Shown: piece by piece, positions 1 through 64,000 of the stretch | Layout of the letters: every line of letters begins with the position of its first letter | Position numbering within the stretch: the first letter of the stretch is position 1 | NCBI RefSeq assembly: GCF_000243235.1 | Contig: NZ_JH594606.1 | Span: 2,600,572-2,664,571, forward strand | DNA: 64,000 bases | Direction of reading: 5' to 3' | Source: Gillisia limnaea DSM 15749 | Lineage (GTDB): Bacteria; Bacteroidota; Bacteroidia; Flavobacteriales; Flavobacteriaceae | Program-made: the position numbers and the translations under genes | Notes under the pieces: generated by a model | Told to the model about the DNA's origin: nothing | Databases searched by the model: none | What the model saw: only the letters and a program-made list of their open reading frames with translations

Positions 1-624
1 TCTTCTCAGAACATTTCCAGTGTGATAGGCAGAATTAATAAAATGTACACCAAAACTGTAGACAGCCTTGGACTACACGATTTAAATAAACTAAAAAAGA
101 GTAGCAAAGGAATTGAAGAACTAGAGTTGGAGATTGATGAGTTAAAGGGGAATATTTTCTATTTTATCAAATCGCTGGACGATGAATCTGTGGAAGCAGG
201 TAAATTCTATATCCTTATTTTAGATCATTTACAGGATATGGTACAATCCATTGGTTTTATAACACGAAACAGTTATAATCACGTTCACAATAATCACAAG
301 AACCTGAAATTTAACCAAACCCGCGATCTAAAAGCCATAGATACTAAAATGCAGGTGTTATTTGATGATATTAAACTCATTTTTGATTCTCACAGTTTCA
401 GCAATATAGATAATGTAATTGCAGAAAAACGAGTATTGCTTGAGAATGTTTCAGAGTTAATTCAGCGACAAATCGACAGAATTCGAACTACGGAAACCAG
501 TCCGAAAAACTCTAAGTTATATTTTGGATTATTGCTGGAAACAAAAGATTTGATTAGCTCAACGATGAGTTTGCTTCAGCTTTTTCAGGAATTTCATAAA
601 GAAGCGAAGCAAACCAACTATTGA
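1..624 (+). CDS. C-terminal part of a phosphate transporter (PiT-type, PhoU-like tail), cut by window edge
   Basis: The frame is open from base 1, so the 5' end lies outside the window; the first possible start inside (GTG at 22) is probably internal. The visible ~207 residues contain no membrane segment. They are a helical, charged cytoplasmic region of PhoU-like character with heptad-like stretches (for example DELKGNIFYFIKSLDDES). In Bacteroidota, PiT-family inorganic phosphate transporters carry such a C-terminal extension, and this fits from memory of the family; a Na+/Pi cotransporter tail is the alternative. It ends about 110 bases before the convergent nfu-like gene, with a repeat element between them. 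Function of the missing N-terminal permease is inferred. Confidence 0.55.
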   Translation, partial: SSQNISSVIGRINKMYTKTVDSLGLHDLNKLKKSSKGIEELELEIDELKGNIFYFIKSLDDESVEAGKFYILILDHLQDMVQSIGFITRNSYNHVHNNHKNLKFNQTRDLKAIDTKMQVLFDDIKLIFDSHSFSNIDNVIAEKRVLLENVSELIQRQIDRIRTTETSPKNSKLYFGLLLETKDLISSTMSLLQLFQEFHKEAKQTNY

Positions 625-642
625 TCTTATTTTTTTGAAATT

Positions 643-709
643 AATCCCTCATCGAAGGTTTAACCAGCCTGTCCGTCGGGCAGGTTCCCGGTCCCGATAG
701 CTCGGGATA
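643..709. repeat. Dispersed intergenic repeat, copy A, with two small palindromes
   Basis: The segment starts with AATCCCTCATCGAAGGTTTAA, closely related to sequences at 38039 and 62773. It is followed by an inverted repeat CCTGTCCG/TCGGGCAGG (668-684) and a second one TCCCGA-TAGC-TCGGGA (692-707). It lies between the convergent phosphate-transporter and nfu-like genes, where it could act as a bidirectional terminator, although no clear T-run follows. It is probably a REP-like non-coding element. Confidence 0.6.
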
Positions 710-737
710 CCTCCAATTTTTAAAACGGATTCTTGAT

Positions 738-1646
738 TTATCCATTAACCGCTTCCACGTAATCCACTTTACCCTGAAGCATATCGCGCATCATGGTTTC
801 AATTCCATTTTTTAAGGTTGCAGTAGACGAAGGACATCCGCTACAGGCTCCCTGTAATATAACCTTCACTGTTTTGGTTTCCGGATTGTAAGAATCAAAG
901 GTAATATTTCCCCCATCGCTGGCTACTGCGGGCTTAATATATTCATCTAAAATGTCTATAACCTGCAAAGACACCTCATCCAGATCTTTAGAATTCGATG
1001 CTGTCTTTTGGGAAGTTTTGGTTGCTGTCTCTACAGATTCCTTTAATAAAACCTCCTTGCCTTCCTGAAGATAATTTCTTATAAACTCTCTTATTTCTAT
1101 GGTAATGTCGTTCCATTCGGCCATGTCATATTTATTGACAGAGATATAATTCTCATCCATGAAAACTTCTTTAACAAAAGGCAGGTGAAACAAGGCTTTG
1201 GCTAAGGGTGCATTTGCCGTAGAATCTATATTTTTGAATTCGGCAGGTGCTATAACCAGTTTTTTATTGGCTACAAACTTCATTACCGAAGGATTGGGAG
1301 TGCTTTCTGCATAAACAGTTACAGGAACTACTTTTTTGGACGGCTCGCTTTCAATGTTAAGAATTACACCTCCCTCGTTGAGGAAATCCTTAAGCTGGTT
1401 TGCCACTTCTTCCTGTACATCTTCCCATTCTATGATATTAAACTTTTCAATAGCGATAAAATTCTGCGCGATAAAGACGGTTTTTACAAAGGGTAGATGA
1501 AATAATTGTTGCGCCAATGGGGATTTTGAGGCTTCTTCTATATTTCCGAATTCAAAACTTTCATGACGGGTCAAAAACTGGTTGGTCTCAAATTTTACAA
1601 TCGCGGGATTGGTTGTAGGATGTATATGGATGGTATATGGATTCAT
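738..1646 (-). CDS. NifU/Nfu family iron-sulfur scaffold with duplicated N-domain
   Basis: This 302-residue protein has two tandem Nfu N-terminal domains, about residues 5-95 and 108-205. Each has a TxNPxxxKF-type start and a LFHLPFVK motif. A C-terminal NifU domain (about 222-302) carries the CSGC cluster-binding motif (GACSGCPSS). Such proteins assemble or carry an Fe-S cluster and pass it to apoproteins in the cytoplasm. Most Nfu proteins have one N-domain, so the duplication is notable. ATG start at 1646. The gene stands alone and is divergent from the PorP/SprF-family gene. Client proteins cannot be told from the sequence. Confidence 0.88.
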   Translation of the reverse strand: MNPYTIHIHPTTNPAIVKFETNQFLTRHESFEFGNIEEASKSPLAQQLFHLPFVKTVFIAQNFIAIEKFNIIEWEDVQEEVANQLKDFLNEGGVILNIESEPSKKVVPVTVYAESTPNPSVMKFVANKKLVIAPAEFKNIDSTANAPLAKALFHLPFVKEVFMDENYISVNKYDMAEWNDITIEIREFIRNYLQEGKEVLLKESVETATKTSQKTASNSKDLDEVSLQVIDILDEYIKPAVASDGGNITFDSYNPETKTVKVILQGACSGCPSSTATLKNGIETMMRDMLQGKVDYVEAVNG

Positions 1647-1736
1647 ACTATAAATTTTCCTGCAAAATTACTAAAACAAACTAGGCTAATCTATATATTT
1701 ACAATTGATATTAAATTTATGTTTATAAGCTTTCCT

Positions 1737-1744
1737 TATATTTG
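1737..1744 (+). promoter_or_regulatory. Candidate flavobacterial -7 element for the PorP/SprF gene
   Basis: TATATTTG matches the Bacteroidota -7 consensus TAnnTTTG and lies about 59 bases before the ATG at 1803. No convincing TTG-type -33 element is seen at the right distance, so this is a weak call. Confidence 0.35.
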
Positions 1745-1802
1745 GAATTGTTGCACTTTTTTGAAAGGATATTTCTCTTCCCAGGGATGTTAAATAATTT
1801 AA

Positions 1803-2801
1803 ATGAAACCATTTTTCGCGATAATTTTTACTCTTGTCTTGATTTTTTCTACAAAATTAATTGCACAGGAAGTAATTCCAACCTATTCTGATTATTTGAC
1901 CGATAATCTTTATTTGCTGCATCCGTCTATGGCTGGTGCTTCAAATTTCAATAAAATTCGTCTAACCGCGAGACAGCAATGGTTTGACGTTGATGATGCA
2001 CCTACTTTACAAACCCTGAGCGTTCATGCCAGGACGGGGGAGAGGATTGGTTTAGGTGCAATTGTTTTTAACGATCAAAACGGGAATTATTCGAAACGTG
2101 GGGCTTATGCTACTTTTGCCTATCACTTGCTTTTTTCCAGAAGTGAACTGGATCTAAATCAATTGTCTTTTGGTATAAGCGGCGGAGTGGTGCAGCATAG
2201 TCTTGATCAAAGTGGTTTTACAACTTTTGACCCTATAATTGGGGGTGGGAATTCTTCAGATATTTATGGGAATGTAGATGTAGGAATGTCCTACTATTAT
2301 CTTGATTTTTTTGCACATCTTACCGCAAAGAATATTCTTTCGGTAAAAAGAGAGTTATTTTATTCAGATGCGGTGCCCAGCAATCAGCGGAAATACCTCT
2401 TTTCTGCCGGATACGTTTTTGGCATGGGAAACAGTGAATGGAGTTATGAGCCTTCGGTGTTATTTCAATTAAGGGATCAAGCTTCAGAAAAAAATATAGA
2501 TGCAAATTTGAAGGTCTACAAAAGTCTTGAACTGGGCGGACTTTGGGGTGGATTATCCTACAGAAGAAGTTTTGAAGGTGCAGAATATACCACGGATGGA
2601 GTTGAGGTTAAAAATCAGCAATTACAATATCTCACCGGTTTTGTTGGGTTCGATTACAAGCAATTTCTTGTTGCATATACCTATTCTCATCAAATAAATT
2701 CACTTGTTTTAAGCAATGCAGGATTTCATCAAATTACCCTGGGTTATAATTTTGGGGAAAACCGTGCACGTTATGATTGTAAATGCCCGGCGATTAATTA
2801 G
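1803..2801 (+). CDS. PorP/SprF family outer-membrane protein
   Basis: The protein has 332 residues: an N-terminal signal peptide (about residues 1-21, ending in a LIAQ-type site), an early LYLLHPSMAGAS motif typical of the PorP/SprF family, and then amphipathic beta-strands consistent with an outer-membrane barrel. Family members help type IX secretion substrates such as SprB reach the cell surface. Usually a PorP/SprF gene sits next to its large adhesin. Here it is alone between nfu and murI, so its partner is unknown. The C-terminus (CKCPAIN) has a cysteine pair. Confidence 0.85.
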   Translation: MKPFFAIIFTLVLIFSTKLIAQEVIPTYSDYLTDNLYLLHPSMAGASNFNKIRLTARQQWFDVDDAPTLQTLSVHARTGERIGLGAIVFNDQNGNYSKRGAYATFAYHLLFSRSELDLNQLSFGISGGVVQHSLDQSGFTTFDPIIGGGNSSDIYGNVDVGMSYYYLDFFAHLTAKNILSVKRELFYSDAVPSNQRKYLFSAGYVFGMGNSEWSYEPSVLFQLRDQASEKNIDANLKVYKSLELGGLWGGLSYRRSFEGAEYTTDGVEVKNQQLQYLTGFVGFDYKQFLVAYTYSHQINSLVLSNAGFHQITLGYNFGENRARYDCKCPAIN

Positions 2802-2807
2802 AATTCA

Positions 2808-3602
2808 TCAAAAATCCATATAAGAAACCTCTATCGATGGATTGATAATTTCTCCTACAAGGTTGGCAAGAACTTCCGGATTTGTATTGCTGAATAATTT
2901 GTGTTTTGAAACTTGCCCGGAGGTATTAAAGAGATCAAATCGCTCTAAAATTCTTTTTGTTTGTCTGGCTACAGCTTCACCTGAATCTATTATTTTAACA
3001 CTCGCGGGAAGGATCTCCTTCAGTTTTGGAGTTAAATAAGGATAATGACTGCATCCTAAAACGAGGTAGTCTATTTGAGCTTTAAGCATTGGGTCTAAAA
3101 GATCGCGCAAAAGGGATTCCATTTCAGGGCTGTCTTTTTTTCCTTCCTCGATTAATTTCACCAATCCAACTCCCACTACTTCGATTATATTGATGTTGCT
3201 TGCATATAATTCTGAAGTTTTAGCAAAGAGTTTGCTGGTTAAAGTGCCTTTGGTTGCAAGTATTCCAATAGATTTTCCAATGGAATTTGTTGCAGCGGGT
3301 TTGAGAGCGGGTTCTATTCCTATAAATGGAATTGAATAATTGGTTCTTAGGGAATCTATTGCATTTGTGGTAGCAGTATTACAGGCGACCACGATTAACT
3401 TAGCTCCCATTTCAATTAATTTTTCTGTGTTTTTCCTGCTCAGGCTGATGATTTCAGTTGCGGGCTTTTCTCCATAGGGAGCATTCCTGCTGTCTGCAAG
3501 ATAAATGCTATTCTCGTTGGGAAGAAGCTGCGTGACTTCTTTCCAAATGGAAGTTCCGCCTACCCCGGAATCAAAAAAACCTATTGGAGCTGTATTGTTC
3601 AT
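2808..3602 (-). CDS. murI: Glutamate racemase
   Basis: MurI converts L-glutamate to D-glutamate for peptidoglycan in the cytoplasm. Counting from a TTG nine bases upstream, the two catalytic cysteines are C77 (ACNTATT) and C187 (GCSHYPY); the FDSGVGG phosphate/substrate loop is at the N-terminus. The ATG at 3602 is preferred over the TTG at 3611 because it gives the normal MNNTAPIGFFDSG start. The length (264 residues) is normal. The 3' end lies only six bases from the convergent PorP/SprF gene. A hairpin separates it from the ompH gene upstream. Confidence 0.95.
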   Translation of the reverse strand: MNNTAPIGFFDSGVGGTSIWKEVTQLLPNENSIYLADSRNAPYGEKPATEIISLSRKNTEKLIEMGAKLIVVACNTATTNAIDSLRTNYSIPFIGIEPALKPAATNSIGKSIGILATKGTLTSKLFAKTSELYASNINIIEVVGVGLVKLIEEGKKDSPEMESLLRDLLDPMLKAQIDYLVLGCSHYPYLTPKLKEILPASVKIIDSGEAVARQTKRILERFDLFNTSGQVSKHKLFSNTNPEVLANLVGEIINPSIEVSYMDF

Positions 3603-3616
3603 TTGATACAAAAATA

Positions 3617-3646
3617 AAAACTGCGCCCGGATAGAGCGCAGTTTAA
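3617..3646 (-). terminator. Hairpin between the distal ompH gene and murI
   Basis: The stem AAACTGCGC / GCGCAGTTT (3618-3626 with 3636-3644) lies just past the stop of the ompH gene at 3667. It would end the minus-strand bamA-ompH transcript. The T-run on that strand is short, so efficiency is uncertain. Confidence 0.55.
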
Positions 3647-3666
3647 TAAATTATATTTCAGAAATA

Positions 3667-4176
3667 TTACATTCCCAATTCTTTTTTAACATCTGCCATT
3701 AGATCATATCCATCAGCCATAATCACTCCCGAACCATTTGAAGAGTCCAATACGTAATCATACCCTTTTGCTCTTGCAACTTTTTGAATCGCAACACGTG
3801 CTTTTTCATAGACTGGTTTTAGCAAATCAAGTTCTTTCTTTTGAAGATCCTGTTGTGCATTTTGACCGTGCTCCTGGATTCTTCTTTGTGTGCTTTGTAA
3901 TTCCTGAGCTCTTTTAGAGTTTTCTTCTTCTGTCTTTGTAGGAGCTTCAGACTCATAGCGCTGCATTGTTTTTTGAGCTTCCGTCATCATATCGCGAATC
4001 TCAGCATCGTAGGTTTTTTGCAATTTTTCTAATTGAGCCATTGCGTCTTTATAAGCAGGAAGTGTTTGTACCAGCTCTTGAGAAGCAACGTGTGCAATTT
4101 TTGATTGTGCATTTGTAAAAGCAGTGGCTCCAAGGGTTAAAGCTACGGCTATAAGTAATGTTTTGAATTGTTTCAT
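3667..4176 (-). CDS. Skp/OmpH family periplasmic chaperone (distal copy)
   Basis: OmpH/Skp chaperones hold unfolded outer-membrane proteins in the periplasm on their way to the BAM complex. From the ATG at 4176 there is a signal peptide (residues 1-23, TAFTNAQ cleavage region). A KIAHVASQELVQTLP segment follows, then a long Lys/Glu/Gln-rich coiled coil (about 45-110) and a C-terminal domain ending YDLMADVKKELGM. The longer frame to 4215 adds 13 residues before the signal peptide and is unlikely. It is the last gene of the bamA-ompH-ompH series and has the usual family length. Confidence 0.88.
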   Translation of the reverse strand: MKQFKTLLIAVALTLGATAFTNAQSKIAHVASQELVQTLPAYKDAMAQLEKLQKTYDAEIRDMMTEAQKTMQRYESEAPTKTEEENSKRAQELQSTQRRIQEHGQNAQQDLQKKELDLLKPVYEKARVAIQKVARAKGYDYVLDSSNGSGVIMADGYDLMADVKKELGM

Positions 4177-4217
4177 TTTAAAAATATTAAGGGTTAAAGT
4201 GTTAATGGTTTTCATTA

Positions 4218-5042
4218 TTAATTATTATTAGGTTCATTTTCTTTTTCTATCCTTTGTTTGCGAAGGTTGTCTATAGAGTCTTTTTTGCGCTGTCGCTCTT
4301 CCAGAACTTTTGCTCTTCGTTCCTCAAATTCCTTTTGTTTCACTGCCCGGATGGAATCGCGGTCTTTTTGACGTTCTTCTATGTAAGCTTCTCTTTCTGT
4401 TTTTGCATTTTCAATAGCTTGTTTCTTTTCAGTAACTACAGCATCTTCTTCCACAGTTCGATTTTCTTCTACCTCCATTTGAGCGATTTCATCTTTGGAA
4501 CTCAATTGTTCCCTGCCGGCTGCACGGGTGATAATTCTTAAAACCTGATCACTTATATTATGTCTCTCTGCTGAAAAAACCATGCCAACGTTGGAAGTTC
4601 TGTCAAATATGAAATCATAATTTCTTTGAACTCCTATTTCCTGTAAAGCATTGAAAACCTGATCCTGTATTGGTTGTATCAATTGCTTTTTTTGGATTAT
4701 CAAATCTCCGTTAGGTCCAAACCTTTTTTGCTGATATTCTGCAATCTTTGATTCTTCAAAAGCTATGGTAGTTTCGCGTTCTTCAATTAATTCTTTTGTA
4801 AGCAATGCTCGCTCCTGCTCAAGTGCGATTTTCATTTCCTCTACCTTTTTCAAATCTTTCTCCAATTCTGTTTTCCACTGCTGAATTCTTCCATCCAGCT
4901 GCACAGAGGCTTCTTTATAATCGGGAACATTAGCCAAAATGTATTCCATATCGATATAAGCAATTCTGTTGGGTTTTTGAGCCTGGATTTGCGTTGAAAA
5001 ACCTATCAATAAAACAAGTGAAAAAATAAATTGGCCTTTCAT
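4218..5042 (-). CDS. Skp/OmpH family periplasmic chaperone with long charged C-terminal extension
   Basis: Counting from the ATG at 5042, the protein has 274 residues. A signal peptide (about 1-22) is followed by the OmpH core with RIAYIDMEYIL and a central coiled coil to about residue 175. An extra ~100-residue tail then follows, rich in Glu, Lys and Arg (for example EERQKDRDSIRAV and EERQRKKDSIDNL). The standard family is about 160-180 residues, so the tail is an addition. It lies 31 bases after bamA and upstream of the shorter paralogue, which suggests cotranscription with bamA and a job in outer-membrane protein delivery. What the tail binds is unknown. Confidence 0.85.
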   Translation of the reverse strand: MKGQFIFSLVLLIGFSTQIQAQKPNRIAYIDMEYILANVPDYKEASVQLDGRIQQWKTELEKDLKKVEEMKIALEQERALLTKELIEERETTIAFEESKIAEYQQKRFGPNGDLIIQKKQLIQPIQDQVFNALQEIGVQRNYDFIFDRTSNVGMVFSAERHNISDQVLRIITRAAGREQLSSKDEIAQMEVEENRTVEEDAVVTEKKQAIENAKTEREAYIEERQKDRDSIRAVKQKEFEERRAKVLEERQRKKDSIDNLRKQRIEKENEPNNN

Positions 5043-5073
5043 AATATCAATGTTAGAAATAATCGTGCCAAAA

Positions 5074-7734
5074 CTAAAATTGCTGTCCAATTATAAAATG
5101 GGTTTCCCAACCATTAGGTCCTGTTTGGCCAGGAACAGGGTCGAAACCGTATCCAAAGTCGATTCCAAGCAATCCAAATTGAGGCATAAATATACGTAGT
5201 CCTGCCCCGGCAGATCTGCTTAACTGGAACGGATTAAAGTCTCTGAAATTATCATAAGACGCCCCTGCTTCAATAAAGGTTAAGGCATAAATAGATGCCA
5301 TTGGCTTTAAGGTAATAGGGAATCTTAATTCTAAGGAATATTTATTGAAAATTGTCGCTCCATCTTCATCACTTGCTGCGCTTAAACTTGTTCTGTCCAA
5401 AGGAATCACAGATTGATTTGGATATCCTCTTAACGCGATGGTTTCTCTTCCGTCCAGGCTAAAAGCACCAAGACCATCCCCACCAAGGTAAAAACGTTCA
5501 AAAGGAGGAATTCCTCTGTCGTTGTTATAGGCTCCTAAAAATCCATATTCAACCCCAGATTTTAAAACAAGGTTTTTACTGGGGCTAAAGCTGAATAAAG
5601 TGGTATACCAATCTGCTTTAAATTTAATCTTGTAAAATTCCAGCCAATTAAATTTTTCCTGGTCGATTTTGGAGGGATCCCCAATTGGGGTTTCTTCTGG
5701 TCTTAATCTGGTTCCGTCCCTGTTTATTAAGTTGCCATTTGCGTCCTCCAGCTGAAACTCTCTTTGATCGGCTAAATTGGCATAATCAACTCCATTCCAT
5801 AGGGAATATGGGGGGGTGAATTTTGCTGTTACACTAAATTCAGATCCACCCGTAGGGAAGATTGGATTTATTCTTAAACTGTTTCTGCTAAGGCCCAGGG
5901 TGTAGGTTAGATTATTTGAAAACCCATCCCCAAAAGTAAATAATCCGGTGTTGTAGTTATTCAAATCATAGCGCTGAAATCCAACTGCCTGTGACAATGT
6001 AAAGAAATCATCCGGCCATTGTAATCTTTTTGCCAAACCTACATTCACTCCCAGGATATCAAAACTTCTGGATTTGTCTGCAGTTCTTGACCTGGGGTCA
6101 AATAAGAATTGTCTGGTATATGAAAATGAAGTAGATAAACTTACCGGTTTTTTTCCTCCAAGCCAGGGTTCTACAAAAGAAAGGCTATAAGTCTGGTAAA
6201 AAATACTGGCCTGCGCCCTTAGAGATAGTTTTTGACCGTCGCCCATAGGCAATGGTTTGTAAGCTTCTTTGTCAAATATTCCGGCAATGGAAAAGTTGTT
6301 AAAGGATAACCCAAGGGTACCAATAAAACCACCTCCACCATAACCACCCTGAAGTTCTATCTGGCTGGCTCCGGCCTCAACTACACCGTATTCGATGTCT
6401 AATGTACCACTGTTGGGATCTACATTTTTGAAATTCGGACTTATGGATTCGGCATCAAAAAATCCAAGTTGTCCAAGTTCCCGAATCGTTCTTATAACAT
6501 CTTGCTGATTGTATTTTTGACCCGGTTTTGTTCTAAGTTCCCTGAAAATTACATGGTCTTTGGTTTTGTCATTCCCTACCACGCTTATTTCATTAAAGTA
6601 AGCTTCTTTTCCTTCAATAATCCTTATTTCAAAATCTATGGTATCAGTATAAACACGTGTTTCAACAGGATTTATTTGCGAGAATAAGTATCCATTATTT
6701 TTATAAAGGTTACTTAAATCCTGAGAATCCGGACTGGAATCGTCTTCTATTTGTTTTTTAAGCAATACTCCGTTATAAACATCTCCTTTATTAATTCCTA
6801 AAGCTCTGGACAATTGCTCATCTGTATAAACAGTATTTCCTATGAAATCAATATTTCCAATATAGTGCTTGTTTCCCTCTTCAAGTTTAATGTTAAGAGC
6901 AATAGTTTCAGGGTCTTTTATTATAAGTGTGTCCGAAATAATTCTGGCATCCCTGAAACCTTTTTCCTTATACTTGTTTATTATTTTGGTTTTATCTTCC
7001 TCAAAATCTTCTTCCACATACTTTGAACGTTTCCAAACCCTAAGGAAATTCTTTTCCTTGGTGTTTTTCATCGCGCTTTTCAATTTGGAATCGGAAAATT
7101 GCTCGTTTCCAATAAAATCGATTTCTTCAATTTTAACCTTTTCACCCTGATCTACATTTACCACCATGTTAATTCTTCCAACGCCAGCGGTGTCTACCAC
7201 AGGGGAAGTATTAATTGACACTTTCGTGTTGAAGTATCCATCCTTTTTATATTTATTCTCAATATAATTTTTGGTGGTAGTGATAAGATTCTCGGTTACC
7301 TTAACCCCGGGGGTTAAGTTATTTTCCTTTATGAGTTCTTCCTGAGCAGATTTTTTCTTTATTCCCTGTAATCTGATTTCAGCCAGTTCAGGTACTTCTA
7401 CAATCTCCAGTTCAAGATCTGCAACATCTCCTTCAATATTGGTGATGTAGATATTGATATCACTAAAAAGATCAAGATCCCATAATTTCTTAAGGACCTT
7501 GCTTATGCGGTCACCCGGAATGAATATTTCTTCTCCGGGTTTGAGCCCTGTGTAGGCAATCACGGTTTGTTCGTTATAACTTACTGTTCCGGTAACTTCT
7601 ATATTTCCTATGGTATATTTTTTCCCTTCACCTAAAGGGAGATCCTGCGCCTGAAATGATAAAGTATACATAAAAAAACAGGCAAAAAGGGTGAACCACT
7701 TTATTGATATACCTGTACTAACTAATCTGCTCAC
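5074..7734 (-). CDS. bamA: Outer-membrane protein assembly factor BamA
   Basis: BamA is the central subunit that inserts beta-barrel proteins into the outer membrane. The protein has a signal peptide (FTLFACFFMYTLSFQAQ region), about five POTRA domains (roughly the first 430 residues; IGNIEVTG, IRLQGI, IEEIDFIGN, IGNIDFIGN and FNEISVVGN mark strand starts) and a C-terminal 16-strand Omp85 barrel ending in HFIIGQQF. The ATG at 7785 would put 17 residues before a plausible GTG start at 7734 and overlap uppS by 68 bases. The GTG gives a better signal peptide, but the start is unproven. Gene order uppS-bamA-ompH-ompH is classical. Confidence 0.93.
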   Translation of the reverse strand: MSRLVSTGISIKWFTLFACFFMYTLSFQAQDLPLGEGKKYTIGNIEVTGTVSYNEQTVIAYTGLKPGEEIFIPGDRISKVLKKLWDLDLFSDINIYITNIEGDVADLELEIVEVPELAEIRLQGIKKKSAQEELIKENNLTPGVKVTENLITTTKNYIENKYKKDGYFNTKVSINTSPVVDTAGVGRINMVVNVDQGEKVKIEEIDFIGNEQFSDSKLKSAMKNTKEKNFLRVWKRSKYVEEDFEEDKTKIINKYKEKGFRDARIISDTLIIKDPETIALNIKLEEGNKHYIGNIDFIGNTVYTDEQLSRALGINKGDVYNGVLLKKQIEDDSSPDSQDLSNLYKNNGYLFSQINPVETRVYTDTIDFEIRIIEGKEAYFNEISVVGNDKTKDHVIFRELRTKPGQKYNQQDVIRTIRELGQLGFFDAESISPNFKNVDPNSGTLDIEYGVVEAGASQIELQGGYGGGGFIGTLGLSFNNFSIAGIFDKEAYKPLPMGDGQKLSLRAQASIFYQTYSLSFVEPWLGGKKPVSLSTSFSYTRQFLFDPRSRTADKSRSFDILGVNVGLAKRLQWPDDFFTLSQAVGFQRYDLNNYNTGLFTFGDGFSNNLTYTLGLSRNSLRINPIFPTGGSEFSVTAKFTPPYSLWNGVDYANLADQREFQLEDANGNLINRDGTRLRPEETPIGDPSKIDQEKFNWLEFYKIKFKADWYTTLFSFSPSKNLVLKSGVEYGFLGAYNNDRGIPPFERFYLGGDGLGAFSLDGRETIALRGYPNQSVIPLDRTSLSAASDEDGATIFNKYSLELRFPITLKPMASIYALTFIEAGASYDNFRDFNPFQLSRSAGAGLRIFMPQFGLLGIDFGYGFDPVPGQTGPNGWETHFIIGQQF

Positions 7735-8455
7735 TGGTTTTTCCAAATCTTCGTTCTCTGGTTTGATAATTATAAATGGCTTCATATAGATTTTCCCTTC
7801 GAAAATCCGGCCATAAGATATTTGTGAAATATAATTCCGCGTAGGCTATCTGCCACAGCAAAAAGTTGCTTATTCTTTGTTCTCCACTGGTTCTAATAAG
7901 CAAATCTACGTCTGGTAAATTTCGGGTGTAAAGATGCTGATTTATAATTGATTCATCAATAGCATCAGGGGATATTTCCTCATTTTTTACTTTTTTGCTT
8001 AGTTCCCTAACAACCTGTATCAATTCTTCTCTTGAGCCATAACTAAGTGCCAGGGTAAGAACCATCCGGGTATTATTTTTTGTTTTCTCAATTACTTCAT
8101 GAAGCTCTTTTTGAGCTTTTTTAGGTAAATTTTCAAGGTTGCCAATGGCATTTAGCCGGATGTCATTTTTTGTTAGGGTTTTGATTTCTTTTTTTAAAGA
8201 AGAAACAAGCAATCGCATTAGGGTATCGACTTCCATTTTTGGCCGATTCCAGTTTTCAGTAGAGAAAGCATAAAGTGTAAGGTTCTTGATTCCCAATTCG
8301 GCACTGCCTTCAACTACATCTCGAACTGCCTGGGTTCCTTCTTCATGACCCAGGGCACGAAGAAGGCCTTTTTGTTTGGCCCACCGCCCATTCCCATCCA
8401 TTATAATTGAAATGTGTTGGGGGAGATTTTTAAGATTGATTTTTTCTTTAAACAT
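7718..8455 (-). CDS. uppS: Isoprenyl (undecaprenyl) diphosphate synthase
   Basis: UppS is a cis-prenyltransferase that makes the C55 lipid carrier for peptidoglycan and polysaccharide export. Seen: IIMDGNGRWA with catalytic Asp20, the LYAFSTENWNRP loop, LALSYGSREE and RTSGEQRISNFLLWQ near the C-terminus, all hallmarks of the family. Length 245 residues is normal. ATG start at 8455, one base from the end of the DUF6089 gene, and its 3' end overlaps the bamA frame, so the genes are translationally close. Confidence 0.96.
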   Translation of the reverse strand: MFKEKINLKNLPQHISIIMDGNGRWAKQKGLLRALGHEEGTQAVRDVVEGSAELGIKNLTLYAFSTENWNRPKMEVDTLMRLLVSSLKKEIKTLTKNDIRLNAIGNLENLPKKAQKELHEVIEKTKNNTRMVLTLALSYGSREELIQVVRELSKKVKNEEISPDAIDESIINQHLYTRNLPDVDLLIRTSGEQRISNFLLWQIAYAELYFTNILWPDFRRENLYEAIYNYQTRERRFGKTSEQIS

Positions 8456-8456
8456 T

Positions 8457-9170
8457 CTAATTTAAATGACAATAACATGGTTTTTTTCCAAATGTAAACG
8501 TAAGGCTTATCCCGGAAAAAATGTACCAATCATTCGTATTCCTGTTTCCAAATTCTCTTGGTGGGTCTCGCCTTCCTAACAATTCAGAAGGGGTGCTCCC
8601 ATCAATATTATCTGTAAAGGTGTACCGGGCACCAAATTCAATTCCGGCGATGACATTTTTTGAAAGGGTTTGTTTATAACCTAGTATTACTGGAACTGCG
8701 AATGCCCAGTTATCACCTTGAGGTTGAAGTGCGCCCGTAGGTGGGTTTGCACTTAAATAATGATGTTTTGAATTAAAATAGGTAATCCCTGTATAAATAT
8801 ATGGTGTGCTTTGTTGTTCTCCATCGGCTCTGGTTAAGTCAAAATCCCAGTAATTAAACTCTATACCCAGGGATGCTTCTGCTATATTGTTTGAAAAACT
8901 GTACCCCCTTTGTTGCCTTCTAACGTCGCTGGATTCGGAATCATCGGCATTAATTTCGGCATAAAGAAGTGATAATCTAAATGCATACCGCTCACTTGTA
9001 TTCCACTTCGCCATTGCCCCTGCAACAAGGCTATTGGGATTTATGTAAGAGGTGCTACCAACATCACCAATATAATTTGCACCGCCAATAAAACCACCTA
9101 CTTCGTAGGTTTGGGCAAAGGAAGATGTATAAAAAGCAAACATAAATAATAGTGATATAAGGTGCTTCAT
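8457..9170 (-). CDS. DUF6089 family outer-membrane-type protein
   Basis: The 237-residue protein has a signal peptide (MKHLISLLFMFAFYTSSFAQ), a GGFIGGANYIGDVG start typical of the Bacteroidota DUF6089 group, and alternating beta-strands ending in a GISLTFTFGKK strand. It is probably a small outer-membrane barrel of the OmpA/opacity type. It is the first gene of the minus-strand series with uppS, bamA and two ompH genes, and a good promoter lies just upstream. Its role is unknown; the position suggests envelope assembly. Confidence 0.75.
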   Translation of the reverse strand: MKHLISLLFMFAFYTSSFAQTYEVGGFIGGANYIGDVGSTSYINPNSLVAGAMAKWNTSERYAFRLSLLYAEINADDSESSDVRRQQRGYSFSNNIAEASLGIEFNYWDFDLTRADGEQQSTPYIYTGITYFNSKHHYLSANPPTGALQPQGDNWAFAVPVILGYKQTLSKNVIAGIEFGARYTFTDNIDGSTPSELLGRRDPPREFGNRNTNDWYIFSGISLTFTFGKKPCYCHLN

Positions 9171-9187
9171 AAAGTTTAAAAAGTTTG

Positions 9188-9220
9188 CAAATATAACAAT
9201 AATGTTTGCGCTATAACAAA
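9188..9220 (-). promoter_or_regulatory. Flavobacterial promoter for the DUF6089-uppS-bamA series
   Basis: Read on the minus strand, TTTG (9220-9217) is followed 21 bases later by TATATTTG (9195-9188). This matches the Bacteroidota -33/-7 pattern (TTG and TAnnTTTG) with slightly long spacing. The ATG at 9170 is about 18 bases downstream. Confidence 0.6.
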
Positions 9221-9270
9221 TTGAGCGTTTAGGTATACGCTTATAAACAGGTTTTGAAGGTTTTTATTGC

Positions 9271-10155
9271 TTAGTTTCTACGGTCTTCACCCCATAATAA
9301 TTTTTGACGAAGTGTTTTCACGAAACTGTCTGAATGCAGTTCTACCATATGGATTTTAAAAGGCGCCTTGGTAATGGTAATTATTGTTTTGTTATTAAGA
9401 GAAGCCAGGCGGGAGTCCATAGAAGCAAGATAAAAATCCTCTCTTCCTGAAACTTTTAATGTGATTGTAGTGTCGTCTTTAATTATCAAGGGCCGTGCAT
9501 TGAGGTTATGAGGTGCTATTGGAGTAATCGCTAAAGCATCTGTATTTGGCATAATTACGGGCCCGCCACAACTAAGGGAATAGCCTGTGGATCCAGTAGG
9601 GGTGGAAATAATTAATCCATCTGCCCAATAGGAAGTTAGGTAGTTACCATTTAACCAGGTTTCTATGGTGATCATGGAGGTGGTGTTTTTTCGGCTTACG
9701 GCAATCTCATTTAGGGCGAAATTGGTGTATTTGATCTCATCGTTTTCAGGATCTGTTTTAATGGAAAGGACTGTTCTCTCAGATATAGAATATTTTTTAT
9801 TCAGAATGGTTGAAATTGTTTGTTTAATCTCCTCTTTCTGAATTGTAGCTAAAAAGCCAAGCCTCCCGGTATTGATTCCTAAAATTGGAATTTTCAGGTC
9901 CCGGATGAAATTGATGGATTTTAGAATGGTTCCATCTCCGCCTATACTAAAAAACAAATCGTAGGAAGCATCAAGTTCATCAAAAGTGCTGAAGTGATTA
10001 TATTCCTTTGTAACTGTTTTATTAAGATGAATAAGGTTCAAAAAATTTTTTTCTATAAAAATCTCAATATTATCCTGTTCCAGAGCGAGTAAGAGCTCCT
10101 CTATATATTTTCCTGAATCGGAATGATAAAACTGACCATAGATGCCTACTTTCAT
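9271..10155 (-). CDS. nadK: NAD kinase
   Basis: NAD kinase phosphorylates NAD+ to NADP+ in the cytoplasm, using ATP or polyphosphate. The GGDGT motif is at residues 72-76, the NE motif at 149-150 (FALNEIAVSR), and the glycine-rich SPTGSTGYSLSCGGP loop follows. Length 294 residues is normal. The ATG at 10155 is two bases from the stop of the CBS gene, so both are probably on one transcript. Confidence 0.96.
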   Translation of the reverse strand: MKVGIYGQFYHSDSGKYIEELLLALEQDNIEIFIEKNFLNLIHLNKTVTKEYNHFSTFDELDASYDLFFSIGGDGTILKSINFIRDLKIPILGINTGRLGFLATIQKEEIKQTISTILNKKYSISERTVLSIKTDPENDEIKYTNFALNEIAVSRKNTTSMITIETWLNGNYLTSYWADGLIISTPTGSTGYSLSCGGPVIMPNTDALAITPIAPHNLNARPLIIKDDTTITLKVSGREDFYLASMDSRLASLNNKTIITITKAPFKIHMVELHSDSFVKTLRQKLLWGEDRRN

Positions 10156-10157
10156 GC

Positions 10158-10814
10158 TTAAATTTTAAGGTATTTGTCCAGGTATTCTGAACGATCGTCA
10201 ATACTTTGATTGAAACTATCTTCCTGATGTTCGGAAATTACAGTGTAACCATATCTTCTTAATGTTTGGAGTATTTCATTTAAGCCGGTAGAGCTCAGTT
10301 TCGCAGTTATTTGGGTAAGCCCTTCGGTTTTTCCAGAAATAAAGAGACCAAAAAGAACCGCGTTATGGGATTCTATTATTTGGGCAATTTCGCTAAAAGA
10401 ATAATCCTTGGATCCTTTTTCAAATACAATGATACCTCCCGGTTCACTTAGAAATGGGGTTTTGTTAAAATTATTGATAATATCGGCCAGCTCCAAATAT
10501 CCTAAATATTTGTTGTCAAGGCTTAAAACCGGGAGGATGTTGGTTTGATTTCGCGCAAAAACATCCAGGGTTTCCAGCCAGTAAACGGTGTTTCTTACAA
10601 AAAATCCTTCCAGGGCATATTGATGCTCGCCCAGTGTTTTATCTGCTTCAAACGTAAGTAAGTCATTTACTGATAAAGAGCCTAGATAAATCCCATCTTT
10701 ACCCATTGGAATATGGGTGTAATTTAAATCTTTCAGCAATTTTTGAAGATCCCCTATTGTTTCTTCAGGATTCCGAATTTCAATATCGTTGATTATATAA
10801 TTTTCAAGGCTCAT
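10158..10814 (-). CDS. CBS-pair protein (AcuB-like)
   Basis: The 218-residue protein has two CBS motifs (about residues 15-60 and 75-125; HIPMGKDGIYLGSLSVNDLL and NILPVLSLDNKYLGYLELADI). A C-terminal ~75-residue segment (GGIIVFEKGSKDYSFSEIA onward) resembles an ACT-type regulatory fold. CBS pairs bind adenine nucleotides. It pairs with nadK, which makes adenine-nucleotide or NAD(P) sensing plausible but unproven. It is divergent from pdxJ. Confidence 0.8.
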   Translation of the reverse strand: MSLENYIINDIEIRNPEETIGDLQKLLKDLNYTHIPMGKDGIYLGSLSVNDLLTFEADKTLGEHQYALEGFFVRNTVYWLETLDVFARNQTNILPVLSLDNKYLGYLELADIINNFNKTPFLSEPGGIIVFEKGSKDYSFSEIAQIIESHNAVLFGLFISGKTEGLTQITAKLSSTGLNEILQTLRRYGYTVISEHQEDSFNQSIDDRSEYLDKYLKI

Positions 10815-10877
10815 AATTCAGCTTCGTTTTTTTGCAAATTAATTAAAATAAAGATCAATTAGGCATCCTCATCTTTG

Positions 10878-10885
10878 TATTTTTG
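10878..10885 (+). promoter_or_regulatory. Candidate -7 element for pdxJ
   Basis: TATTTTTG fits TAnnTTTG and lies 20 bases before the pdxJ ATG at 10906, giving a very short leader. No clear -33 TTG is found, so the call rests on one box. Confidence 0.35.
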
Positions 10886-10905
10886 TTAATCGAAAGCATA
10901 AAATT

Positions 10906-11622
10906 ATGACTCAATTAAGCGTAAATATCAATAAAATAGCCACTTTACGGAACGCCAGGGGTGGAGACGTCCCAAATCTTCTACAATTTGCCAAAGATAT
11001 TGAAATCTTTGGAGCTCAGGGGATAACGGTGCACCCAAGACCGGATGAAAGGCATATAAGGTATCAGGATGTGCTGGATTTAAAAACAGTTCTAACTACC
11101 GAATTCAATATTGAAGGAAACCCAATCAATAAATTTATAGACCTGGTTTTAAAAACGCAGCCGGAGCAGGTGACTTTAGTGCCAGATGCTATAGATGCTA
11201 TTACATCCAATGCGGGATGGGATACTATTACCCACAAGGATTTTTTGAAAGAAGTGATCACTGAATTTAAAAGAAATAAAATTCGAACCTCCATCTTTGT
11301 AGATCCAAACACTAAAATGGTTAAAAATGCCCATGCCACCGGAGCGGATAGGATTGAGCTTTATACCGAGGAGTATGCCAAACGCTATGCAATGGGAGAT
11401 AAAAATGCTGTGGAAATCTATGCCGATTGTGCCAGGATTGCTGCAGAGATGGGATTAGGAGTAAATGCAGGTCACGACCTTTCTCTGGAAAATATTGGGT
11501 ATTTTAAAGAAAAGGTACCTGGGCTACTGGAAGTTTCCATTGGCCATGCCTTAATTACCGAAGCGCTATACCTTGGGCTCGAAACCACTATTAAAAAATA
11601 TTTAAAATTTTTAAAAGAATGA
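10906..11622 (+). CDS. pdxJ: Pyridoxine 5'-phosphate synthase
   Basis: PdxJ condenses 3-amino-2-oxopropyl phosphate with 1-deoxyxylulose 5-phosphate to pyridoxine 5'-phosphate, the last ring-forming step of the DXP-dependent vitamin B6 route. The N-terminal [17 protein letters not shown] and the [29 protein letters not shown] and VNAGHDLS motifs are those of the TIM-barrel family. Length 238 residues is standard. Its stop overlaps the ATG of the following hydrolase by four bases. Confidence 0.97.
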
Positions 11623-12386
11623 TCAATTTACATTCGGCCATTCTCGGCGAAGGAAAACCTCTTTTGATTCTTCACGGCTTTTTAGGAATGGGTGATAACT
11701 GGAAAACCCTTGGCAACAAATTTGCCGAAGCCGGTTTTCAGGTTCATCTGCTAGATCTTAGAAACCATGGAAGAAGCCCACATCACGATGAGATGAATTA
11801 TGAAGTCATGGCTAATGATATCAACGAATATTGTACCCTGAACAACCTAAAAAATATTTTTCTGTTAGGGCATTCTATGGGAGGAAAAGTGGCAATGCAG
11901 GCAGCTGGAACATTTCCGGATTTGGTTGAAAAACTAATTATTGTTGATATAAGTCCTAAATACTATACTCCCCACCATCAACAAATCATGGAGGGTCTGG
12001 CTACCTTGGATAAAGCGAAACTCACTTCACGAAGTGAGGCGGAAGAGCTGCTGGAGCGCTTTATAAAGGATGATGGTACCCGGTTATTTCTTCTGAAAAA
12101 TCTATATTGGAAAACAAAGGGAAAGTTAGCGTTACGATTGAATCTTGAAGTATTGAATGATAAGATTGAAGAAGTGGGCAAAGCATTGCCGGCTGAAATC
12201 AATTTTGAAAAACCTACCTTGTTTATTAAAGGTGAAAAATCCGGTTATATCACCAAAGATGATGAAGATCTGATCCTTGGTCATTTTCCCAATACTGAAA
12301 TTGTTTCCATCCCAGGAGCAGGGCATTGGGTGCATGCCGAAAAGATGCCTGAGTTTTATTCAGAAGTCATGCGATTTATGGAATAG
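11619..12386 (+). CDS. Alpha/beta-fold hydrolase (YbfF-like esterase)
   Basis: The 255-residue protein has a classical alpha/beta-hydrolase core: the oxyanion loop [10 protein letters not shown], the nucleophile elbow GHSMGG with Ser86, and a C-terminal GAGHWVHAE histidine. No signal peptide is seen, so it is cytoplasmic. Sequence style resembles the small acyl-esterases around E. coli YbfF. It is translationally coupled to pdxJ (ATGA overlap), but the substrate is unknown and coupling does not prove a role in B6 synthesis. Confidence 0.85.
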
Positions 12387-12500
12387 CAGCATCAATTTAT
12401 TATGTATGCATAATAAAATGTCCGTATTTCTTGCGAGATATGGATTTTATGGTAATTTTGGGCTCTACATTTTATTAAAAAAATATAACCTGAATTTATT

Positions 12501-13751
12501 ATGAAAAAACTTTTATTACTAACGGTATTTACGTTAGCTACTGCGGTGACTTATGCCGGAGGTTACCGGGTGAGTTTACAGGGGCAGCGTGCGTTGGGTA
12601 TGGGACATACCGGAGTTGCAGTGGTAAACAGTGCGGAGTTAGGCTTTTTTAACCCATCGGGCCTGGTTTATCTTGAAAACAAATTGAATATATCGGCCGG
12701 AGTAAGTGCCGTATTTTCTGATACAGTTTGGCAAAACGATGAATTTGGGCAAATGGCCCGAACGGATAGTCCTGTAGGAACTCCATTTTATTTGTATGCC
12801 TCCTATAAGGTTACCGATTGGCTGGCGCTGGGATTAAGTGCTTATACTCCCTACGGAAGTTCTGTAGCCTGGGAAGATGATTGGGCCGGATCTCATTTAG
12901 TGAACAACATCGAATTACAGGCCATCTATGTGCAGGCCCTTGCCTCTGTTAAGCTTTCAAAATATTTAAGCGTAGGTGGAGGACCCATTTATGTAAATGG
13001 AAGCGTTAACTTCAATAGGAATTTAAACCGAACTTTAACCGATATTGATGGAAACAGAAGTAATGTTACCGTAGATGCTAGTGGAGTAGCTGCCTGGGGA
13101 TGGTCTGCGGGAGCAATGTTTACTGCTACCGAGAAATTACGAGTTGGTTTCAACTATCGTTCAGAAATTATAATTGAGGCCGAAGATGGGGATGCTATTT
13201 TTAACAACATTCCTAATTCTCCTTTAACCCCCTTTGCAAACACAAATTTTGATGCTTCCTTGCCGCTTCCGGCAGAATTAGCCGTAGGTCTATCATACCA
13301 ATTCCTTGATAAATGGTTGTTTGCATTTGACTATAACCAAACTTTGTGGAGCGTTTACGAATCTCTGGATCTGGATTTTGAAAACCCCGGTATCCCTGAT
13401 TCTGAAAATGCCAGAAACTATAAAAACTCCTCTGTTTATAGATTTGGTTTGCAGTTTGAAGCAACCGACAGATTTACCCTTAGAGGAGGTTACTACTTTG
13501 ATGAATCTCCCGTTCAATCTGGGTACTTCGCACCAGAAACGCCGCGTAATGATTCCAATAATTTTACAGGAGGAATTTCTTTTAACGTAAACGACCGGTT
13601 TGCTATTGATGCGGCTGTTCTTTATTCAAGATTTGATGAAATAGAAGCTTCCTATGATTTTTACTTTGAGAATGGGCAAGCTGCTCCTTTTGAAGGGATT
13701 TATAAAAACAGTGCAATTACTCTGGGATTAGGAGTTAGTTATAAATTATAA
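12501..13751 (+). CDS. OmpP1/FadL family outer-membrane transporter
   Basis: FadL-type barrels let hydrophobic molecules such as long-chain fatty acids cross the outer membrane. The 416-residue protein has a signal peptide (MKKLLLLTVFTLATAVTYA). The N-terminal hatch motif follows (GGYRVSLQGQRALGMGHTG, with a NSAELGFFNPSGL continuation). The rest is a beta-barrel ending in a LGLGVSYKL strand. It is followed 18 bases later by a secreted GDSL lipoprotein, so the pair may take up and release lipid-derived acyl chains; that link is inferred. Confidence 0.88.
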   Translation: MKKLLLLTVFTLATAVTYAGGYRVSLQGQRALGMGHTGVAVVNSAELGFFNPSGLVYLENKLNISAGVSAVFSDTVWQNDEFGQMARTDSPVGTPFYLYASYKVTDWLALGLSAYTPYGSSVAWEDDWAGSHLVNNIELQAIYVQALASVKLSKYLSVGGGPIYVNGSVNFNRNLNRTLTDIDGNRSNVTVDASGVAAWGWSAGAMFTATEKLRVGFNYRSEIIIEAEDGDAIFNNIPNSPLTPFANTNFDASLPLPAELAVGLSYQFLDKWLFAFDYNQTLWSVYESLDLDFENPGIPDSENARNYKNSSVYRFGLQFEATDRFTLRGGYYFDESPVQSGYFAPETPRNDSNNFTGGISFNVNDRFAIDAAVLYSRFDEIEASYDFYFENGQAAPFEGIYKNSAITLGLGVSYKL

Positions 13752-13769
13752 TTTACGAAGTTGATACAC

Positions 13770-15335
13770 ATGAAAAACTATATAAAATTTTTACCGTTTT
13801 TGGCAATGGGCTTTTTATCCTGTGAGCCGGAGTTAGATAATCCAATAGACGAAGCTGATTTTTATACAGCTGGAGAAGCAGATTTTTCAAATTATGTTGC
13901 TCTTGGAAATTCACTTACCGCTGGTTATGCAGATGGAGCTCTGTACATAACGGGTCAGGAAAATTCCTATCCTAATATCATGGCACAACAATTTGCCAAG
14001 GTTCAGGTTACCAATGATTTTACCCAGCCTTTAATGGCAGATAATGCCGGGGGACTACTTTTGGGAGGAACTCAAATACTATCAAACAGACGTGTGCTTG
14101 CAGTTGGTGCTAATGGAAATCCATCTCCGCAAATCTACTCAGGAATGCTGCCTACAACCGATATCACCAATGTACTGTCGGGTCCTTTTAATAATTTGGG
14201 GGTTCCGGGTGCAAAGAGTTATCATTTGGGATTCCAGGGATATGGAAATATAGCAGGAGTTCCCCTGGGAACAGCAAACCCTTATTTTGTGCGTTTTGCC
14301 TCCGCTCCACAAGCAACTGTTATTGAAGATGCTTTGGCTCAAAATCCTACCTTTTTCTCTCTTTGGATTGGAAATAATGATGTTTTAGGCTATGCTACCA
14401 ATGGAGGAGCAGGAGTAGATCAAACCGGAAATTTAGACCCTGGTACATACGGCGCGAATGATATTACAGATCCTAACGTATTTGCTTCTGTTTATTCTTC
14501 AATGGTGACGGCCTTAATAACCAATGGGGCCGATGGGGTGCTTATGAATATTCCAGATGTAACGACGATTCCTTATTTTACAACTATTCCAAATAATGCG
14601 CTCGTGCTTGATACTGAAACAGCAGCAAATCTTACCGGATTTTTCCAGGCAGTAGCCGGAATTTTTGCCCAGGGGGCAATTCGGGACGGAGCTTCGCCTC
14701 AACAAGCGCAAGCTTTAGCTGCACAATACGCTATATCTTTTAGTGCCGGACCGAATCGCTTTTTAATCGACGTTCCGGTATCTCAAATGAATCCTCTAGG
14801 ATTCAGGCAAATGACAGAAGAGGAATTGTTAGTGTTAACCATAAATCAGCAGGCCCTAACACAAGGTTATGGTTCTGTAGTGCTAACTCCTGAGGTTATG
14901 CAGGTTTTGGGACTTTTACAGCAAGGTGGGCAACCAACTCCAGAGCAGGCACAGCTTGTGCTTAATGCCGTTAGCGGTATCGATGATAAAGATGCTTTGG
15001 ACAACGAAGAGATCGAGAATATTGCCGTAGCTACTGCAGCCTATAATGCTACTATTAAAGGCTTGGCTCAGGAGAAAGGATTGGCCTTTGTAGATATACG
15101 CGCGTTGATTAACCAACTGGCCAATGGTGGTATCGCTTTTGATGCAGGCACAATTAACGCTACGTTTGTAACCGGTGGTGCTTTTTCTTTAGATGGGGTC
15201 CATGCTACTCCTCGTGGATATGCTGCTATAGCCAATGCAATTTTGGAAAGTATCAATACAACCTATGGATCAACCGTCCCTAAGGTGAATATTGGAAACT
15301 ACGGGACAGTTACTTTAAGCAATGATGTTCAATAA
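13770..15335 (+). CDS. Secreted GDSL/SGNH-family lipoprotein hydrolase
   Basis: From the ATG at 13770 the protein has 521 residues and a lipoprotein signal with Cys18 (MGFLSC). Block I is ALGNSLTAGY (Ser48), block III is WIGNNDVLG, and the DGVHATPRGYAAIANAI block near the C-terminus supplies Asp and His, so the SGNH catalytic set appears complete. It is longer than typical GDSL esterases because of a ~150-residue insert rich in Ala/Gln. It lies directly behind a FadL-type porin. The substrate is unknown. The frame could start nine bases earlier, with less sense. Confidence 0.85.
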   Translation: MKNYIKFLPFLAMGFLSCEPELDNPIDEADFYTAGEADFSNYVALGNSLTAGYADGALYITGQENSYPNIMAQQFAKVQVTNDFTQPLMADNAGGLLLGGTQILSNRRVLAVGANGNPSPQIYSGMLPTTDITNVLSGPFNNLGVPGAKSYHLGFQGYGNIAGVPLGTANPYFVRFASAPQATVIEDALAQNPTFFSLWIGNNDVLGYATNGGAGVDQTGNLDPGTYGANDITDPNVFASVYSSMVTALITNGADGVLMNIPDVTTIPYFTTIPNNALVLDTETAANLTGFFQAVAGIFAQGAIRDGASPQQAQALAAQYAISFSAGPNRFLIDVPVSQMNPLGFRQMTEEELLVLTINQQALTQGYGSVVLTPEVMQVLGLLQQGGQPTPEQAQLVLNAVSGIDDKDALDNEEIENIAVATAAYNATIKGLAQEKGLAFVDIRALINQLANGGIAFDAGTINATFVTGGAFSLDGVHATPRGYAAIANAILESINTTYGSTVPKVNIGNYGTVTLSNDVQ

Positions 15336-15383
15336 CCCATTTAATGGGAGTTTTAAATGTATTAATTAAATCACAAAATGTAA

Positions 15384-15412
15384 AGCGCCGGAAATTCTCC
15401 GGCGTTTTTTTT
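15384..15412 (+). terminator. Rho-independent terminator after the GDSL gene
   Basis: The stem CGCCGGA / TCCGGCG (15386-15392 with 15398-15404) has a five-base loop and is followed by eight T residues. It closes the FadL-GDSL transcript. Confidence 0.92.
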
Positions 15413-15446
15413 GCATTTTTGTTGAAACAACCAAACCAATTAGAAA

Positions 15447-15788
15447 ATGAACTTTATTATTCGAATACTATTAACTGCTGTGGCGGTATTTTTACTGGCA
15501 GAATTTCTTCCTGGTGTTTCTGTATCCGGATATGTAACAGCTATTATTGTGGCCCTTGTACTTGCGATTTTAAACCTGATTGTAAAGCCTATTTTGGTAT
15601 TGCTTACACTCCCGGTTACCATTATAACCCTGGGATTATTCCTGCTTGTCATCAATGCTATTATTATTTTACTGGCAGATGCTTTTATTCCTGGTTTTGG
15701 AGTAGATGGATTCTGGATCGCTTTGCTTTTTAGCCTTTTGCTTTCTATTTTTCAATCCATCCTGTTTTCTTTGTTGGGATCAGATTAG
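15447..15788 (+). CDS. Four-TM membrane protein of the phage holin family 4 (DUF/PF04020-like)
   Basis: The 113-residue protein is almost wholly hydrophobic, with four predicted membrane helices. It carries the ILNLIVKPILVLLTLPVTIITLGLFLLVINA core typical of the group annotated as 'phage holin family protein'. The name is historical: these are widespread chromosomal genes and no phage genes are nearby. Its function is unknown. It sits alone between a terminator and the tig promoter. Confidence 0.82.
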   Translation: MNFIIRILLTAVAVFLLAEFLPGVSVSGYVTAIIVALVLAILNLIVKPILVLLTLPVTIITLGLFLLVINAIIILLADAFIPGFGVDGFWIALLFSLLLSIFQSILFSLLGSD

Positions 15789-15817
15789 GAGCTTGCTGAA
15801 ATTCAGTGTTTTGATAC

Positions 15818-15848
15818 TTTGTGAAAAGGCAAAAAATGTGTACTTTTG
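15818..15848 (+). promoter_or_regulatory. Promoter of tig
   Basis: TTTG (15818-15821), 19 bases, then TACTTTTG (15841-15848) fits the Bacteroidota consensus closely. The ATG of tig at 15875 lies 26 bases downstream. Confidence 0.75.
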
Positions 15849-15874
15849 CACACCAATTTTTATAACAAGTTAAG

Positions 15875-17197
15875 ATGAATATAACCAGAGAGAATATCGA
15901 TGAATTGAATGCGGTTGTTAAAGTAGATATCGCAAAGGAAGACTATAGTGAAAAAGTTGATAAAATCTTAAAGGATTATCGGAAAAATGCCAATATTCCT
16001 GGTTTTAGAAAAGGCCAGGTTCCTATGGGGATGGTGAAAAAGCAATATGGTAAAGCCGTATTGGTAGACGAAGTGAATAAAATGTTGCAGGATGCCCTGA
16101 ATAAATATTTAACCGAGGAAAAACTAGATGTTCTTGGAAATCCACTTCCTAAAGAACAGGAAAATTTTGACTGGGAGCAGGAAAACTATAGCTTTGAATT
16201 TGAATTGGGACTTTCTCCTCAGTTTGAAGTTAATTTTGAAACCAAAAAGCCTATCACGCACTACAAAATTGTAGCCGGCGAAGAAATGATCCAGAATCAA
16301 ATCAAACATCTTCAAAAGCAATACGGGAAACTTATCTCTAAAGATGTTGCTGAAGAAGGAGATGTTGTTGCTGGAACTTTTAAAAATGAAGAAGAAGGAA
16401 TAGATAACTCAACGTCTCTTCCTTTGGAAAAACTGAAAGGGAAAAAAAATCTAAATAAATTTGTTGGAGCGAAAGTAGGAGATACCATCAGCCTGAAAAC
16501 AAAAGGACTTTTTGAAGATGACCATCAGTTGATAGAGTTTCTTAAGATTGATCACGATAAAGGGCACGATCTGGATATTGAGGTAGATTTCACAGTTTCT
16601 GAGATCAATAAACAGGAACTTGCAGAATTGAACCAGGAGTTTTTCGATAAACTTTTTGGAAAAGATGAGGTGAAGTCTGAAGTCGAACTTAAAGAAAAGA
16701 TCAAAGAAGATGCGGCAAAACAATTCACGCAGCAGAGTGATCAGCAATTGTTGAATGATGTTACAGAATCTCTTATCGAAAATAATACATTTCAACTTCC
16801 TAAAGAATTCCTTCAGAAATGGATCCAAACCGTTGGTGAAAAACCTTTGACCGAAGATGAAGCTAAGGAAGAATATGATAAAAGCGAACAAGGTTTGCGT
16901 TTTCAGTTAATCGAAGGAAAACTTATCCGGGATAATGATCTTCAGGTGAAATTTGAAGACCTGAAAGCATTTGCAACTGCAAGAATAAAAGAGCAAATGG
17001 CTCAGTTTGGCCAAATGGACCCTTCAGAAAAAGAACTGGATGATATTGCAGCCAGAGTACTTTCAAATCAGGAAGAGGTAAAGCGTTTGTCAGAGCAATT
17101 ACTCAACGAAAAACTCCTTGCTTTTTACAAGGAAAACATTAAAATGAAAGAAAAAGAAGTTACTTATGATGACTTTGTTAAAGAGATTTACAAATAG
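15875..17197 (+). CDS. tig: Trigger factor
   Basis: Trigger factor is a ribosome-bound chaperone that meets nascent chains. The N-terminal domain contains the ribosome-docking signature PGFRKGQVPMGMVKKQYG (about residues 42-59). A central PPIase-like domain (about 150-245) and a long helical C-terminal chaperone domain follow. The PPIase region looks degenerate compared with E. coli, as is usual in Bacteroidota. At 440 residues it has family length. It is followed by a terminator and then clpP-clpX, the widespread tig-clpP-clpX order. Confidence 0.93.
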   Translation: MNITRENIDELNAVVKVDIAKEDYSEKVDKILKDYRKNANIPGFRKGQVPMGMVKKQYGKAVLVDEVNKMLQDALNKYLTEEKLDVLGNPLPKEQENFDWEQENYSFEFELGLSPQFEVNFETKKPITHYKIVAGEEMIQNQIKHLQKQYGKLISKDVAEEGDVVAGTFKNEEEGIDNSTSLPLEKLKGKKNLNKFVGAKVGDTISLKTKGLFEDDHQLIEFLKIDHDKGHDLDIEVDFTVSEINKQELAELNQEFFDKLFGKDEVKSEVELKEKIKEDAAKQFTQQSDQQLLNDVTESLIENNTFQLPKEFLQKWIQTVGEKPLTEDEAKEEYDKSEQGLRFQLIEGKLIRDNDLQVKFEDLKAFATARIKEQMAQFGQMDPSEKELDDIAARVLSNQEEVKRLSEQLLNEKLLAFYKENIKMKEKEVTYDDFVKEIYK

Positions 17198-17223
17198 TCT
17201 TTCTTGATTTTTATACATATCTT

Positions 17224-17258
17224 TAAGGCGTTAAACCATTTGGGGTAACGCCTTATTT
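17224..17258 (+). terminator. Terminator-like hairpin after tig
   Basis: The stem TAAGGCGTTA / TAACGCCTTA (17224-17233 with 17246-17255) is followed by TTT. It separates tig from clpP; the short T-run suggests partial read-through. Confidence 0.7.
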
Positions 17259-17284
17259 ACTTAAAAAAAAGAATTTATACAGCT

Positions 17285-17965
17285 ATGGATTACGGAAAAG
17301 AATTCGAGAAATATGCCATCAAGGAGAGAGGCATAAATAGCAATTATTACGAAAAAATAATCACTAGTGTTACTCCGCCAATGGGGATGACACCTAACAT
17401 TATTGAAGAGCGGCAAATGAATGCTGTTGCAATGGATGTTTTTTCGCGCTTGATGATGGACAGGATCATCTTTTTAGGAACACAAATTAATGATCAAATC
17501 GCTAATATAATACAGGCGCAGTTGTTGTTTCTTGAAAGTACAGATTCTTCCAAGGATATTCAAATTTACATCAATTCACCGGGTGGTGGTGTGTACGCAG
17601 GAATGGGTATTTATGACACCATGCAGTTCATCAAGCCGGATGTTGCTACAATTTGTACAGGAATGGCGGCTTCTATGGGTGCAGTACTACTATGTGCAGG
17701 TGCAAAAGGCAAACGAAGCGGACTTCCGCATGCAAGAGTGATGATTCACCAGCCATTGGGCGGTGCACAAGGTCAGGCCAGCGATATCGAGATTACAGCC
17801 CGTGAAATTATGACCCTTAAAAAAGAGTTGTACGAGATTATCTCTAAGCATTCCGGCCAGCCGTATGATAAGTTGGTAGAAGACAGCGACAGGGATTTCT
17901 GGATGAAGGCAGATAAAGCCAAGGAATACGGAATGATTGATGAAGTTTTAACAAGAGACAAATAA
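17285..17965 (+). CDS. clpP: ATP-dependent Clp protease proteolytic subunit
   Basis: ClpP forms the barrel-shaped serine protease that degrades proteins fed in by ClpX or ClpA. The catalytic triad is visible as Ser130 (GMAASMGA), His155 ([10 protein letters not shown]) and Asp204 (DSDRDFW). Its 226 residues include a slightly long N-terminus (about 35 residues before the conserved start), common in the phylum. It lies 72 bases before clpX, with a hairpin between. Confidence 0.97.
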
Positions 17966-17981
17966 ATTATTTTTGTTTTTC

Positions 17982-18005
17982 TGTGGAATTCAGTATAATT
18001 CCACA
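17982..18005 (+). other. Perfect hairpin between clpP and clpX
   Basis: TGTGGAATT / AATTCCACA (17982-17990 with 17997-18005) forms a perfect nine-base stem with a six-base loop. No T-run follows, so it is unlikely to be a plain terminator. It could modulate mRNA processing or the clpP to clpX ratio. Confidence 0.6.
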
Positions 18006-18037
18006 TCAGGAAAATTGAAAATTGAAAAGGATAACAA

Positions 18038-19270
18038 ATGGCGAAAGATAGTTTAGAATGTTCCTTCTGCGGAAGGAAAAAACCGGAAACCAATCTACTG
18101 ATTGCCGGGCTGGATGCGCATATTTGCGATAAGTGTATCGAGCAGGCGCATGGAATTGTTTTAGAGGAATCAAAACAGGGACAGGCAGGGGAGCTTTCAG
18201 CAGATTTGATGTTGAGCAAGCCAAAAAAAATAAAAGCGTTTTTAGATGATTACATCATAGGACAGGAAGATACCAAAAAGGTGATGTCTGTAGCGGTTTA
18301 TAATCATTACAAAAGATTGTTGCAACCAAAGAGTGATGATGATATTGAAATTCAAAAAAGCAATATTATTATGGTTGGGGAAACCGGAACAGGGAAAACT
18401 CTCATGGCAAAAACCATCTCTAAAATGTTAAATGTTCCTCTTGCAATTGTAGATGCTACTGTGCTTACAGAAGCAGGATATGTAGGAGAAGATGTAGAAG
18501 GTATTTTGACGAAATTATTGCAGGCTGCCGATTATAATGTAGAGAAAGCCCAGCACGGAATTGTTTTTATAGATGAAATAGATAAAATAGCCCGTAAAAG
18601 TGATAACCCTTCTATCACCCGGGATGTTTCGGGAGAAGGTGTACAGCAGGCTCTTTTGAAACTATTAGAAGGAACGACGGTGAATGTTCCGCCAAAAGGA
18701 GGAAGAAAACACCCCGATCAAAAATTCATTGAAATCGATACGGAGAATATTTTGTTTATAGCAGGTGGTGCGTTTGATGGAATTGAACGCAATATCAGTA
18801 AAAGATTGAATATGCAGGCGGTAGGCTTTAGTGCTTCCAAAAGCGAGGATGATATTGAACGCACCAATTTGTTGAGGTATATCATTCCGAAGGATTTAAA
18901 AGATTATGGTTTGATCCCTGAAATAATAGGTCGTTTACCGGCACTAACTTATATGAATCCGCTGGACAAGGAAACCCTTAGGGCGATTTTAACCGAACCA
19001 AAAAATGCGATTATCAAACAATATCAGAAATTGTTTGAAATGGATAATATCAAATTCGAGATTACAGATGAAGCGCTGGATCATATTGTAACTCAGGCTA
19101 TAGAATACAAACTGGGTGCGCGAGGATTAAGATCGCTTTGTGAAGCTATTTTAACCGATGCGATGTTTGAATTGCCAGAGAGCAATATCAAAAAGTTGAA
19201 GGTTACCCGGGAGTATGTAGAAGATAAATTGGATAAATCCGGAATTACGAAACTTAAAAAGGTTTCTTAA
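18038..19270 (+). CDS. clpX: ATP-dependent Clp protease ATP-binding subunit ClpX
   Basis: ClpX is an AAA+ unfoldase that delivers substrates to ClpP. The N-terminal zinc-binding domain has Cys8, Cys11, Cys30 and Cys33. Walker A is at residues 114-121 (GETGTGKT), Walker B is FIDEIDKIA, and the pore-loop GYVGEDVEG and the sensor/Arg-finger region are present. Length 410 residues is standard. ATG at 18038. Confidence 0.98.
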
Positions 19271-19294
19271 AAGAAGTATTTATAAGCAATACCA

Positions 19295-19322
19295 AAGCCA
19301 TCCTATCTGGGATGGTTTTTTG
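19295..19322 (+). terminator. Terminator after clpX
   Basis: GCCATCC / GGATGGT (19297-19303 with 19310-19316) is followed by a T-rich tract (TTTTTTGTTTTT). Confidence 0.8.
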
Positions 19323-19329
19323 TTTTTAA

Positions 19330-19360
19330 AAGAATTTCTATTTGGAAAATAGAAATTCTT
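19330..19360 (-). terminator. Hairpin overlapping the 3' end of the DASS carrier gene
   Basis: AAGAATTTCTAT / ATAGAAATTCTT (19330-19341 with 19349-19360) is a perfect 12-base stem containing the last codons and stop of the carrier gene. Read on the minus strand it is followed by TTTT-type sequence, so it probably terminates that transcript. Confidence 0.6.
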
Positions 19361-20816
19361 CCGGGATAATTTTCGGGTTAAAATCCCAGATAAGCGGTAA
19401 AAGGTAGTATACCTCTAAAGTGATTAGAATAATAGAAATCAGGTTCATCCATATTCCCGATTTTATCATGTCGGGGATCCGCAGATGCCCGGATCCAAAA
19501 ACAACCGCATTAGGTGGAGTTGCAACCGGTAGCATAAAGGCACATGAAGCGGCAAGGGTAGCACTTATCATTAACATAAAAGGATGCACTTCAAGGGCTA
19601 GTGCCATGGTGGCCAGTATAGGCAGTAACATCGCCGTTGTAGCTAGATTGGAAGTCACTTCGGTTAAAAAATTTACAGCAGTCACAAGAATTAAAATTAT
19701 TAAGAAAAGAGGGAGATTTTCTAGGTTTACCAGTTGCTCCCCAATCCAGACGGCAAGGCCGCTATCTCCAAAGGCCTTTGCAAGGGCCATCCCACCGCCA
19801 AACAACAGGATTATTCCCCAGGGAATTTGTACTGCTTCTTCCCAGTTTATCAATCGATCTCCATTGATTCCTGCCGGAATTATAAACAAACATATCGCCG
19901 CTATAATTGCAATGATGGTATCGTCTAGAAAAGGAAAAAACGGCTGAAGTAAAAACGACCTGCTTATCCAGCAAAAGGCTGTCAATACAAAAACAATGAG
20001 AACCCGCTTTTCCTGTTTGCTAATTTTCCCCAAATCTTTTAAATGCCGATTGATCTCTTCTTTTCCTCCAGGGAATTTTGGCTGGTCAAATTTAAAAGCA
20101 AATCCCGTAAGGTATTTCCAGCAAATGATAAGTAGCACTATTGAAATAGGAAAGCCTATAATGATCCATTCTGTAAAACTGATCTCAATTCCATAGATTT
20201 CTTCTACAATTCCTGCGAATACAAGGTTTGGAGGAGTTCCAATTAAGGTAGCAATTCCTCCAATGGATGCGCTGTATGCAATGGCCAGCATAAGCGCTTT
20301 TCCGAAGAGTGCATTTTCATCTTTTTTTGTATCGGGATTGTTTTGTAGCTGACTTATAATCGCGGTTCCTATAGGCAACATCATCACCGATGTTGCTGTA
20401 TTGGAGATCCACATAGACAGAAATGCGGTTGCCGACATAAATCCTAAAATGATCATTTTTATATCGCTTCCTATAAAATTTATTATAGAAAGGGCAATAC
20501 GTTTATGGAGATTCCATTTTTCTATAGCTACAGCGAGCATAAAACCACCCAGATATAAAAAGACGTATTTATGGCCAAAGGCAGCCGTAGTGGTTTCAAT
20601 ACTTAGTGCGCCTGTGAGCGGAAATAAAATTATTGGTAACAATGCAGTAATAGCAATAGGAACTACTTCGGTAACCCACCAGAGTGCCATCCAGATGGTA
20701 ACACAAAGCACATCAAAAGCAGCCTCTGGCATGGAATCTGGTTTGCCAATGATTTGCATTATTGTAAATAATAATGGTCCGGAAATCAAAATGAGGGATC
20801 TTAATGCCTTATTCAT
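19338..20816 (-). CDS. DASS/SLC13 family sodium:anion (dicarboxylate) symporter
   Basis: The protein has about 11-12 membrane helices. It carries the DASS signatures SNTATSVMMLPIG (first SNT motif, about residue 140 from the upstream start) and TEVTSNLATTAMLLPI (second SNT-like motif), plus GTPPNLVF and ATPPNAVVFGSG. Such carriers import C4-dicarboxylates, citrate or sulfate with Na+ at the inner membrane. The ATG at 20816 gives a 492-residue protein and is preferred to 20846. Substrate cannot be assigned. It stands alone, convergent with clpX. Confidence 0.88.
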   Translation of the reverse strand: MNKALRSLILISGPLLFTIMQIIGKPDSMPEAAFDVLCVTIWMALWWVTEVVPIAITALLPIILFPLTGALSIETTTAAFGHKYVFLYLGGFMLAVAIEKWNLHKRIALSIINFIGSDIKMIILGFMSATAFLSMWISNTATSVMMLPIGTAIISQLQNNPDTKKDENALFGKALMLAIAYSASIGGIATLIGTPPNLVFAGIVEEIYGIEISFTEWIIIGFPISIVLLIICWKYLTGFAFKFDQPKFPGGKEEINRHLKDLGKISKQEKRVLIVFVLTAFCWISRSFLLQPFFPFLDDTIIAIIAAICLFIIPAGINGDRLINWEEAVQIPWGIILLFGGGMALAKAFGDSGLAVWIGEQLVNLENLPLFLIILILVTAVNFLTEVTSNLATTAMLLPILATMALALEVHPFMLMISATLAASCAFMLPVATPPNAVVFGSGHLRIPDMIKSGIWMNLISIILITLEVYYLLPLIWDFNPKIIPEEFLFSK

Positions 20817-20964
20817 GTAATTGGAATTAATCTGAAACTCTGGCAAGATATTAAATTTATTAGTGCTGAGGGATCTGAATTAGAATTGTGATTACTGTTA
20901 AAATGATATTGGGATCGGGATTTTATCTTTTAAATAAATATCTTAGAGAGCCTAAAATTTAAAT

Positions 20965-21423
20965 ATGGACCAGTTAGAAATCAAAACGGCAATTCAAATT
21001 TCAAAATCTAAAGCCGAGGTCTTTGATGCCATCGTAAATCCAGAAAAAATGTCTAATTATTTTATTTCTGAAAGCACCGGAAATATGGCAGCTGGAAAAT
21101 CCATTTCATGGAAATTTCCGGAGTTCGAAGGAGCGGTAGTCATAGAAGTAAAAAGGCTAATTCCTGATGAATTTATCTCTTTTGAATGGGAAGGAGCAAA
21201 GGCTAAGAAATTACTGGTAAGCATCAGTCTTACGGAAATGCCAGATAAAAGTACCCTGGTGAAAGTAACTGAAGGGAAAATGCCCAATGACAAAGCAGGA
21301 ATTCAATGGTTTGGAGGCAATACCGAGGGTTGGGCGAATTTTCTTGGCTGCCTTAAGGCTTATCTGGAATATGGAATTAACCTGAGAGAAGGGGCATTTG
21401 AATTTAGAAGAGCAGAGGTGTGA
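20965..21423 (+). CDS. SRPBCC/AHSA1-like domain protein
   Basis: The 152-residue protein is a single START/AHSA1-type fold: the N-terminal IQISKSKAEVFDAIVNPEKMSNYF motif, a central W-containing FPEFEGAVVIEV region and the C-terminal WFGGNTEGWANFLGCLKAYLE helix. Members resemble the Hsp90-activator Aha1 C-domain or bind hydrophobic ligands; the bacterial members mostly have no known role. No signal peptide. It is convergent with groL and shares a bidirectional terminator with it. Confidence 0.82.
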   Translation: MDQLEIKTAIQISKSKAEVFDAIVNPEKMSNYFISESTGNMAAGKSISWKFPEFEGAVVIEVKRLIPDEFISFEWEGAKAKKLLVSISLTEMPDKSTLVKVTEGKMPNDKAGIQWFGGNTEGWANFLGCLKAYLEYGINLREGAFEFRRAEV

Positions 21424-21471
21424 TTCCTGTAAAAAACTACCTTGATAAGGCAGCTAAAATTTTAAAATATT

Positions 21472-21506
21472 AAAAATCCCGCTCCATATAATGAAGCGGG
21501 ATTTTT
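21472..21506. terminator. Bidirectional terminator between the SRPBCC gene and groL
   Basis: AAAAATCCCGCT / AGCGGGATTTTT (21472-21483 with 21495-21506) forms a 12-base stem with A-run and T-run on both sides, so it works in both directions. Confidence 0.92.
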
Positions 21507-21530
21507 GAATTTAGCTGCAGGCATTGCCTA

Positions 21531-23171
<1,641 letters not shown>

Positions 23172-23302
23172 TTATACTTTTAATTTGTTTCTGAATGAGC
23201 CTAGCTCTTTCAGAAATGTTTGGTTAAATTTAAAATAGTTGATTTTTGTAATTTTGATTATGTCTGGAAAAATCCGTTCATAGAGCAATTACACGTGTGT
23301 GG

Positions 23303-23578
23303 TTATACGATAGCCAGGATGTCCTCTTCCCGCATAATAAGATAGTCTTTACCTTCCAGCTTGAGTTCAGTACCTGCATATTTTCCATAAAGCACTTCAT
23401 CACCAACTTTTACGGTCATTTCGTGTTTTTTGGATCCTTTTCCAACCGCGACAACTTTACCTTTTTGAGGTTTTTCTTTAGCGGTTTCCGGGATGTAAAT
23501 TCCCGAGGCAGTTTTTGTCTCGGCAGCAGCAGGCTCTATGAGTACCCTGTCTGAAAGTGGTTTAATTTTTAAAGCCAT
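23303..23578 (-). CDS. groS: Co-chaperonin GroES (Hsp10)
   Basis: GroES caps the GroEL ring. At 91 residues it has the N-terminal [12 protein letters not shown] motif, a mobile loop around TASGIYIP, and the [14 protein letters not shown] roof region, all canonical. It is first in the groES-groEL pair; the upstream 148 bases hold its promoter and the secG terminator. Confidence 0.97.
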
Positions 23579-23671
23579 TTGTGTAATTTATTTTAGTTAA
23601 TTAATTTCTTTTGTACGAAGCATGAAATGACCAAAAGTATGCCACTACCACAATACTGACATTATTAAATA

Positions 23672-23702
23672 AAAAATGCCAGCTTGTCATAAGCTGGCAT
23701 TT
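23672..23702 (-). terminator. Terminator of the lptE-TPR-secG transcript
   Basis: AAATGCCAGCTT / AAGCTGGCATTT (23674-23685 with 23691-23702) has a five-base loop and, on the minus strand, a following T-run. It isolates groS from the upstream operon. Confidence 0.88.
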
Positions 23703-23726
23703 AACCTTATATTGAATATGCTGGTC

Positions 23727-24071
23727 TTAGTTGTTATCTTCCCCGGGATTTTGAACGGGAGACTGTACAGGAGCAGGGACATTGGTTTCTAATGCAGGTT
23801 GACTATCAATAACTCTGGATTCAGATGGAGAATTTCCATCCATTATAGTTACGTTAGACAATAAGATCAATACCAGTAATAAAGTTGCAAGCGTCCAGGT
23901 GCTTTTGTCTAAAAAGTCGGTTGTTTTCTTAACTCCTCCCAATTGTTGACCGCCGCCACCTCCAAATGAGGAAGAAAGTCCGCCGCCTTTAGGATTTTGA
24001 ACCATGATTACTACTACTAGTAAAAATGCTACAATAATTATTAATGCTAAAAAGATAGTGAATGTGCTCAT
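23727..24071 (-). CDS. secG: Preprotein translocase subunit SecG
   Basis: SecG is the small auxiliary subunit of the SecYEG channel. The 114-residue protein has two membrane helices (about 3-22 and 55-75) joined by the conserved cytoplasmic loop VQNPKGGGLSSSFGGGGGQQLGG. The C-terminal ~35 residues are a Pro/Asn-rich tail common in the phylum. The ATG overlaps the stop of the upstream gene by four bases. Confidence 0.95.
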   Translation of the reverse strand: MSTFTIFLALIIIVAFLLVVVIMVQNPKGGGLSSSFGGGGGQQLGGVKKTTDFLDKSTWTLATLLLVLILLSNVTIMDGNSPSESRVIDSQPALETNVPAPVQSPVQNPGEDNN

Positions 24072-24943
24072 TCTTGTAAATTGTTATTTTCTTGTAATTT
24101 CTTAATTGCCCTAATTTGGTCTGCAAAGAAACCACTTTTTTCGGGATTTTTCAAAATTAAAATTTTATAAGCCTGCAAAGCTTTTTTATAATTTTTTTGT
24201 TCCAGATACACCCGGGCCAGCGTCTCTGTCATCAAGGCTTCCGCAGGCACGCCTCTGTCTGCCGCAAGGTTGTTGGAAGTAGATGGGTTGTTGGGTTTTA
24301 TCTTCGGGCTTTTAGATATAAAATCATCAATTAGATCAAATTTGCGTGATTTGGAATCTGAAATACTTTGGGTATTCTCATTTTCTCTCTCAATTGGTTG
24401 AGCTCTCGTTATCGCAAGCCATTCTGAAAAGGAATGTGTTTCGGAAGCATTAAAGTCCAGCGGACTTCCGGCTTCAGGAATTTCTTCTAAAATGTTTTCT
24501 TTCGGAATATCTTCTTCTAAAGGTTTCTGTGCCGGTCTTTCAAATAAGTTGGGATCCATAACCCTCTCAGATTCATTCTTCTTCATTTTGATGGCGTCAT
24601 CAATCAAAATACTCTTGTTTCCAAAAACTTCCTGGGGTTCAAAAACAGTTATATCCCTCAAATTCTCCTCCTGTTTTTTGATTTGAAGCGCTACCTTATC
24701 CTGAATGAAATCCCGGGATGTGATAAATTCGAAAAGCACACTTCTATCGATGGTGTAGGCAGCAGTTTTTTTTAAGGCAGAATTATAATTGAGGCTATTT
24801 TGTGTGTACAGACCTTTTAGGTGGATTGCGTGTACCGCCTGGAAATAAGGGTGTTTATGAAGCACACTTTCCAGTCTTTCGGTATCTTCGCTGGATATGG
24901 AAGCCGAATTTTCAAATAAATATGTCAGTTCCTTTGCAGTCAT
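24068..24943 (-). CDS. Tetratricopeptide-like protein of the lptE-secG operon
   Basis: The 291-residue soluble protein has no signal peptide. The N-terminal part (1-95) is helical. The middle (about 95-215) is acidic and low in complexity, and the C-terminal ~50 residues (ETLARVYLEQKNYKKALQAYKILILKNPEKSGFFADQIRAIK) form one clear TPR unit. It lies between lptE and secG with one-base and four-base junctions, so it is surely cotranscribed. This gene is regular in flavobacterial genomes at this position, but I know of no assigned function. Confidence 0.8.
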   Translation of the reverse strand: MTAKELTYLFENSASISSEDTERLESVLHKHPYFQAVHAIHLKGLYTQNSLNYNSALKKTAAYTIDRSVLFEFITSRDFIQDKVALQIKKQEENLRDITVFEPQEVFGNKSILIDDAIKMKKNESERVMDPNLFERPAQKPLEEDIPKENILEEIPEAGSPLDFNASETHSFSEWLAITRAQPIERENENTQSISDSKSRKFDLIDDFISKSPKIKPNNPSTSNNLAADRGVPAEALMTETLARVYLEQKNYKKALQAYKILILKNPEKSGFFADQIRAIKKLQENNNLQE

Positions 24944-25447
24944 TTACCAATTTGTAAGAGAAGCATTAAAAATATCCTGAGTGATCCTGCTGTAAATTTC
25001 ATCCAGCGCTGTTTCCAGTACGGGGCCTGTTAATTGTGAATTTGCGGGATAATCATAATAAAATGAAAAGCGTCTTTCAAAATTCCGTGTAGGATCCAGT
25101 GAGTTGTAGAATCTAACATTTACAGAAATAGTGATCCTGTTTTGTGCTGCCGTATTTTGTGCTGTCGCTGTTATGGGAGCAATATAGTAATCTACTATTT
25201 CTCCTTCATAGATCAAATCCCCACCCGAATTTGTAAGGCTTAAATTTGTTTGGTTTAATATGAGATCTTGCAGTTCCAGGGTAAAAGTTCGTTCAATTCC
25301 CGGTTCTATAAGATTTGCCGCATTTTGAAAATAATTAACCTGAAACGTGGAAGCCCCTCCGGTATCTGCCCCTGTAAAGGAATAAATACCACAGGAGGTC
25401 ATCGTTAAAAGGCTTATTGAGTAAATTATGATCTTTATTTTTTTCAT
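24944..25447 (-). CDS. lptE: LPS assembly lipoprotein LptE
   Basis: LptE plugs the LptD barrel that places lipopolysaccharide on the outer leaflet. From the ATG at 25447 there is a lipoprotein signal with Cys19 (LTMTSCGIYSF). A ~150-residue mixed alpha/beta body follows with LEQ-type secretion-domain features (FTLELQDLILNQTNLSL, ISVNVRFYNSL). The longer frame to 25567 runs into the upstream regulator and is unlikely. LptD is not in the window. Assignment rests on lipoprotein layout, length and conserved gene order more than on strong motifs. Confidence 0.78.
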   Translation of the reverse strand: MKKIKIIIYSISLLTMTSCGIYSFTGADTGGASTFQVNYFQNAANLIEPGIERTFTLELQDLILNQTNLSLTNSGGDLIYEGEIVDYYIAPITATAQNTAAQNRITISVNVRFYNSLDPTRNFERRFSFYYDYPANSQLTGPVLETALDEIYSRITQDIFNASLTNW

Positions 25448-25484
25448 CCAATGGCACCTTGGTTTTTGCCCGGTGTGGGATTTA

Positions 25485-26735
25485 TTATAGATTATATTGT
25501 TTGATTTTTCTGTATAAAGTTCGTTCGCTAATGCCAAGTTCTTCTGCAGCGGTTTTTCGTTTTCCACTATGTCTCTCCAGGGATTTTTTTATAAGCTCCA
25601 GTTCTTTATCCTGAAGTGAAAGCGTTTCTTCCTCTTCAATTTCTTCAGCAAAATAATACTTATCTTTTTTATTTTCCTGCTGGTTTTGTGGAATTTGAAG
25701 TACTTCCATTTCCTCGTCCTCCATTTCTTCAGATTCTATATCCTCTTCATCTCCATAGATCTTTTGAATGAGTCCTTCTTGTTCTTCCTGAACTTTCTTG
25801 TGGTTGCCGCTTTCCATCAATTCCATGGTTAGCTTTTTCAGGTCGTTCAGGTCATTTTTCATATCGAAAAGCACCTTGTAAAGGATCTCTCGTTCATTGC
25901 TGAAATCGGCGCCCTTTTTCTTGTCGGCAATGACGGCTGGTAAATTGCTTCCAATATCCGGCAGGTATGATTTCAGGTCTTTTTCGCTAATGCTGCGTTT
26001 TTGTTCTAAAACAGAAATTTGTTCTGCGATGTTTCGCAATTGGCGTATGTTTCCTCCCCATTTATATTTCAACAATACCTCAACGGCATCGTCTTCAAGT
26101 CGCACGGTTGGCATTTTATATTTCAGGGCAAAATCTGCAGCGAATTTTCGGAATAATAAGTGAATATCTTCCTTTCTGTCTCGTAGTGGTGGTAAATTGA
26201 TTTCTATGGTGCTCAATCTGTAATAAAGATCTTCCCTGAATCTTTCCTTTTTAATGGCTTCAAACATATTCAAATTTGTAGCTGCCACAATCCTAACATT
26301 GGTTTGTTGAACTTTTGAGGAGCCAACCTTGATAAATTCCCCGTTCTCCAAGACCCTTAGCAGTCTTACCTGTGTGGTTAGTGGAAGTTCACCAACTTCA
26401 TCCAAAAAAATTGTTCCTCCATCGGCAACTTCAAAATATCCATTTCTGGATTGGTTAGCGCCTGTAAAAGCTCCTTTTTCATGACCAAATAGTTCGCTGT
26501 CTATCGTTCCCTCGGGAATAGCGCCACAGTTTACCGCAATGTATTTTCCGTGCTTTCTGTGAGAAAGGGCATGAATAATCTTGGGAATACTTTCTTTTCC
26601 CACTCCGCTTTCCCCGGTAACCAACACCGAAATATCTGTGGGAGCTACCTGCATAGCTTTCTCCACTGCCCGATTGAGTTTAGGATCATTGCCTATAATC
26701 TCAAAACGCTGTTTTATTGCCTGTATAGATTCCAT
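25485..26735 (-). CDS. Sigma-54-dependent transcriptional activator without receiver domain
   Basis: This AAA+ bacterial enhancer-binding protein opens sigma-54 promoters. Walker A is at residues 41-48 (GESGVGKE), the sigma-54-contacting GAFTGA loop at 88-93, and Walker B follows (GGTIFLDEVGEL). A long acidic linker (about 315-375, many Glu/Asp) precedes a Fis-type helix-turn-helix (about 378-414). There is no N-terminal receiver, GAF or PAS sensor, so activity must be set by level, by partners or through the acidic linker. It lies just upstream of lptE, hinting at envelope control. Confidence 0.92.
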   Translation of the reverse strand: MESIQAIKQRFEIIGNDPKLNRAVEKAMQVAPTDISVLVTGESGVGKESIPKIIHALSHRKHGKYIAVNCGAIPEGTIDSELFGHEKGAFTGANQSRNGYFEVADGGTIFLDEVGELPLTTQVRLLRVLENGEFIKVGSSKVQQTNVRIVAATNLNMFEAIKKERFREDLYYRLSTIEINLPPLRDRKEDIHLLFRKFAADFALKYKMPTVRLEDDAVEVLLKYKWGGNIRQLRNIAEQISVLEQKRSISEKDLKSYLPDIGSNLPAVIADKKKGADFSNEREILYKVLFDMKNDLNDLKKLTMELMESGNHKKVQEEQEGLIQKIYGDEEDIESEEMEDEEMEVLQIPQNQQENKKDKYYFAEEIEEEETLSLQDKELELIKKSLERHSGKRKTAAEELGISERTLYRKIKQYNL

Positions 26736-26891
26736 AAGTTGGTCCAGTGATCCCCATTGGGGGAATTAATTTTGTTATTGTTTAAATTTTTCTTCATTCG
26801 GTAAAATTTAGTATTCAAAATCTAACCTTTTGCTCAATAATTCCGGTAAAAATAGTAGCCAGGAATGCACAAATATTTCTCTTTCTATCTT

Positions 26892-28322
26892 CTATCCAAC
26901 GGCTTTTCCCTTTAAAGTAGCACTGGTACAATCCAGTATCTCCACCTTCACAAAATCTCCTATTTTATAATGTTCTTTCGGAAAAACAGCAACGGTGTTT
27001 TGTTGTGTCCTGCCGCTCCATTCAAGATCCGACTTTTTTGATTCCTTTTCAATAAGAACTTCCACGGTTTTTCCAAGAAATTCCTGCGTCCTGTATAAGC
27101 TGTGTTTTCTTTGAACGGCCACAATTTCTGCCAAACGACGTTTTTTTATTTCTTCGGGGACATCATCTTCCAGTTTTCTGGAGGCCATAGTGCCCGGCCT
27201 GTCTGAATAGCTGTACATGTATCCAAAATCGTATTTTACATAGTCCAATAAAGATAATGTATCCCAATGATCCTCTTCTGTTTCTGTTGGGAATCCTATT
27301 ATAAGATCCTGAGAAATGGAACAATCCGGCAGGATCTTCCGGATATTATCAATCAGCGTGAAATATTCTTCACGTGTATGTAAACGATTCATCTCTTTTA
27401 AGATCCGGTTGCTTCCACTTTGAACCGGTAAATGAATGTGGTTGCAAATATTTTTATAGCGGGACATTAGCTCGATTACATCCAGGGTCATATCTTGTGG
27501 ATTCGATGTAGAAAAACGTATTCGCATATGAGGTTGAGCTTCAGCAACCATCTTCAAAAGATTAGTAAAATTAGTTGCAGTAGCCTTTTGAATTTCAGAA
27601 GCGGTTTTAAAATCTTTCTTAAGTCCGCCACCGTACCATAAATAACTATCCACATTTTGACCTAGCAGGGTGATTTCCTTGTAGCCTTTTTCAGCCAGAT
27701 CCCTCACTTCTTCAAGAATACTTTGAGGGTCCCGGCTTCGTTCGCGACCCCGTGTGAAAGGTACTACGCAAAAAGTGCACATATTGTCACAACCTCTTGT
27801 AATGGAAACAAACGCAGAAACGCCGTTGCTTTGTAATCGCACCGGGGAAATATCACCATAGGTTTCCTCTTTGGAGAGGATCACATTTACCGCATTTCGA
27901 CCTTCTTCAACTTCTTTGATCAAATTAGGTAAATCTTTATAGGCATCCGGGCCAACCACAAGATCAACGATTTTTTCCTCTTCTAAAAATTTGCTTTTCA
28001 AACGTTCGGCCATACATCCTAAAACGCCCACTTTCATTTTTGGATTTATTCTCTTAACGGCATTGTATTTTTCTAAACGTTTACGAACGGTTTGTTCTGC
28101 TTTATCTCTAATGGAACACGTATTTACCAATACAAGATCTGCCTCTTCTAAATTTTGGGTGGTATTAAATCCTTCTTTAAGAAGAATGGAAGCCACCACC
28201 TCACTATCGCTAAAGTTCATCTGGCATCCGTAACTTTCAATAAAAAGCTTTCGGGTGTTTTCAGTTTTAGGCTCCAGTATAAGGGAATTTCCCTGTAATT
28301 CTTCATCTATGATTTTCTCCAT
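26892..28322 (-). CDS. miaB: tRNA-2-methylthio-N6-dimethylallyladenosine synthase MiaB
   Basis: MiaB adds the methylthio group to i6A37 in tRNAs reading UNN codons. N-terminal [4Fe-4S] ligands are Cys33, Cys69 and Cys103; the radical-SAM cluster ligands are Cys178, Cys182 and Cys185 (CDNMCTFC). A C-terminal TRAM domain is present (about 410-476). Length 476 residues is typical. It heads the minus-strand series; a 156-base gap precedes the sigma-54 activator. Confidence 0.96.
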
Positions 28323-28470
28323 AACTCCTTCTCAAGCTTTCGTTTGTTTCGCTGGCAAAGATAGCTTTTAGTTAAGTTGTGACAAAGTGACAGCATAAAA
28401 ATTTAACCGGTAATTTTAAGGAAGTAAAGCGGATTTTTTAGTAAAAGAGCAGCATATTTAAAAATTGCCC

Positions 28471-28478
28471 TACTTTTG
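28471..28478 (+). promoter_or_regulatory. Candidate -7 element of topA
   Basis: TACTTTTG matches TAnnTTTG and lies 21 bases before the topA ATG (28499). The -33 position is A-rich with no clear TTG. Confidence 0.5.
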
Positions 28479-28498
28479 CACCTAGAAAATAAAGATTT

Positions 28499-31033
28499 AT
28501 GGCAAAGAATTTAGTGATTGTGGAATCTCCGGCCAAGGCAAAAACCATTGAGAAATTTTTAGGTAAGGATTATACCGTAGCCTCCAGTTTTGGTCATATT
28601 GCCGATTTACCAACCAAGGAATTGGGCGTAGATACGGAGGGAGATTTTAAGCCTAAATATATCGTTAATAAAGATAAAAAGGATGTAGTTAGCAAACTCA
28701 GGAAATTAGCCAAGACCGCTGAAATTGTGTGGCTGGCGAGTGATGAAGACCGGGAGGGGGAAGCGATCGCATGGCACCTGGCAGAAGAGTTGAAACTGGA
28801 TAAAGATAAAACAAGACGAATCGTATTTCATGAGATCACCAAATCGGCCATTTTAAAAGCGATTGACAATCCTAGAAGCATAGATTATAACCTGGTAAAT
28901 GCGCAACAGGCAAGAAGAGTGCTGGACAGGCTCGTAGGCTATGAGCTTTCTCCTATATTATGGAGAAAGGTAAAAGGCGGACTTTCAGCGGGAAGAGTGC
29001 AATCTGTTTCGGTAAGGTTAATTGTAGAACGCGAGCGGGAGATCCAGGATTTTAAAGCAGAAGCCTCTTTCAGGATCGATGCTGAATTTACTACGGAAGA
29101 AGGAAAAACCTTTAAGGCGAAGCTTCCGAAAAATTTTGACACTAAAAAAGAGGCTGAGGATTTTCTGAAGAAAAATACCGGCGCCAATTATAAAGTAGCA
29201 GATCTTTCTACCAAGCCTGCAAAAAAATCACCTGCACCACCTTTTACAACTTCTACCTTGCAACAGGAAGCTGCAAGGAAATTGTATTTCTCGGTAAGTA
29301 AAACAATGACAATGGCTCAACGTTTATATGAGGCCGGTCATATTACCTATATGAGAACGGATAGTGTAAATCTTTCTGAAGATGCGAGAAAAGGGGCAAA
29401 GCAGGAGATCCTAAAATCCTACGGAGAAAAATATTCAAAAACCAGGCAATTTAAAGGGAAATCAAAGGGAGCTCAGGAAGCACACGAGGCAATTAGACCT
29501 ACCAATTTTGAAAATCATACGGTAAAAGCAGATCGCGATGAGGAGCGCCTGTACGAATTGATTTGGAAGCGTACCGTTGCATCTCAAATGAGTGAAGCAG
29601 AGTTGGAGAGAACCAATGTTAAAATTGATGCAGATAAACATACTAAGCAGTTTACAGCAAACGGAGAGGTCTTAATTTTTGATGGGTTTTTAAAAGTCTA
29701 TCTTGAAGGAAGCGATGATGAAGATGAGGAACAGGAAGGAATGTTGCCTGCTCTAAAGATAAATGAAAAGCTGGAAAACAATTATATAACAGCTACCGAA
29801 AGGTTTACAAGACCTCCTTATCGATATACGGAAGCTTCTTTGGTGAAAAAACTGGAAGAACTTGGAATTGGTCGACCTTCAACCTATGCACCAACTATTT
29901 CAACCATTCAAAACAGGAATTATATTGAAAAAGGTTCGATAGAAGGGATGGAGCGAAATTATGCGCAATTGATCCTTAAAAATGATACGTTTAGCGAAAA
30001 AATGCTGTCCGAAACGGTAGGAAGTGATAAAGGTAAATTGGTTCCCACTGCGGTTGGAACTGTTGTTAATGATTTTTTAGTAAATCATTTCTCGAACATT
30101 CTGGATTATAATTTCACAGCGAAAGTGGAGCAGAGTTTTGATGATATTGCTGAAGGAAATGAAGAATGGACCAAAATGATGCGGGATTTCTATTCAGAAT
30201 TTCATCCACAGGTTCTGGATGTTGCCGAAAACGCAGAAAGGGAAGTAGGAGAGCGAATTCTTGGCGAAGATCCTGAAACTGGAAAACCAGTAAGTGTGAG
30301 ATTGGGTAAATTTGGGCCTATGGTACAAATTGGTTCTGTGGAGGATGATGAAAAACCACGTTTTGCCGGCTTGATGCCGGATCAAACTTTAGACTCTATT
30401 ACCTATGAAGAAGCTATGGACTTGTTCAAGCTTCCAAAGGAAATAGGGGAATATGAAGGAGAAACAGTAGAGGTGAATAATGGCCGTTTTGGTCCTTATG
30501 TGCGCTATGGAAAAACCTTTGTTTCTCTAGATAAAGGAGAGGACCCAATGATTGTGGATATGGAAAGGGCTTTGGAGCTGATTAAAGCCAAGGAAAAAGC
30601 AGACGCTCCTATTTATGTTTATGATGGAAAACCTGTTCAAAAGGGAGTAGGTAGATTCGGTCCGTTTTTAAAGTGGAATGATATCTTTATCAACGTTAAT
30701 AAAAAGTACGATTTCGATAATTTAAGCGATGCTGAGATCGAGGAATTGATTGAAGATAAGAAGAGAAAAGAAATAGAAAAGGTTATCCATAATTGGGAAG
30801 AGGAAGGAATTAGAGTTGAAAAAGCACGCTGGGGCCGTTCCAATATCCTAAAGGGAAAAACCAAAATTGAATTGCCGAAAACAGTGGATGCTTCAAAATT
30901 AACTTTAGAAGAAGTTAAAGAGATCCTGGATAAAAAAACCAAGAAACCTGCAAAAAAGAAGCCGGCAGCGAAGAAGAAAACTTCAGCCAAAAAAGCAGGA
31001 ACTGCTAAAAAAACCACCACAAAAAAGAAGTAA
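28499..31033 (+). CDS. topA: DNA topoisomerase I
   Basis: TopA relaxes negative supercoils by a type IA mechanism. The TOPRIM domain starts at once (VESPAKAKTIEKFLG), with the acidic triad in SDEDREGEA (residues 81-89), and the active-site tyrosine is Tyr284 in ITYMRTDS. The C-terminal half (about 580-800) has repeats of the Toprim C-terminal type (RFGPYVRYGKTF, RFGPFLKWNDIF) instead of zinc fingers. The final ~40 residues are a Lys/Ala tail like that of histone H1. Three bases separate it from the next gene. Confidence 0.97.
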   Translation: MAKNLVIVESPAKAKTIEKFLGKDYTVASSFGHIADLPTKELGVDTEGDFKPKYIVNKDKKDVVSKLRKLAKTAEIVWLASDEDREGEAIAWHLAEELKLDKDKTRRIVFHEITKSAILKAIDNPRSIDYNLVNAQQARRVLDRLVGYELSPILWRKVKGGLSAGRVQSVSVRLIVEREREIQDFKAEASFRIDAEFTTEEGKTFKAKLPKNFDTKKEAEDFLKKNTGANYKVADLSTKPAKKSPAPPFTTSTLQQEAARKLYFSVSKTMTMAQRLYEAGHITYMRTDSVNLSEDARKGAKQEILKSYGEKYSKTRQFKGKSKGAQEAHEAIRPTNFENHTVKADRDEERLYELIWKRTVASQMSEAELERTNVKIDADKHTKQFTANGEVLIFDGFLKVYLEGSDDEDEEQEGMLPALKINEKLENNYITATERFTRPPYRYTEASLVKKLEELGIGRPSTYAPTISTIQNRNYIEKGSIEGMERNYAQLILKNDTFSEKMLSETVGSDKGKLVPTAVGTVVNDFLVNHFSNILDYNFTAKVEQSFDDIAEGNEEWTKMMRDFYSEFHPQVLDVAENAEREVGERILGEDPETGKPVSVRLGKFGPMVQIGSVEDDEKPRFAGLMPDQTLDSITYEEAMDLFKLPKEIGEYEGETVEVNNGRFGPYVRYGKTFVSLDKGEDPMIVDMERALELIKAKEKADAPIYVYDGKPVQKGVGRFGPFLKWNDIFINVNKKYDFDNLSDAEIEELIEDKKRKEIEKVIHNWEEEGIRVEKARWGRSNILKGKTKIELPKTVDASKLTLEEVKEILDKKTKKPAKKKPAAKKKTSAKKAGTAKKTTTKKK

Positions 31034-31036
31034 TTA

Positions 31037-32200
31037 ATGGATTTTGAATTTTTAAATCCTCTGGATGAGGAATTTTTGGAAGAAATTAATTCTTTTGAAT
31101 CTAATACCCTAAGCGGGCAACTAAAAATGCATTCCAGGAAATCTGGTATTCCGGAATTGGAGGACATAAGAATTGCTGTTTTTGGAGTTAAGGAAAATCG
31201 ACTGGCAATTAAAAATGGCGATGAATTCCTAAACTTTAACGGAATTCGAAGAGCTTTTTATAGTTTATTTCCGGGAAACTGGTATTTGAATATTGCAGAT
31301 CTTGGGGATATAGAAAAGGGAGAAACCGTAGAAGATACGTACTTTGCTTTACAAACCCTGGTAAAAGAGCTTGTTAAAAAAAGGATAATCCCGGTAATTT
31401 TGGGAGGAAGTCAGGATTTGATATATGCCCAATACCGCGCCTATGATACGATTTCACAAATGGTGAACCTTGTAAATATAGACAGCCGTTTTGATTTAGG
31501 CGATGCAGAAAAACCTATTAGCAACCGGTCTTACATTGGGAAGATCGTTGTAAATAAACCTTATAATCTCTTCAATTATTCAAATGTGGGGTATCAAACC
31601 TATTTCAATTCTCAGGATGAAATAGAATTGATGGAGCGTTTGTTCTTTGATGCCTACAGGTTGGGAGAAGTGTCAAAAAATATAACCACTATTGAGCCTG
31701 TGATGCGGGATGCCAATTTGGTTGGAATAGATTTGGGAGCCGTGAATTCTTCGGTTATAGGGAGAAGTCATTTGAATTCCCCCAATGGATTTGACGGAAA
31801 AGAGATTTGTGCCCTTGCCCGGTATGCCGGAATTAGTGATAAGGTAAGCTCTTTTGGAATTTATGAATATTCTTCAGATTTTTCAGGAACAGGAAATATG
31901 CTTATCGCTCAAATGCTTTGGTATTTTATTGAAGGAGTGAATTACAGAACGGATGAAGATACCCTTTCAGCAAAAAAGGATTTTATAAAATATCAGGTTC
32001 CTATTGATGATGAGGTGCTTGTGTTTTTTAAAAGCCCGGTAAGCGGAAGATGGTGGATAGAAATACCATTTATTTCCAATTCCAATACTAAATTAAAAAG
32101 GCATACGTTATTACCTTGCAGTGAGGAAGATTATTTAGAGGCCTGTAATCAGGTAATTCCTGAAAGATGGTACAAAACAAAGAGAAAGAACGAATTATAA
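31037..32200 (+). CDS. Arginase/formimidoylglutamase-fold protein with degenerate metal site
   Basis: The 387-residue protein follows the ureohydrolase fold. The three metal-binding motifs are present but altered: GGSQD (123-127) in place of GGDHS, DSRFD (149-153) in place of DAHxD, and DLG (232-234) in place of DxD. Three of six usual Mn ligands (His, His, Asp) are therefore Gln126, Arg151 and Gly234. Databases tend to call this group 'formimidoylglutamase', but catalysis by the normal mechanism looks unlikely. It starts three bases after topA and precedes gldK by about 110 bases, an arrangement seen in related genomes. Role unknown. Confidence 0.8.
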   Translation: MDFEFLNPLDEEFLEEINSFESNTLSGQLKMHSRKSGIPELEDIRIAVFGVKENRLAIKNGDEFLNFNGIRRAFYSLFPGNWYLNIADLGDIEKGETVEDTYFALQTLVKELVKKRIIPVILGGSQDLIYAQYRAYDTISQMVNLVNIDSRFDLGDAEKPISNRSYIGKIVVNKPYNLFNYSNVGYQTYFNSQDEIELMERLFFDAYRLGEVSKNITTIEPVMRDANLVGIDLGAVNSSVIGRSHLNSPNGFDGKEICALARYAGISDKVSSFGIYEYSSDFSGTGNMLIAQMLWYFIEGVNYRTDEDTLSAKKDFIKYQVPIDDEVLVFFKSPVSGRWWIEIPFISNSNTKLKRHTLLPCSEEDYLEACNQVIPERWYKTKRKNEL

Positions 32201-32313
32201 AAAATAATGGCTTATTAAGATTTAGAGTATTTTTACCGTGCCTATTGTTTTTTATAAAATAATTGGATAGGTTTACCACCTAAATAAAATTTGCCGTAAC
32301 CCTGAAAGATATT

Positions 32314-33678
32314 ATGAAGAAAATCATTTCGCTTATTGCCATTATTGCAATTCTTGCTGGTTGTAGTCGTGGAGATCGTGGTCAGCTGGTTGGAGCACAA
32401 GGAAAAAAGTGGAATCCGGAAAAACCTTACGGTATGGCATTGGTACCAGGTGGTGCCTTTATTATGGGTAAGGCCGATGATGACATGGCAGACATGAAAA
32501 ATGCTCCTCCCAAAACAGTAACCGTGCGTTCTTTCTATATGGATGAAACGGAAATAACCAATGCAGAATACCGACAATTTACCAACTGGGTAAGGGATTC
32601 TATCGTTAGAATGAGATTGGCTATTGAGGCCGATTTTGAAGGAAATGTTGCTGGTGATGATGGAATTGGGGAATATGCCTTTTTAGACAGTGATCCTGAG
32701 AACATGACCGTTTATGAGAAGTATATGTATGATAACTATACCTCATTTTCTGAAGATTACCAGGGAAGAAAACTTAATAAGGATATTGATATTATTTGGG
32801 ATACCCGTGATTATCCGGATGAAGCCTATGCAAGGGTTATGGATACCATGTACATCCCATTAGAAGAATCATACAACGGCCAACGTACTATTGATGTCAA
32901 GAAATTAAAATTCAAGTACCGATGGATGGATATTCAGGCCGCGGCAAGATCTAAAGCTCAAAAGCGAAGTGATTTTATAAAAACTGAAGAAGTATTGGTT
33001 TATCCGGATACAGCAGTTTGGATCAAGGATTTCAATTATTCCTATAACGAACCTATGCATAATGATTATTACTGGCATACAGCCTTTGATGATTACCCGG
33101 TGGTTGGAGTAACCTGGGAGCAGGCTAAAGCCTTCACTCAATGGAGAACCTTATATCATAATGCTTTCAGAAAGAAAAAAGGAGATCACGATGTTCCCAC
33201 TTATAGATTGCCTACAGAAGCAGAATGGGAATACGCTGCACGTGGCGGATTGCAATCTGCTACATATCCATGGGGTGGTCCTTACGCCAAAAATGACCGC
33301 GGTTGTTTTATGGCTAACTTTAAACCTTTAAGGGGGGATTACGCTGCAGATCAGGCTTTGTACACTGTAGAAGCAAAATCTTACGAGCCCAATGATTACA
33401 ACCTATATAATATGGCCGGAAATGTTTCGGAATGGGTGAATTCCTCCTACGATCCATCTTCCTATGAATATATGTCTTCCATGAACCCGAATGTGAATAA
33501 TGAAGATGATTTTAGAAAAGTTGTTCGCGGAGGTTCCTGGAAGGATGTTGCTTACTTTTTGCAGGTGAGCACCAGGGATTACGAATTTGCAGATACCGCG
33601 AGAAGTTATATAGGCTTCAGGACTGTTCAGGATTATCTTGGAACCGATTTGACCTTAAATCAACCTCCGAAAAATTAA
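32314..33678 (+). CDS. gldK: Gliding motility / type IX secretion lipoprotein GldK
   Basis: GldK is a lipoprotein with a formylglycine-generating-enzyme (SUMF1) fold. With GldN it forms the periplasmic ring of the type IX secretion system under the outer membrane. Seen: lipobox Cys17 (AILAGCSRG), the VPGGAFIMGKADDD start of the SUMF1 domain, VVGVTWEQAKAFTQW, RLPTEAEWEYAARGG, and the C-terminal VVRGGSWKDVAYF and GFRTV motifs. The catalytic cysteines of true FGE are not expected. It opens the gldKLMN operon. Confidence 0.95.
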   Translation: MKKIISLIAIIAILAGCSRGDRGQLVGAQGKKWNPEKPYGMALVPGGAFIMGKADDDMADMKNAPPKTVTVRSFYMDETEITNAEYRQFTNWVRDSIVRMRLAIEADFEGNVAGDDGIGEYAFLDSDPENMTVYEKYMYDNYTSFSEDYQGRKLNKDIDIIWDTRDYPDEAYARVMDTMYIPLEESYNGQRTIDVKKLKFKYRWMDIQAAARSKAQKRSDFIKTEEVLVYPDTAVWIKDFNYSYNEPMHNDYYWHTAFDDYPVVGVTWEQAKAFTQWRTLYHNAFRKKKGDHDVPTYRLPTEAEWEYAARGGLQSATYPWGGPYAKNDRGCFMANFKPLRGDYAADQALYTVEAKSYEPNDYNLYNMAGNVSEWVNSSYDPSSYEYMSSMNPNVNNEDDFRKVVRGGSWKDVAYFLQVSTRDYEFADTARSYIGFRTVQDYLGTDLTLNQPPKN

Positions 33679-33740
33679 AACCCAATACTATCAACCTATT
33701 TACAAAACAACCCAAAAAAACAAATTAATATCTTTTTACT

Positions 33741-34382
33741 ATGGCGAATTCAAAGAATAAAATGAAAATAATGAACATGGTGTATGGTCTAGGTGCATCT
33801 GTGGTAATTCTAGGAGCACTCTTTAAAATTATGCACTGGCCTTTTGGTAACGAAATGCTTATACTTGGGCTTGTAACAGAAGCCATTGTTTTTGCTGTTT
33901 CAGCATTTGAACCTGTTGATGATAACCTGGATTGGTCTCTTGTTTATCCTGAATTAGCTGGTGGAATTGCCGCTGAAAGACAATCATTGATAGAAGAAAA
34001 TAAAGAAACCGATGTTTCTCTTTCCAAAAAACTGGACGATATGCTTAGAGAGGCTAAAATTGATGCGAACCTAATGAACAGCCTTGGAGACAGCATTCGT
34101 AATTTTGAAGGAGCTGCAAAATCCATATCTCCTACGGTAGATGCGATGGCTTCTCAAAGAAAATACAGCGAAGAGCTTACCATGGCTGCTGCTCAAATGG
34201 AAACCTTGAATAATCTTTATAAGGTACAGGTGGAATCTTCGGCAAGACAGTCAGAGATCAGTCAGGAAGTTGCTGAGAATGCCTCTAAACTTAAAGATCA
34301 AATGGGGTCGCTGGCTAACAACCTTTCTTCCTTAAATGGAGTGTATGGAGGTATGTTAACCGCTATGAATGTAAGAGCTTAA
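33741..34382 (+). CDS. gldL: Type IX secretion inner-membrane motor protein GldL
   Basis: GldL is the stator-like inner-membrane partner of GldM that uses the proton gradient to drive secretion and gliding. The 213-residue protein has two N-terminal membrane helices (about 13-32 and 38-57). The second contains the conserved glutamate region (MLILGLVTEAIVFAVSAFEP). A cytoplasmic helical tail of about 140 residues follows. The ATG at 33741 follows gldK by 62 bases. Confidence 0.95.
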   Translation: MANSKNKMKIMNMVYGLGASVVILGALFKIMHWPFGNEMLILGLVTEAIVFAVSAFEPVDDNLDWSLVYPELAGGIAAERQSLIEENKETDVSLSKKLDDMLREAKIDANLMNSLGDSIRNFEGAAKSISPTVDAMASQRKYSEELTMAAAQMETLNNLYKVQVESSARQSEISQEVAENASKLKDQMGSLANNLSSLNGVYGGMLTAMNVRA

Positions 34383-34434
34383 GTAATTAGTTGTAAAGAC
34401 TATCAATATTAATACTATACTAAACTAATTATAC

Positions 34435-35982
34435 ATGGCGTCTGGAAAACAATCACCAAGACAGAAGATGATAAACCTGATGTATTTGGTTTTCATTGCA
34501 ATGTTGGCTTTAAATATGTCCAAAGAGGTTCTTACCGCTTTTGGATTAATGAATGAAAAATTGGCAGAATCTAACGAGACTACCACTCAACGAAACAGCG
34601 CGTTTATGGCGGGGCTTGAAGAGAAGGTAGGTGAGCAGCCAGCAAAGTATGCTCCTCTAAAGGAAAAAGCCGATAAAATTGATGAACTTTCAACAAATTT
34701 TAATAATTATATCGAAGGAATTAAGGCAGAATTGACCAAGGATAGGGTTGAAGAAGCCGATAGAACAGATTATGAAACGATGGACCGCTCAGACCAGCTG
34801 GATGAGATGTTCTTCACGGGAGGTAGAAATACAGTGAAAGGTGAGGAGTTTGTTCAACAAATTGCAACATATCGTGATGGTGTGGCCTCGTTAATTGAGA
34901 ATGAGTTCTCATCGATTGCTTCAAATGTAAAAAATGAATTCGCCACAGAACCTGTTCAAGATAGAAACGGGATTACTAAGCCGTGGTTGGAATACCATTA
35001 CCAGGGATATCCAATGATTGCTTCGCTTACAAAACTAACCCAGTTACAGGCAGACGTGAAAACAACTGAAAGTGAAATTCTTTCGGCTATGCTTTCGGGA
35101 CAATTGCAAAGTGAAGTATCGCTTACCAATTACGAGGCAATTGTTGTCCCAACGAAAACAGCCTTCTTTTCCGGTGAAAACTTTACCGGTAAAATCGTGC
35201 TAGGCCGTGTTGATAAAACTTTGAAGTTTGACAATGTTGTTGTAAATGGAAGAAAAGTTGAAAGCAATGAAGCCGGACAGGTATCTCTAAGTTTTCCTGC
35301 TGGGAACGTTGGAGAACAGGACATAAAAGGTGAAATTCAGTTTAAGGAAGGTGACTCTGTAGTGAGTATTCCAATTTCTAGTTCGTACGCTGTAATACCC
35401 AAGCCTAATTCTGCCGTAATTTCTGCAGATAAAATGAACGTGGTATACAGAGGGGTGAAAAATCCAATGACAATTTCCATTCCTGGTGTTTCTAGTGTTA
35501 CCGCCAATGCCCCGGGATTATCTCCTGCAGGTGGAGCAGGAAACTATGTTATGGATGTAACTACGCTGCAGGCTCGTGAGGTAACTATTAATGTAAGTGG
35601 TAAATTACCTGGAGGAGAAACTGTTTCAGATAGTAAATCATTTAGAGTTAAGGATATCCCAAGTCCGGTAGGAACGATAAGAGGAGAAGACGGATCGGTT
35701 AAAATGCCACGTAATAATCTTGAAATTGCAACCGTTGGAGCGGCACTTCAGGACTTCGATTTTGATATTGGCCTTAGTATTACCGGTTTCAGTTTCAAGG
35801 TTTCAGGACAACCAACCATAAATGTGCGGGGTAATAAATTAGATGCACCTGCTAAAGCTGCATTAAGACGTGCAACAAGAGGAGAAACCGTGCAAATTTT
35901 TGATATAGAAGCACAATTGGCTTCAAATACAGGATATAAGCTTAAAAAAGTATCCCCTGTATTTGTAGAGTTAACAAATTAA
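34435..35982 (+). CDS. gldM: Type IX secretion periplasmic shaft protein GldM
   Basis: GldM is a single-pass inner-membrane protein. Its periplasmic part forms a long dimeric shaft carrying torque from GldL to the GldK-GldN ring. Seen in its 515 residues: the RQKMINLMYLVFIAMLALNMSKEVL helix (about 10-34), a helical domain to about 220, then successive beta-sandwich domains to the C-terminus (KVSPVFVELTN). Length is typical of flavobacterial GldM. Confidence 0.96.
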   Translation: MASGKQSPRQKMINLMYLVFIAMLALNMSKEVLTAFGLMNEKLAESNETTTQRNSAFMAGLEEKVGEQPAKYAPLKEKADKIDELSTNFNNYIEGIKAELTKDRVEEADRTDYETMDRSDQLDEMFFTGGRNTVKGEEFVQQIATYRDGVASLIENEFSSIASNVKNEFATEPVQDRNGITKPWLEYHYQGYPMIASLTKLTQLQADVKTTESEILSAMLSGQLQSEVSLTNYEAIVVPTKTAFFSGENFTGKIVLGRVDKTLKFDNVVVNGRKVESNEAGQVSLSFPAGNVGEQDIKGEIQFKEGDSVVSIPISSSYAVIPKPNSAVISADKMNVVYRGVKNPMTISIPGVSSVTANAPGLSPAGGAGNYVMDVTTLQAREVTINVSGKLPGGETVSDSKSFRVKDIPSPVGTIRGEDGSVKMPRNNLEIATVGAALQDFDFDIGLSITGFSFKVSGQPTINVRGNKLDAPAKAALRRATRGETVQIFDIEAQLASNTGYKLKKVSPVFVELTN

Positions 35983-35995
35983 AAAAATCAGTACA

Positions 35996-36889
35996 ATGAA
36001 GTGGAATCAATTTTTGATAGGGGTGTTTGGATTGTTTGTTAGTCTTTCATCGTTTGGGCAATCAAACATGTTAAACGCAAAATCTCCGGATGATATCGGA
36101 AAATTATCTGATGCAGAACTGGTGGTAAAGAAAGAAAGCACACCATTGGAATATGGTTATGTTGATGACAGAGATATCCTATGGTCTAAAAATATCTGGG
36201 AGGTCATCGATTTGGATGAAAGAGTGAATTTTCCGCTTTATTATCCTATTGACACCAACAATATTGGATCCAACCGAAGATCGCTTTACGATGTCTTGAT
36301 GACAGGAATTAGGAGTGGAAAAATTAAGAATATATACGCAGATGCCTATTTCAATGAAAAGAGGACACTGGAAGGTATAAGTGCTGCTATTTCCAAAGTT
36401 GATACAACAGATCTTGGTGTTGAACAATACAACGCTGGGGAGCAAATAGATGAGCAGTTTATAAATAGAAGGGATATCACCTCTGCTGATATAGCTCAAT
36501 ATCATATTCGTGGGATGTGGTATTTTGATAAACGCCAGGCAGAGATGAAATATAGATTATTGGGGATAGCTCCTGTTGCTCCCGATGTAAATTTCCTGGA
36601 TGATGAAGAGCCGGATCTTGTTGAACTTTTTTGGGTATGGTTCCCGGATGCACGGGAAATCTTATTTGAGAATGAGGCTTTTAATGGAGGGAATTCATCC
36701 CAATCTATTACCTATGACCATTTGTTGAATGCACGCAGGTTCAATGCAGTTATTTATAAGGAAGATAACGTGCAGGGGGATAGGGGAGTTAATGATTATA
36801 TCACCGAAAATGCGTTTATGCAACTTCTGGAGTCTCAGAGGATAAAAGAGCAAATCAGAAACTTTGAACAGGACATGTGGAACTACTAA
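35996..36889 (+). CDS. gldN: Type IX secretion periplasmic ring protein GldN
   Basis: GldN (PorN) pairs with GldK in the large periplasmic ring. The 297-residue protein has a signal peptide ending SSFGQ (about residue 22), the DDRDILWSKNIWEVIDLDERVNFPLYYP motif, and a C-terminal FEQDMWNY end. It starts 13 bases after gldM and is closed by a terminator. Confidence 0.95.
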   Translation: MKWNQFLIGVFGLFVSLSSFGQSNMLNAKSPDDIGKLSDAELVVKKESTPLEYGYVDDRDILWSKNIWEVIDLDERVNFPLYYPIDTNNIGSNRRSLYDVLMTGIRSGKIKNIYADAYFNEKRTLEGISAAISKVDTTDLGVEQYNAGEQIDEQFINRRDITSADIAQYHIRGMWYFDKRQAEMKYRLLGIAPVAPDVNFLDDEEPDLVELFWVWFPDAREILFENEAFNGGNSSQSITYDHLLNARRFNAVIYKEDNVQGDRGVNDYITENAFMQLLESQRIKEQIRNFEQDMWNY

Positions 36890-36952
36890 GAGTCTTTCGG
36901 CTTGTCGAAACCGCTTTTATTAGTTAATGATATATTTAAAAAAATAACTTTT

Positions 36953-36981
36953 AAACGCTCCGTTATAACGGGGCGTTTTTT
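36953..36981 (+). terminator. Terminator of the gldKLMN operon
   Basis: AACGCTCCGT / ACGGGGCGTT (36954-36963 with 36968-36977) forms a ten-base stem with one G-T pair, followed by six T residues. The next gene starts only about a dozen bases later. Confidence 0.88.
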
Positions 36982-36992
36982 AATTGAAACCT

Positions 36993-38039
36993 ATGTTGGA
37001 TTATATCCTTGTTGGAGCTGGATTAAGTGGGATTGCGGTCGCGGAAAAATTGATTGATTCAGGTAAAAATATTCGGGTCTTTGAAAATCATTCCCAGTCC
37101 TCTTCCACAGTTGCAGGAGGAATTTATAATCCGGTTATTTTAAAACGATTTACTCTTGCCTGGGAAGCAGATGAACAGTTAAAAACCGCAATTCCGTTCT
37201 ACCGTTCTCTGGAAAAAAAACTGAAAACCTCTTTGATCAGTGAAATGCCTGTTTATAGAAAATTTCATTCGGTAGAAGAACAGAACAACTGGTTTGCTGC
37301 CATGGATAAACCATCGGTCGCCGCGTTTCTTTCCCCGAATCTAATCTCCCAAATAAACCCAAACATTCCTTCTGATTTTTCTTTCGGAATGGTAAAAAAT
37401 ACCGGTGTCATTAATACAGAATTACTTTTGGATGCCTACAGGAAGTATTTAAAAGAGTTGGATGTTTTCATAACTGAAGATTTTCAGTACGATATGCTTC
37501 AGCTCAAAAATGATCAATTTAATTATAAGGGTTTTCAGTCGAAACGAATTATTTTTTGTGACGGTTTTGGTATGGCCAGGAATCCATTTTTCAATAAACT
37601 TCCGCTGAATGGGAATAAAGGGGAATATTTAATTATCAAATCTGAAGCCCTTAAACTGGAAGTGGCTGTGAAATCATCGATTTTTATATTGCCATTGGGA
37701 AAGGATCTTTATAAGATTGGCGCAACTTATAACAACAAGGATAAGACTCCGGAGCCAACAGAGGATGCAAGGGAATATTTGCTGGAAAAGCTACGCACAT
37801 TGATTACCTGTGATTTTGAAGTGGTAGGGCAGGTTGCCGGAATTCGTCCTGCAACCGCCGATAGAAAACCACTGGTAGGAGAGCATTCGGAGTATAAGGG
37901 GATGTTTTGCTGTAATGGTTTTGGCAGCCGGGGTGTTTTAATAGGTCCCACAGTGGCAAGGAAATTGATAGATTTTATTGAAAATGGTACGCCCATACCT
38001 TCAGATATCAATATTAGGAGGTATGCTAAAAAATGTTAA
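36993..38039 (+). CDS. FAD-dependent oxidoreductase of the D-amino-acid/glycine oxidase (DAO) family
   Basis: The N-terminal ADP-binding fold has GAGLSG (residues 8-13 from the ATG at 36993). A C-terminal GIRPATADRKPLVGEH and FGSRGVLIGPTVA region is typical of DAO-type amine oxidases. The SSTVAGGIYNPV motif resembles the flavin domain of MnmC and glycine oxidase. At 348 residues it is a single-domain member and lacks the methyltransferase half of MnmC. Substrate unknown. The start at 36984 (TTG) is less likely. Confidence 0.82.
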   Translation: MLDYILVGAGLSGIAVAEKLIDSGKNIRVFENHSQSSSTVAGGIYNPVILKRFTLAWEADEQLKTAIPFYRSLEKKLKTSLISEMPVYRKFHSVEEQNNWFAAMDKPSVAAFLSPNLISQINPNIPSDFSFGMVKNTGVINTELLLDAYRKYLKELDVFITEDFQYDMLQLKNDQFNYKGFQSKRIIFCDGFGMARNPFFNKLPLNGNKGEYLIIKSEALKLEVAVKSSIFILPLGKDLYKIGATYNNKDKTPEPTEDAREYLLEKLRTLITCDFEVVGQVAGIRPATADRKPLVGEHSEYKGMFCCNGFGSRGVLIGPTVARKLIDFIENGTPIPSDINIRRYAKKC

Positions 38040-38158
38040 TCCCTAATTGAGGGTTTAAATCCCCGAGGCCTGCCCGAAATGAATTTCATTCAGGCGGGCT
38101 TGCCTCGAGTTTTTAAAAATATTTTCCAATTCAAACCTCGTGGGCTTGCCCCGAGGTT
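38039..38158. repeat. Dispersed intergenic repeat, copy B, with two large palindromes
   Basis: It opens with AATCCCTAATTGAGGGTTTAA, as at 643 and 62773. It continues into a long imperfect inverted repeat (38062-38109, arms CCCGAGGC...GCCTCGAG with an inner AAATGAATTTCATT) and a second one AACCTCG / CGAGGTT (38134-38158). The second palindrome lies inside the DUF983 coding frame. It sits between convergent genes and is probably a mobile REP-like element. Confidence 0.72.
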
Positions 38159-38538
38159 CTTGATTCTGGTTTTTTATAATGAAGAAACATATTTATCCAG
38201 ATATTTCTTGAAAGCCTGATTATAACAGGCATAAAAACCACCAGTGTACCAGTAATTGCAATGAAAGTAGTCATAGGTCCCCCTCCAAATAAAAAATAAG
38301 TAATAATAAAAGCTGCCACGGCAAATGCAATTCCAAGAGCATAGCTCACATACATGGCTCCAAAGAAAAAGGAGGGTTCTATCTTATATTTGGTTTCGCA
38401 ATTGGAACAACGTTCGTGCATCTGGAAAATTTTGGTCATTTTATAAGGGTTGGATTCCTTATACATACTTTCTTCCTGACAAACCGGACAGGTCCCTGTA
38501 AAAATGCTGTATAACTTGGAACCCTTTAAGAAACTCAT
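38131..38538 (-). CDS. DUF983 family membrane protein
   Basis: The 135-residue protein has an N-terminal cysteine ribbon with CPVC (Cys17, Cys20) and CSNC (Cys44, Cys47), followed by two membrane helices (about 58-82 and 87-107). This layout is DUF983, whose function is unknown. Its last nine codons (RTSGQAHEV) and stop are encoded by the palindromic repeat at 38134-38158, so the native C-terminus may have been replaced. It is divergent from the ABC-F gene. Confidence 0.82.
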   Translation of the reverse strand: MSFLKGSKLYSIFTGTCPVCQEESMYKESNPYKMTKIFQMHERCSNCETKYKIEPSFFFGAMYVSYALGIAFAVAAFIITYFLFGGGPMTTFIAITGTLVVFMPVIIRLSRNIWINMFLHYKKPESRTSGQAHEV

Positions 38539-38596
38539 TTCTATTTTTTTAGCATCACAAAAATAGGCATCTTTGCAAAAATATTATAACAATACA

Positions 38597-40510
38597 ATGC
38601 TTAACATTCATAATTTATCTATCTCCTTCGGCGGAGAGACTTTGTTTGACGAAATCACCTTTAGATTGGGTGCGGGAGACCGTGTAGGCCTTATTGGTAA
38701 GAACGGAGCCGGGAAATCCACGATGCTTAAAATACTTTCTGGAGAACAGGAAGCAAACACCGGCCAGATAGCCAAAGATAAGGAACTTAAAATAGGATTT
38801 TTAAAACAGGATATAGATTTCATACAGGGAAGAACTGTTCAGGAAGAGGCTCAACAGGCTTTTGAAGAGATAAAAGCCATCGAGAAAAAAATGGAATTTA
38901 TCAATGAACAACTCACTACCAGAACCGATTACGAAAGTGAGGCGTATATGGATCTCATTCATGACCTTAGCGAAATTACCCACCAGTATGAAATTATTGG
39001 AGGATATAATTATCAGGGGGAAACTGAAAAGGTTTTAACCGGACTTGGTTTTGAAAGAAATACCTTCGATAAGCTTACGGAAACTTTTTCCGGAGGATGG
39101 AGAATGCGTATTGAACTCGCGAAACTACTTTTACAGAGCAATGATATCTTGTTGCTGGATGAGCCAACAAACCACCTGGATATTGAATCTATCATCTGGC
39201 TGGAATCATTTCTTACCAATTACCCGGGATGCGTGATTATTGTTTCTCACGATAAAATGTTTCTGGATAATGTCACCAACAGGACGATCGAGATCTCTTT
39301 AGGTCAAATTTACGATTATAAAAAATCCTACTCAAAATACCTTGTGCTTCGTGAAGAATTGAGAACGCAGCAGCTTGCTTCTCAAAAAAATCAGGAAAAA
39401 CAAATTGAGCAAACTGAAAAACTGATAGAGAAATTCAGGGCCAAAGCTTCCAAAGCTTCTATGGCACAGTCGCTAATTAAAAAACTTGATAAAATAGACA
39501 GGATTGAAGTAGATGAGGATGATAATGCGGTGATGAATGTTAGGTTCCCAATTTCTATTCAACCTGGAAAAATTATTATTGAGGGGGAAAATATAGGAAA
39601 AACTTACGGTGAACTTAATGTTCTTGAAAATATTGATCTTTTGATAGAACGAGGGAGCAAGATCGCGTTTGTAGGGCAGAACGGACAGGGAAAATCTACA
39701 CTGGCTAAGATCATGGTCGATGAAATTTCCCATACCGGAAAAATGAAGCTGGGACATAATGTTCAAATAGGTTATTTCGCACAAAACCAGGCAGAATATC
39801 TGGATGGTGACAAAACTGTATTGGATATTATGATAGATGCTGCTACAGAAAAAACCCGTAGCAAAGTAAGGGATATGTTGGGTTCATTTTTGTTTAGAGG
39901 GGATGAGGTCAGTAAAAAGGTAAAAGTGCTCTCTGGTGGTGAAAGAAACCGTTTGGCGCTTTGTAAGCTTTTGCTTCAGCCGTTCAATGTGCTTATTATG
40001 GATGAGCCAACCAACCACTTGGACATAAAATCCAAAAACGTACTAAAGGAAGCACTTAAAACCTTTGAAGGAACGTTGATCCTGGTTTCTCATGACAGGG
40101 ATTTCCTTCAGAATCTTACCTCGACGGTTTATGAGTTTAAAAACAAAAAAATAAGGGAGTATCTGGGAGATATAGATTATTATCTCGAGCAGCGAAATGT
40201 GGAGAACATGAGAGCTATCGAGAAAAGGGATAAAGTTGCGAAAGAGGATAATAGAAATTCTGACAATAAGCAAGCTTATAACGATCAAAAGAAATCTAAA
40301 TCTTTAAACAATAAGCTAAGTAATACAGAGGCTAAGATTGGGAAGCTGGAAAAGGAATTGAAAGAGAAAGACCTTGAAATGGCCCAAAATTATGACAAAG
40401 CCATTGCCAAACCCCATTTTTTGGAAAATTATAAGAAGAAGAAAAAAGAGTTGGAACATCTAATGAAATCCTGGGAAGTTTTGCAGGAAGAATTGGAAAC
40501 TATGAATTAG
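38597..40510 (+). CDS. ABC-F family ATP-binding cassette protein
   Basis: ABC-F proteins are soluble twin ATPases that act on the ribosome. Some relieve stalling, others give antibiotic protection. First Walker A is at residues 34-42 (GKNGAGKST) with the FSGGWRMR signature. A linker of about 80 residues is rich in Lys/Gln, then comes the second Walker A (GQNGQGKST, about 359-367) and LSGGERNRL. A C-terminal coiled coil follows (from about 550). There are no membrane segments. The ATG at 38597 is preferred to a TTG at 38573. Length and tail suggest the Uup/EttA-like housekeeping branch rather than a resistance factor. Confidence 0.9.
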   Translation: MLNIHNLSISFGGETLFDEITFRLGAGDRVGLIGKNGAGKSTMLKILSGEQEANTGQIAKDKELKIGFLKQDIDFIQGRTVQEEAQQAFEEIKAIEKKMEFINEQLTTRTDYESEAYMDLIHDLSEITHQYEIIGGYNYQGETEKVLTGLGFERNTFDKLTETFSGGWRMRIELAKLLLQSNDILLLDEPTNHLDIESIIWLESFLTNYPGCVIIVSHDKMFLDNVTNRTIEISLGQIYDYKKSYSKYLVLREELRTQQLASQKNQEKQIEQTEKLIEKFRAKASKASMAQSLIKKLDKIDRIEVDEDDNAVMNVRFPISIQPGKIIIEGENIGKTYGELNVLENIDLLIERGSKIAFVGQNGQGKSTLAKIMVDEISHTGKMKLGHNVQIGYFAQNQAEYLDGDKTVLDIMIDAATEKTRSKVRDMLGSFLFRGDEVSKKVKVLSGGERNRLALCKLLLQPFNVLIMDEPTNHLDIKSKNVLKEALKTFEGTLILVSHDRDFLQNLTSTVYEFKNKKIREYLGDIDYYLEQRNVENMRAIEKRDKVAKEDNRNSDNKQAYNDQKKSKSLNNKLSNTEAKIGKLEKELKEKDLEMAQNYDKAIAKPHFLENYKKKKKELEHLMKSWEVLQEELETMN

Positions 40511-40591
40511 GTAGCTATTTGTTTATTTTTAACCTTTGTTGATTAAACGTTTCCTATTTTTAGAAGTCTAAAGTTTAATTAAAAACAATAC

Positions 40592-41728
40592 ATGCGTAAA
40601 ATAATTCTTTCCCTTCTGGGGTTACTGCTTATCATAGCGGCCGTTTTTGGGGCCAGGGCAATTATTAACAGCAATACAATAGAACGTCCACCATTGCAAA
40701 AAATAGTGAAAACGGTTTTTGTTGATACCGTGCTCAATAGGGAAGTTCCTATAATTATACCTGCAAATGGAACCGTAACCGCTCTTGGTAAAACCGAATT
40801 ATTTTCAGAAGTAGAAGGAGTTTTTAGAAGCAGCAGTAAAGAATTCAGGCCTGGACAAACCTATCAAAGAGGGCAGGTATTATTGAATATAGACGCTTCA
40901 GAATTTGCAGCCAATGTGCGCTCTGCCCGAAGTGAATTATACAACTCCATCACAGCCATCATGCCCGATCTTCGGCTGGATTATCCAGAGCTCTATCCAA
41001 AATGGGAGCGTTATCTCAATAATTTTGATGTAAATAAAAATCTCTCTGCGCTGCCCGAAACGGCTTCAAACCAGGAAAAGTATTTTATCTCGGGAAGAGG
41101 GATCGTATCCAGCTATTACAATATTAAGAACCTGGAGGCAAGGCTTAACAAATTTACCATTATAGCACCTTATACCGGAGTGTTGACAGAGGCTTTGGTC
41201 ACCCGGGGATCTCTTATTCGCCCGGGCCAAAAACTGGGGGAATTCATTGATCCTACAGAATTTGAACTGGAAGTGGCCATTACAAAATCCTTTAGTGACC
41301 TCCTTAAAATTGGAGAAAAAGTAAAGTTGGCAAATCTGGAAGGCTCCCAGGCTTACGAAGGCGAGGTAAGCAGAATTAATAGCAGAATAGACCAGGAATC
41401 TCAATCTATACAGGTATTTATAAAAATTGAAGATGAACGGGTGAAGGAAGGAATGTATCTTGAAGCCAATCTCAATGCCGGTATAATAGAAGAGGCTATT
41501 GAAATTCCCCGGGAATTACTGGTAGATCAAAACCGGGTATACGTGGTGCGGGACAATGTACTGCAACTTGTAGAGATAGAGCCGGTGTATTTTTCATCAG
41601 AAAAAGTAGTGATAAAAGGCCTGGAAAACGGTGTCAAATTGATCTCTGCTCCTGTTCCCGGAGCATTTACAGGAATGCCTGTAGAAATAAGCCAGGTTCC
41701 CAACCCCGTTAAAAACCGGCAAAATTGA
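40592..41728 (+). CDS. RND efflux periplasmic adaptor (membrane-fusion protein)
   Basis: The 378-residue protein has one N-terminal membrane anchor (about 4-25), a lipoyl/barrel-sandwich half (GTVTALGKTELFSEVEGVF), a helical hairpin, the second half (KFTIIAPYTGVLTEALVTRGSLIRPGQKLGEF) and beta-barrel and membrane-proximal domains. It links the inner-membrane pump to the outer-membrane channel. The helical hairpin is short. The stop overlaps the TTG start of the permease. Together with the next two genes it forms one tripartite pump operon. Confidence 0.92.
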   Translation: MRKIILSLLGLLLIIAAVFGARAIINSNTIERPPLQKIVKTVFVDTVLNREVPIIIPANGTVTALGKTELFSEVEGVFRSSSKEFRPGQTYQRGQVLLNIDASEFAANVRSARSELYNSITAIMPDLRLDYPELYPKWERYLNNFDVNKNLSALPETASNQEKYFISGRGIVSSYYNIKNLEARLNKFTIIAPYTGVLTEALVTRGSLIRPGQKLGEFIDPTEFELEVAITKSFSDLLKIGEKVKLANLEGSQAYEGEVSRINSRIDQESQSIQVFIKIEDERVKEGMYLEANLNAGIIEEAIEIPRELLVDQNRVYVVRDNVLQLVEIEPVYFSSEKVVIKGLENGVKLISAPVPGAFTGMPVEISQVPNPVKNRQN

Positions 41729-44700
41729 GAAAATTAATTAGTTACTTCATAAAATACGAGGTTGCGGTAAACGTAGTGATCTTTGCCTTTGTGATCTTTG
41801 GGATCGTGGGGATCATGAATATGAAATCTTCTTTTTTTCCGCTGGAAGAATCCAAGATCATAAATATCAATGTAGCCTATCCCGGTTCTTCTCCTGAAGA
41901 GATCGAGGAAGGGATCATTCTTAAAATTGAAGACAACCTCAAGGGGTTGATAGGGATTGACCGCGTAACTTCAGTAGCCAGGGAAAGTGGAGGCTCTATT
42001 ACGGTAGAAATTGAACGAGGGGAAAATATTGATGTGATCCTTGCCGAGGTTAAAAATGCCGTTGACAGGGTGCCCAATTTTCCAACGGGCATGGAACCCC
42101 TGGTTGTGGCCAAGCAGGAAAATGTGCGTTCTACCATTACTTTTGCTATTAGCGGAAAAGGAATAGGCCTTTCTACTCTCAAGCAAATAAGCCAGCAAAT
42201 AGAAAATGATCTCAGGGCGCTGGATGGGATCTCTCAAATTGAGATCTCTGGTTTTCCTGAAGAAGAAATAGAGATCGCCGTACGCCAGGATGATCTTCTC
42301 GCGTACAATCTCACATTTGAAGATGTTGCTGCCACAGTTGCCAATGCAAATATATTAAGCACGGGTGGAACTATAAAGACCTATGCTGAAGATTATTTGA
42401 TAAGGGCAAACAACCGCGCGTATTATGCCGATGCCTTAAATGATCTCGTCGTTCGTGCCAATCCTTCCGGCCAAACTATTCGCCTAAGTGATGTAGCCGT
42501 AGTACGGGACAGGTTCTCTGAAACTCCCAATGCATTGTATTTTGACGGAGATATGGCCGTGAATATGCAAATAAGCAATACAAATAATGAAGACCTTCTA
42601 TCTACGGCAGAAAAGATCAATACTTATGTAGAAGAATTCAATGAGAAGAATACCAACCTGCAACTAGCTGTTGTAAGCGATTCATCCATTTCTTTAAATC
42701 AGCGTACACAGTTGCTGGTGGAAAACGGAATTATAGGGATGTTATTGGTGTTGTTTTTCCTTTCCTTCTTTCTCAACACCAGGCTCGCATTTTGGGTAGC
42801 TTTTGGTTTACCGGTCGCATTCTTAGGGATGTTTATTTTTGCCGCTCAATTTGGAGTAACCATCAACGTGCTTTCTCTTTTTGGGATGATTATCGTAATT
42901 GGGATCCTGGTAGATGACGGGATCGTGATCTCAGAAAATATCTATCAGCATTATGAACAGGGGAAGAATCCCGTTCAGGCTGCTCTTGAAGGGACCATGG
43001 AAGTGGTTCCTCCGGTAATCTCAGCTATTATTACTACCGTTCTGGCCTTTGGGACCTTCTTGTTCCTGGACAGCCGGATAGGGGAGTATTTTGCTGAAGT
43101 TTCTACCGTGGTTATTTTAACTTTGATGGTCTCCCTTGTAGAAGCATTTATCATTCTTCCTGCGCACATTGCCCATTCCAAGGCACTGGTGCGTCAAAAA
43201 GATCTTCCTAAAAAGAAGCGGAAGATCGATAAAGTATTTGAAACCTTGCGGGGCTTCAACAGGACCGGAGACAAGATCATGGTCTATTTAAGGGACAAAA
43301 CCTACAGCCCTGTGCTAAGGCGGGCAATTAATCAACCGGTACTTAGTTTTTCTATCCTGGCCGTGCTCCTCATCCTTACCATAGGGGCTATAGGTGGGGG
43401 ATGGATACGCGTGACCTTATTCCCCAGTATTGCCAGTGACCAGGTTTCAATAGACTTGTTAATGGCTGAAGGTACAAACCCTGCAAAGACAGATTCCATA
43501 ATTACCCTGGTTGAAGAAGCTGCCTGGAGAGTCAATGAAGATTTTACCTCCCGGCAAACCGGAAATTTACCTGTAGTAGAGAATATCATTAGACGGGTGG
43601 GGCCTGGTAATAATAAAGCTTCCCTAAGAGTAAATCTATTGCCCGGGGAAGAAAGAGATTTTGGTTCCCCCGAAATTACCAACGCTATTAGAGAAGAAGT
43701 AGGGCCCGTATTCGGGGTTGAAAGCCTCACTTTTGGTTCAGGAGGAAATTTTGGAGGAAGTCCGGTTTCTGTTTCTTTACTGGGAAACAATATCTCTGAA
43801 CTAGAGGCTGCGAAAGAAGAATTGAAAGTGATCTTTGAAAACAACTCTTTATTAAAAGATGTTACAGATAATGATCCAAAGGGGATAAAAGAAATCGATA
43901 TTAAATTGAGACAAAATGCCTACGCACTTGGACTAGACCTTAATGCAGTAATGCGCCAGGTGCGAAATGCCTTTTTTGGTACCCAGGCCCAACGCTTCCA
44001 GCGTGGGCAGGATGAAGTTCGTGTATGGGTGCGGTATGATCTTGCAAACAGGTCATCCATCACCAATTTGGACGACTTCCGGGTGGTAACCCCAAGCGGG
44101 AACCGTGTCCCCTTCAGGGAAATTGCTTCTTACGAGATTGTTCGCGGTACAGAATCTATAAGCCATCTTGATGGAAAACGCGAGATAAGGGTAAGTGCAG
44201 ATATGGAAGATCCCAATGGAAGTGCTACAGATATTCTTTTTGATATTCAGGAGAACGTGATGCCACAAATCTTGAATAGGTATTCTTCACTTTCCGTTTC
44301 TTATGAAGGCCAGAATCGGGAAGGGGATAAGTTGATCAATTCAGCAAAAAAGGTTTTGCCAATCGTACTGTTTCTTATTTATGCCACAATAGCCTTCACC
44401 TTTAGAAGTTACAGTCAGCCGTTGTTGCTTATGCTTATGATCCCGTTTAGTGTGATAGGTGTGGCCTGGGGACATTGGTTCCACGGCTTCCCCATTAATT
44501 TTTTATCTGCCCTGGGCATTATTGCCTTGATAGGTATTATGGTAAATGACGGGCTGGTGTTTATAGGTAAGTTTAACAACCTTTTAGTGGGGGGAATGAA
44601 GTTTGACAATGCGCTTTACGAAGCCGGAAGGTCGAGATTCAGGGCTATATTTTTAACTTCCATTACAACCATTGCGGGGCTTGCCCCTTTATTACTTGAG

Positions 44701-44928
44701 AAAAGCAGGCAGGCCCAGTTCCTTAAACCAATGGCCATCTCTATAGCCTATGGAATTGGTATAGCTACGGTATTGACCCTGTTGTTGCTTCCTCTTTTTC
44801 TATCACTTAGCAATTCTCTCAAAGTTGGAACTTCCTGGTTGGCTTCCGGAAAAAGGGTTGAAAAAGAATCGGTAGAACGAGCAATTAAAGAACAAAAAGA
44901 AAAAGAGGCCCATGCAGATAATACATAA
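41725..44928 (+). CDS. RND efflux permease (AcrB/HAE family)
   Basis: The 1067-residue inner-membrane pump uses the proton gradient to export substrates captured in the periplasm. It has the duplicated architecture of one membrane helix, a periplasmic porter loop and five helices, twice. The charged TM4 motif GILVDDGIVISENIY (about residues 393-407) carries the proton-relay aspartates, and GIMVNDGLVFIGKFN is its counterpart in the second half. The start is a TTG (41725) overlapping the adaptor's stop, which suggests translational coupling. Substrate unknown. Confidence 0.94.
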   Translation: MRKLISYFIKYEVAVNVVIFAFVIFGIVGIMNMKSSFFPLEESKIININVAYPGSSPEEIEEGIILKIEDNLKGLIGIDRVTSVARESGGSITVEIERGENIDVILAEVKNAVDRVPNFPTGMEPLVVAKQENVRSTITFAISGKGIGLSTLKQISQQIENDLRALDGISQIEISGFPEEEIEIAVRQDDLLAYNLTFEDVAATVANANILSTGGTIKTYAEDYLIRANNRAYYADALNDLVVRANPSGQTIRLSDVAVVRDRFSETPNALYFDGDMAVNMQISNTNNEDLLSTAEKINTYVEEFNEKNTNLQLAVVSDSSISLNQRTQLLVENGIIGMLLVLFFLSFFLNTRLAFWVAFGLPVAFLGMFIFAAQFGVTINVLSLFGMIIVIGILVDDGIVISENIYQHYEQGKNPVQAALEGTMEVVPPVISAIITTVLAFGTFLFLDSRIGEYFAEVSTVVILTLMVSLVEAFIILPAHIAHSKALVRQKDLPKKKRKIDKVFETLRGFNRTGDKIMVYLRDKTYSPVLRRAINQPVLSFSILAVLLILTIGAIGGGWIRVTLFPSIASDQVSIDLLMAEGTNPAKTDSIITLVEEAAWRVNEDFTSRQTGNLPVVENIIRRVGPGNNKASLRVNLLPGEERDFGSPEITNAIREEVGPVFGVESLTFGSGGNFGGSPVSVSLLGNNISELEAAKEELKVIFENNSLLKDVTDNDPKGIKEIDIKLRQNAYALGLDLNAVMRQVRNAFFGTQAQRFQRGQDEVRVWVRYDLANRSSITNLDDFRVVTPSGNRVPFREIASYEIVRGTESISHLDGKREIRVSADMEDPNGSATDILFDIQENVMPQILNRYSSLSVSYEGQNREGDKLINSAKKVLPIVLFLIYATIAFTFRSYSQPLLLMLMIPFSVIGVAWGHWFHGFPINFLSALGIIALIGIMVNDGLVFIGKFNNLLVGGMKFDNALYEAGRSRFRAIFLTSITTIAGLAPLLLEKSRQAQFLKPMAISIAYGIGIATVLTLLLLPLFLSLSNSLKVGTSWLASGKRVEKESVERAIKEQKEKEAHADNT

Positions 44929-46240
44929 ATCCTTTCTTTTCCTTTTCCTTATTTACGTGGGAGGTAGCTATGCACAAACTAGTGTTATTAGTAAAGAGGA
45001 AGCAATCGTTAAAACTCTTGAAAACAATTACGGAATAAAGGTTTCTCAAAATAATGTCGAGATCGCCGATAATAATCGGAATATTTTAAATTCGGGATAT
45101 TTGCCTTCTTTAAGTGGAATAGCTGGTTTAAATTACAATATTGAAGATATCAATGCCACTTTACAAGGAGGAGATGAAAGAGAAATTGAAGGGGCTAAAA
45201 CAAACCGGTATAATGCCTCTATAAACCTTAATTATACCTTGTTTGACGGATTGGGAAGATGGTATAACTTTAAACAACTTAAGGAACAGTATAATCTCAC
45301 AACCCTGGATGCAAGGGAAACCATTGAAAATACAATCCTGCAATTACTAACGGTCTATTTTGAGGTGGCGCGGCTTACAGAAAATGTAGATGTACTGGAA
45401 GAAACGCTTGAAATTTCCAGAGACCGGATAATCCGGGCGCAGTATCAATTCGAATTTGGACAAAGCAACAGGCTTGCCATATTAAATGCAGAGGTTGATG
45501 TTAATAATGACAGTATTAATCTTTTAAACGTTCAGCAGCAATTGGATAACGCCAGGCGGGATCTCAACGTAATCGTCAATGATCAGGAAATTCCTTTGGA
45601 TGCATTTCTGGTAGATACTACCGTGGCTTTTATACCTAAGCTACAACTGGAATCCTATCTTTCAGAAGCAAAAATGAACAATGTTTCCCTCCTTCGTGCA
45701 GAAAGTACGATCTCAATTTCAGAATATGCTTTGAAAGTAAGTAAATCCGGATATTTGCCTACTGTAGGTCTTAACGGTTCGTATGGATGGAATACAGCAA
45801 GCTTGCCAGCGACTTCCTTTGTACAAACGAGCACGACCTTAGGATATGCAGCAGGATTAAGTTTGACCTGGGATCTTTTTGATGGAGGTGCTACAATTAC
45901 CAACATAAGAAATTCTAAGGTGAGGCTTGAAAACGAGGAATATATTAAAAAGCAGATCATTCTCGAGGTGAACAGAGATATCGCAAATGCTTTGGGGAAT
46001 TATGAAAACAAGCGCTATATCTTTGAAGTACAGGAGAATAATGTGATAACCAATCAAAATAACTTTGAACGCACAGAGGAGCAGTTTAAAATAGGACAAA
46101 TAACTTCCATAGAATTCCGGCAGGCACAAATCAATTTACTCAATGCCAGAACCAGTAAAAATCTCGCGAAGTACGATGCGAAATTAGCCGAAATACAATT
46201 GCTGCAGCTCACAGGTCAACTTCTTAACGTTGAATTTTAA
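44912..46240 (+). CDS. TolC family outer-membrane channel protein
   Basis: The 442-residue protein has a signal peptide (about residues 1-21) and two homologous halves of long helices typical of TolC: EAIVKTLENNYGIKVSQNNVEIADNN in the first, and AKMNNVSLLRAESTISISEYALKVSKSGYLP in the second. The ATG overlaps the permease gene by 17 bases. It completes the pump by giving an exit duct through the outer membrane. Confidence 0.93.
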   Translation: MQIIHKSFLFLFLIYVGGSYAQTSVISKEEAIVKTLENNYGIKVSQNNVEIADNNRNILNSGYLPSLSGIAGLNYNIEDINATLQGGDEREIEGAKTNRYNASINLNYTLFDGLGRWYNFKQLKEQYNLTTLDARETIENTILQLLTVYFEVARLTENVDVLEETLEISRDRIIRAQYQFEFGQSNRLAILNAEVDVNNDSINLLNVQQQLDNARRDLNVIVNDQEIPLDAFLVDTTVAFIPKLQLESYLSEAKMNNVSLLRAESTISISEYALKVSKSGYLPTVGLNGSYGWNTASLPATSFVQTSTTLGYAAGLSLTWDLFDGGATITNIRNSKVRLENEEYIKKQIILEVNRDIANALGNYENKRYIFEVQENNVITNQNNFERTEEQFKIGQITSIEFRQAQINLLNARTSKNLAKYDAKLAEIQLLQLTGQLLNVEF

Positions 46241-46273
46241 TAGGGAATTCTTAACCCCTTAATCTAAGTACAG

Positions 46274-46456
46274 ATGAATGAACATGTTTTCCAATGTCCT
46301 TATTGCTGGGAAGAAATTTCAATGCTTCTGGATGCATCGGTGAACTCACAAACTTATATTGAAGATTGCGAGGTTTGTTGTAATCCCATAGAGATTTTTG
46401 TCCGTTTTGAGGAAAATGAATTAATAGAATTTTCAGCAAACAGCATTGAGCAGTAA
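46274..46456 (+). CDS. CPXCG-motif cysteine-rich small protein
   Basis: The 60-residue protein carries CPYC (Cys8, Cys11) and CEVCC (Cys32, Cys35, Cys36), matching the widespread 'CPXCG motif-containing cysteine-rich protein' group (PF14255-like), and probably folds as a zinc ribbon. In this copy the motif reads CPYCW. Function unknown. It lies 33 bases after the efflux operon and may be read from it. Confidence 0.8.
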   Translation: MNEHVFQCPYCWEEISMLLDASVNSQTYIEDCEVCCNPIEIFVRFEENELIEFSANSIEQ

Positions 46457-46634
46457 TTTTTTTAATGCTGAATAATCTTTTTCAAGAGTTCAAAAAAATC
46501 CAAATTTATTTAGATGGATCGCCTAATATTTTGAAAATCAAAGCAGTGTTTGGAATCTAGATTTAGATGTATTTTTTCTAAGGTGGTTATAGCGGAATCC
46601 AACCGATGAATAAATTAATTTTTTAAAATTTTTC

Positions 46635-46665
46635 TTTGTAGAAGAGGAATTCTATTGTATATTTG
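46635..46665 (+). promoter_or_regulatory. Promoter of the initiator tRNA
   Basis: TTTG (46635-46638), 19 bases, then TATATTTG (46658-46665) is a near-ideal flavobacterial promoter. Transcription would start near 46672, leaving a ~68-base 5' leader to be processed. Confidence 0.78.
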
Positions 46666-46739
46666 CACTCCAATAACGAAGAAAGCTTTTAAGCGAGTAA
46701 AGTTATTTATAAACTTGACATTTTAGATTAAAGATATAT

Positions 46740-46812
<73 letters not shown>

Positions 46813-46823
46813 CTAGGAAAGAC

Positions 46824-46857
46824 AAGGCTTCACAGAAATGTGGAGCCTTTCTTGTTT
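46824..46857 (+). terminator. Terminator after tRNA-fMet
   Basis: AAGGCTTCACA / TGTGGAGCCTT (46824-46834 with 46839-46849, GAAA tetraloop, one G-T pair) is followed by a T-rich tract. Confidence 0.85.
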
Positions 46858-46863
46858 CTAATG

Positions 46864-46885
46864 GGTGCAGAATAGGTGCAGAATA
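46864..46885 (+). repeat. 11-base tandem repeat downstream of tRNA-fMet
   Basis: GGTGCAGAATA occurs twice in tandem, 52 bases past the tRNA end. Short direct repeats like this can be arm-type binding sites of tyrosine integrases next to tRNA attachment sites. No integrase gene or second copy of the tRNA 3' end was found in the window, so this is only a hint of a past event. Confidence 0.5.
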
Positions 46886-47089
46886 TGCTCATTTTCGTTG
46901 GGTAATATTGTTTAATCTCCTTTGAATTCTCTTGTTATTAAATTTTATGAATTTGGGTTATGAAATGCAGAAATCAAGGATATTACTTTTCTCTCAAAAA
47001 TAATTATAAGTAAGCAGGACCACTATCGTTTAAAAGGGCTTGTATTTTTAACTGTGGTTCTATGCGATGTCAAAAGATGAGTGGTTAAA
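46886..47089 (+). other. Intergenic region with no recognisable gene
   Basis: AT-rich DNA between the tandem repeat and a 33-codon ORF. I see no convincing ORF, hairpin or promoter of consensus type. Confidence 0.4.
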
Positions 47090-47191
47090 ATGCATTTATT
47101 AAATCTAGACCTTACTCAATTTCAAAAAAAGACCTTGATTACCTTTGGGGGACTTGTATTTATTACTATTATTGTGATTATCCATAAATAA
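47090..47191 (+). CDS. Possible 33-residue single-helix membrane protein
   Basis: An ATG frame of 34 codons encodes MHLLNLDLTQFQKKTLITFG followed by a strongly hydrophobic stretch (GLVFITIIVIIHK). This is consistent with one membrane helix with a charged cytoplasmic N-part. It ends 15 bases before the composite symporter gene, so it may be a small partner or a translated leader. Chance ORFs of this length are common in AT-rich DNA. Confidence 0.35.
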   Translation: MHLLNLDLTQFQKKTLITFGGLVFITIIVIIHK

Positions 47192-47206
47192 ATCGCGAAT
47201 TCTCAA

Positions 47207-49306
47207 ATGACAAAATCTAGACTTTTTGCCCTTTTAGCGCTGTTGCTCATTACCTTCACTAATTCTATAGCTCAAGTTCAATCTAGCAGTGAAATGGAAG
47301 TTCACTTAGAACTACTCAATCCTTCTTCCGAAATTAATAATGGAGCCGCAAAGGTTTCGATAGAAGGAGGTCTAGCTCCATATCAATACAAATGGAGTAA
47401 TACAAACACTCCTTTAATTGCGGCAGAATCGGTTGGTTTGATTGAGGGAATGGAGCATTCCGTAATTATAAGCGATGCCAGCGGGAACACGGTTTCCAAG
47501 GCATTTACCATCCCTGCCAAATCAATAACCGAAATTTTCAATAGTAAAGTACAGCCGGCGGTAGATGTGCTGGGAGCCGTCCTTTTTTGGGATGCTTTTG
47601 CTACCCTCGGAATATATGACCCGGTAGTGTACACGTCTCATAAAAATATTCCTCTTCCACCACGCGATGCAAGTATCGATAGGGAATACCAAGTAAAAAA
47701 ATGGTTGGTTTCGGAAGGAAGCCAGGTAAAAATAGGTGAGGAAATTGCATTGCTGGAAAGCAATCGAAACATAGAATTATCCATTTATGCTCCAGCTGAA
47801 GGTACTTTAGAACACGTGACGAAAGAAGGAGCTGTAATTTCCAGAATGCCTGAAACCGGTTCTTTCAACGCCCCGCTACTGGCGATAATCAATTTTCAAA
47901 CTCCCCAACCTCTTTTACATCCCAATGGCGATATAAAAACCAATACCATTCCTTTCATTGTTGTTTGGCTTATTTTGGGAAGTATTTTCTTTACCCTGCG
48001 CTTAAAGTTTGTGAACATTCGCGGCTTTCGCCATTCTTTAGATTTGGCAAGAGGGAAGTATGACGATCCAGATGCTCCCGGTACGATAACGCATTTTCAA
48101 GCAATGACCACCGCGGTATCGGCCACAGTAGGATTGGGGAATATTGCAGGGGTAGCTGTGGCAATTTCTCTGGGAGGTGCAGGAGCGACTTTCTGGATGT
48201 TTTTAGCTGGGTTTTTCGGAATGTCTTTAAAGTTTGCCGAATGTACTTTGGGAGTGAAATATCGATTTATTGATGACGAAGGCCGCATATTTGGTGGACC
48301 TATGAATTATTTGCGCTATGGTCTCGAAAAGCGAAACCTTAAGCGTTTGGGGAAATTCTTGGCCATTCTTTTTGCAGTTCTTGGGGTTGGAGCCTCATTT
48401 GGCGGAGGTAATATGTTACAGTCTAATCAGGCATTTAAAATAGTATCAGAACAAATCCCCTTTTTACAAGGCCAGGGATTCTGGTTCGGAATTGGTTTTG
48501 CCCTGCTGGTAGGCGCAGTGATTATTGGCGGAATTAAAAGTATTGCCAAAGTGACTGCAAAAGTAGTTCCTGTTATGGCCATTTTATACGTGTTAGGTTG
48601 TTTAGTGGTGATAGGATATCATATCGAATATCTTGGTGGCGCTTTTCTAGCAATTGTCGATGGTGCTTTTTCTGCCCAAGCTTTAAAAGGTGGATTTATT
48701 GGGGTGCTGATCATAGGTTTGCAACGCGCCGCTTTTTCTAGTGAGGCGGGAGTAGGCTCGGCAGCAATTGCACACAGTGCCTCCAAAACTAATAATCCAA
48801 TTGCAGATGGTTTTACTTCTTTGGTTGAGCCCTTTATCGATACTATGCTGGTTTGTACCATGACAGCTCTGGTTTTGATATTTACGGGCATGCACATAAC
48901 CAGCAGCGGACTAGGCGGAGTAGAACTTACCGCTGATGCCTTTGGAAGTGTAGTTTCTTGGTTCCCCTCAGTTTTAGCGGTCGCTGTATTTTTATTTGCC
49001 TTTTCCACTATGGTTTCCTGGTCATATTATGGAATGCGCTCTTGGACCTTTCTCTTTGGAAGAAGTAAAAAAGTGGAACTGGTCTATAAAATTATGTATT
49101 TAGGTTTTGTAGTATTAGGCGCTTCGGTAAGTTTAGGAGCCGTTTTAAGTTTCGCCGATATGATGATTCTGGCAATGTCTTTTCCAAATATAATAGGATT
49201 ATATATTATGGCTCCTGAAATAAACGCAGATATGAAAATTTACTGGCAGAAATTAAAAGACGGAAAATTGTATATCAATCCAAAATTCATCAAAGCTGAA
49301 GATTAA
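47207..49306 (+). CDS. AGCS-family Na+/alanine symporter with exported SprB-like and lipoyl-like N-terminal domains
   Basis: The 699-residue protein is composite. A signal peptide (1-22) is followed by an Ig-like segment (about 30-100; GLAPYQYKWSNTN, ISDASGNTVSK) that resembles a SprB repeat. Next comes a loose hydrophobic patch (about 118-135), then a biotinyl/lipoyl-like barrel (about 160-225; KKWLVSEGSQVKIGEEIALLES). The permease core from about 245 to 680 has the AGCS motif SATVGLGNIAGVAVAI and FSTMVSWSYYG. AGCS carriers move alanine, glycine or glutamine with Na+. No conserved Lys for lipoylation is obvious, so the barrel may act as a structural domain. The plain AGCS family lacks these domains. 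Confidence 0.85.
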   Translation: MTKSRLFALLALLLITFTNSIAQVQSSSEMEVHLELLNPSSEINNGAAKVSIEGGLAPYQYKWSNTNTPLIAAESVGLIEGMEHSVIISDASGNTVSKAFTIPAKSITEIFNSKVQPAVDVLGAVLFWDAFATLGIYDPVVYTSHKNIPLPPRDASIDREYQVKKWLVSEGSQVKIGEEIALLESNRNIELSIYAPAEGTLEHVTKEGAVISRMPETGSFNAPLLAIINFQTPQPLLHPNGDIKTNTIPFIVVWLILGSIFFTLRLKFVNIRGFRHSLDLARGKYDDPDAPGTITHFQAMTTAVSATVGLGNIAGVAVAISLGGAGATFWMFLAGFFGMSLKFAECTLGVKYRFIDDEGRIFGGPMNYLRYGLEKRNLKRLGKFLAILFAVLGVGASFGGGNMLQSNQAFKIVSEQIPFLQGQGFWFGIGFALLVGAVIIGGIKSIAKVTAKVVPVMAILYVLGCLVVIGYHIEYLGGAFLAIVDGAFSAQALKGGFIGVLIIGLQRAAFSSEAGVGSAAIAHSASKTNNPIADGFTSLVEPFIDTMLVCTMTALVLIFTGMHITSSGLGGVELTADAFGSVVSWFPSVLAVAVFLFAFSTMVSWSYYGMRSWTFLFGRSKKVELVYKIMYLGFVVLGASVSLGAVLSFADMMILAMSFPNIIGLYIMAPEINADMKIYWQKLKDGKLYINPKFIKAED

Positions 49307-49617
49307 TTTATCTCAAAATATAAATCTAGGGTTGAGGGAGAAATTCTAAATTTTGATTTTTCGGTTTGAACGGTAAACCCGTTGAGTAATATTTCGAAAA
49401 ATGCATTATTCAAGCCTTTTCTTTGGAATTCATAGCACAGCACTCCTAAGACCCCTAAATGATTTTTTATTAACCCTTTTAAAATTAAAGAAGTTTCATA
49501 ACCTAATTCTTCATTGCTGAAAGTGACAATAGGTGCTAACCCGCTTAAGTTATTCAGTTTAATGGCCTGGACCTGAAGAATTTTATTGACAGGCCTTTCT
49601 TTAGAAATAGGAGCAAA
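49303..49617 (-). pseudogene. Headless reading frame, remnant of an unknown gene
   Basis: On the minus strand 104 codons run without a stop from 49617 to the TAA at 49303-49305, but there is no suitable start; a TAG lies just upstream of the open stretch. The product (…LSGLAPIVTFSNEELGYETS… ending LDLYFEIN) looks protein-like but I do not recognise it. Its 5' part seems to have been removed at the junction with the transposase remnant. Its stop overlaps the symporter's stop on the opposite strand. Confidence 0.5.
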
Positions 49618-49634
49618 CGACTAAAAAAAACACA

Positions 49635-49893
49635 ACCCCTTTCTTAACAAGTCAATAAAAGAGGTTGACCAAACAATAAAGGTACTTCTGAAAACAGAAG
49701 AATTTCCTGGACAGAACAAGATCCTTACCTCTATTCCAGGTGTGGGAGACCAAGTGGCCATCAATACCATCGTAGCACCAAATGGCTTTAAAAGTTTAAA
49801 AATGTAGGAAAATTTGCCTGCCACGGTGGTGCAATGCCTTTTTCTGTCCAATCGTGCACAAGCCAAATGTCTAAAACAGAGTCTTGTACAGGG
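49635..49893 (+). pseudogene. Remnant of an IS110-family transposase (C-terminal part, frameshifted)
   Basis: Translation gives a helical segment (EVDQTIKVLLKTEE), then ILTSIPGVGDQVAIN, the helix-hairpin-helix-like motif at the start of the IS116/IS110/IS902 domain. After a frameshift near 49800 it continues as VGKFACHGGAMPFSVQSCTSQ, matching the (Q/K)FACxxGxAPFxxxSGTS stretch of that family. The N-terminal DEDD nuclease domain is missing. This is decayed and inactive. Confidence 0.7.
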
Positions 49894-49910
49894 AATTCAT
49901 CTAGTAAATC

Positions 49911-50010
49911 TCAATACATGAGATTAAGAATATCATTTTCTGATAGATCATCATCGAGCCAAACCCCGATATCTTCAACTTTTAATACTACAGGACGTCT
50001 AAATTTTTTA
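49911..50010 (-). pseudogene. Possible tail of a SRAP (YedK/HMCES-type) peptidase gene
   Basis: On the minus strand a ~31-codon stretch reads RRPVVLKVEDIGVWLDDDL then SENDILNLMY and a stop. It resembles the RMPVIL-x4-5-WLD block near the C-terminus of SOS-response-associated peptidases, which crosslink to abasic sites. The rest of the gene is not found upstream. The match is from memory of the family pattern and is short, so it is tentative. Confidence 0.35.
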
Positions 50011-50016
50011 TTTTAA

Positions 50017-50268
50017 TGGTTAACTGTAACGGCGGGTACCTCTGTCATTTTTATACATAACTGTTTAGAATTATGTAGCCTTTACTCTGGGCGAGTTAAC
50101 CAGGTCAATTTGTAATTTCCTAAAATAATTCCGAATCATTTAGTATTATATCCTTAAACACTTCTTAAATTATATAAATTAAGAAATGTTTTAACGTATC
50201 ACTAACTTTTTAAAAGATTAATTTCTTTATTTTTAGAAATATTGATGTACCTCCCTAAAATATTGTTT
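50017..50268 (+). other. Intergenic region upstream of the molybdenum hydroxylase operon
   Basis: AT-rich DNA with a weak inverted repeat CTTAAATTATATAAATTAAG near 50164. No clear TAnnTTTG box was found. It should hold the promoter of the following operon. Confidence 0.35.
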
Positions 50269-51069
50269 ATGAAAGATATAGATAAGTGGAATGAAGCTGT
50301 CGATTCAGACAATTTGAGTGATGACGAGAATATGATTCTCGATGCTATGGGTCTAAATGAAAGTTCGAGAAGGAAATTCTTAAAACAGGTTTCCGCAGCA
50401 AGCTTGAGCATTTATGCTTCTTCTTTTTTTACTTCAGAAATATTTGCCAGCACTATGAAAGATTTGCCAGAAAATACAATAGCCCTTTTAAATGAGGTTA
50501 AAGTGAATCTCCGGGTGAATGATATGGTAAAGCCATTAACATTAGATTCCCGGACTTCTTTGCTTGATGCGCTTAGAGAAAGACTTGCCCTAACCGGAAC
50601 CAAAAAAGGTTGCGACCATGGACAATGTGGAGCTTGCACAGTTATAATAGACGGCAAACGTAATCTCTCCTGTTTAACCCTAGCAGCTACTTGTGAAGGA
50701 AAAGAGATTACAACAGTTGAGGGCTTAGCCAAGAACGGTGAAATGCATCCTATGCAACAAGCTTTTTTAAAACACGATGGGTTTCAATGCGGATATTGTA
50801 CTCCAGGACAAATATGTTCTTCTTTAGCACTATTAGAAGAAGCTAAGAATGGAGAAGCGAGTTATGTGACAGAGGATTTCAAAAAAATTAAATCTGGTTT
50901 AACACTTTCCGAAGAAGAAATTAGAGAACGAATGTCGGGAAATATTTGTCGATGCGGCGCTTACAATAATATTGTACAGGCCTTTAAAGAAGTGCATACC
51001 GGAGATGATGAAATGCCAACCTGGGAATTCGCTACACAAGAACAAATGGATAAGGCTAAGAATGCTTAG
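50269..51069 (+). CDS. Tat-exported [2Fe-2S] subunit of a PaoABC-like molybdenum hydroxylase
   Basis: From the ATG at 50269 (266 residues) there is a twin-arginine signal SSRRKFLKQVSAA (Arg34, Arg35) after an unusually long acidic n-region. The plant-type ferredoxin domain then has Cys115, Cys120, Cys123 and Cys135, and the second cluster domain has Cys174, Cys177, Cys227 and Cys229. This is the small electron-transfer subunit of xanthine-oxidase-family enzymes. The Tat signal on this subunit, as in E. coli PaoA, would carry the whole folded complex to the periplasm. The frame can be read from 50245, which is less likely. Confidence 0.92.
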   Translation: MKDIDKWNEAVDSDNLSDDENMILDAMGLNESSRRKFLKQVSAASLSIYASSFFTSEIFASTMKDLPENTIALLNEVKVNLRVNDMVKPLTLDSRTSLLDALRERLALTGTKKGCDHGQCGACTVIIDGKRNLSCLTLAATCEGKEITTVEGLAKNGEMHPMQQAFLKHDGFQCGYCTPGQICSSLALLEEAKNGEASYVTEDFKKIKSGLTLSEEEIRERMSGNICRCGAYNNIVQAFKEVHTGDDEMPTWEFATQEQMDKAKNA

Positions 51070-51126
51070 AGGAGCTTAGGTTTTTCTAATTTGAAATACT
51101 ATAAAATATTTTAAAATTCAACGAAA

Positions 51127-52113
51127 ATGAGACCATTCAAATATACAGGTGCACAAAATAAAGATCAAGCGCTTCAGGCCTTTACAGCAACATCTCATTA
51201 TCTCGGAGGTGGGACGAACCTGGTAGATTTAATGAAAGAAGATGTGGAGCGGCCAGACCAGCTTATCGATGTTAATAAACTCGATTACAAAAAAATAACT
51301 TCAAATGAAAACGGCGGATTAACACTTGGCGCAATGCTTAGTAATTCTGATACTGCCAATCATCCTGAAGTTAGAACCAAATACCCTTTACTTTCTATGG
51401 CCATGCTTTCTGCTGCTTCGGCACAGATCAGGAATATGGCGAGCAATGGAGGTAATTTATTGCAACGTACCCGGTGTCCTTATTTCTTTGAAGTTTCGAT
51501 GCCCTGCAATAAGAGAGAACCAGGTTCCGGATGCGGAGCGCTGAAAGGGATGAATGCTTTACACGCCATTTTTGGATATAGCGATAGTTGTATCGCTACA
51601 AATCCTTCAGATATGTGCGTGGCGCTGGCTGCCATTGGAGCAACTGTTGAGGTTCAGCAACCGGATGGATCTTCCAGAATGATTGAATTTACAGATTTTC
51701 ACCGACTGCCGGGAGATCAGCCTGAAAAAGATACTACTCTTATGCAAGGTGAATTGATCACGGCGATTCATTTACCAAAACCAGAATTTTCAGATCATTA
51801 TTATTATTTAAAGATTCGCGAACGTTCCAGTTATGCTTTTGCATTGGTATCTGTTGCAGCCGGATTACAGGTGAATAGCGGAGTGATATCAAAAGCGGGA
51901 TTGGCAATGGGAAGTGTTGCCCATAAACCCTGGAAACTTTCTAAAGCTGAAGAATTCCTTACAGGGAAAAAACCAACTACGGAAAATTTTGAGGCGGCTG
52001 CAGCTTTGGAGATGAAAGATGCGAAACCATTTGAAGGAAATAAATATAAAGTAGAAATGGGGAAAAACGCTATAGTTAGAGCGCTTACCCAGGCATATGA
52101 AAGAGAAGTATAG
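51127..52113 (+). CDS. FAD-binding subunit of the PaoABC-like oxidoreductase
   Basis: The 328-residue protein has the FAD-binding YLGGGTNLVDLMK loop (25-37) and the second NGGNLLQRTRCPYF motif. Extra cysteines Cys117, Cys127, Cys136 and Cys155 lie in the insertion where E. coli PaoB binds a [4Fe-4S] cluster, which separates this branch from ordinary xanthine dehydrogenase medium subunits. No signal peptide, consistent with hitchhiker export by the Tat-bearing small subunit. Confidence 0.9.
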   Translation: MRPFKYTGAQNKDQALQAFTATSHYLGGGTNLVDLMKEDVERPDQLIDVNKLDYKKITSNENGGLTLGAMLSNSDTANHPEVRTKYPLLSMAMLSAASAQIRNMASNGGNLLQRTRCPYFFEVSMPCNKREPGSGCGALKGMNALHAIFGYSDSCIATNPSDMCVALAAIGATVEVQQPDGSSRMIEFTDFHRLPGDQPEKDTTLMQGELITAIHLPKPEFSDHYYYLKIRERSSYAFALVSVAAGLQVNSGVISKAGLAMGSVAHKPWKLSKAEEFLTGKKPTTENFEAAAALEMKDAKPFEGNKYKVEMGKNAIVRALTQAYEREV

Positions 52114-52135
52114 GCCAATCTCAAAAATTAAAATT

Positions 52136-54316
52136 ATGACGAAGACAATAAATGCATCTGGAGTTGGAAATCCTATAAATAGAGTGGAAGGTCATCTTAA
52201 GGTGATGGGAATGGCTAAATATGCTTCAGAATTTCCGGTGGAAAATAAGGTATATGGCCAGGGGATAAACAGTACGATCGCCAAAGGAGAGATCATCTCT
52301 ATAGATACTTCTGAAGCTGAAAAACTCAAAGGAGTTTTAAAAGTGATCACTTATAAGAATGCCACAAAACTCAAGACCTTTGATGAAGAAATGCCAGAAC
52401 TTGCAACAGATAGTATCGCTCCGGTATTGCAAAGTAATAAAGTGCATTACTATGGAGAGTATGTTGGTCTTGTGGTAGCAGAAACTTTTGAACAGGCGCA
52501 ATATGCAGCTAGTTTAGTGAAATTTGAATATAAAAAGGATCCTTCCGCAGTTATCGACTTTGAGAAGTCGAAATCTAAAGCCTATACTCCAAATAATGAT
52601 TCAAATTATTCAAGGGGAAATATGGAGCAAGGGCTTTCTGAAGCTGATATGGTGGTGGAACAAACCTACAATACACCAATTGAGCATCATCACCCAATGG
52701 AATTGCATGCCGTTATCGCTTCCTGGGATAATGGAAAAGTAACTGCATATTCGAGTCAGCAAATTGTGGAAGATGCAATAGTAGCTATCTCAGGAACATT
52801 CCAGATTCCAAAGAAAGATGTGCGTGTAATTTCTGCTTTTGTAGGTGGTGGATTTGGTTCAAAACTAAACCTGGATCGCCATGTGATTATGGCGGTAATG
52901 GCATCTAAAATGGTGGCAAGACCCGTGCAGGTTACTGTAACGAGAACCCAAATGTTTACCAATACGAACATGCGTCAACAGAACGAGCAAAAAATGCGCA
53001 TTGGTTCCAAAAAAGATGGTACGCTCACAGCGCTTTCTCACGAAACGCTTTCTCATACTTCTACTACTCAGGAATATCAGGAGCCTTGCGGGATGGTTTC
53101 TAAGATGTTATATAAAGTAGCTAATAACGAAGTTACCTATAAGTTGATCCCGATGAATATTCAAACTCCTTTTGCCATGAGAGCACCTGGAGAAGCCACG
53201 GGTAGTTTTGCATTAGAATCTGCTATGGATGAAATGGCCTGGAAGTTGAAAATGGATCCTATTGATTTCCGTATTAAGAATGACACCCAAACCGATCTTC
53301 ATGAAGAAAGACCATTTTCGTCCAGACTTTTGGTAGAGTGTTTAAGAATTGGAGCTGATAAATTTGGTTGGAAAGACCGAAAACCAGAACCTCGCACTAA
53401 CAAAAAAGGCAATTGGCTAATAGGCTATGGTGTAAGTGCCGCTTCCAGAAACTCTCCTTACCAGAAAACGCATGCGAAAGTAATTCTGGAATTGGACGAA
53501 GATAAAGTTTTTGCTACCATTCAAATGGATGCAACCGACATAGGCACTGGTAGTTATACTATTATTGCACAAACCGCTTCAGAATATTTAAAGATCCCTG
53601 TAGAACAGGTAACGGTAGAATTAGGTGATTCCAATTTCCCGATAACTCCTGGTTCCGGAGGTTCCTGGGGTGCAGCTTCCTATTGTAATGGCGCCCGTGC
53701 TGCTTGTGAAAATGCTATAAAAACGCTTAAGAATAATAAAAACATAGCAGAAGATGAAGAAGTTGAGGTAGCAGAACTTCTAAAAAAGAATCAACTTACC
53801 AAATTTAAAGCTGAAGGAATGGCTGAGCCATCTGCAGAATTCAAGAAATACTCGGTCTTCTCATTTGGAGCTAATTTTTGTGAAGTTTGGGTAGATAAAG
53901 ACACAGGAATGTACAGAATTGAAAGAATGGTAAATGTAGGTGCAGCGGGAAAAATATTAAACCCGAAGACTGCTTACGGGCAGATCATAGGAGGTTTAAC
54001 GATGGGTGTAGGGATGGTGATGGCTGAAAAAACCAGGGTAGAACCTAATTTTGGCAATTTCATTACCCGTTCTTTTGCAGATTATCACGTACCCGTAAAT
54101 CTGGATTTGGCCAATATTGATGTGATCTTTCTTCCGGAAGTAGATAAGATCGCCAATAAAATGGGTATTAAAGGAATTGGTGAACTTGGAATAACCAGTG
54201 TAGCTGCTTCAATTACAAATGCCATATTTAATGCAACCGGTAAACGAATGCGAAGCCTTCCTGTCACTCCAGAAAAATTGATAGAGGCTGGTCTTGAAGA
54301 AGGCGTCACAGCTTAA
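52136..54316 (+). CDS. Molybdopterin-binding large subunit of the PaoABC-like oxidoreductase
   Basis: The 726-residue protein (ATG at 52136; the upstream ATG at 52097 overlaps the previous gene) has the N-terminal aldehyde oxidase/xanthine dehydrogenase hammerhead domain. The Moco-binding domains follow, with GGGFGSK, MRAPGEATG and the GSGGSWGAASYCNGARAA motif. The catalytic base is predicted at Glu683 in KGIGELG. Members oxidise aldehydes or N-heterocycles with water as oxygen donor. The PaoC branch favours aromatic aldehydes, but the substrate here is not readable. No XdhC-type or Moco cytidylyltransferase gene is adjacent. Confidence 0.92.
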   Translation: MTKTINASGVGNPINRVEGHLKVMGMAKYASEFPVENKVYGQGINSTIAKGEIISIDTSEAEKLKGVLKVITYKNATKLKTFDEEMPELATDSIAPVLQSNKVHYYGEYVGLVVAETFEQAQYAASLVKFEYKKDPSAVIDFEKSKSKAYTPNNDSNYSRGNMEQGLSEADMVVEQTYNTPIEHHHPMELHAVIASWDNGKVTAYSSQQIVEDAIVAISGTFQIPKKDVRVISAFVGGGFGSKLNLDRHVIMAVMASKMVARPVQVTVTRTQMFTNTNMRQQNEQKMRIGSKKDGTLTALSHETLSHTSTTQEYQEPCGMVSKMLYKVANNEVTYKLIPMNIQTPFAMRAPGEATGSFALESAMDEMAWKLKMDPIDFRIKNDTQTDLHEERPFSSRLLVECLRIGADKFGWKDRKPEPRTNKKGNWLIGYGVSAASRNSPYQKTHAKVILELDEDKVFATIQMDATDIGTGSYTIIAQTASEYLKIPVEQVTVELGDSNFPITPGSGGSWGAASYCNGARAACENAIKTLKNNKNIAEDEEVEVAELLKKNQLTKFKAEGMAEPSAEFKKYSVFSFGANFCEVWVDKDTGMYRIERMVNVGAAGKILNPKTAYGQIIGGLTMGVGMVMAEKTRVEPNFGNFITRSFADYHVPVNLDLANIDVIFLPEVDKIANKMGIKGIGELGITSVAASITNAIFNATGKRMRSLPVTPEKLIEAGLEEGVTA

Positions 54317-54324
54317 TAAAAATT

Positions 54325-54354
54325 AAAAAGCCCGGAATCGATTCCGGGCTTTTT
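54325..54354 (+). terminator. Terminator of the molybdenum hydroxylase operon
   Basis: AAAAGCCCGGAAT / ATTCCGGGCTTTT (arms around a two-base centre at 54339-54340) is a near-perfect palindrome with a T-run; the A-run on the other side makes it bidirectional. Confidence 0.93.
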
Positions 54355-54545
54355 ACGTTTAATCCCGCATCCCGGTAGCTCCTAAAATCGGCATCTCTAT
54401 GTTAAAATTGAAATATTTGCCATTTTGGTACCTAAACCAGAATAGATGCAGCCATTAAAACAGCTTCAGATTCTCAGGCAGCCTAATTATCGGTTTAATT
54501 TAAATATATAAAAATGATGAAAGTAAAAACAGCAAGAGACAATGG

Positions 54546-55004
54546 TTAAAATTTGTAGACCTTTGCGAGGCTTACCTCGTTATCATATTCTGCAGTGATA
54601 AGGCACACCCCTTTTATTTCTTTTATTTTATAGACAATTCCCTTCGCATAATCGTTCCATTGCATATCATCGGTCTGCACAAGATCTCTGGTAAAGGAAG
54701 TGATGTTATAAATAGTTTCAGAAGTAGGCTCAACGATCTTAAATTTATAGCAAACCTCGACCCCGTTACTAAAGGTTTTAAAATATAGGATCCTACCCTG
54801 GTTATAAGTACCGCTCGCTTTAGTGGTCACCGGCATTTTGTAAAAAAGGTAATTCTCCCCGCTTTTTGTTACCCCGGCAGAAAACGGATCTCCATATTCT
54901 TTGATCACATCACTCTTGGACTGTAAAATCTGGGCTTGTGCCCCGGGAATTAAAAACAGCAAGATTATGCCTAAACCTACAATAAATTGAAACTTCGTTT
55001 TCAT
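54546..55004 (-). CDS. Exported protein of unknown function
   Basis: From the ATG at 55004 the protein has 152 residues with a clear signal peptide (MKTKFQFIVGLGIILLFLIP then GAQAQ). The mature part is mainly predicted beta (YLFYKMPVTTK, ILYFKTFSNGVEVCYKFKIV, KGVCLITAEYDNEVS) with two cysteines. I do not recognise a family. It is a stand-alone minus-strand gene, convergent with the oxidoreductase operon. Confidence 0.72.
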   Translation of the reverse strand: MKTKFQFIVGLGIILLFLIPGAQAQILQSKSDVIKEYGDPFSAGVTKSGENYLFYKMPVTTKASGTYNQGRILYFKTFSNGVEVCYKFKIVEPTSETIYNITSFTRDLVQTDDMQWNDYAKGIVYKIKEIKGVCLITAEYDNEVSLAKVYKF

Positions 55005-55352
55005 GATCTTTCGTTTTAAAGGATTATAAGTGGATGTGTTACAGTTCAATATACAAAATTTTTTATAAATCAAGGTTAATGGTAGCGTGCTATAGAAGTC
55101 ATAAATCGATAAAAAATTTCCAGGAAGGGACGAATAAATCAGATATGATCTAGGAAATTAACCATTGTGAGTAGGATGAATCGTTTATGAGAATATTTCT
55201 GGAGACCACCGATCTGCGCGAGATGTTCACGCATTAGAAATTCGCGCAAACTTCGTAATTAATAATCACAACCTAAGGCCAAAATCCCAAAGCTATGCTG
55301 CTTCGCACTAAATAATTTCAGGCTTAAACTATATCTTTATTTTTTCTGAATT
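55005..55352. other. Intergenic region, no recognised gene
   Basis: About 350 bases separate the divergent small exported genes. It holds a locally more GC-rich patch (55205-55260, CTGCGCGAGATG... and GAAATTCGCGCAAAC) that might pair weakly with itself. No ORF or consensus promoter was found. Confidence 0.4.
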
Positions 55353-55490
55353 ATGTTTTCAAAAAAATATTTTATATCGCTAATTTTTGTGTTTTTAACA
55401 CAAATAGTATATACGTTTGATCTTTATAATAATACGGAAAATGCAATTTTTAAAAGTCCTTGGTCTTTTATTTCTCCTGGTTACAAGTAA
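55353..55490 (+). CDS. Possible 45-residue exported or membrane peptide
   Basis: An ATG frame encodes MFSKKYFISLIFVFLTQIVY followed by a short polar stretch ending in a stop at 55488-55490. The N-terminus looks like a signal or membrane anchor. It overlaps the start of the next ORF in another frame, so only one of the two may be real. Confidence 0.25.
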   Translation: MFSKKYFISLIFVFLTQIVYTFDLYNNTENAIFKSPWSFISPGYK

Positions 55491-55680
55491 CCTGGCTTTT
55501 GCAATTTCCATCGATGAAGAGCGCCATTATCAGGAGGATTATTCCAATTCTCTGCATTTCAATGAAGAATTACAGGATCTGGGAGAAAGTAGTCTTATAG
55601 GGCCTTCCGGTCTTCTTGTCCTTGAACCCATTTCTGCATTTACGGTACCAGAGTTGGATTTTTCTTTGGTGAATCCTTAG
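55441..55680 (+). CDS. Small exported protein of unknown function
   Basis: From the ATG at 55441 the frame encodes 79 residues. It has a good signal peptide (MQFLKVLGLLFLLVTSNLAF then A) and an acidic mature part (ISIDEERHYQEDYSNSLHFN…) ending PELDFSLVNP. No family is recognised. There is no cysteine and no membrane segment beyond the signal. Codon use looks ordinary for the region. Confidence 0.45.
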   Translation: MQFLKVLGLLFLLVTSNLAFAISIDEERHYQEDYSNSLHFNEELQDLGESSLIGPSGLLVLEPISAFTVPELDFSLVNP

Positions 55681-55918
55681 TAAATATAATTGATTTTGTT
55701 TTAAAATTTCTGAATTCTCTGAATTTTAATACGTTTACATAGATTTATCACCTTTTAAACACATTCTTTAAAGTATTAATTGACCCACCAATTTTTAATT
55801 TAAATATTTAATAATATTCCCTTTACATTTTAAAGAGAAATAATTGTGATTTTTGAGTTCTTAATGATCATTAAGGAATTTCATATATTCTCAGTTTTTG
55901 TCGATTTAGATGTATGAA
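55681..55918. other. AT-rich intergenic region
   Basis: No ORF, tRNA or repeat is recognised. Several ATTAATTG-type patches occur, which are hard to interpret at this base composition. Confidence 0.4.
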
Positions 55919-55950
55919 CAGGTTGTCCTGGCCAGACAACCTTTTTTTTA
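55919..55950 (+). terminator. Orphan terminator 240 bases past the small exported gene
   Basis: GGTTGTC / GACAACC (55921-55927 with 55935-55941) is followed by eight T residues. It lies just upstream of the phosphate-porin control region, where it would insulate it. The transcript it ends may have a long 3' tail or be a separate small RNA. Confidence 0.85.
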
Positions 55951-55968
55951 CTTAAACATAATTTGTGC

Positions 55969-55985
55969 TTAACACTCAGGTAACA
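55969..55985 (+). promoter_or_regulatory. Candidate PhoP/PhoB-type box upstream of the phosphate porin
   Basis: TTAACA-CTCAG-GTAACA is a direct repeat of a six-base unit with an 11-base period (55969-55974 and 55980-55985). That is the form of the Bacillus PhoP box (TTAACA-like repeats spaced by about five bases). A weak -7-like GTTATTTG lies ten bases downstream (55995-56002), so the box would take the place of a -33 element. Regulator identity is inferred. Confidence 0.5.
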
Positions 55986-56025
55986 TTAAGATCGGTTATT
56001 TGCATTGACAAAAACCGGGAATTTA

Positions 56026-57225
56026 ATGAGACTAAAAGATTTTTATATCGCTGCTTTTGCGTTACTATTAAGCCTGTACGCGCAGGGACAGGATATTACA
56101 GAGAATAAATTTGGAAAGGGATTGATAAACGTAGTGGCTAAGGATAGCTCCTTCAGCGCGTATTTTGGCATACGATTTCAGTCTTTAATGACCTCAAAAT
56201 GGGATGTTCCTGAGAATGGTGGTATTCAGGATGGAGAAACCAATTTTTTAATAAGGAGGGCTCGTCTCAAATTTGAGGGATTTGCTTACTCCCCTAAACT
56301 CACCTATAAATTTGAATTAGGATTGTCAAACAGGGATATTTCAGGCGCCTCTCAATTTACAAGCAATGCACCACGATTTGTTCTGGACGCCGTATTAAAG
56401 TGGAATTTTTATGAAAATTTCGAATTATGGGCAGGGCAAACTAAACTTCCAGGAAACAGAGAGCGGGTAATTTCTTCGGCTAATCTTGAAACGGTGGATC
56501 GATCTCTCCTCAACAGCCGATATAATATTGATAGAGATATAGGCTTGCAACTGCACCACTTTATAACTATTAACGATACGTTTATAATAAGAGAAATAGT
56601 TTCCATCGCACAGGGAGAAGGTAGAAATATTACCACAGGGAATATTGGCGGATATCAATATACAGGAAGGGCAGAGATCCTCCCTTTTGGCGATTTTTCC
56701 GATTATTCCGGGGCAGATCTCGAACGTGAATCCAACCCAAAATTGGCCGTTGGAGTAAGTTATGATTACAATGACAACGCAGTGAAAACAAGATCTAATA
56801 TGGGTTCTTATATGATCACTGATACAGGCTTTTTTGAAACCGATATACAGACCTTATTTTTGGATGCCTTGTTCAAATATGAAGGTGTCTCCATAATGGC
56901 TGAATACGCTAACAGGGAGGCAGACAATCCCTTTGCAGTTAATGAGGATAGCACTCCTACCGGTGACGTTGTGAATATTGGAGAAGCATTCAATATCCAG
57001 GCCGGATACCTTTTTGAAAATAATTACCAGGTCCTTGGACGTTTTACAAGCGTTGATCCGGACGATGATTTTTCTGAGTTAGTAGAAAATCAATATACCC
57101 TTGGATTGTCCAAATATTTGGTTGGACATAAACTAAAAGTACAAACCGATATAAGTTATACCGATCTTAACCAGGATCAATTTGATGGTTTGATGTACAG
57201 GTTGCAATTTGAATTTCATTTATAA
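56026..57225 (+). CDS. Phosphate-selective porin O/P family protein
   Basis: The ATG at 56026 gives a 399-residue protein with a signal peptide ending in a YAQGQ site. The beta-barrel has OprP/OprO-like motifs: FGIRFQSLM, FLIRRARLKFEGFAYSPKLTYKFELGLSN, DAVLKWNFYENFELWAGQTKLPGNRERV, and an aromatic C-terminal strand YRLQFEFHL. Such porins pass phosphate or other anions through the outer membrane. Its position before pstS, behind a Pho-like box, supports a phosphate role. Confidence 0.88.
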   Translation: MRLKDFYIAAFALLLSLYAQGQDITENKFGKGLINVVAKDSSFSAYFGIRFQSLMTSKWDVPENGGIQDGETNFLIRRARLKFEGFAYSPKLTYKFELGLSNRDISGASQFTSNAPRFVLDAVLKWNFYENFELWAGQTKLPGNRERVISSANLETVDRSLLNSRYNIDRDIGLQLHHFITINDTFIIREIVSIAQGEGRNITTGNIGGYQYTGRAEILPFGDFSDYSGADLERESNPKLAVGVSYDYNDNAVKTRSNMGSYMITDTGFFETDIQTLFLDALFKYEGVSIMAEYANREADNPFAVNEDSTPTGDVVNIGEAFNIQAGYLFENNYQVLGRFTSVDPDDDFSELVENQYTLGLSKYLVGHKLKVQTDISYTDLNQDQFDGLMYRLQFEFHL

Positions 57226-57319
57226 ATTCAAATGTTAGGTTGTGCGCCTGAATGCGATGAAAATAGTGAGGAAGTTTTGCTAATTATAATGTTCTAATAA
57301 ATTCAATAAATATAGAGAG

Positions 57320-58255
57320 ATGAAAAAATTAATTTTAATTACCGCTGTTACATTTTCAGTATTGTCCTGCGGAAATAACAAAAAAGATCAGGAAGGTAAC
57401 GGGATCTCTATCGATGGATCCAGTACCGTTTTTCCTGTTACTGCTGCTATTGCTGAAGAATTCAGGACAGAAGATCCCGATGTGAACGTTACTATTGGAG
57501 TTTCGGGAACCGGAGGGGGTTTTCAAAAATTTGCCAAGGGGGATATTGATATCGCTAATGCCTCAAGATCTATAAAAGAGGAAGAAAAAGCTATTGCAAA
57601 TGAAAATAATATCAATTTCATTGAACTTGAAGTAGCTTACGATGGTCTCGCGGTAATTATAAATCCCGAAAACGATTGGGTGCAATGTTTTACAGTAGAC
57701 CAATTGAGAAAGATATGGGAGCCGGCAGCACAAGGAACCATCACCAGATGGAACCAGATCAATCCTGAATGGCCCGATGAAGAAATTCACCTTTATGGTC
57801 CCGGAGTAGCTTCGGGAACTTTCGATTATTTTACCGAAGCCATCATGGGAGAAAGCGGAAGCAGCCGGGGAGATTACACGGCCAGTGAGGATGATAATGT
57901 ATTAGTGCAGGGAGTAGCCGGAGACAAATTCGGACTTGGATTCTTTGGACTTGCTTACTTTGAGGAGAATAGAAATAAACTAAAAATTGTAGGCGTAGAT
58001 GGCGGTCAGGGTTGTATAGAACCAACGGTAGAAACGGTGAGCAATGGCACGTATGCACCGCTTTCAAGACCATTGTTTATTTACGTGAACAGTTCTTCAA
58101 TTCAAAATAATCCTAAAGTGATAGACTTCGTTAATTTTTATCTAAATGAAGCACCTTCTCTTTTAAAAGATGTAGGATATGTTCCTTTGACTCCTGAGGA
58201 GTATAAAAGGGAGCAGGATAAATTCAAAAATTTCGTTGAGGAAAATCAACAATAA
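57320..58255 (+). CDS. pstS: Phosphate ABC transporter substrate-binding lipoprotein PstS
   Basis: PstS binds orthophosphate with high affinity in the periplasm. Lipobox Cys17 (VLSCGN) is followed by IDGSSTVFPVT, the phosphate-contacting loop, and later GVSGTGGGFQKFAKGDIDIANASR and YGPGVASGTFDYF. Its 311 residues match the family. It is followed after 66 bases, with a hairpin, by pstC. Confidence 0.95.
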   Translation: MKKLILITAVTFSVLSCGNNKKDQEGNGISIDGSSTVFPVTAAIAEEFRTEDPDVNVTIGVSGTGGGFQKFAKGDIDIANASRSIKEEEKAIANENNINFIELEVAYDGLAVIINPENDWVQCFTVDQLRKIWEPAAQGTITRWNQINPEWPDEEIHLYGPGVASGTFDYFTEAIMGESGSSRGDYTASEDDNVLVQGVAGDKFGLGFFGLAYFEENRNKLKIVGVDGGQGCIEPTVETVSNGTYAPLSRPLFIYVNSSSIQNNPKVIDFVNFYLNEAPSLLKDVGYVPLTPEEYKREQDKFKNFVEENQQ

Positions 58256-58263
58256 TTTTTCAA

Positions 58264-58306
58264 ACAGAAAATAATCGGGCTTGTTTCAAACCTGGTGATT
58301 TTCTGT
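58264..58306 (+). other. Stem-loop between pstS and pstC
   Basis: ACAGAAAAT / ATTTTCTGT (58264-58272 with 58298-58306) pairs around a 25-base loop with further inner pairing. No T-run follows. Such structures behind binding-protein genes often stabilise or limit the mRNA so that PstS exceeds the permease; here that is inferred. Confidence 0.5.
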
Positions 58307-58321
58307 AAATGATCCTTTTAT

Positions 58322-59200
58322 ATGCGAAAATTCAAAGAGGCAATAATTGAAAAGTCCCTGTTGGCTAGTGCGCTGGTAACTATTTTGGTGACTTTGGGCA
58401 TTATTCTGGTACTTTCTTTTGAGGCTGTAAACTTCTTCAGGGAAGTCCCTATTATAGATTTCCTTACCGATACGCAATGGACGCCGCTTTTTAGTGATAA
58501 ACATTTTGGGATCTTGCCTTTATTATCCGGTACCCTACTCACCTCGTTTATAGCGATTGCTTTTGCAGTACCTGTAGGATTGTCCATAAGCATCTACATT
58601 AGCGAATATGCCCCAAAAAGTTTCCGAAGGACGATAAAACCGGCTCTGGAGCTATTGGCTGCGGTGCCTACCGTAGTATACGGTTTTTTTGCCCTTACCG
58701 TAGTAACTCCGTTCCTGCAAACCTTTATCCCGGGACTATCAGGATTCAATTCCCTTTCGGCAGGATTGGTTATGGGGATCATGATCATCCCTTTTGTGTC
58801 CTCTTTAAGTGAAGATGCTTTGCATGCGGTACCAAACTCACTACGCGAAGCGGCCTATGGAATGGGATCTACAAAACTGCAAAATTCCTTCAGGGTTTTA
58901 GTGCCGGCGGCCTCTTCAGGAATCATTGTTTCCATTATCCTGGCAATTTCAAGAGCCATTGGAGAAACCATGATCGTAGCAATAGCTGCAGGACAGCAGC
59001 CACGACTAACATTTGATCCCACAGTTCCGGTAGAAACCATTACCACCTATATCGTACAAGTAAGCCTGGGAGATGTGCAGCATGGATCCCTGGAATACAG
59101 AACGATCTTTGCTGCCGGAATTACCTTGTTCATCTTCACCTTCCTGCTTAACACCATTAGTTATAGAATCAGGAAAAAATTCCAGGAGAAATATGAATAA
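58322..59200 (+). CDS. pstC: Phosphate ABC transporter permease PstC
   Basis: The 292-residue inner-membrane permease has six helices and the EAA-type loop typical of PstC (LREAAYGMGSTKLQNSFRVLVPAASSGI). Other PstC marks are VPTVVYGFFAL and AISRAIGETMIVAIAAG. It overlaps pstA by eight bases. Confidence 0.95.
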   Translation: MRKFKEAIIEKSLLASALVTILVTLGIILVLSFEAVNFFREVPIIDFLTDTQWTPLFSDKHFGILPLLSGTLLTSFIAIAFAVPVGLSISIYISEYAPKSFRRTIKPALELLAAVPTVVYGFFALTVVTPFLQTFIPGLSGFNSLSAGLVMGIMIIPFVSSLSEDALHAVPNSLREAAYGMGSTKLQNSFRVLVPAASSGIIVSIILAISRAIGETMIVAIAAGQQPRLTFDPTVPVETITTYIVQVSLGDVQHGSLEYRTIFAAGITLFIFTFLLNTISYRIRKKFQEKYE

Positions 59201-60047
59201 TATTAGAAAAAACAGACTTAAGGACCAGATATTTCGGGGCTGGGGAATTGCCTGCACTCTTTTAGGGTTAGTGCTTCTGGCAATTTTTATAGGGTCAATC
59301 CTCATCGATGGGTTACAAAGGATAGACTGGGATTTTATCACCAGCCTACCGTCCAGAAACGCAGAAAACGCAGGAATTTATACGGCCTTAATGGGGAGTA
59401 TTTGGATTCTTGTACTAACAACCATCATTTCCCTTCCGCTAGGAATTGCCGCTGCAATCTATCTGGAAGAATATTCGAAAAAAAACAGGTTTTCATCCAT
59501 TTTAGAAGTCAATATTTCCAATTTGGCAGGTGTTCCTTCCATTATTTACGGACTTTTAGGTCTTGAGATCTTTGTGAGGATCCTGGAAATGGGGGCAAGT
59601 GTCCTGGCCGGTAGTTTTACGCTGGCCTTGCTAATTCTGCCCATTGTGATTGTTTCCACCAGGGAATCTATTAAGGCAGTTCCAAAATCCATCAGGGATG
59701 CCTCCTATGCATTGGGGGCCTCCAAATGGCAAACGGTTTCCATGCAGTTGCTTCCGGCTTCCTTTGGAGGGATCTTAACCGGGGTGATTTTAGCACTTTC
59801 CAGGGCGGTGGGTGAAACTGCTCCACTGATAGTTATTGGGGCTTTGGCCTATGTGCCTTTCGCGCCTTCCTCCCCAATGGATGAATTTACGGTGATGCCT
59901 ATACAAATTTTTAACTGGATCTCCAGGCCTCAGGCAGGTTTCGAGGTGAATGCAGCCGCGGCGATTATTATGTTGTTATTGATTACATTTATAATGAATG
60001 GAATAGCGGTTTATTTCAGAAATAAATGGCAGAAAAAATTAAAATAA
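59193..60047 (+). CDS. pstA: Phosphate ABC transporter permease PstA
   Basis: The ATG at 59193 (284 residues) overlaps the pstC stop and is preferred to a start at 59073 deep inside pstC. It has six helices, GVPSIIYGLLGLEIF, the EAA loop RDASYALGASKWQTVSMQLLPASFGGILTG, and ALSRAVGETAPLIVIGA, all PstA marks. Confidence 0.95.
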   Translation: MNNIRKNRLKDQIFRGWGIACTLLGLVLLAIFIGSILIDGLQRIDWDFITSLPSRNAENAGIYTALMGSIWILVLTTIISLPLGIAAAIYLEEYSKKNRFSSILEVNISNLAGVPSIIYGLLGLEIFVRILEMGASVLAGSFTLALLILPIVIVSTRESIKAVPKSIRDASYALGASKWQTVSMQLLPASFGGILTGVILALSRAVGETAPLIVIGALAYVPFAPSSPMDEFTVMPIQIFNWISRPQAGFEVNAAAAIIMLLLITFIMNGIAVYFRNKWQKKLK

Positions 60048-60061
60048 AAAAGCTTCTTTAA

Positions 60062-60862
60062 ATGAGCAAAAAGGAAAAGGGGATTGTGATAGATAAGTCT
60101 ATCAAAAGAAAACATAAACTTGAAACCAAAGGGGTAAAAGTCTTTTATGATGATTTCATGGCTATTAAAGGCATAGACATGACTATAAAGGCCAATAAAG
60201 TGACTGCTTTTATAGGTCCTTCGGGATGTGGGAAATCAACATTTTTACGTTTATTCAACAGGATGAATGATTATGTGGATGGTTTCCGGCTGGAAGGAGA
60301 AGTAAGGATTGACGGTGAGAACATCTACAAAAAGAAGATCAACGTAGAACAATTGAGAAAACAGGTGGGCATGGTATTTCAAAAGCCGAATCCCTTTCCA
60401 AAATCCATTTTTGAAAATGTTGCCTACGGTTTGAGAATACAGGGGATTAACGATAAAAGATACCTGAGTGAAAAGGTAGAGGATTCCTTGAAACAGGTGG
60501 CTTTATGGGATGAAGTTAAGGATGATCTCAACAAATCGGCTATTGCACTTTCAGGAGGACAGCAACAAAGATTATGCATTGCCCGCACGCTGGCTGTAGA
60601 GCCTTCCATCATTTTAATGGATGAGCCTACCTCTGCACTGGACCCACTTTCTACCGCTAAGATCGAGGAACTTATTTACGAGTTAAAAGAAAAGTATAGC
60701 ATAGTAATCGTCACACATAATATGCAGCAAGCGGGAAGGATAAGCGATTACACTGCTTTTTTCTACCTTGGAGAACTCATCGAGTATGACCGTACCAAGA
60801 AACTATTTACCAACCCTGAAAAACAACAAACCGAAAACTACATTACTGGTAGATTCGGATAA
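60062..60862 (+). CDS. pstB: Phosphate ABC transporter ATP-binding protein PstB
   Basis: PstB is the ATPase of the Pst importer. Walker A is at residues 52-60 (GPSGCGKST), the Q-loop is [13 protein letters not shown], the signature is [14 protein letters not shown], Walker B is [13 protein letters not shown], and the H-loop is VTHNMQQA. Length 266 residues, slightly extended at the N-terminus (about 20 residues). Confidence 0.97.
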
Positions 60863-60873
60863 AAGATAAGGCT

Positions 60874-61560
60874 ATGATAAGTTTAGATCAACATAGAGAA
60901 GCACTAAATCAATCCGGGGTAGAAATGCTGTCCCTTTGCAGAAAACAACTCGAGAATGCCCGGGATGCATTTTTCACCCATGACAGTGATTTGGCAGAAG
61001 AAGTAATTCGAACAGAGAATAGGGTAAATGCCCTGGATTTGAAGATTGACCGTGATTGCGAGCGTTTTATCGCTCTGCACAATCCCGTGGCAAGTGACCT
61101 TAGGTTTGTTCTGGCCCTGAGAAAAATCAATTTTGATCTTGAGAGGGTAGGGGATCATGCCTATGGAATTTCAAAATACATCATCGAGGTTGATACTCCT
61201 ATTGAGGATAGGCTGCTGGAAATTATGCGCGTTGAGGAGATGTTTGAATCGGCCCTATCTATGTTGGATGATATTACTGATGCCTATATTGAAGCAGATG
61301 CGAAGTTGGCAAGAAAGGTGTTCAAAAAGGATAAAGTACTCAATAAGATCAATATGAAATCCTTTAAGATCATCTCTACGGAAGTGAGAATTAATCCGGA
61401 GTCGATAGATCAATTCCTGTTGCTGTTCTCTGTGATCAAAAAACTTGAAAGAATTGGTGATCTTGTAACAAATATTGCTGAAGAGATTATTTTCTTCCGC
61501 GAAGCTGAAGTGGTAAAACACCGTAAGAAAAAGACCTTTAAGCGAGGTAAGGAGGAGTAA
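60874..61560 (+). CDS. phoU: Phosphate signalling protein PhoU
   Basis: PhoU links the Pst transporter to the sensor kinase and helps to shut down the Pho response when phosphate is plentiful. The 228-residue protein is two three-helix repeats with PhoU motifs (DLAEEVIRTENRVNALDLKIDRDCERFIALH, LRFVLALRKINFDLERVGDHAYGI, KLERIGDLVTNIAEEI). No phoR/phoB gene is in the window. A strong terminator follows. Confidence 0.95.
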   Translation: MISLDQHREALNQSGVEMLSLCRKQLENARDAFFTHDSDLAEEVIRTENRVNALDLKIDRDCERFIALHNPVASDLRFVLALRKINFDLERVGDHAYGISKYIIEVDTPIEDRLLEIMRVEEMFESALSMLDDITDAYIEADAKLARKVFKKDKVLNKINMKSFKIISTEVRINPESIDQFLLLFSVIKKLERIGDLVTNIAEEIIFFREAEVVKHRKKKTFKRGKEE

Positions 61561-61618
61561 AAAACCTGAGGGATCCATTACGATGCCCTCAACGAAAAAA
61601 ATAAAGAATTATTCCGGA

Positions 61619-61657
61619 AAACGATCCATCTGCACTCGAGATGGATCGTTCTATTTT
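61619..61657 (+). terminator. Terminator of the pst-phoU operon
   Basis: AACGATCCATCT / AGATGGATCGTT (61620-61631 with 61639-61650) is a perfect 12-base stem, followed by a short T-rich tract. It contains the apparent ATG at 61641, which argues against that codon as the start of the next gene. Confidence 0.88.
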
Positions 61658-61724
61658 CGGGAAAGTCTTGAGCCTTAATTTAAAGAAAATAGTATCTTTA
61701 AAATGTCTTTATCCAGAAGAAAAT

Positions 61725-62600
61725 ATGGCTCATGATCATTCGCATAACACGTCGGGAAAAAATCTGAAAATCGCATTTTTTTTGAATTTAGGTTTTACGA
61801 TCCTTGAATTTATTGGAGGGATGTATGTCAATAGTATCGCCATTGTTTCAGATGCGGTTCATGACCTGGGAGATTCACTTTCCCTGGGTACAGCGTGGTA
61901 TCTGGACAAAAAATCTCATCAGGAATCCAATTCCAAATATTCTTTTGGATATAAACGCTTTTCGCTTTTGGGAGCCCTTATTAACAGCCTGGTTCTTATC
62001 GTAGGTTCGATATATGTAATCTCGGAAGCGGTGGGAAGAATTCTGGAACCGGAATCCTCGGATGCGAAAGGGATGATCATCTTTGCCATTATTGGGGTGA
62101 CGGTTAATGGTTATGCCGCTTGGAAACTTAGTAGCGGTAAAACCCTGAACGAAAAAATAGTGTCCTGGCACTTGATGGAAGATGTGTTGGGATGGTTTGC
62201 CGTATTGATTGTTGCCATTATTCTTTTATTTAAAGACATCCAATACCTGGATCCTGCCTTGTCATTGCTTATTACCCTCTACATCCTGTACAATGTATTT
62301 AAACGCCTAAAGGAAACCCTGTTCATTTTTCTTCAGGGTGTTCCAAAAGATATCGATCTAAAAGGCCTTGAGAACAGGATATTAAAAGTTGAAAATATCG
62401 CTTCCCTACATCATATGCACGTATGGTCTATGGAAGGGGAAAACCACGTTTTTACCGTGCATCTTAAATTAAAACACATTCAGGAACTAAAACAACTTCA
62501 GGAAGTAAAGGAACGGATGAGGGAAATTTTAGAAGAGTATCATTTTGATCATTTCACCGTGGAAACCGAACTCGATTCTGATACCTGCAAATTGGAGTAA
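61725..62600 (+). CDS. Cation diffusion facilitator family zinc-type exporter (ZitB/CzcD-like)
   Basis: From the ATG at 61725 (291 residues) there is a His-rich N-terminus (MAHDHSH). Six membrane helices follow, with the HxxxD metal sites of TM2 (SDAVHDLGDS, His46 and Asp50) and TM5 (HLMEDVLGW). A cytoplasmic ferredoxin-like C-terminal domain (SLHHMHVWSMEGENHVFTVHL) completes it. HxxxD favours Zn2+. The upstream ATG at 61641 lies inside the pst-phoU terminator and is rejected. It has its own transcript or read-through. Confidence 0.92.
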   Translation: MAHDHSHNTSGKNLKIAFFLNLGFTILEFIGGMYVNSIAIVSDAVHDLGDSLSLGTAWYLDKKSHQESNSKYSFGYKRFSLLGALINSLVLIVGSIYVISEAVGRILEPESSDAKGMIIFAIIGVTVNGYAAWKLSSGKTLNEKIVSWHLMEDVLGWFAVLIVAIILLFKDIQYLDPALSLLITLYILYNVFKRLKETLFIFLQGVPKDIDLKGLENRILKVENIASLHHMHVWSMEGENHVFTVHLKLKHIQELKQLQEVKERMREILEEYHFDHFTVETELDSDTCKLE

Positions 62601-62997
62601 TGGAGTAAGACTGGATTTTTTATTTTAGAGAATCCTTCACTACATTTTTTTACCGTTTAAAGTTTACGGATGTAATTTAACTCTTTTATGGTATGCGCAT
62701 TTTCTGAAAAAACCTGGAATAGATACATTGAAATTTTAGCTTCTCCAAAAAAATCATGTTAAGCCAATTTTTCATCCCTCATTGAGGGTTTAATTCCCCT
62801 TGGTTCTTAATTTTTTTGTAAAATCTACCCTGAAGTCGCGATTAGAAACCAACTTTTAACTTTCCGAAAACAGCAAAAATTTAAGGATCTGGTAGTTGAC
62901 CTAATATATCTACCCTTCAACGATTAGTTTTTTTTCCTCTGATATATCTATGTAACTTATAGAGCATTAGGGGTTTAACAAAATAAATAATATTAAC
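62601..62997. other. Intergenic region with repeat copy C
   Basis: About 400 bases without a recognised gene. The dispersed repeat at 62773-62799 is the only structured part. A possible promoter for the small gene at 62998 is not obvious. Confidence 0.4.
62773..62799. repeat. Dispersed intergenic repeat, copy C
   Basis: CATCCCTCATTGAGGGTTTAA then TTCCCC resembles copies at 643 and 38039. It contains the small palindrome CCCTCATTGAGGG. The long palindromic arms seen in copy B are missing. Confidence 0.55.
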
Positions 62998-63144
62998 ATG
63001 GAAGCTATCGGAGTGTTTGTCGAAAATTATAAAGAAACTACAAAAGGCTTTAATATTTTCGCAAAGGTAATTGTTGCTCTTGTCCTTGCTGCCATCCTTG
63101 TGGGAGTTGTAAGTGCGATAATTAATGTGATTTTGCAAGCCTAA
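62998..63144 (+). CDS. Small single-helix membrane protein (48 residues)
   Basis: The ATG at 62998 opens a 49-codon frame. The N-part (MEAIGVFVENYKETTKGFN) is amphipathic. A hydrophobic helix follows (KVIVALVLAAILVGVVSAII) and then a short tail. It resembles the many small membrane proteins of unknown role in the phylum. It lies alone between the zinc exporter and the Na+/Pi cotransporter tail. No family is claimed. Confidence 0.5.
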   Translation: MEAIGVFVENYKETTKGFNIFAKVIVALVLAAILVGVVSAIINVILQA

Positions 63145-63419
63145 ATAATCCAATCTCTGGAGATTTAGTTTCAGGAGTGTTCAATTACTTTTCTGCCCTT
63201 TTTGAGGCATAGAATTTTTCGCCCCTGTCACAAATAAAAACATTTCTTATTTGCAAATTCAATCTACTTGTCACTCTTAAACGCCTAATCGAAACGAATT
63301 TCGGTCTTACTCAGTGACGTTTTTTTAGACGCTAATTATATTTCTTCTTTCTGCGGAGCTTGGTCACTTTTGATTGTCTAAGTGAAGTGTTTCTGCATTA
63401 TTTCATACTTACAGAATTT
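63145..63419. other. Intergenic region, no gene seen
   Basis: AT-rich spacer between the small membrane gene and the end of the minus-strand Na+/Pi cotransporter gene. Only a short inverted repeat (CGAAACGAATTTCG, 63293-63306) is visible. Confidence 0.4.
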
Positions 63420-64000
63420 TTATCCAGTAACCTTATCGACAGCGGTCTCTTTTTTAAATTTCACATAAATCATGGAATTGCATAAATTATTGAGCGAGGA
63501 TACAGTTTGCCGGATGACATTGGTCATGGTTGAAACCTGAACTCCCTTACTGTCGTGACCCTTGATATTTTTATAAAGCCAGGTGATGGTTTCATTGTAA
63601 AAGGCATTATTTTCATCCATCCAATGTACAGGGATTACTTTAGGAGTCTCCAACTCGAGTAATTCATCAAGTTCCTGAAGTCTCAGGCTTACAATCCTGC
63701 GCAGGCGCTCCAGTACTTCCTGCGCAAGGGGATCTTCACTTTCTATCATAAAAAGGATGTTATGAATAACATCCTTAATATCCTTGGCGGCATAGATCAT
63801 GGAGCGCAATCCCATCATTCCCGAGGTAATAAGTTCGGCTTCCGGCTTGGAAAGGTTCTCCTCCTGAAGCTGAGCATAATAGGCTGTAAGTTCATCTTCC
63901 AGTCTTTTTATTTTCTCGTACTTTTTCATCAATCCGGAGGCGCTGGAAAAAATCTTTCTCCACCGGGATTCGCGGTTTTTGTCCCGCTCCCCCAAACCAA
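63420..64000 (-). CDS. C-terminal part of a Na+/Pi cotransporter-like protein (PhoU-like domain), cut by window edge
   Basis: The frame stays open to the right edge of the window, so the N-terminus, where the permease would lie, is not visible. The ~193 visible residues are a helical PhoU-like region (KYEKIKRLEDELTAYYAQLQ, GLRSMIYAAKDIKDVIHNI, TMTNVIRQTVSSLNNLCNSMI), as found on the cytoplasmic end of NptA-type Na+/Pi cotransporters. The TTG at 63995 is not taken as the start. The phosphate context of the preceding genes supports the call, but the permease part must be seen to confirm it. Confidence 0.55.
   Translation of the reverse strand, partial: GLGERDKNRESRWRKIFSSASGLMKKYEKIKRLEDELTAYYAQLQEENLSKPEAELITSGMMGLRSMIYAAKDIKDVIHNILFMIESEDPLAQEVLERLRRIVSLRLQELDELLELETPKVIPVHWMDENNAFYNETITWLYKNIKGHDSKGVQVSTMTNVIRQTVSSLNNLCNSMIYVKFKKETAVDKVTG

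Follow-up and report, generated by a model that had tools for sequence, protein, structure and literature searches.

What is a gene with the automatic name formimidoylglutamase doing between a topoisomerase gene and the best-known secretion and gliding operon of the Bacteroidota, and can its product still be that kind of enzyme? The question arises in Gillisia limnaea DSM 15749, in a window (the whole stretch of DNA that was analysed) of 64,000 nucleotides, contig NZ_JH594606.1, positions 2,600,572 to 2,664,571. Judging from the open-licence PMC literature, the gene, called ARG here, is an unstudied neighbour of that operon: none of the papers listed there describes it, and no paper there pairs formimidoylglutamase with gldK or Flavobacteri-, links type IX secretion to an "arginase family protein", or mentions the locus tags Fjoh_1851/1852. 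Either a factor has been missed in work on the type IX secretion system (T9SS), or the locus serves an unrelated cellular function. The name matters as well: it resembles that of an enzyme which ARG very probably is not, and reconstructions of histidine degradation for these bacteria can therefore be misled. The features concerned, in window coordinates, are:

28499..31033, + strand: topA, DNA topoisomerase I (named by eye; a homologue at L250 reaches 721 bits with TIGR01051, whose cut-off is 456)
31037..32200, + strand: ARG, putative pseudo-ureohydrolase, 387 aa, ATG start (ORF list, PF00491, AF2, Foldseek)
31403..31417, + strand: motif 1, GGSQD, residues 123-127; Gln126 at the arginase His101 position, Asp127 almost invariant in the family
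31481..31495, + strand: motif 2, DSRFD, residues 149-153; Arg151 replaces the second-metal His, D149 and D153 retained
31730..31738, + strand: motif 3, DLG, residues 232-234; D232 retained, Gly234 replaces the second-metal Asp
31943..32197, + strand: family-specific C-terminal extension of ARG, about residues 303-387, with F330, K332-S333, W339-W340, C361, D365-Y366, P375 and W378; lacking in canonical relatives, no Pfam match
32201..32313, + strand: 113-nt gap ahead of gldK, probable gldKLMN leader (gap measurement, site scan)
32314..36889, + strand: gldK, gldL, gldM and gldN, T9SS/gliding ring and motor genes (gldK, gldL and gldN over NCBIfam cut-offs; GldM by PF12081)

The preliminary description of this DNA placed ARG right behind topA and ahead of the gliding operon, and the ORF map with NCBIfam/Pfam naming agrees: topA ends 3 nt before ARG starts, and gldKLMN follows on the same strand. 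The ORF translation also gives the three motifs exactly as claimed there, with Gln126, Arg151 and Gly234. The Mn ligands of human arginase are His101, Asp124, His126, Asp128, Asp232 and Asp234; set against these, the three ARG residues stand at the positions of His101, His126 and Asp234, and D149, D153 and D232 are retained. No signal peptide was seen on reading the sequence, and the closest named relative found is Gillisia lutea, at 80% identity.

That ARG has a ureohydrolase fold can be seen from its PF00491 match (36.4 bits, cut-off 22) and from an AF2 model with pLDDT 88.9 and pTM 0.91, built from 62 rows, the window plus 61 named loci, of which 58 are placed in Flavobacteriaceae. The best PDB match by both sequence and fold is the agmatine ureohydrolase 3pzl of Thermoplasma volcanium (Foldseek E 9.8e-16, target TM 0.74 to 3pzl_B); this is a 313-aa chain, and the ARG match stops near residue 300, ahead of the extension. 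The 50 Foldseek matches listed are ureohydrolases, including metformin hydrolase and the Trypanosoma cruzi and Bacillus subtilis HutG proteins, with identities of 11-19% and query TM values of 0.50-0.62. In a profile search of PDB sequences, which listed metformin hydrolase subunit B second, the alignment ended no further than position 307. The extension alone had no Pfam match up to E = 5; the PHROGs gave no match either.

The best NCBIfam model for ARG is the HutG model TIGR01227, with a score (54.7 bits) below the cut-off of 229.15. This is weak evidence against a HutG function, because the ligand-intact HutG-type protein of the same genome fails the model too (78.8 bits). A PF00491 search of that genome (3.97 Mb, two contigs) found three genes, namely ARG, an agmatinase (L001) and the HutG-type gene (L002). 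The agmatinase has GGEHS, DAHAD and DLDAF and, at 233.6 bits, exceeds the TIGR01230 cut-off; the HutG-type protein has GGGHN, DAHTD and LDCD, and its gene lies beside hutI (433.5 bits, cut-off 298.15). HutG (TIGR01227; PDB 3m1r, 1xfk, 4mxr) and ARG have in common the fold over approximately residues 40-300, but ARG lacks three of the six Mn ligands, lies between topA and gldK rather than in a histidine-utilisation neighbourhood, and carries an 85-aa C-terminal extension. The fold, the weak family match and a bit score fairly close to the one its ligand-intact paralogue obtains are what could be said for an ordinary formimidoylglutamase or some other working ureohydrolase; against it are the three missing ligands and the HutG-type gene with intact ligands next to hutI in another part of the genome, and we consider it very improbable. 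Ordinary HutG is thus discarded on ligands and gene context, not on model score. The claim that the automatic name misleads is upheld on the same grounds, and "formimidoylglutamase" is very probably the wrong name for ARG.

As a separate observation, the HutG model misses this clade's probable enzyme, the L002 gene at 1438-2442 (78.8 bits against 229.15). The agmatinase gene at L001 (43-3283) stands between a decarboxylase-like gene and a deoxyhypusine-synthase/homospermidine-like one, both of which score below their model cut-offs; this row of genes may reflect an unusual polyamine chemistry.

Is the loss of ligands a property of one genome or of a family? An alignment of 177 members took in the window, 61 of the 80 named loci, and a single ORF from each locus of L005-L099 and L192-L211; L230-L269 postdate it. 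No member has all six ligands, or both second-metal ligands; in an outgroup of 14 canonical-type relatives all six are present in nine and both second-metal ligands in all 14, the exceptions being Asn for the first His in four and Asn for Asp128 in one. Homologues next to gldK with intact motifs had been named beforehand as what would speak against a pseudoenzyme, and none with all six ligands was found among these members or among the later rows (20 from family f3, and L250-L269). The preliminary description had proposed a pseudoenzyme or altered-metal protein, and this is supported; it had also asked whether the Gln/Arg/Gly pattern itself is conserved, and here only part holds, since ligand loss is conserved throughout but the exact pattern is not. 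The His101 equivalent is usually Gln (136 of 177, with His in 27, Asn in eight, and others). At the His126 equivalent there are 68 Lys, 39 Arg (Lys/Arg together 107/177), 19 Asn and others, with His in six, and Gly is one of many residues at the Asp234 equivalent (Ser 45, Asn 36, Gly 30, Lys 17, Thr 17, others; Asp in eight). The equivalents of Asp124, Asp128 and Asp232 are Asp in 166, 157 and 167 members, and a complete first-metal site (His-Asp-Asp-Asp) is present in 25/177. Among 64 representatives, D149 is found in 63, D153 in 59, D232 in 64 and D127 in 61, that is, in nearly all non-degenerate lineages, and Glu277 in 55. Some f3 rows come closer to a canonical site: 11 of 31 keep the second-metal His, so that their losses are confined to the first His and the last Asp. 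HutG-type proteins at L103, L104, L106 and L107, outside the window's class, have Asn instead of the first-metal His and retain the remaining five ligands (N-D-H-D-D-D).

Other residues are kept more strictly than the ligands: W339 is present in 177/177 members and C361, E220 and R224 in 176/177 each, and positions W339, W340, C361 and D365 are all empty in the outgroup. In a diverse 22-row alignment the protein is coherent and about 385 aa long, and in a tree of 76 rows (a quick method, with several long branches and a midpoint root) one branch with SH-aLRT 98 divides 63 extension-bearing rows from the other 13. ARG is a distinct family of one Bacteroidota class. Columns at least 95% conserved among the 64 representatives make up 33 of 261 in the core and 13 of 87 in the extension; those at the active-site edge of the sheet are not significantly enriched (10/56 vs 23/205, p = 0.14). 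The dN to Gillisia lutea is 0.151 for ARG, 0.076 for topA, 0.053 for gldK, 0.142 for gldM and 0.092 for gldN, this pair being near or past dS saturation and giving no dS estimate for ARG; in comparisons with three other genera, where dS is also close to saturation, ARG has a dN/dS of 0.08-0.11. By these comparisons of coding sequence, ARG is under purifying selection. Sequencing error, chance and a recent pseudogene were considered and dismissed, given 177 relatives, differing replacements and a dN comparable with that of gldM.

Two families go further. In f2, Ser, Ser and Asn stand at the three first-metal Asp positions (7/7), and in both f2 and f5 the family C-terminal Trp and Cys are retained in most rows. 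These degenerate rows are the strongest sign that selection there does not act on the metal site. The f5 proteins (L095-L099) have in effect become half-arginases, in which the N-terminal half with the metal motifs is lost or scrambled, and the C-terminal half and extension are kept.

The neighbourhood of ARG is also old. In f1, which is taken as Flavobacteriaceae since the named loci of that family fit it, the order is topA, ARG, gldK at 46/46 loci, the window included. The 80 named loci have topA upstream in 79 and gldK downstream in 79, the misses (L142, L156) being contig ends. A further 20 loci, 17 of them chosen for ARG near GldM, have topA-ARG-PorP/SprF-gldK-L-M-N in 19, while 20 chosen because linkage was not shown or unknown have topA upstream in 17 (one with an ORF between) and PorP and gldK downstream in 14, with one more PorP at a contig end. 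ARG lies directly or one gene upstream of gldK, outside Flavobacteriaceae usually with PorP/SprF between; the PorP and Gld names at these loci are BLAST matches to window proteins or to other model-named proteins. Over the 40 family codes fetched, each counted if one locus or more shows the feature, gldK is downstream in 28, topA upstream in 30 and both are present in 26; the order that the preliminary description wanted compared across Bacteroidota is conserved over many families. Linkage of ARG to GldM was counted in at least 50 of 88 loci, several scored as unlinked having proved linked on closer look. There is no gldK downstream in f2, f3, f4, f5, f8, f9, f64 (contig ends), f71, f79, f90, f94 and f98; ARG is away from topA in f3, f4, f5, f8, f9, f79, f90 and f98; topA is upstream without gldK in f2 (directly, 2/7), f71, f80 (1/2) and f94; and gldK is a neighbour without topA in f6 and f96.

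The spacing is less even than the order. At 125 Flavobacteriaceae-type loci the gap from topA to ARG has a median of 5 nt and is within 20 nt in 102, and at 124 such loci the gap from ARG to gldK has a median of 155 nt and a minimum of 38, with none within 20 nt. In other families the gap from ARG to PorP is 48-270 nt, and that from topA to ARG is more variable, -1 to 341 nt. The gap sizes suggest that ARG forms the end of a topA unit and that gldKLMN has its own leader; ARG is probably cotranscribed with topA. In the 113-nt gap of the window the scan listed no terminator-like site, the numbers of promoter- and terminator-like sites being about equal to those in shuffled sequence. For F. columnare, a DOOR2-based operon gldKLMN is used in a passage of PMC5879114.

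Where ARG has moved, other neighbours appear. At three of five f5 loci it is beside murF and a GldJ-like lipoprotein gene (404-411 bits for GldJ, not reaching the cut-off of 458, vs 237-246 for GldK), and two of these three also have PorP/SprF. Relocated ARG genes are often near a peptidoglycan gene, a pattern noticed after the fact that may be due to chance: murF in f5 (L096, L097, L099) and f98 (L251), a D-Ala-D-Ala carboxypeptidase S13 gene in f4 (L074, L082), and a MurNAc-6-P etherase gene in f8 (L066) and, by BLAST cluster, f9.

Does ARG travel with the T9SS itself? GldM and SprA_N were used as single-model proxies for the system. In a draw of 392 genomes from the phylum, ARG-type hits occurred in 97, all in the window's class (hand count), and 96 of the 97 had GldM; 101 genomes had GldM, five of them without ARG. 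The matches listed outside the class end by profile position 324 and so are without the extension. A draw of 296 genomes from the class gave 278 with both, two with ARG only, ten with GldM only and six with neither. Among the 280 ARG hits in this draw at least two are probably ordinary HutG-type (G442 and G470, E approximately 1e-16, look so, and G468, 1.6e-21, is ambiguous), so 278 is an upper figure. A degenerate ARG was sought with profile A3 in eight genomes seemingly without one and none was found, a search that does not prove absence. The co-occurrence of ARG and GldM is in any case confounded by shared ancestry.

Family f3, drawn three times (56 genomes), is more telling: ARG is present in 56, GldM in 54 and SprA_N in 50. 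In each of the six genomes that have no SprA_N, including the two with no GldM either, ARG retains the full set of 31 invariant residues. Their terminal branches are 0.10-0.19 in five cases and 0.34 in G346, the median being 0.175. The rows farthest from the root of the f3 tree are those of the SprA-less G002, G674 and G346 (L060, L062, L232), and the same fast clade also holds the SprA-bearing G662 and G654 (L234, L248), nearly as far from the root; there may be some relaxation of ARG in the SprA-less genomes. Several side observations concern the machinery rather than ARG. G663, G674 and G644 (f3) have GldM without SprA_N, that is, a motor without a translocon by these two models. At L217 (G002, f3, without SprA_N), GldL and GldM are encoded on one strand, the opposite strand carrying GldN and a short GldK-like ORF: this is a rearranged or decaying T9SS motor locus. 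G611 has SprA_N and no GldM, a gap that may be an assembly loss.

The explanation we prefer, though by little more than an even balance of judgement, is that ARG is a non-ureohydrolase pseudoenzyme, a cytoplasmic binding or regulatory protein that the secretion machinery perhaps uses and that is not dedicated to it. The part of this that concerns catalysis is much firmer, and it is highly probable from residue patterns that ARG is not a working binuclear ureohydrolase. The arginase/HutG fold has lost the second-metal pair and, on this reading, with it the hydrolysis of guanidino compounds by a binuclear Mn centre; Lys or Arg at position 151 may neutralise the leftover Asp cluster, providing a stand-in charge for the missing metal; the C-terminal extension with its invariant Trp, Cys and Tyr has been added and kept; and the protein would act in the cytoplasm by binding or regulating a partner, mostly by way of its C-terminal half, serving an envelope-related or general cellular process used by T9SS/gliding cells. 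Another possibility is an altered enzyme, in which D149, D153 and D232 with Gln or His126 (and, in some, His151) hold one metal, or a cleft filled by Lys/Arg binds a new substrate, so that a different reaction is catalysed. The retained first-metal Asp residues and Asp127, the 25 complete first sites and the four ligands of 11 f3 rows mean that a functional site for one metal or for a ligand may survive, and Glu277 and the four of 14 outgroup relatives with Asn for the first His point the same way, as do PDB titles that give a Mn-bound T. cruzi formiminoglutamase and its N114H variant. The f3 rows led us to rate this alternative slightly higher than before and the non-ureohydrolase reading slightly lower. 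It is nevertheless rather unlikely: f2 and f5 have dispensed with the site and mostly kept the C-terminal Trp and Cys, and the cleft is not significantly enriched in conserved columns. A pseudo-subunit propping an active ureohydrolase in a hetero-oligomer would have a precedent in the superfamily (MetCb for MetCa; PMC11271267), and both the rank of metformin hydrolase subunit B in the PDB search and the presence of another PF00491 protein in 34/35 ARG genomes tested are compatible with this. However, a profile of the 14 canonical-type relatives found no second ureohydrolase at 236 ARG loci (each reaching a few kb), and in G489 (95% complete, 180 contigs) ARG is the sole PF00491 match, which leaves this arrangement improbable.

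As for the neighbours, the preliminary description had suggested a structural or regulatory part of type IX secretion or gliding. A cytoplasmic component or regulator dedicated to the motor, binding, for example, the cytoplasmic part of GldL/GldM, would account for the place of ARG upstream of gldK in most family codes, for the second, GldJ-associated arrangement in f5 and for GldM in nearly all ARG genomes of both draws; this synteny and co-occurrence looked strong until the f3 draws and the intergenic gaps were considered. ARG is genetically linked to the system, but it was not lost with it, its invariant residues being kept in the six f3 genomes without SprA_N and the two of these also without GldM, and it is not present in all T9SS bearers, being missing from 5/101 and 10/288 GldM-bearing genomes; its gap to topA is tight and that to gldK never so, twelve families have no gldK downstream, and shared ancestry could produce the co-occurrence. 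The suggestion is thus not supported as it stood, and we regard a dedicated part as doubtful, about on a par with the altered enzyme. A more specific form, less likely still, is an unrecognised T9SS/gliding motor factor, a repurposed arginase that binds GldL/GldM, aids GldK assembly or senses a small cationic ligand, that couples the motor to cell state, and that was later freed for another use in f3. The tight spacing and the prevalence of topA upstream, in some families without gldK, could instead mean that the function of ARG is tied to TopA and DNA supercoiling, the gldK side being only an ancient neighbourhood; with ARG away from topA in eight families and, in f6 and f96, adjacent to gldK though not to topA, we give this little credence.

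A pseudoenzyme of this fold would not be the first. An arginase-like protein of Trypanosoma brucei is presented in its title (Hai et al. 2015; PDB 4rhq, 4rhm) as having evolved without the binuclear Mn cluster, and passages of PMC11271267 describe MetCb of metformin hydrolase as a member of the arginase family that is inactive and binds its active cognate, MetCa. By sequence and AF2 model, ARG likewise has a ureohydrolase fold whose metal ligands were lost in evolution. The T. brucei protein resembles ARG in an Arg that its PDB title names (R151, mutated to His), but it is eukaryotic and its title-named ligand positions (S149, R151, S153, S226) differ from those of ARG. MetCb (PDB 8x3g, 8ryi) is, like ARG, a bacterial ureohydrolase-family pseudoenzyme, and is a binding partner; it is in one gene cluster with the active MetCa, whereas ARG has no such neighbour. 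Set against the PorP-gldKLMN operon, ARG is a conserved neighbour in 28/40 family codes, but its ureohydrolase fold sets it apart from the Gld/Por families, and it occurs beyond the genomes that have SprA and GldM.

At the far end of the operon, a TTG-started FAD-oxidoreductase-like ORF follows gldN (window 36984-38039), with a weak match, below cut-off, to glycine oxidase ThiO; a homologue is likewise found after gldN in an f2 genome (L222).
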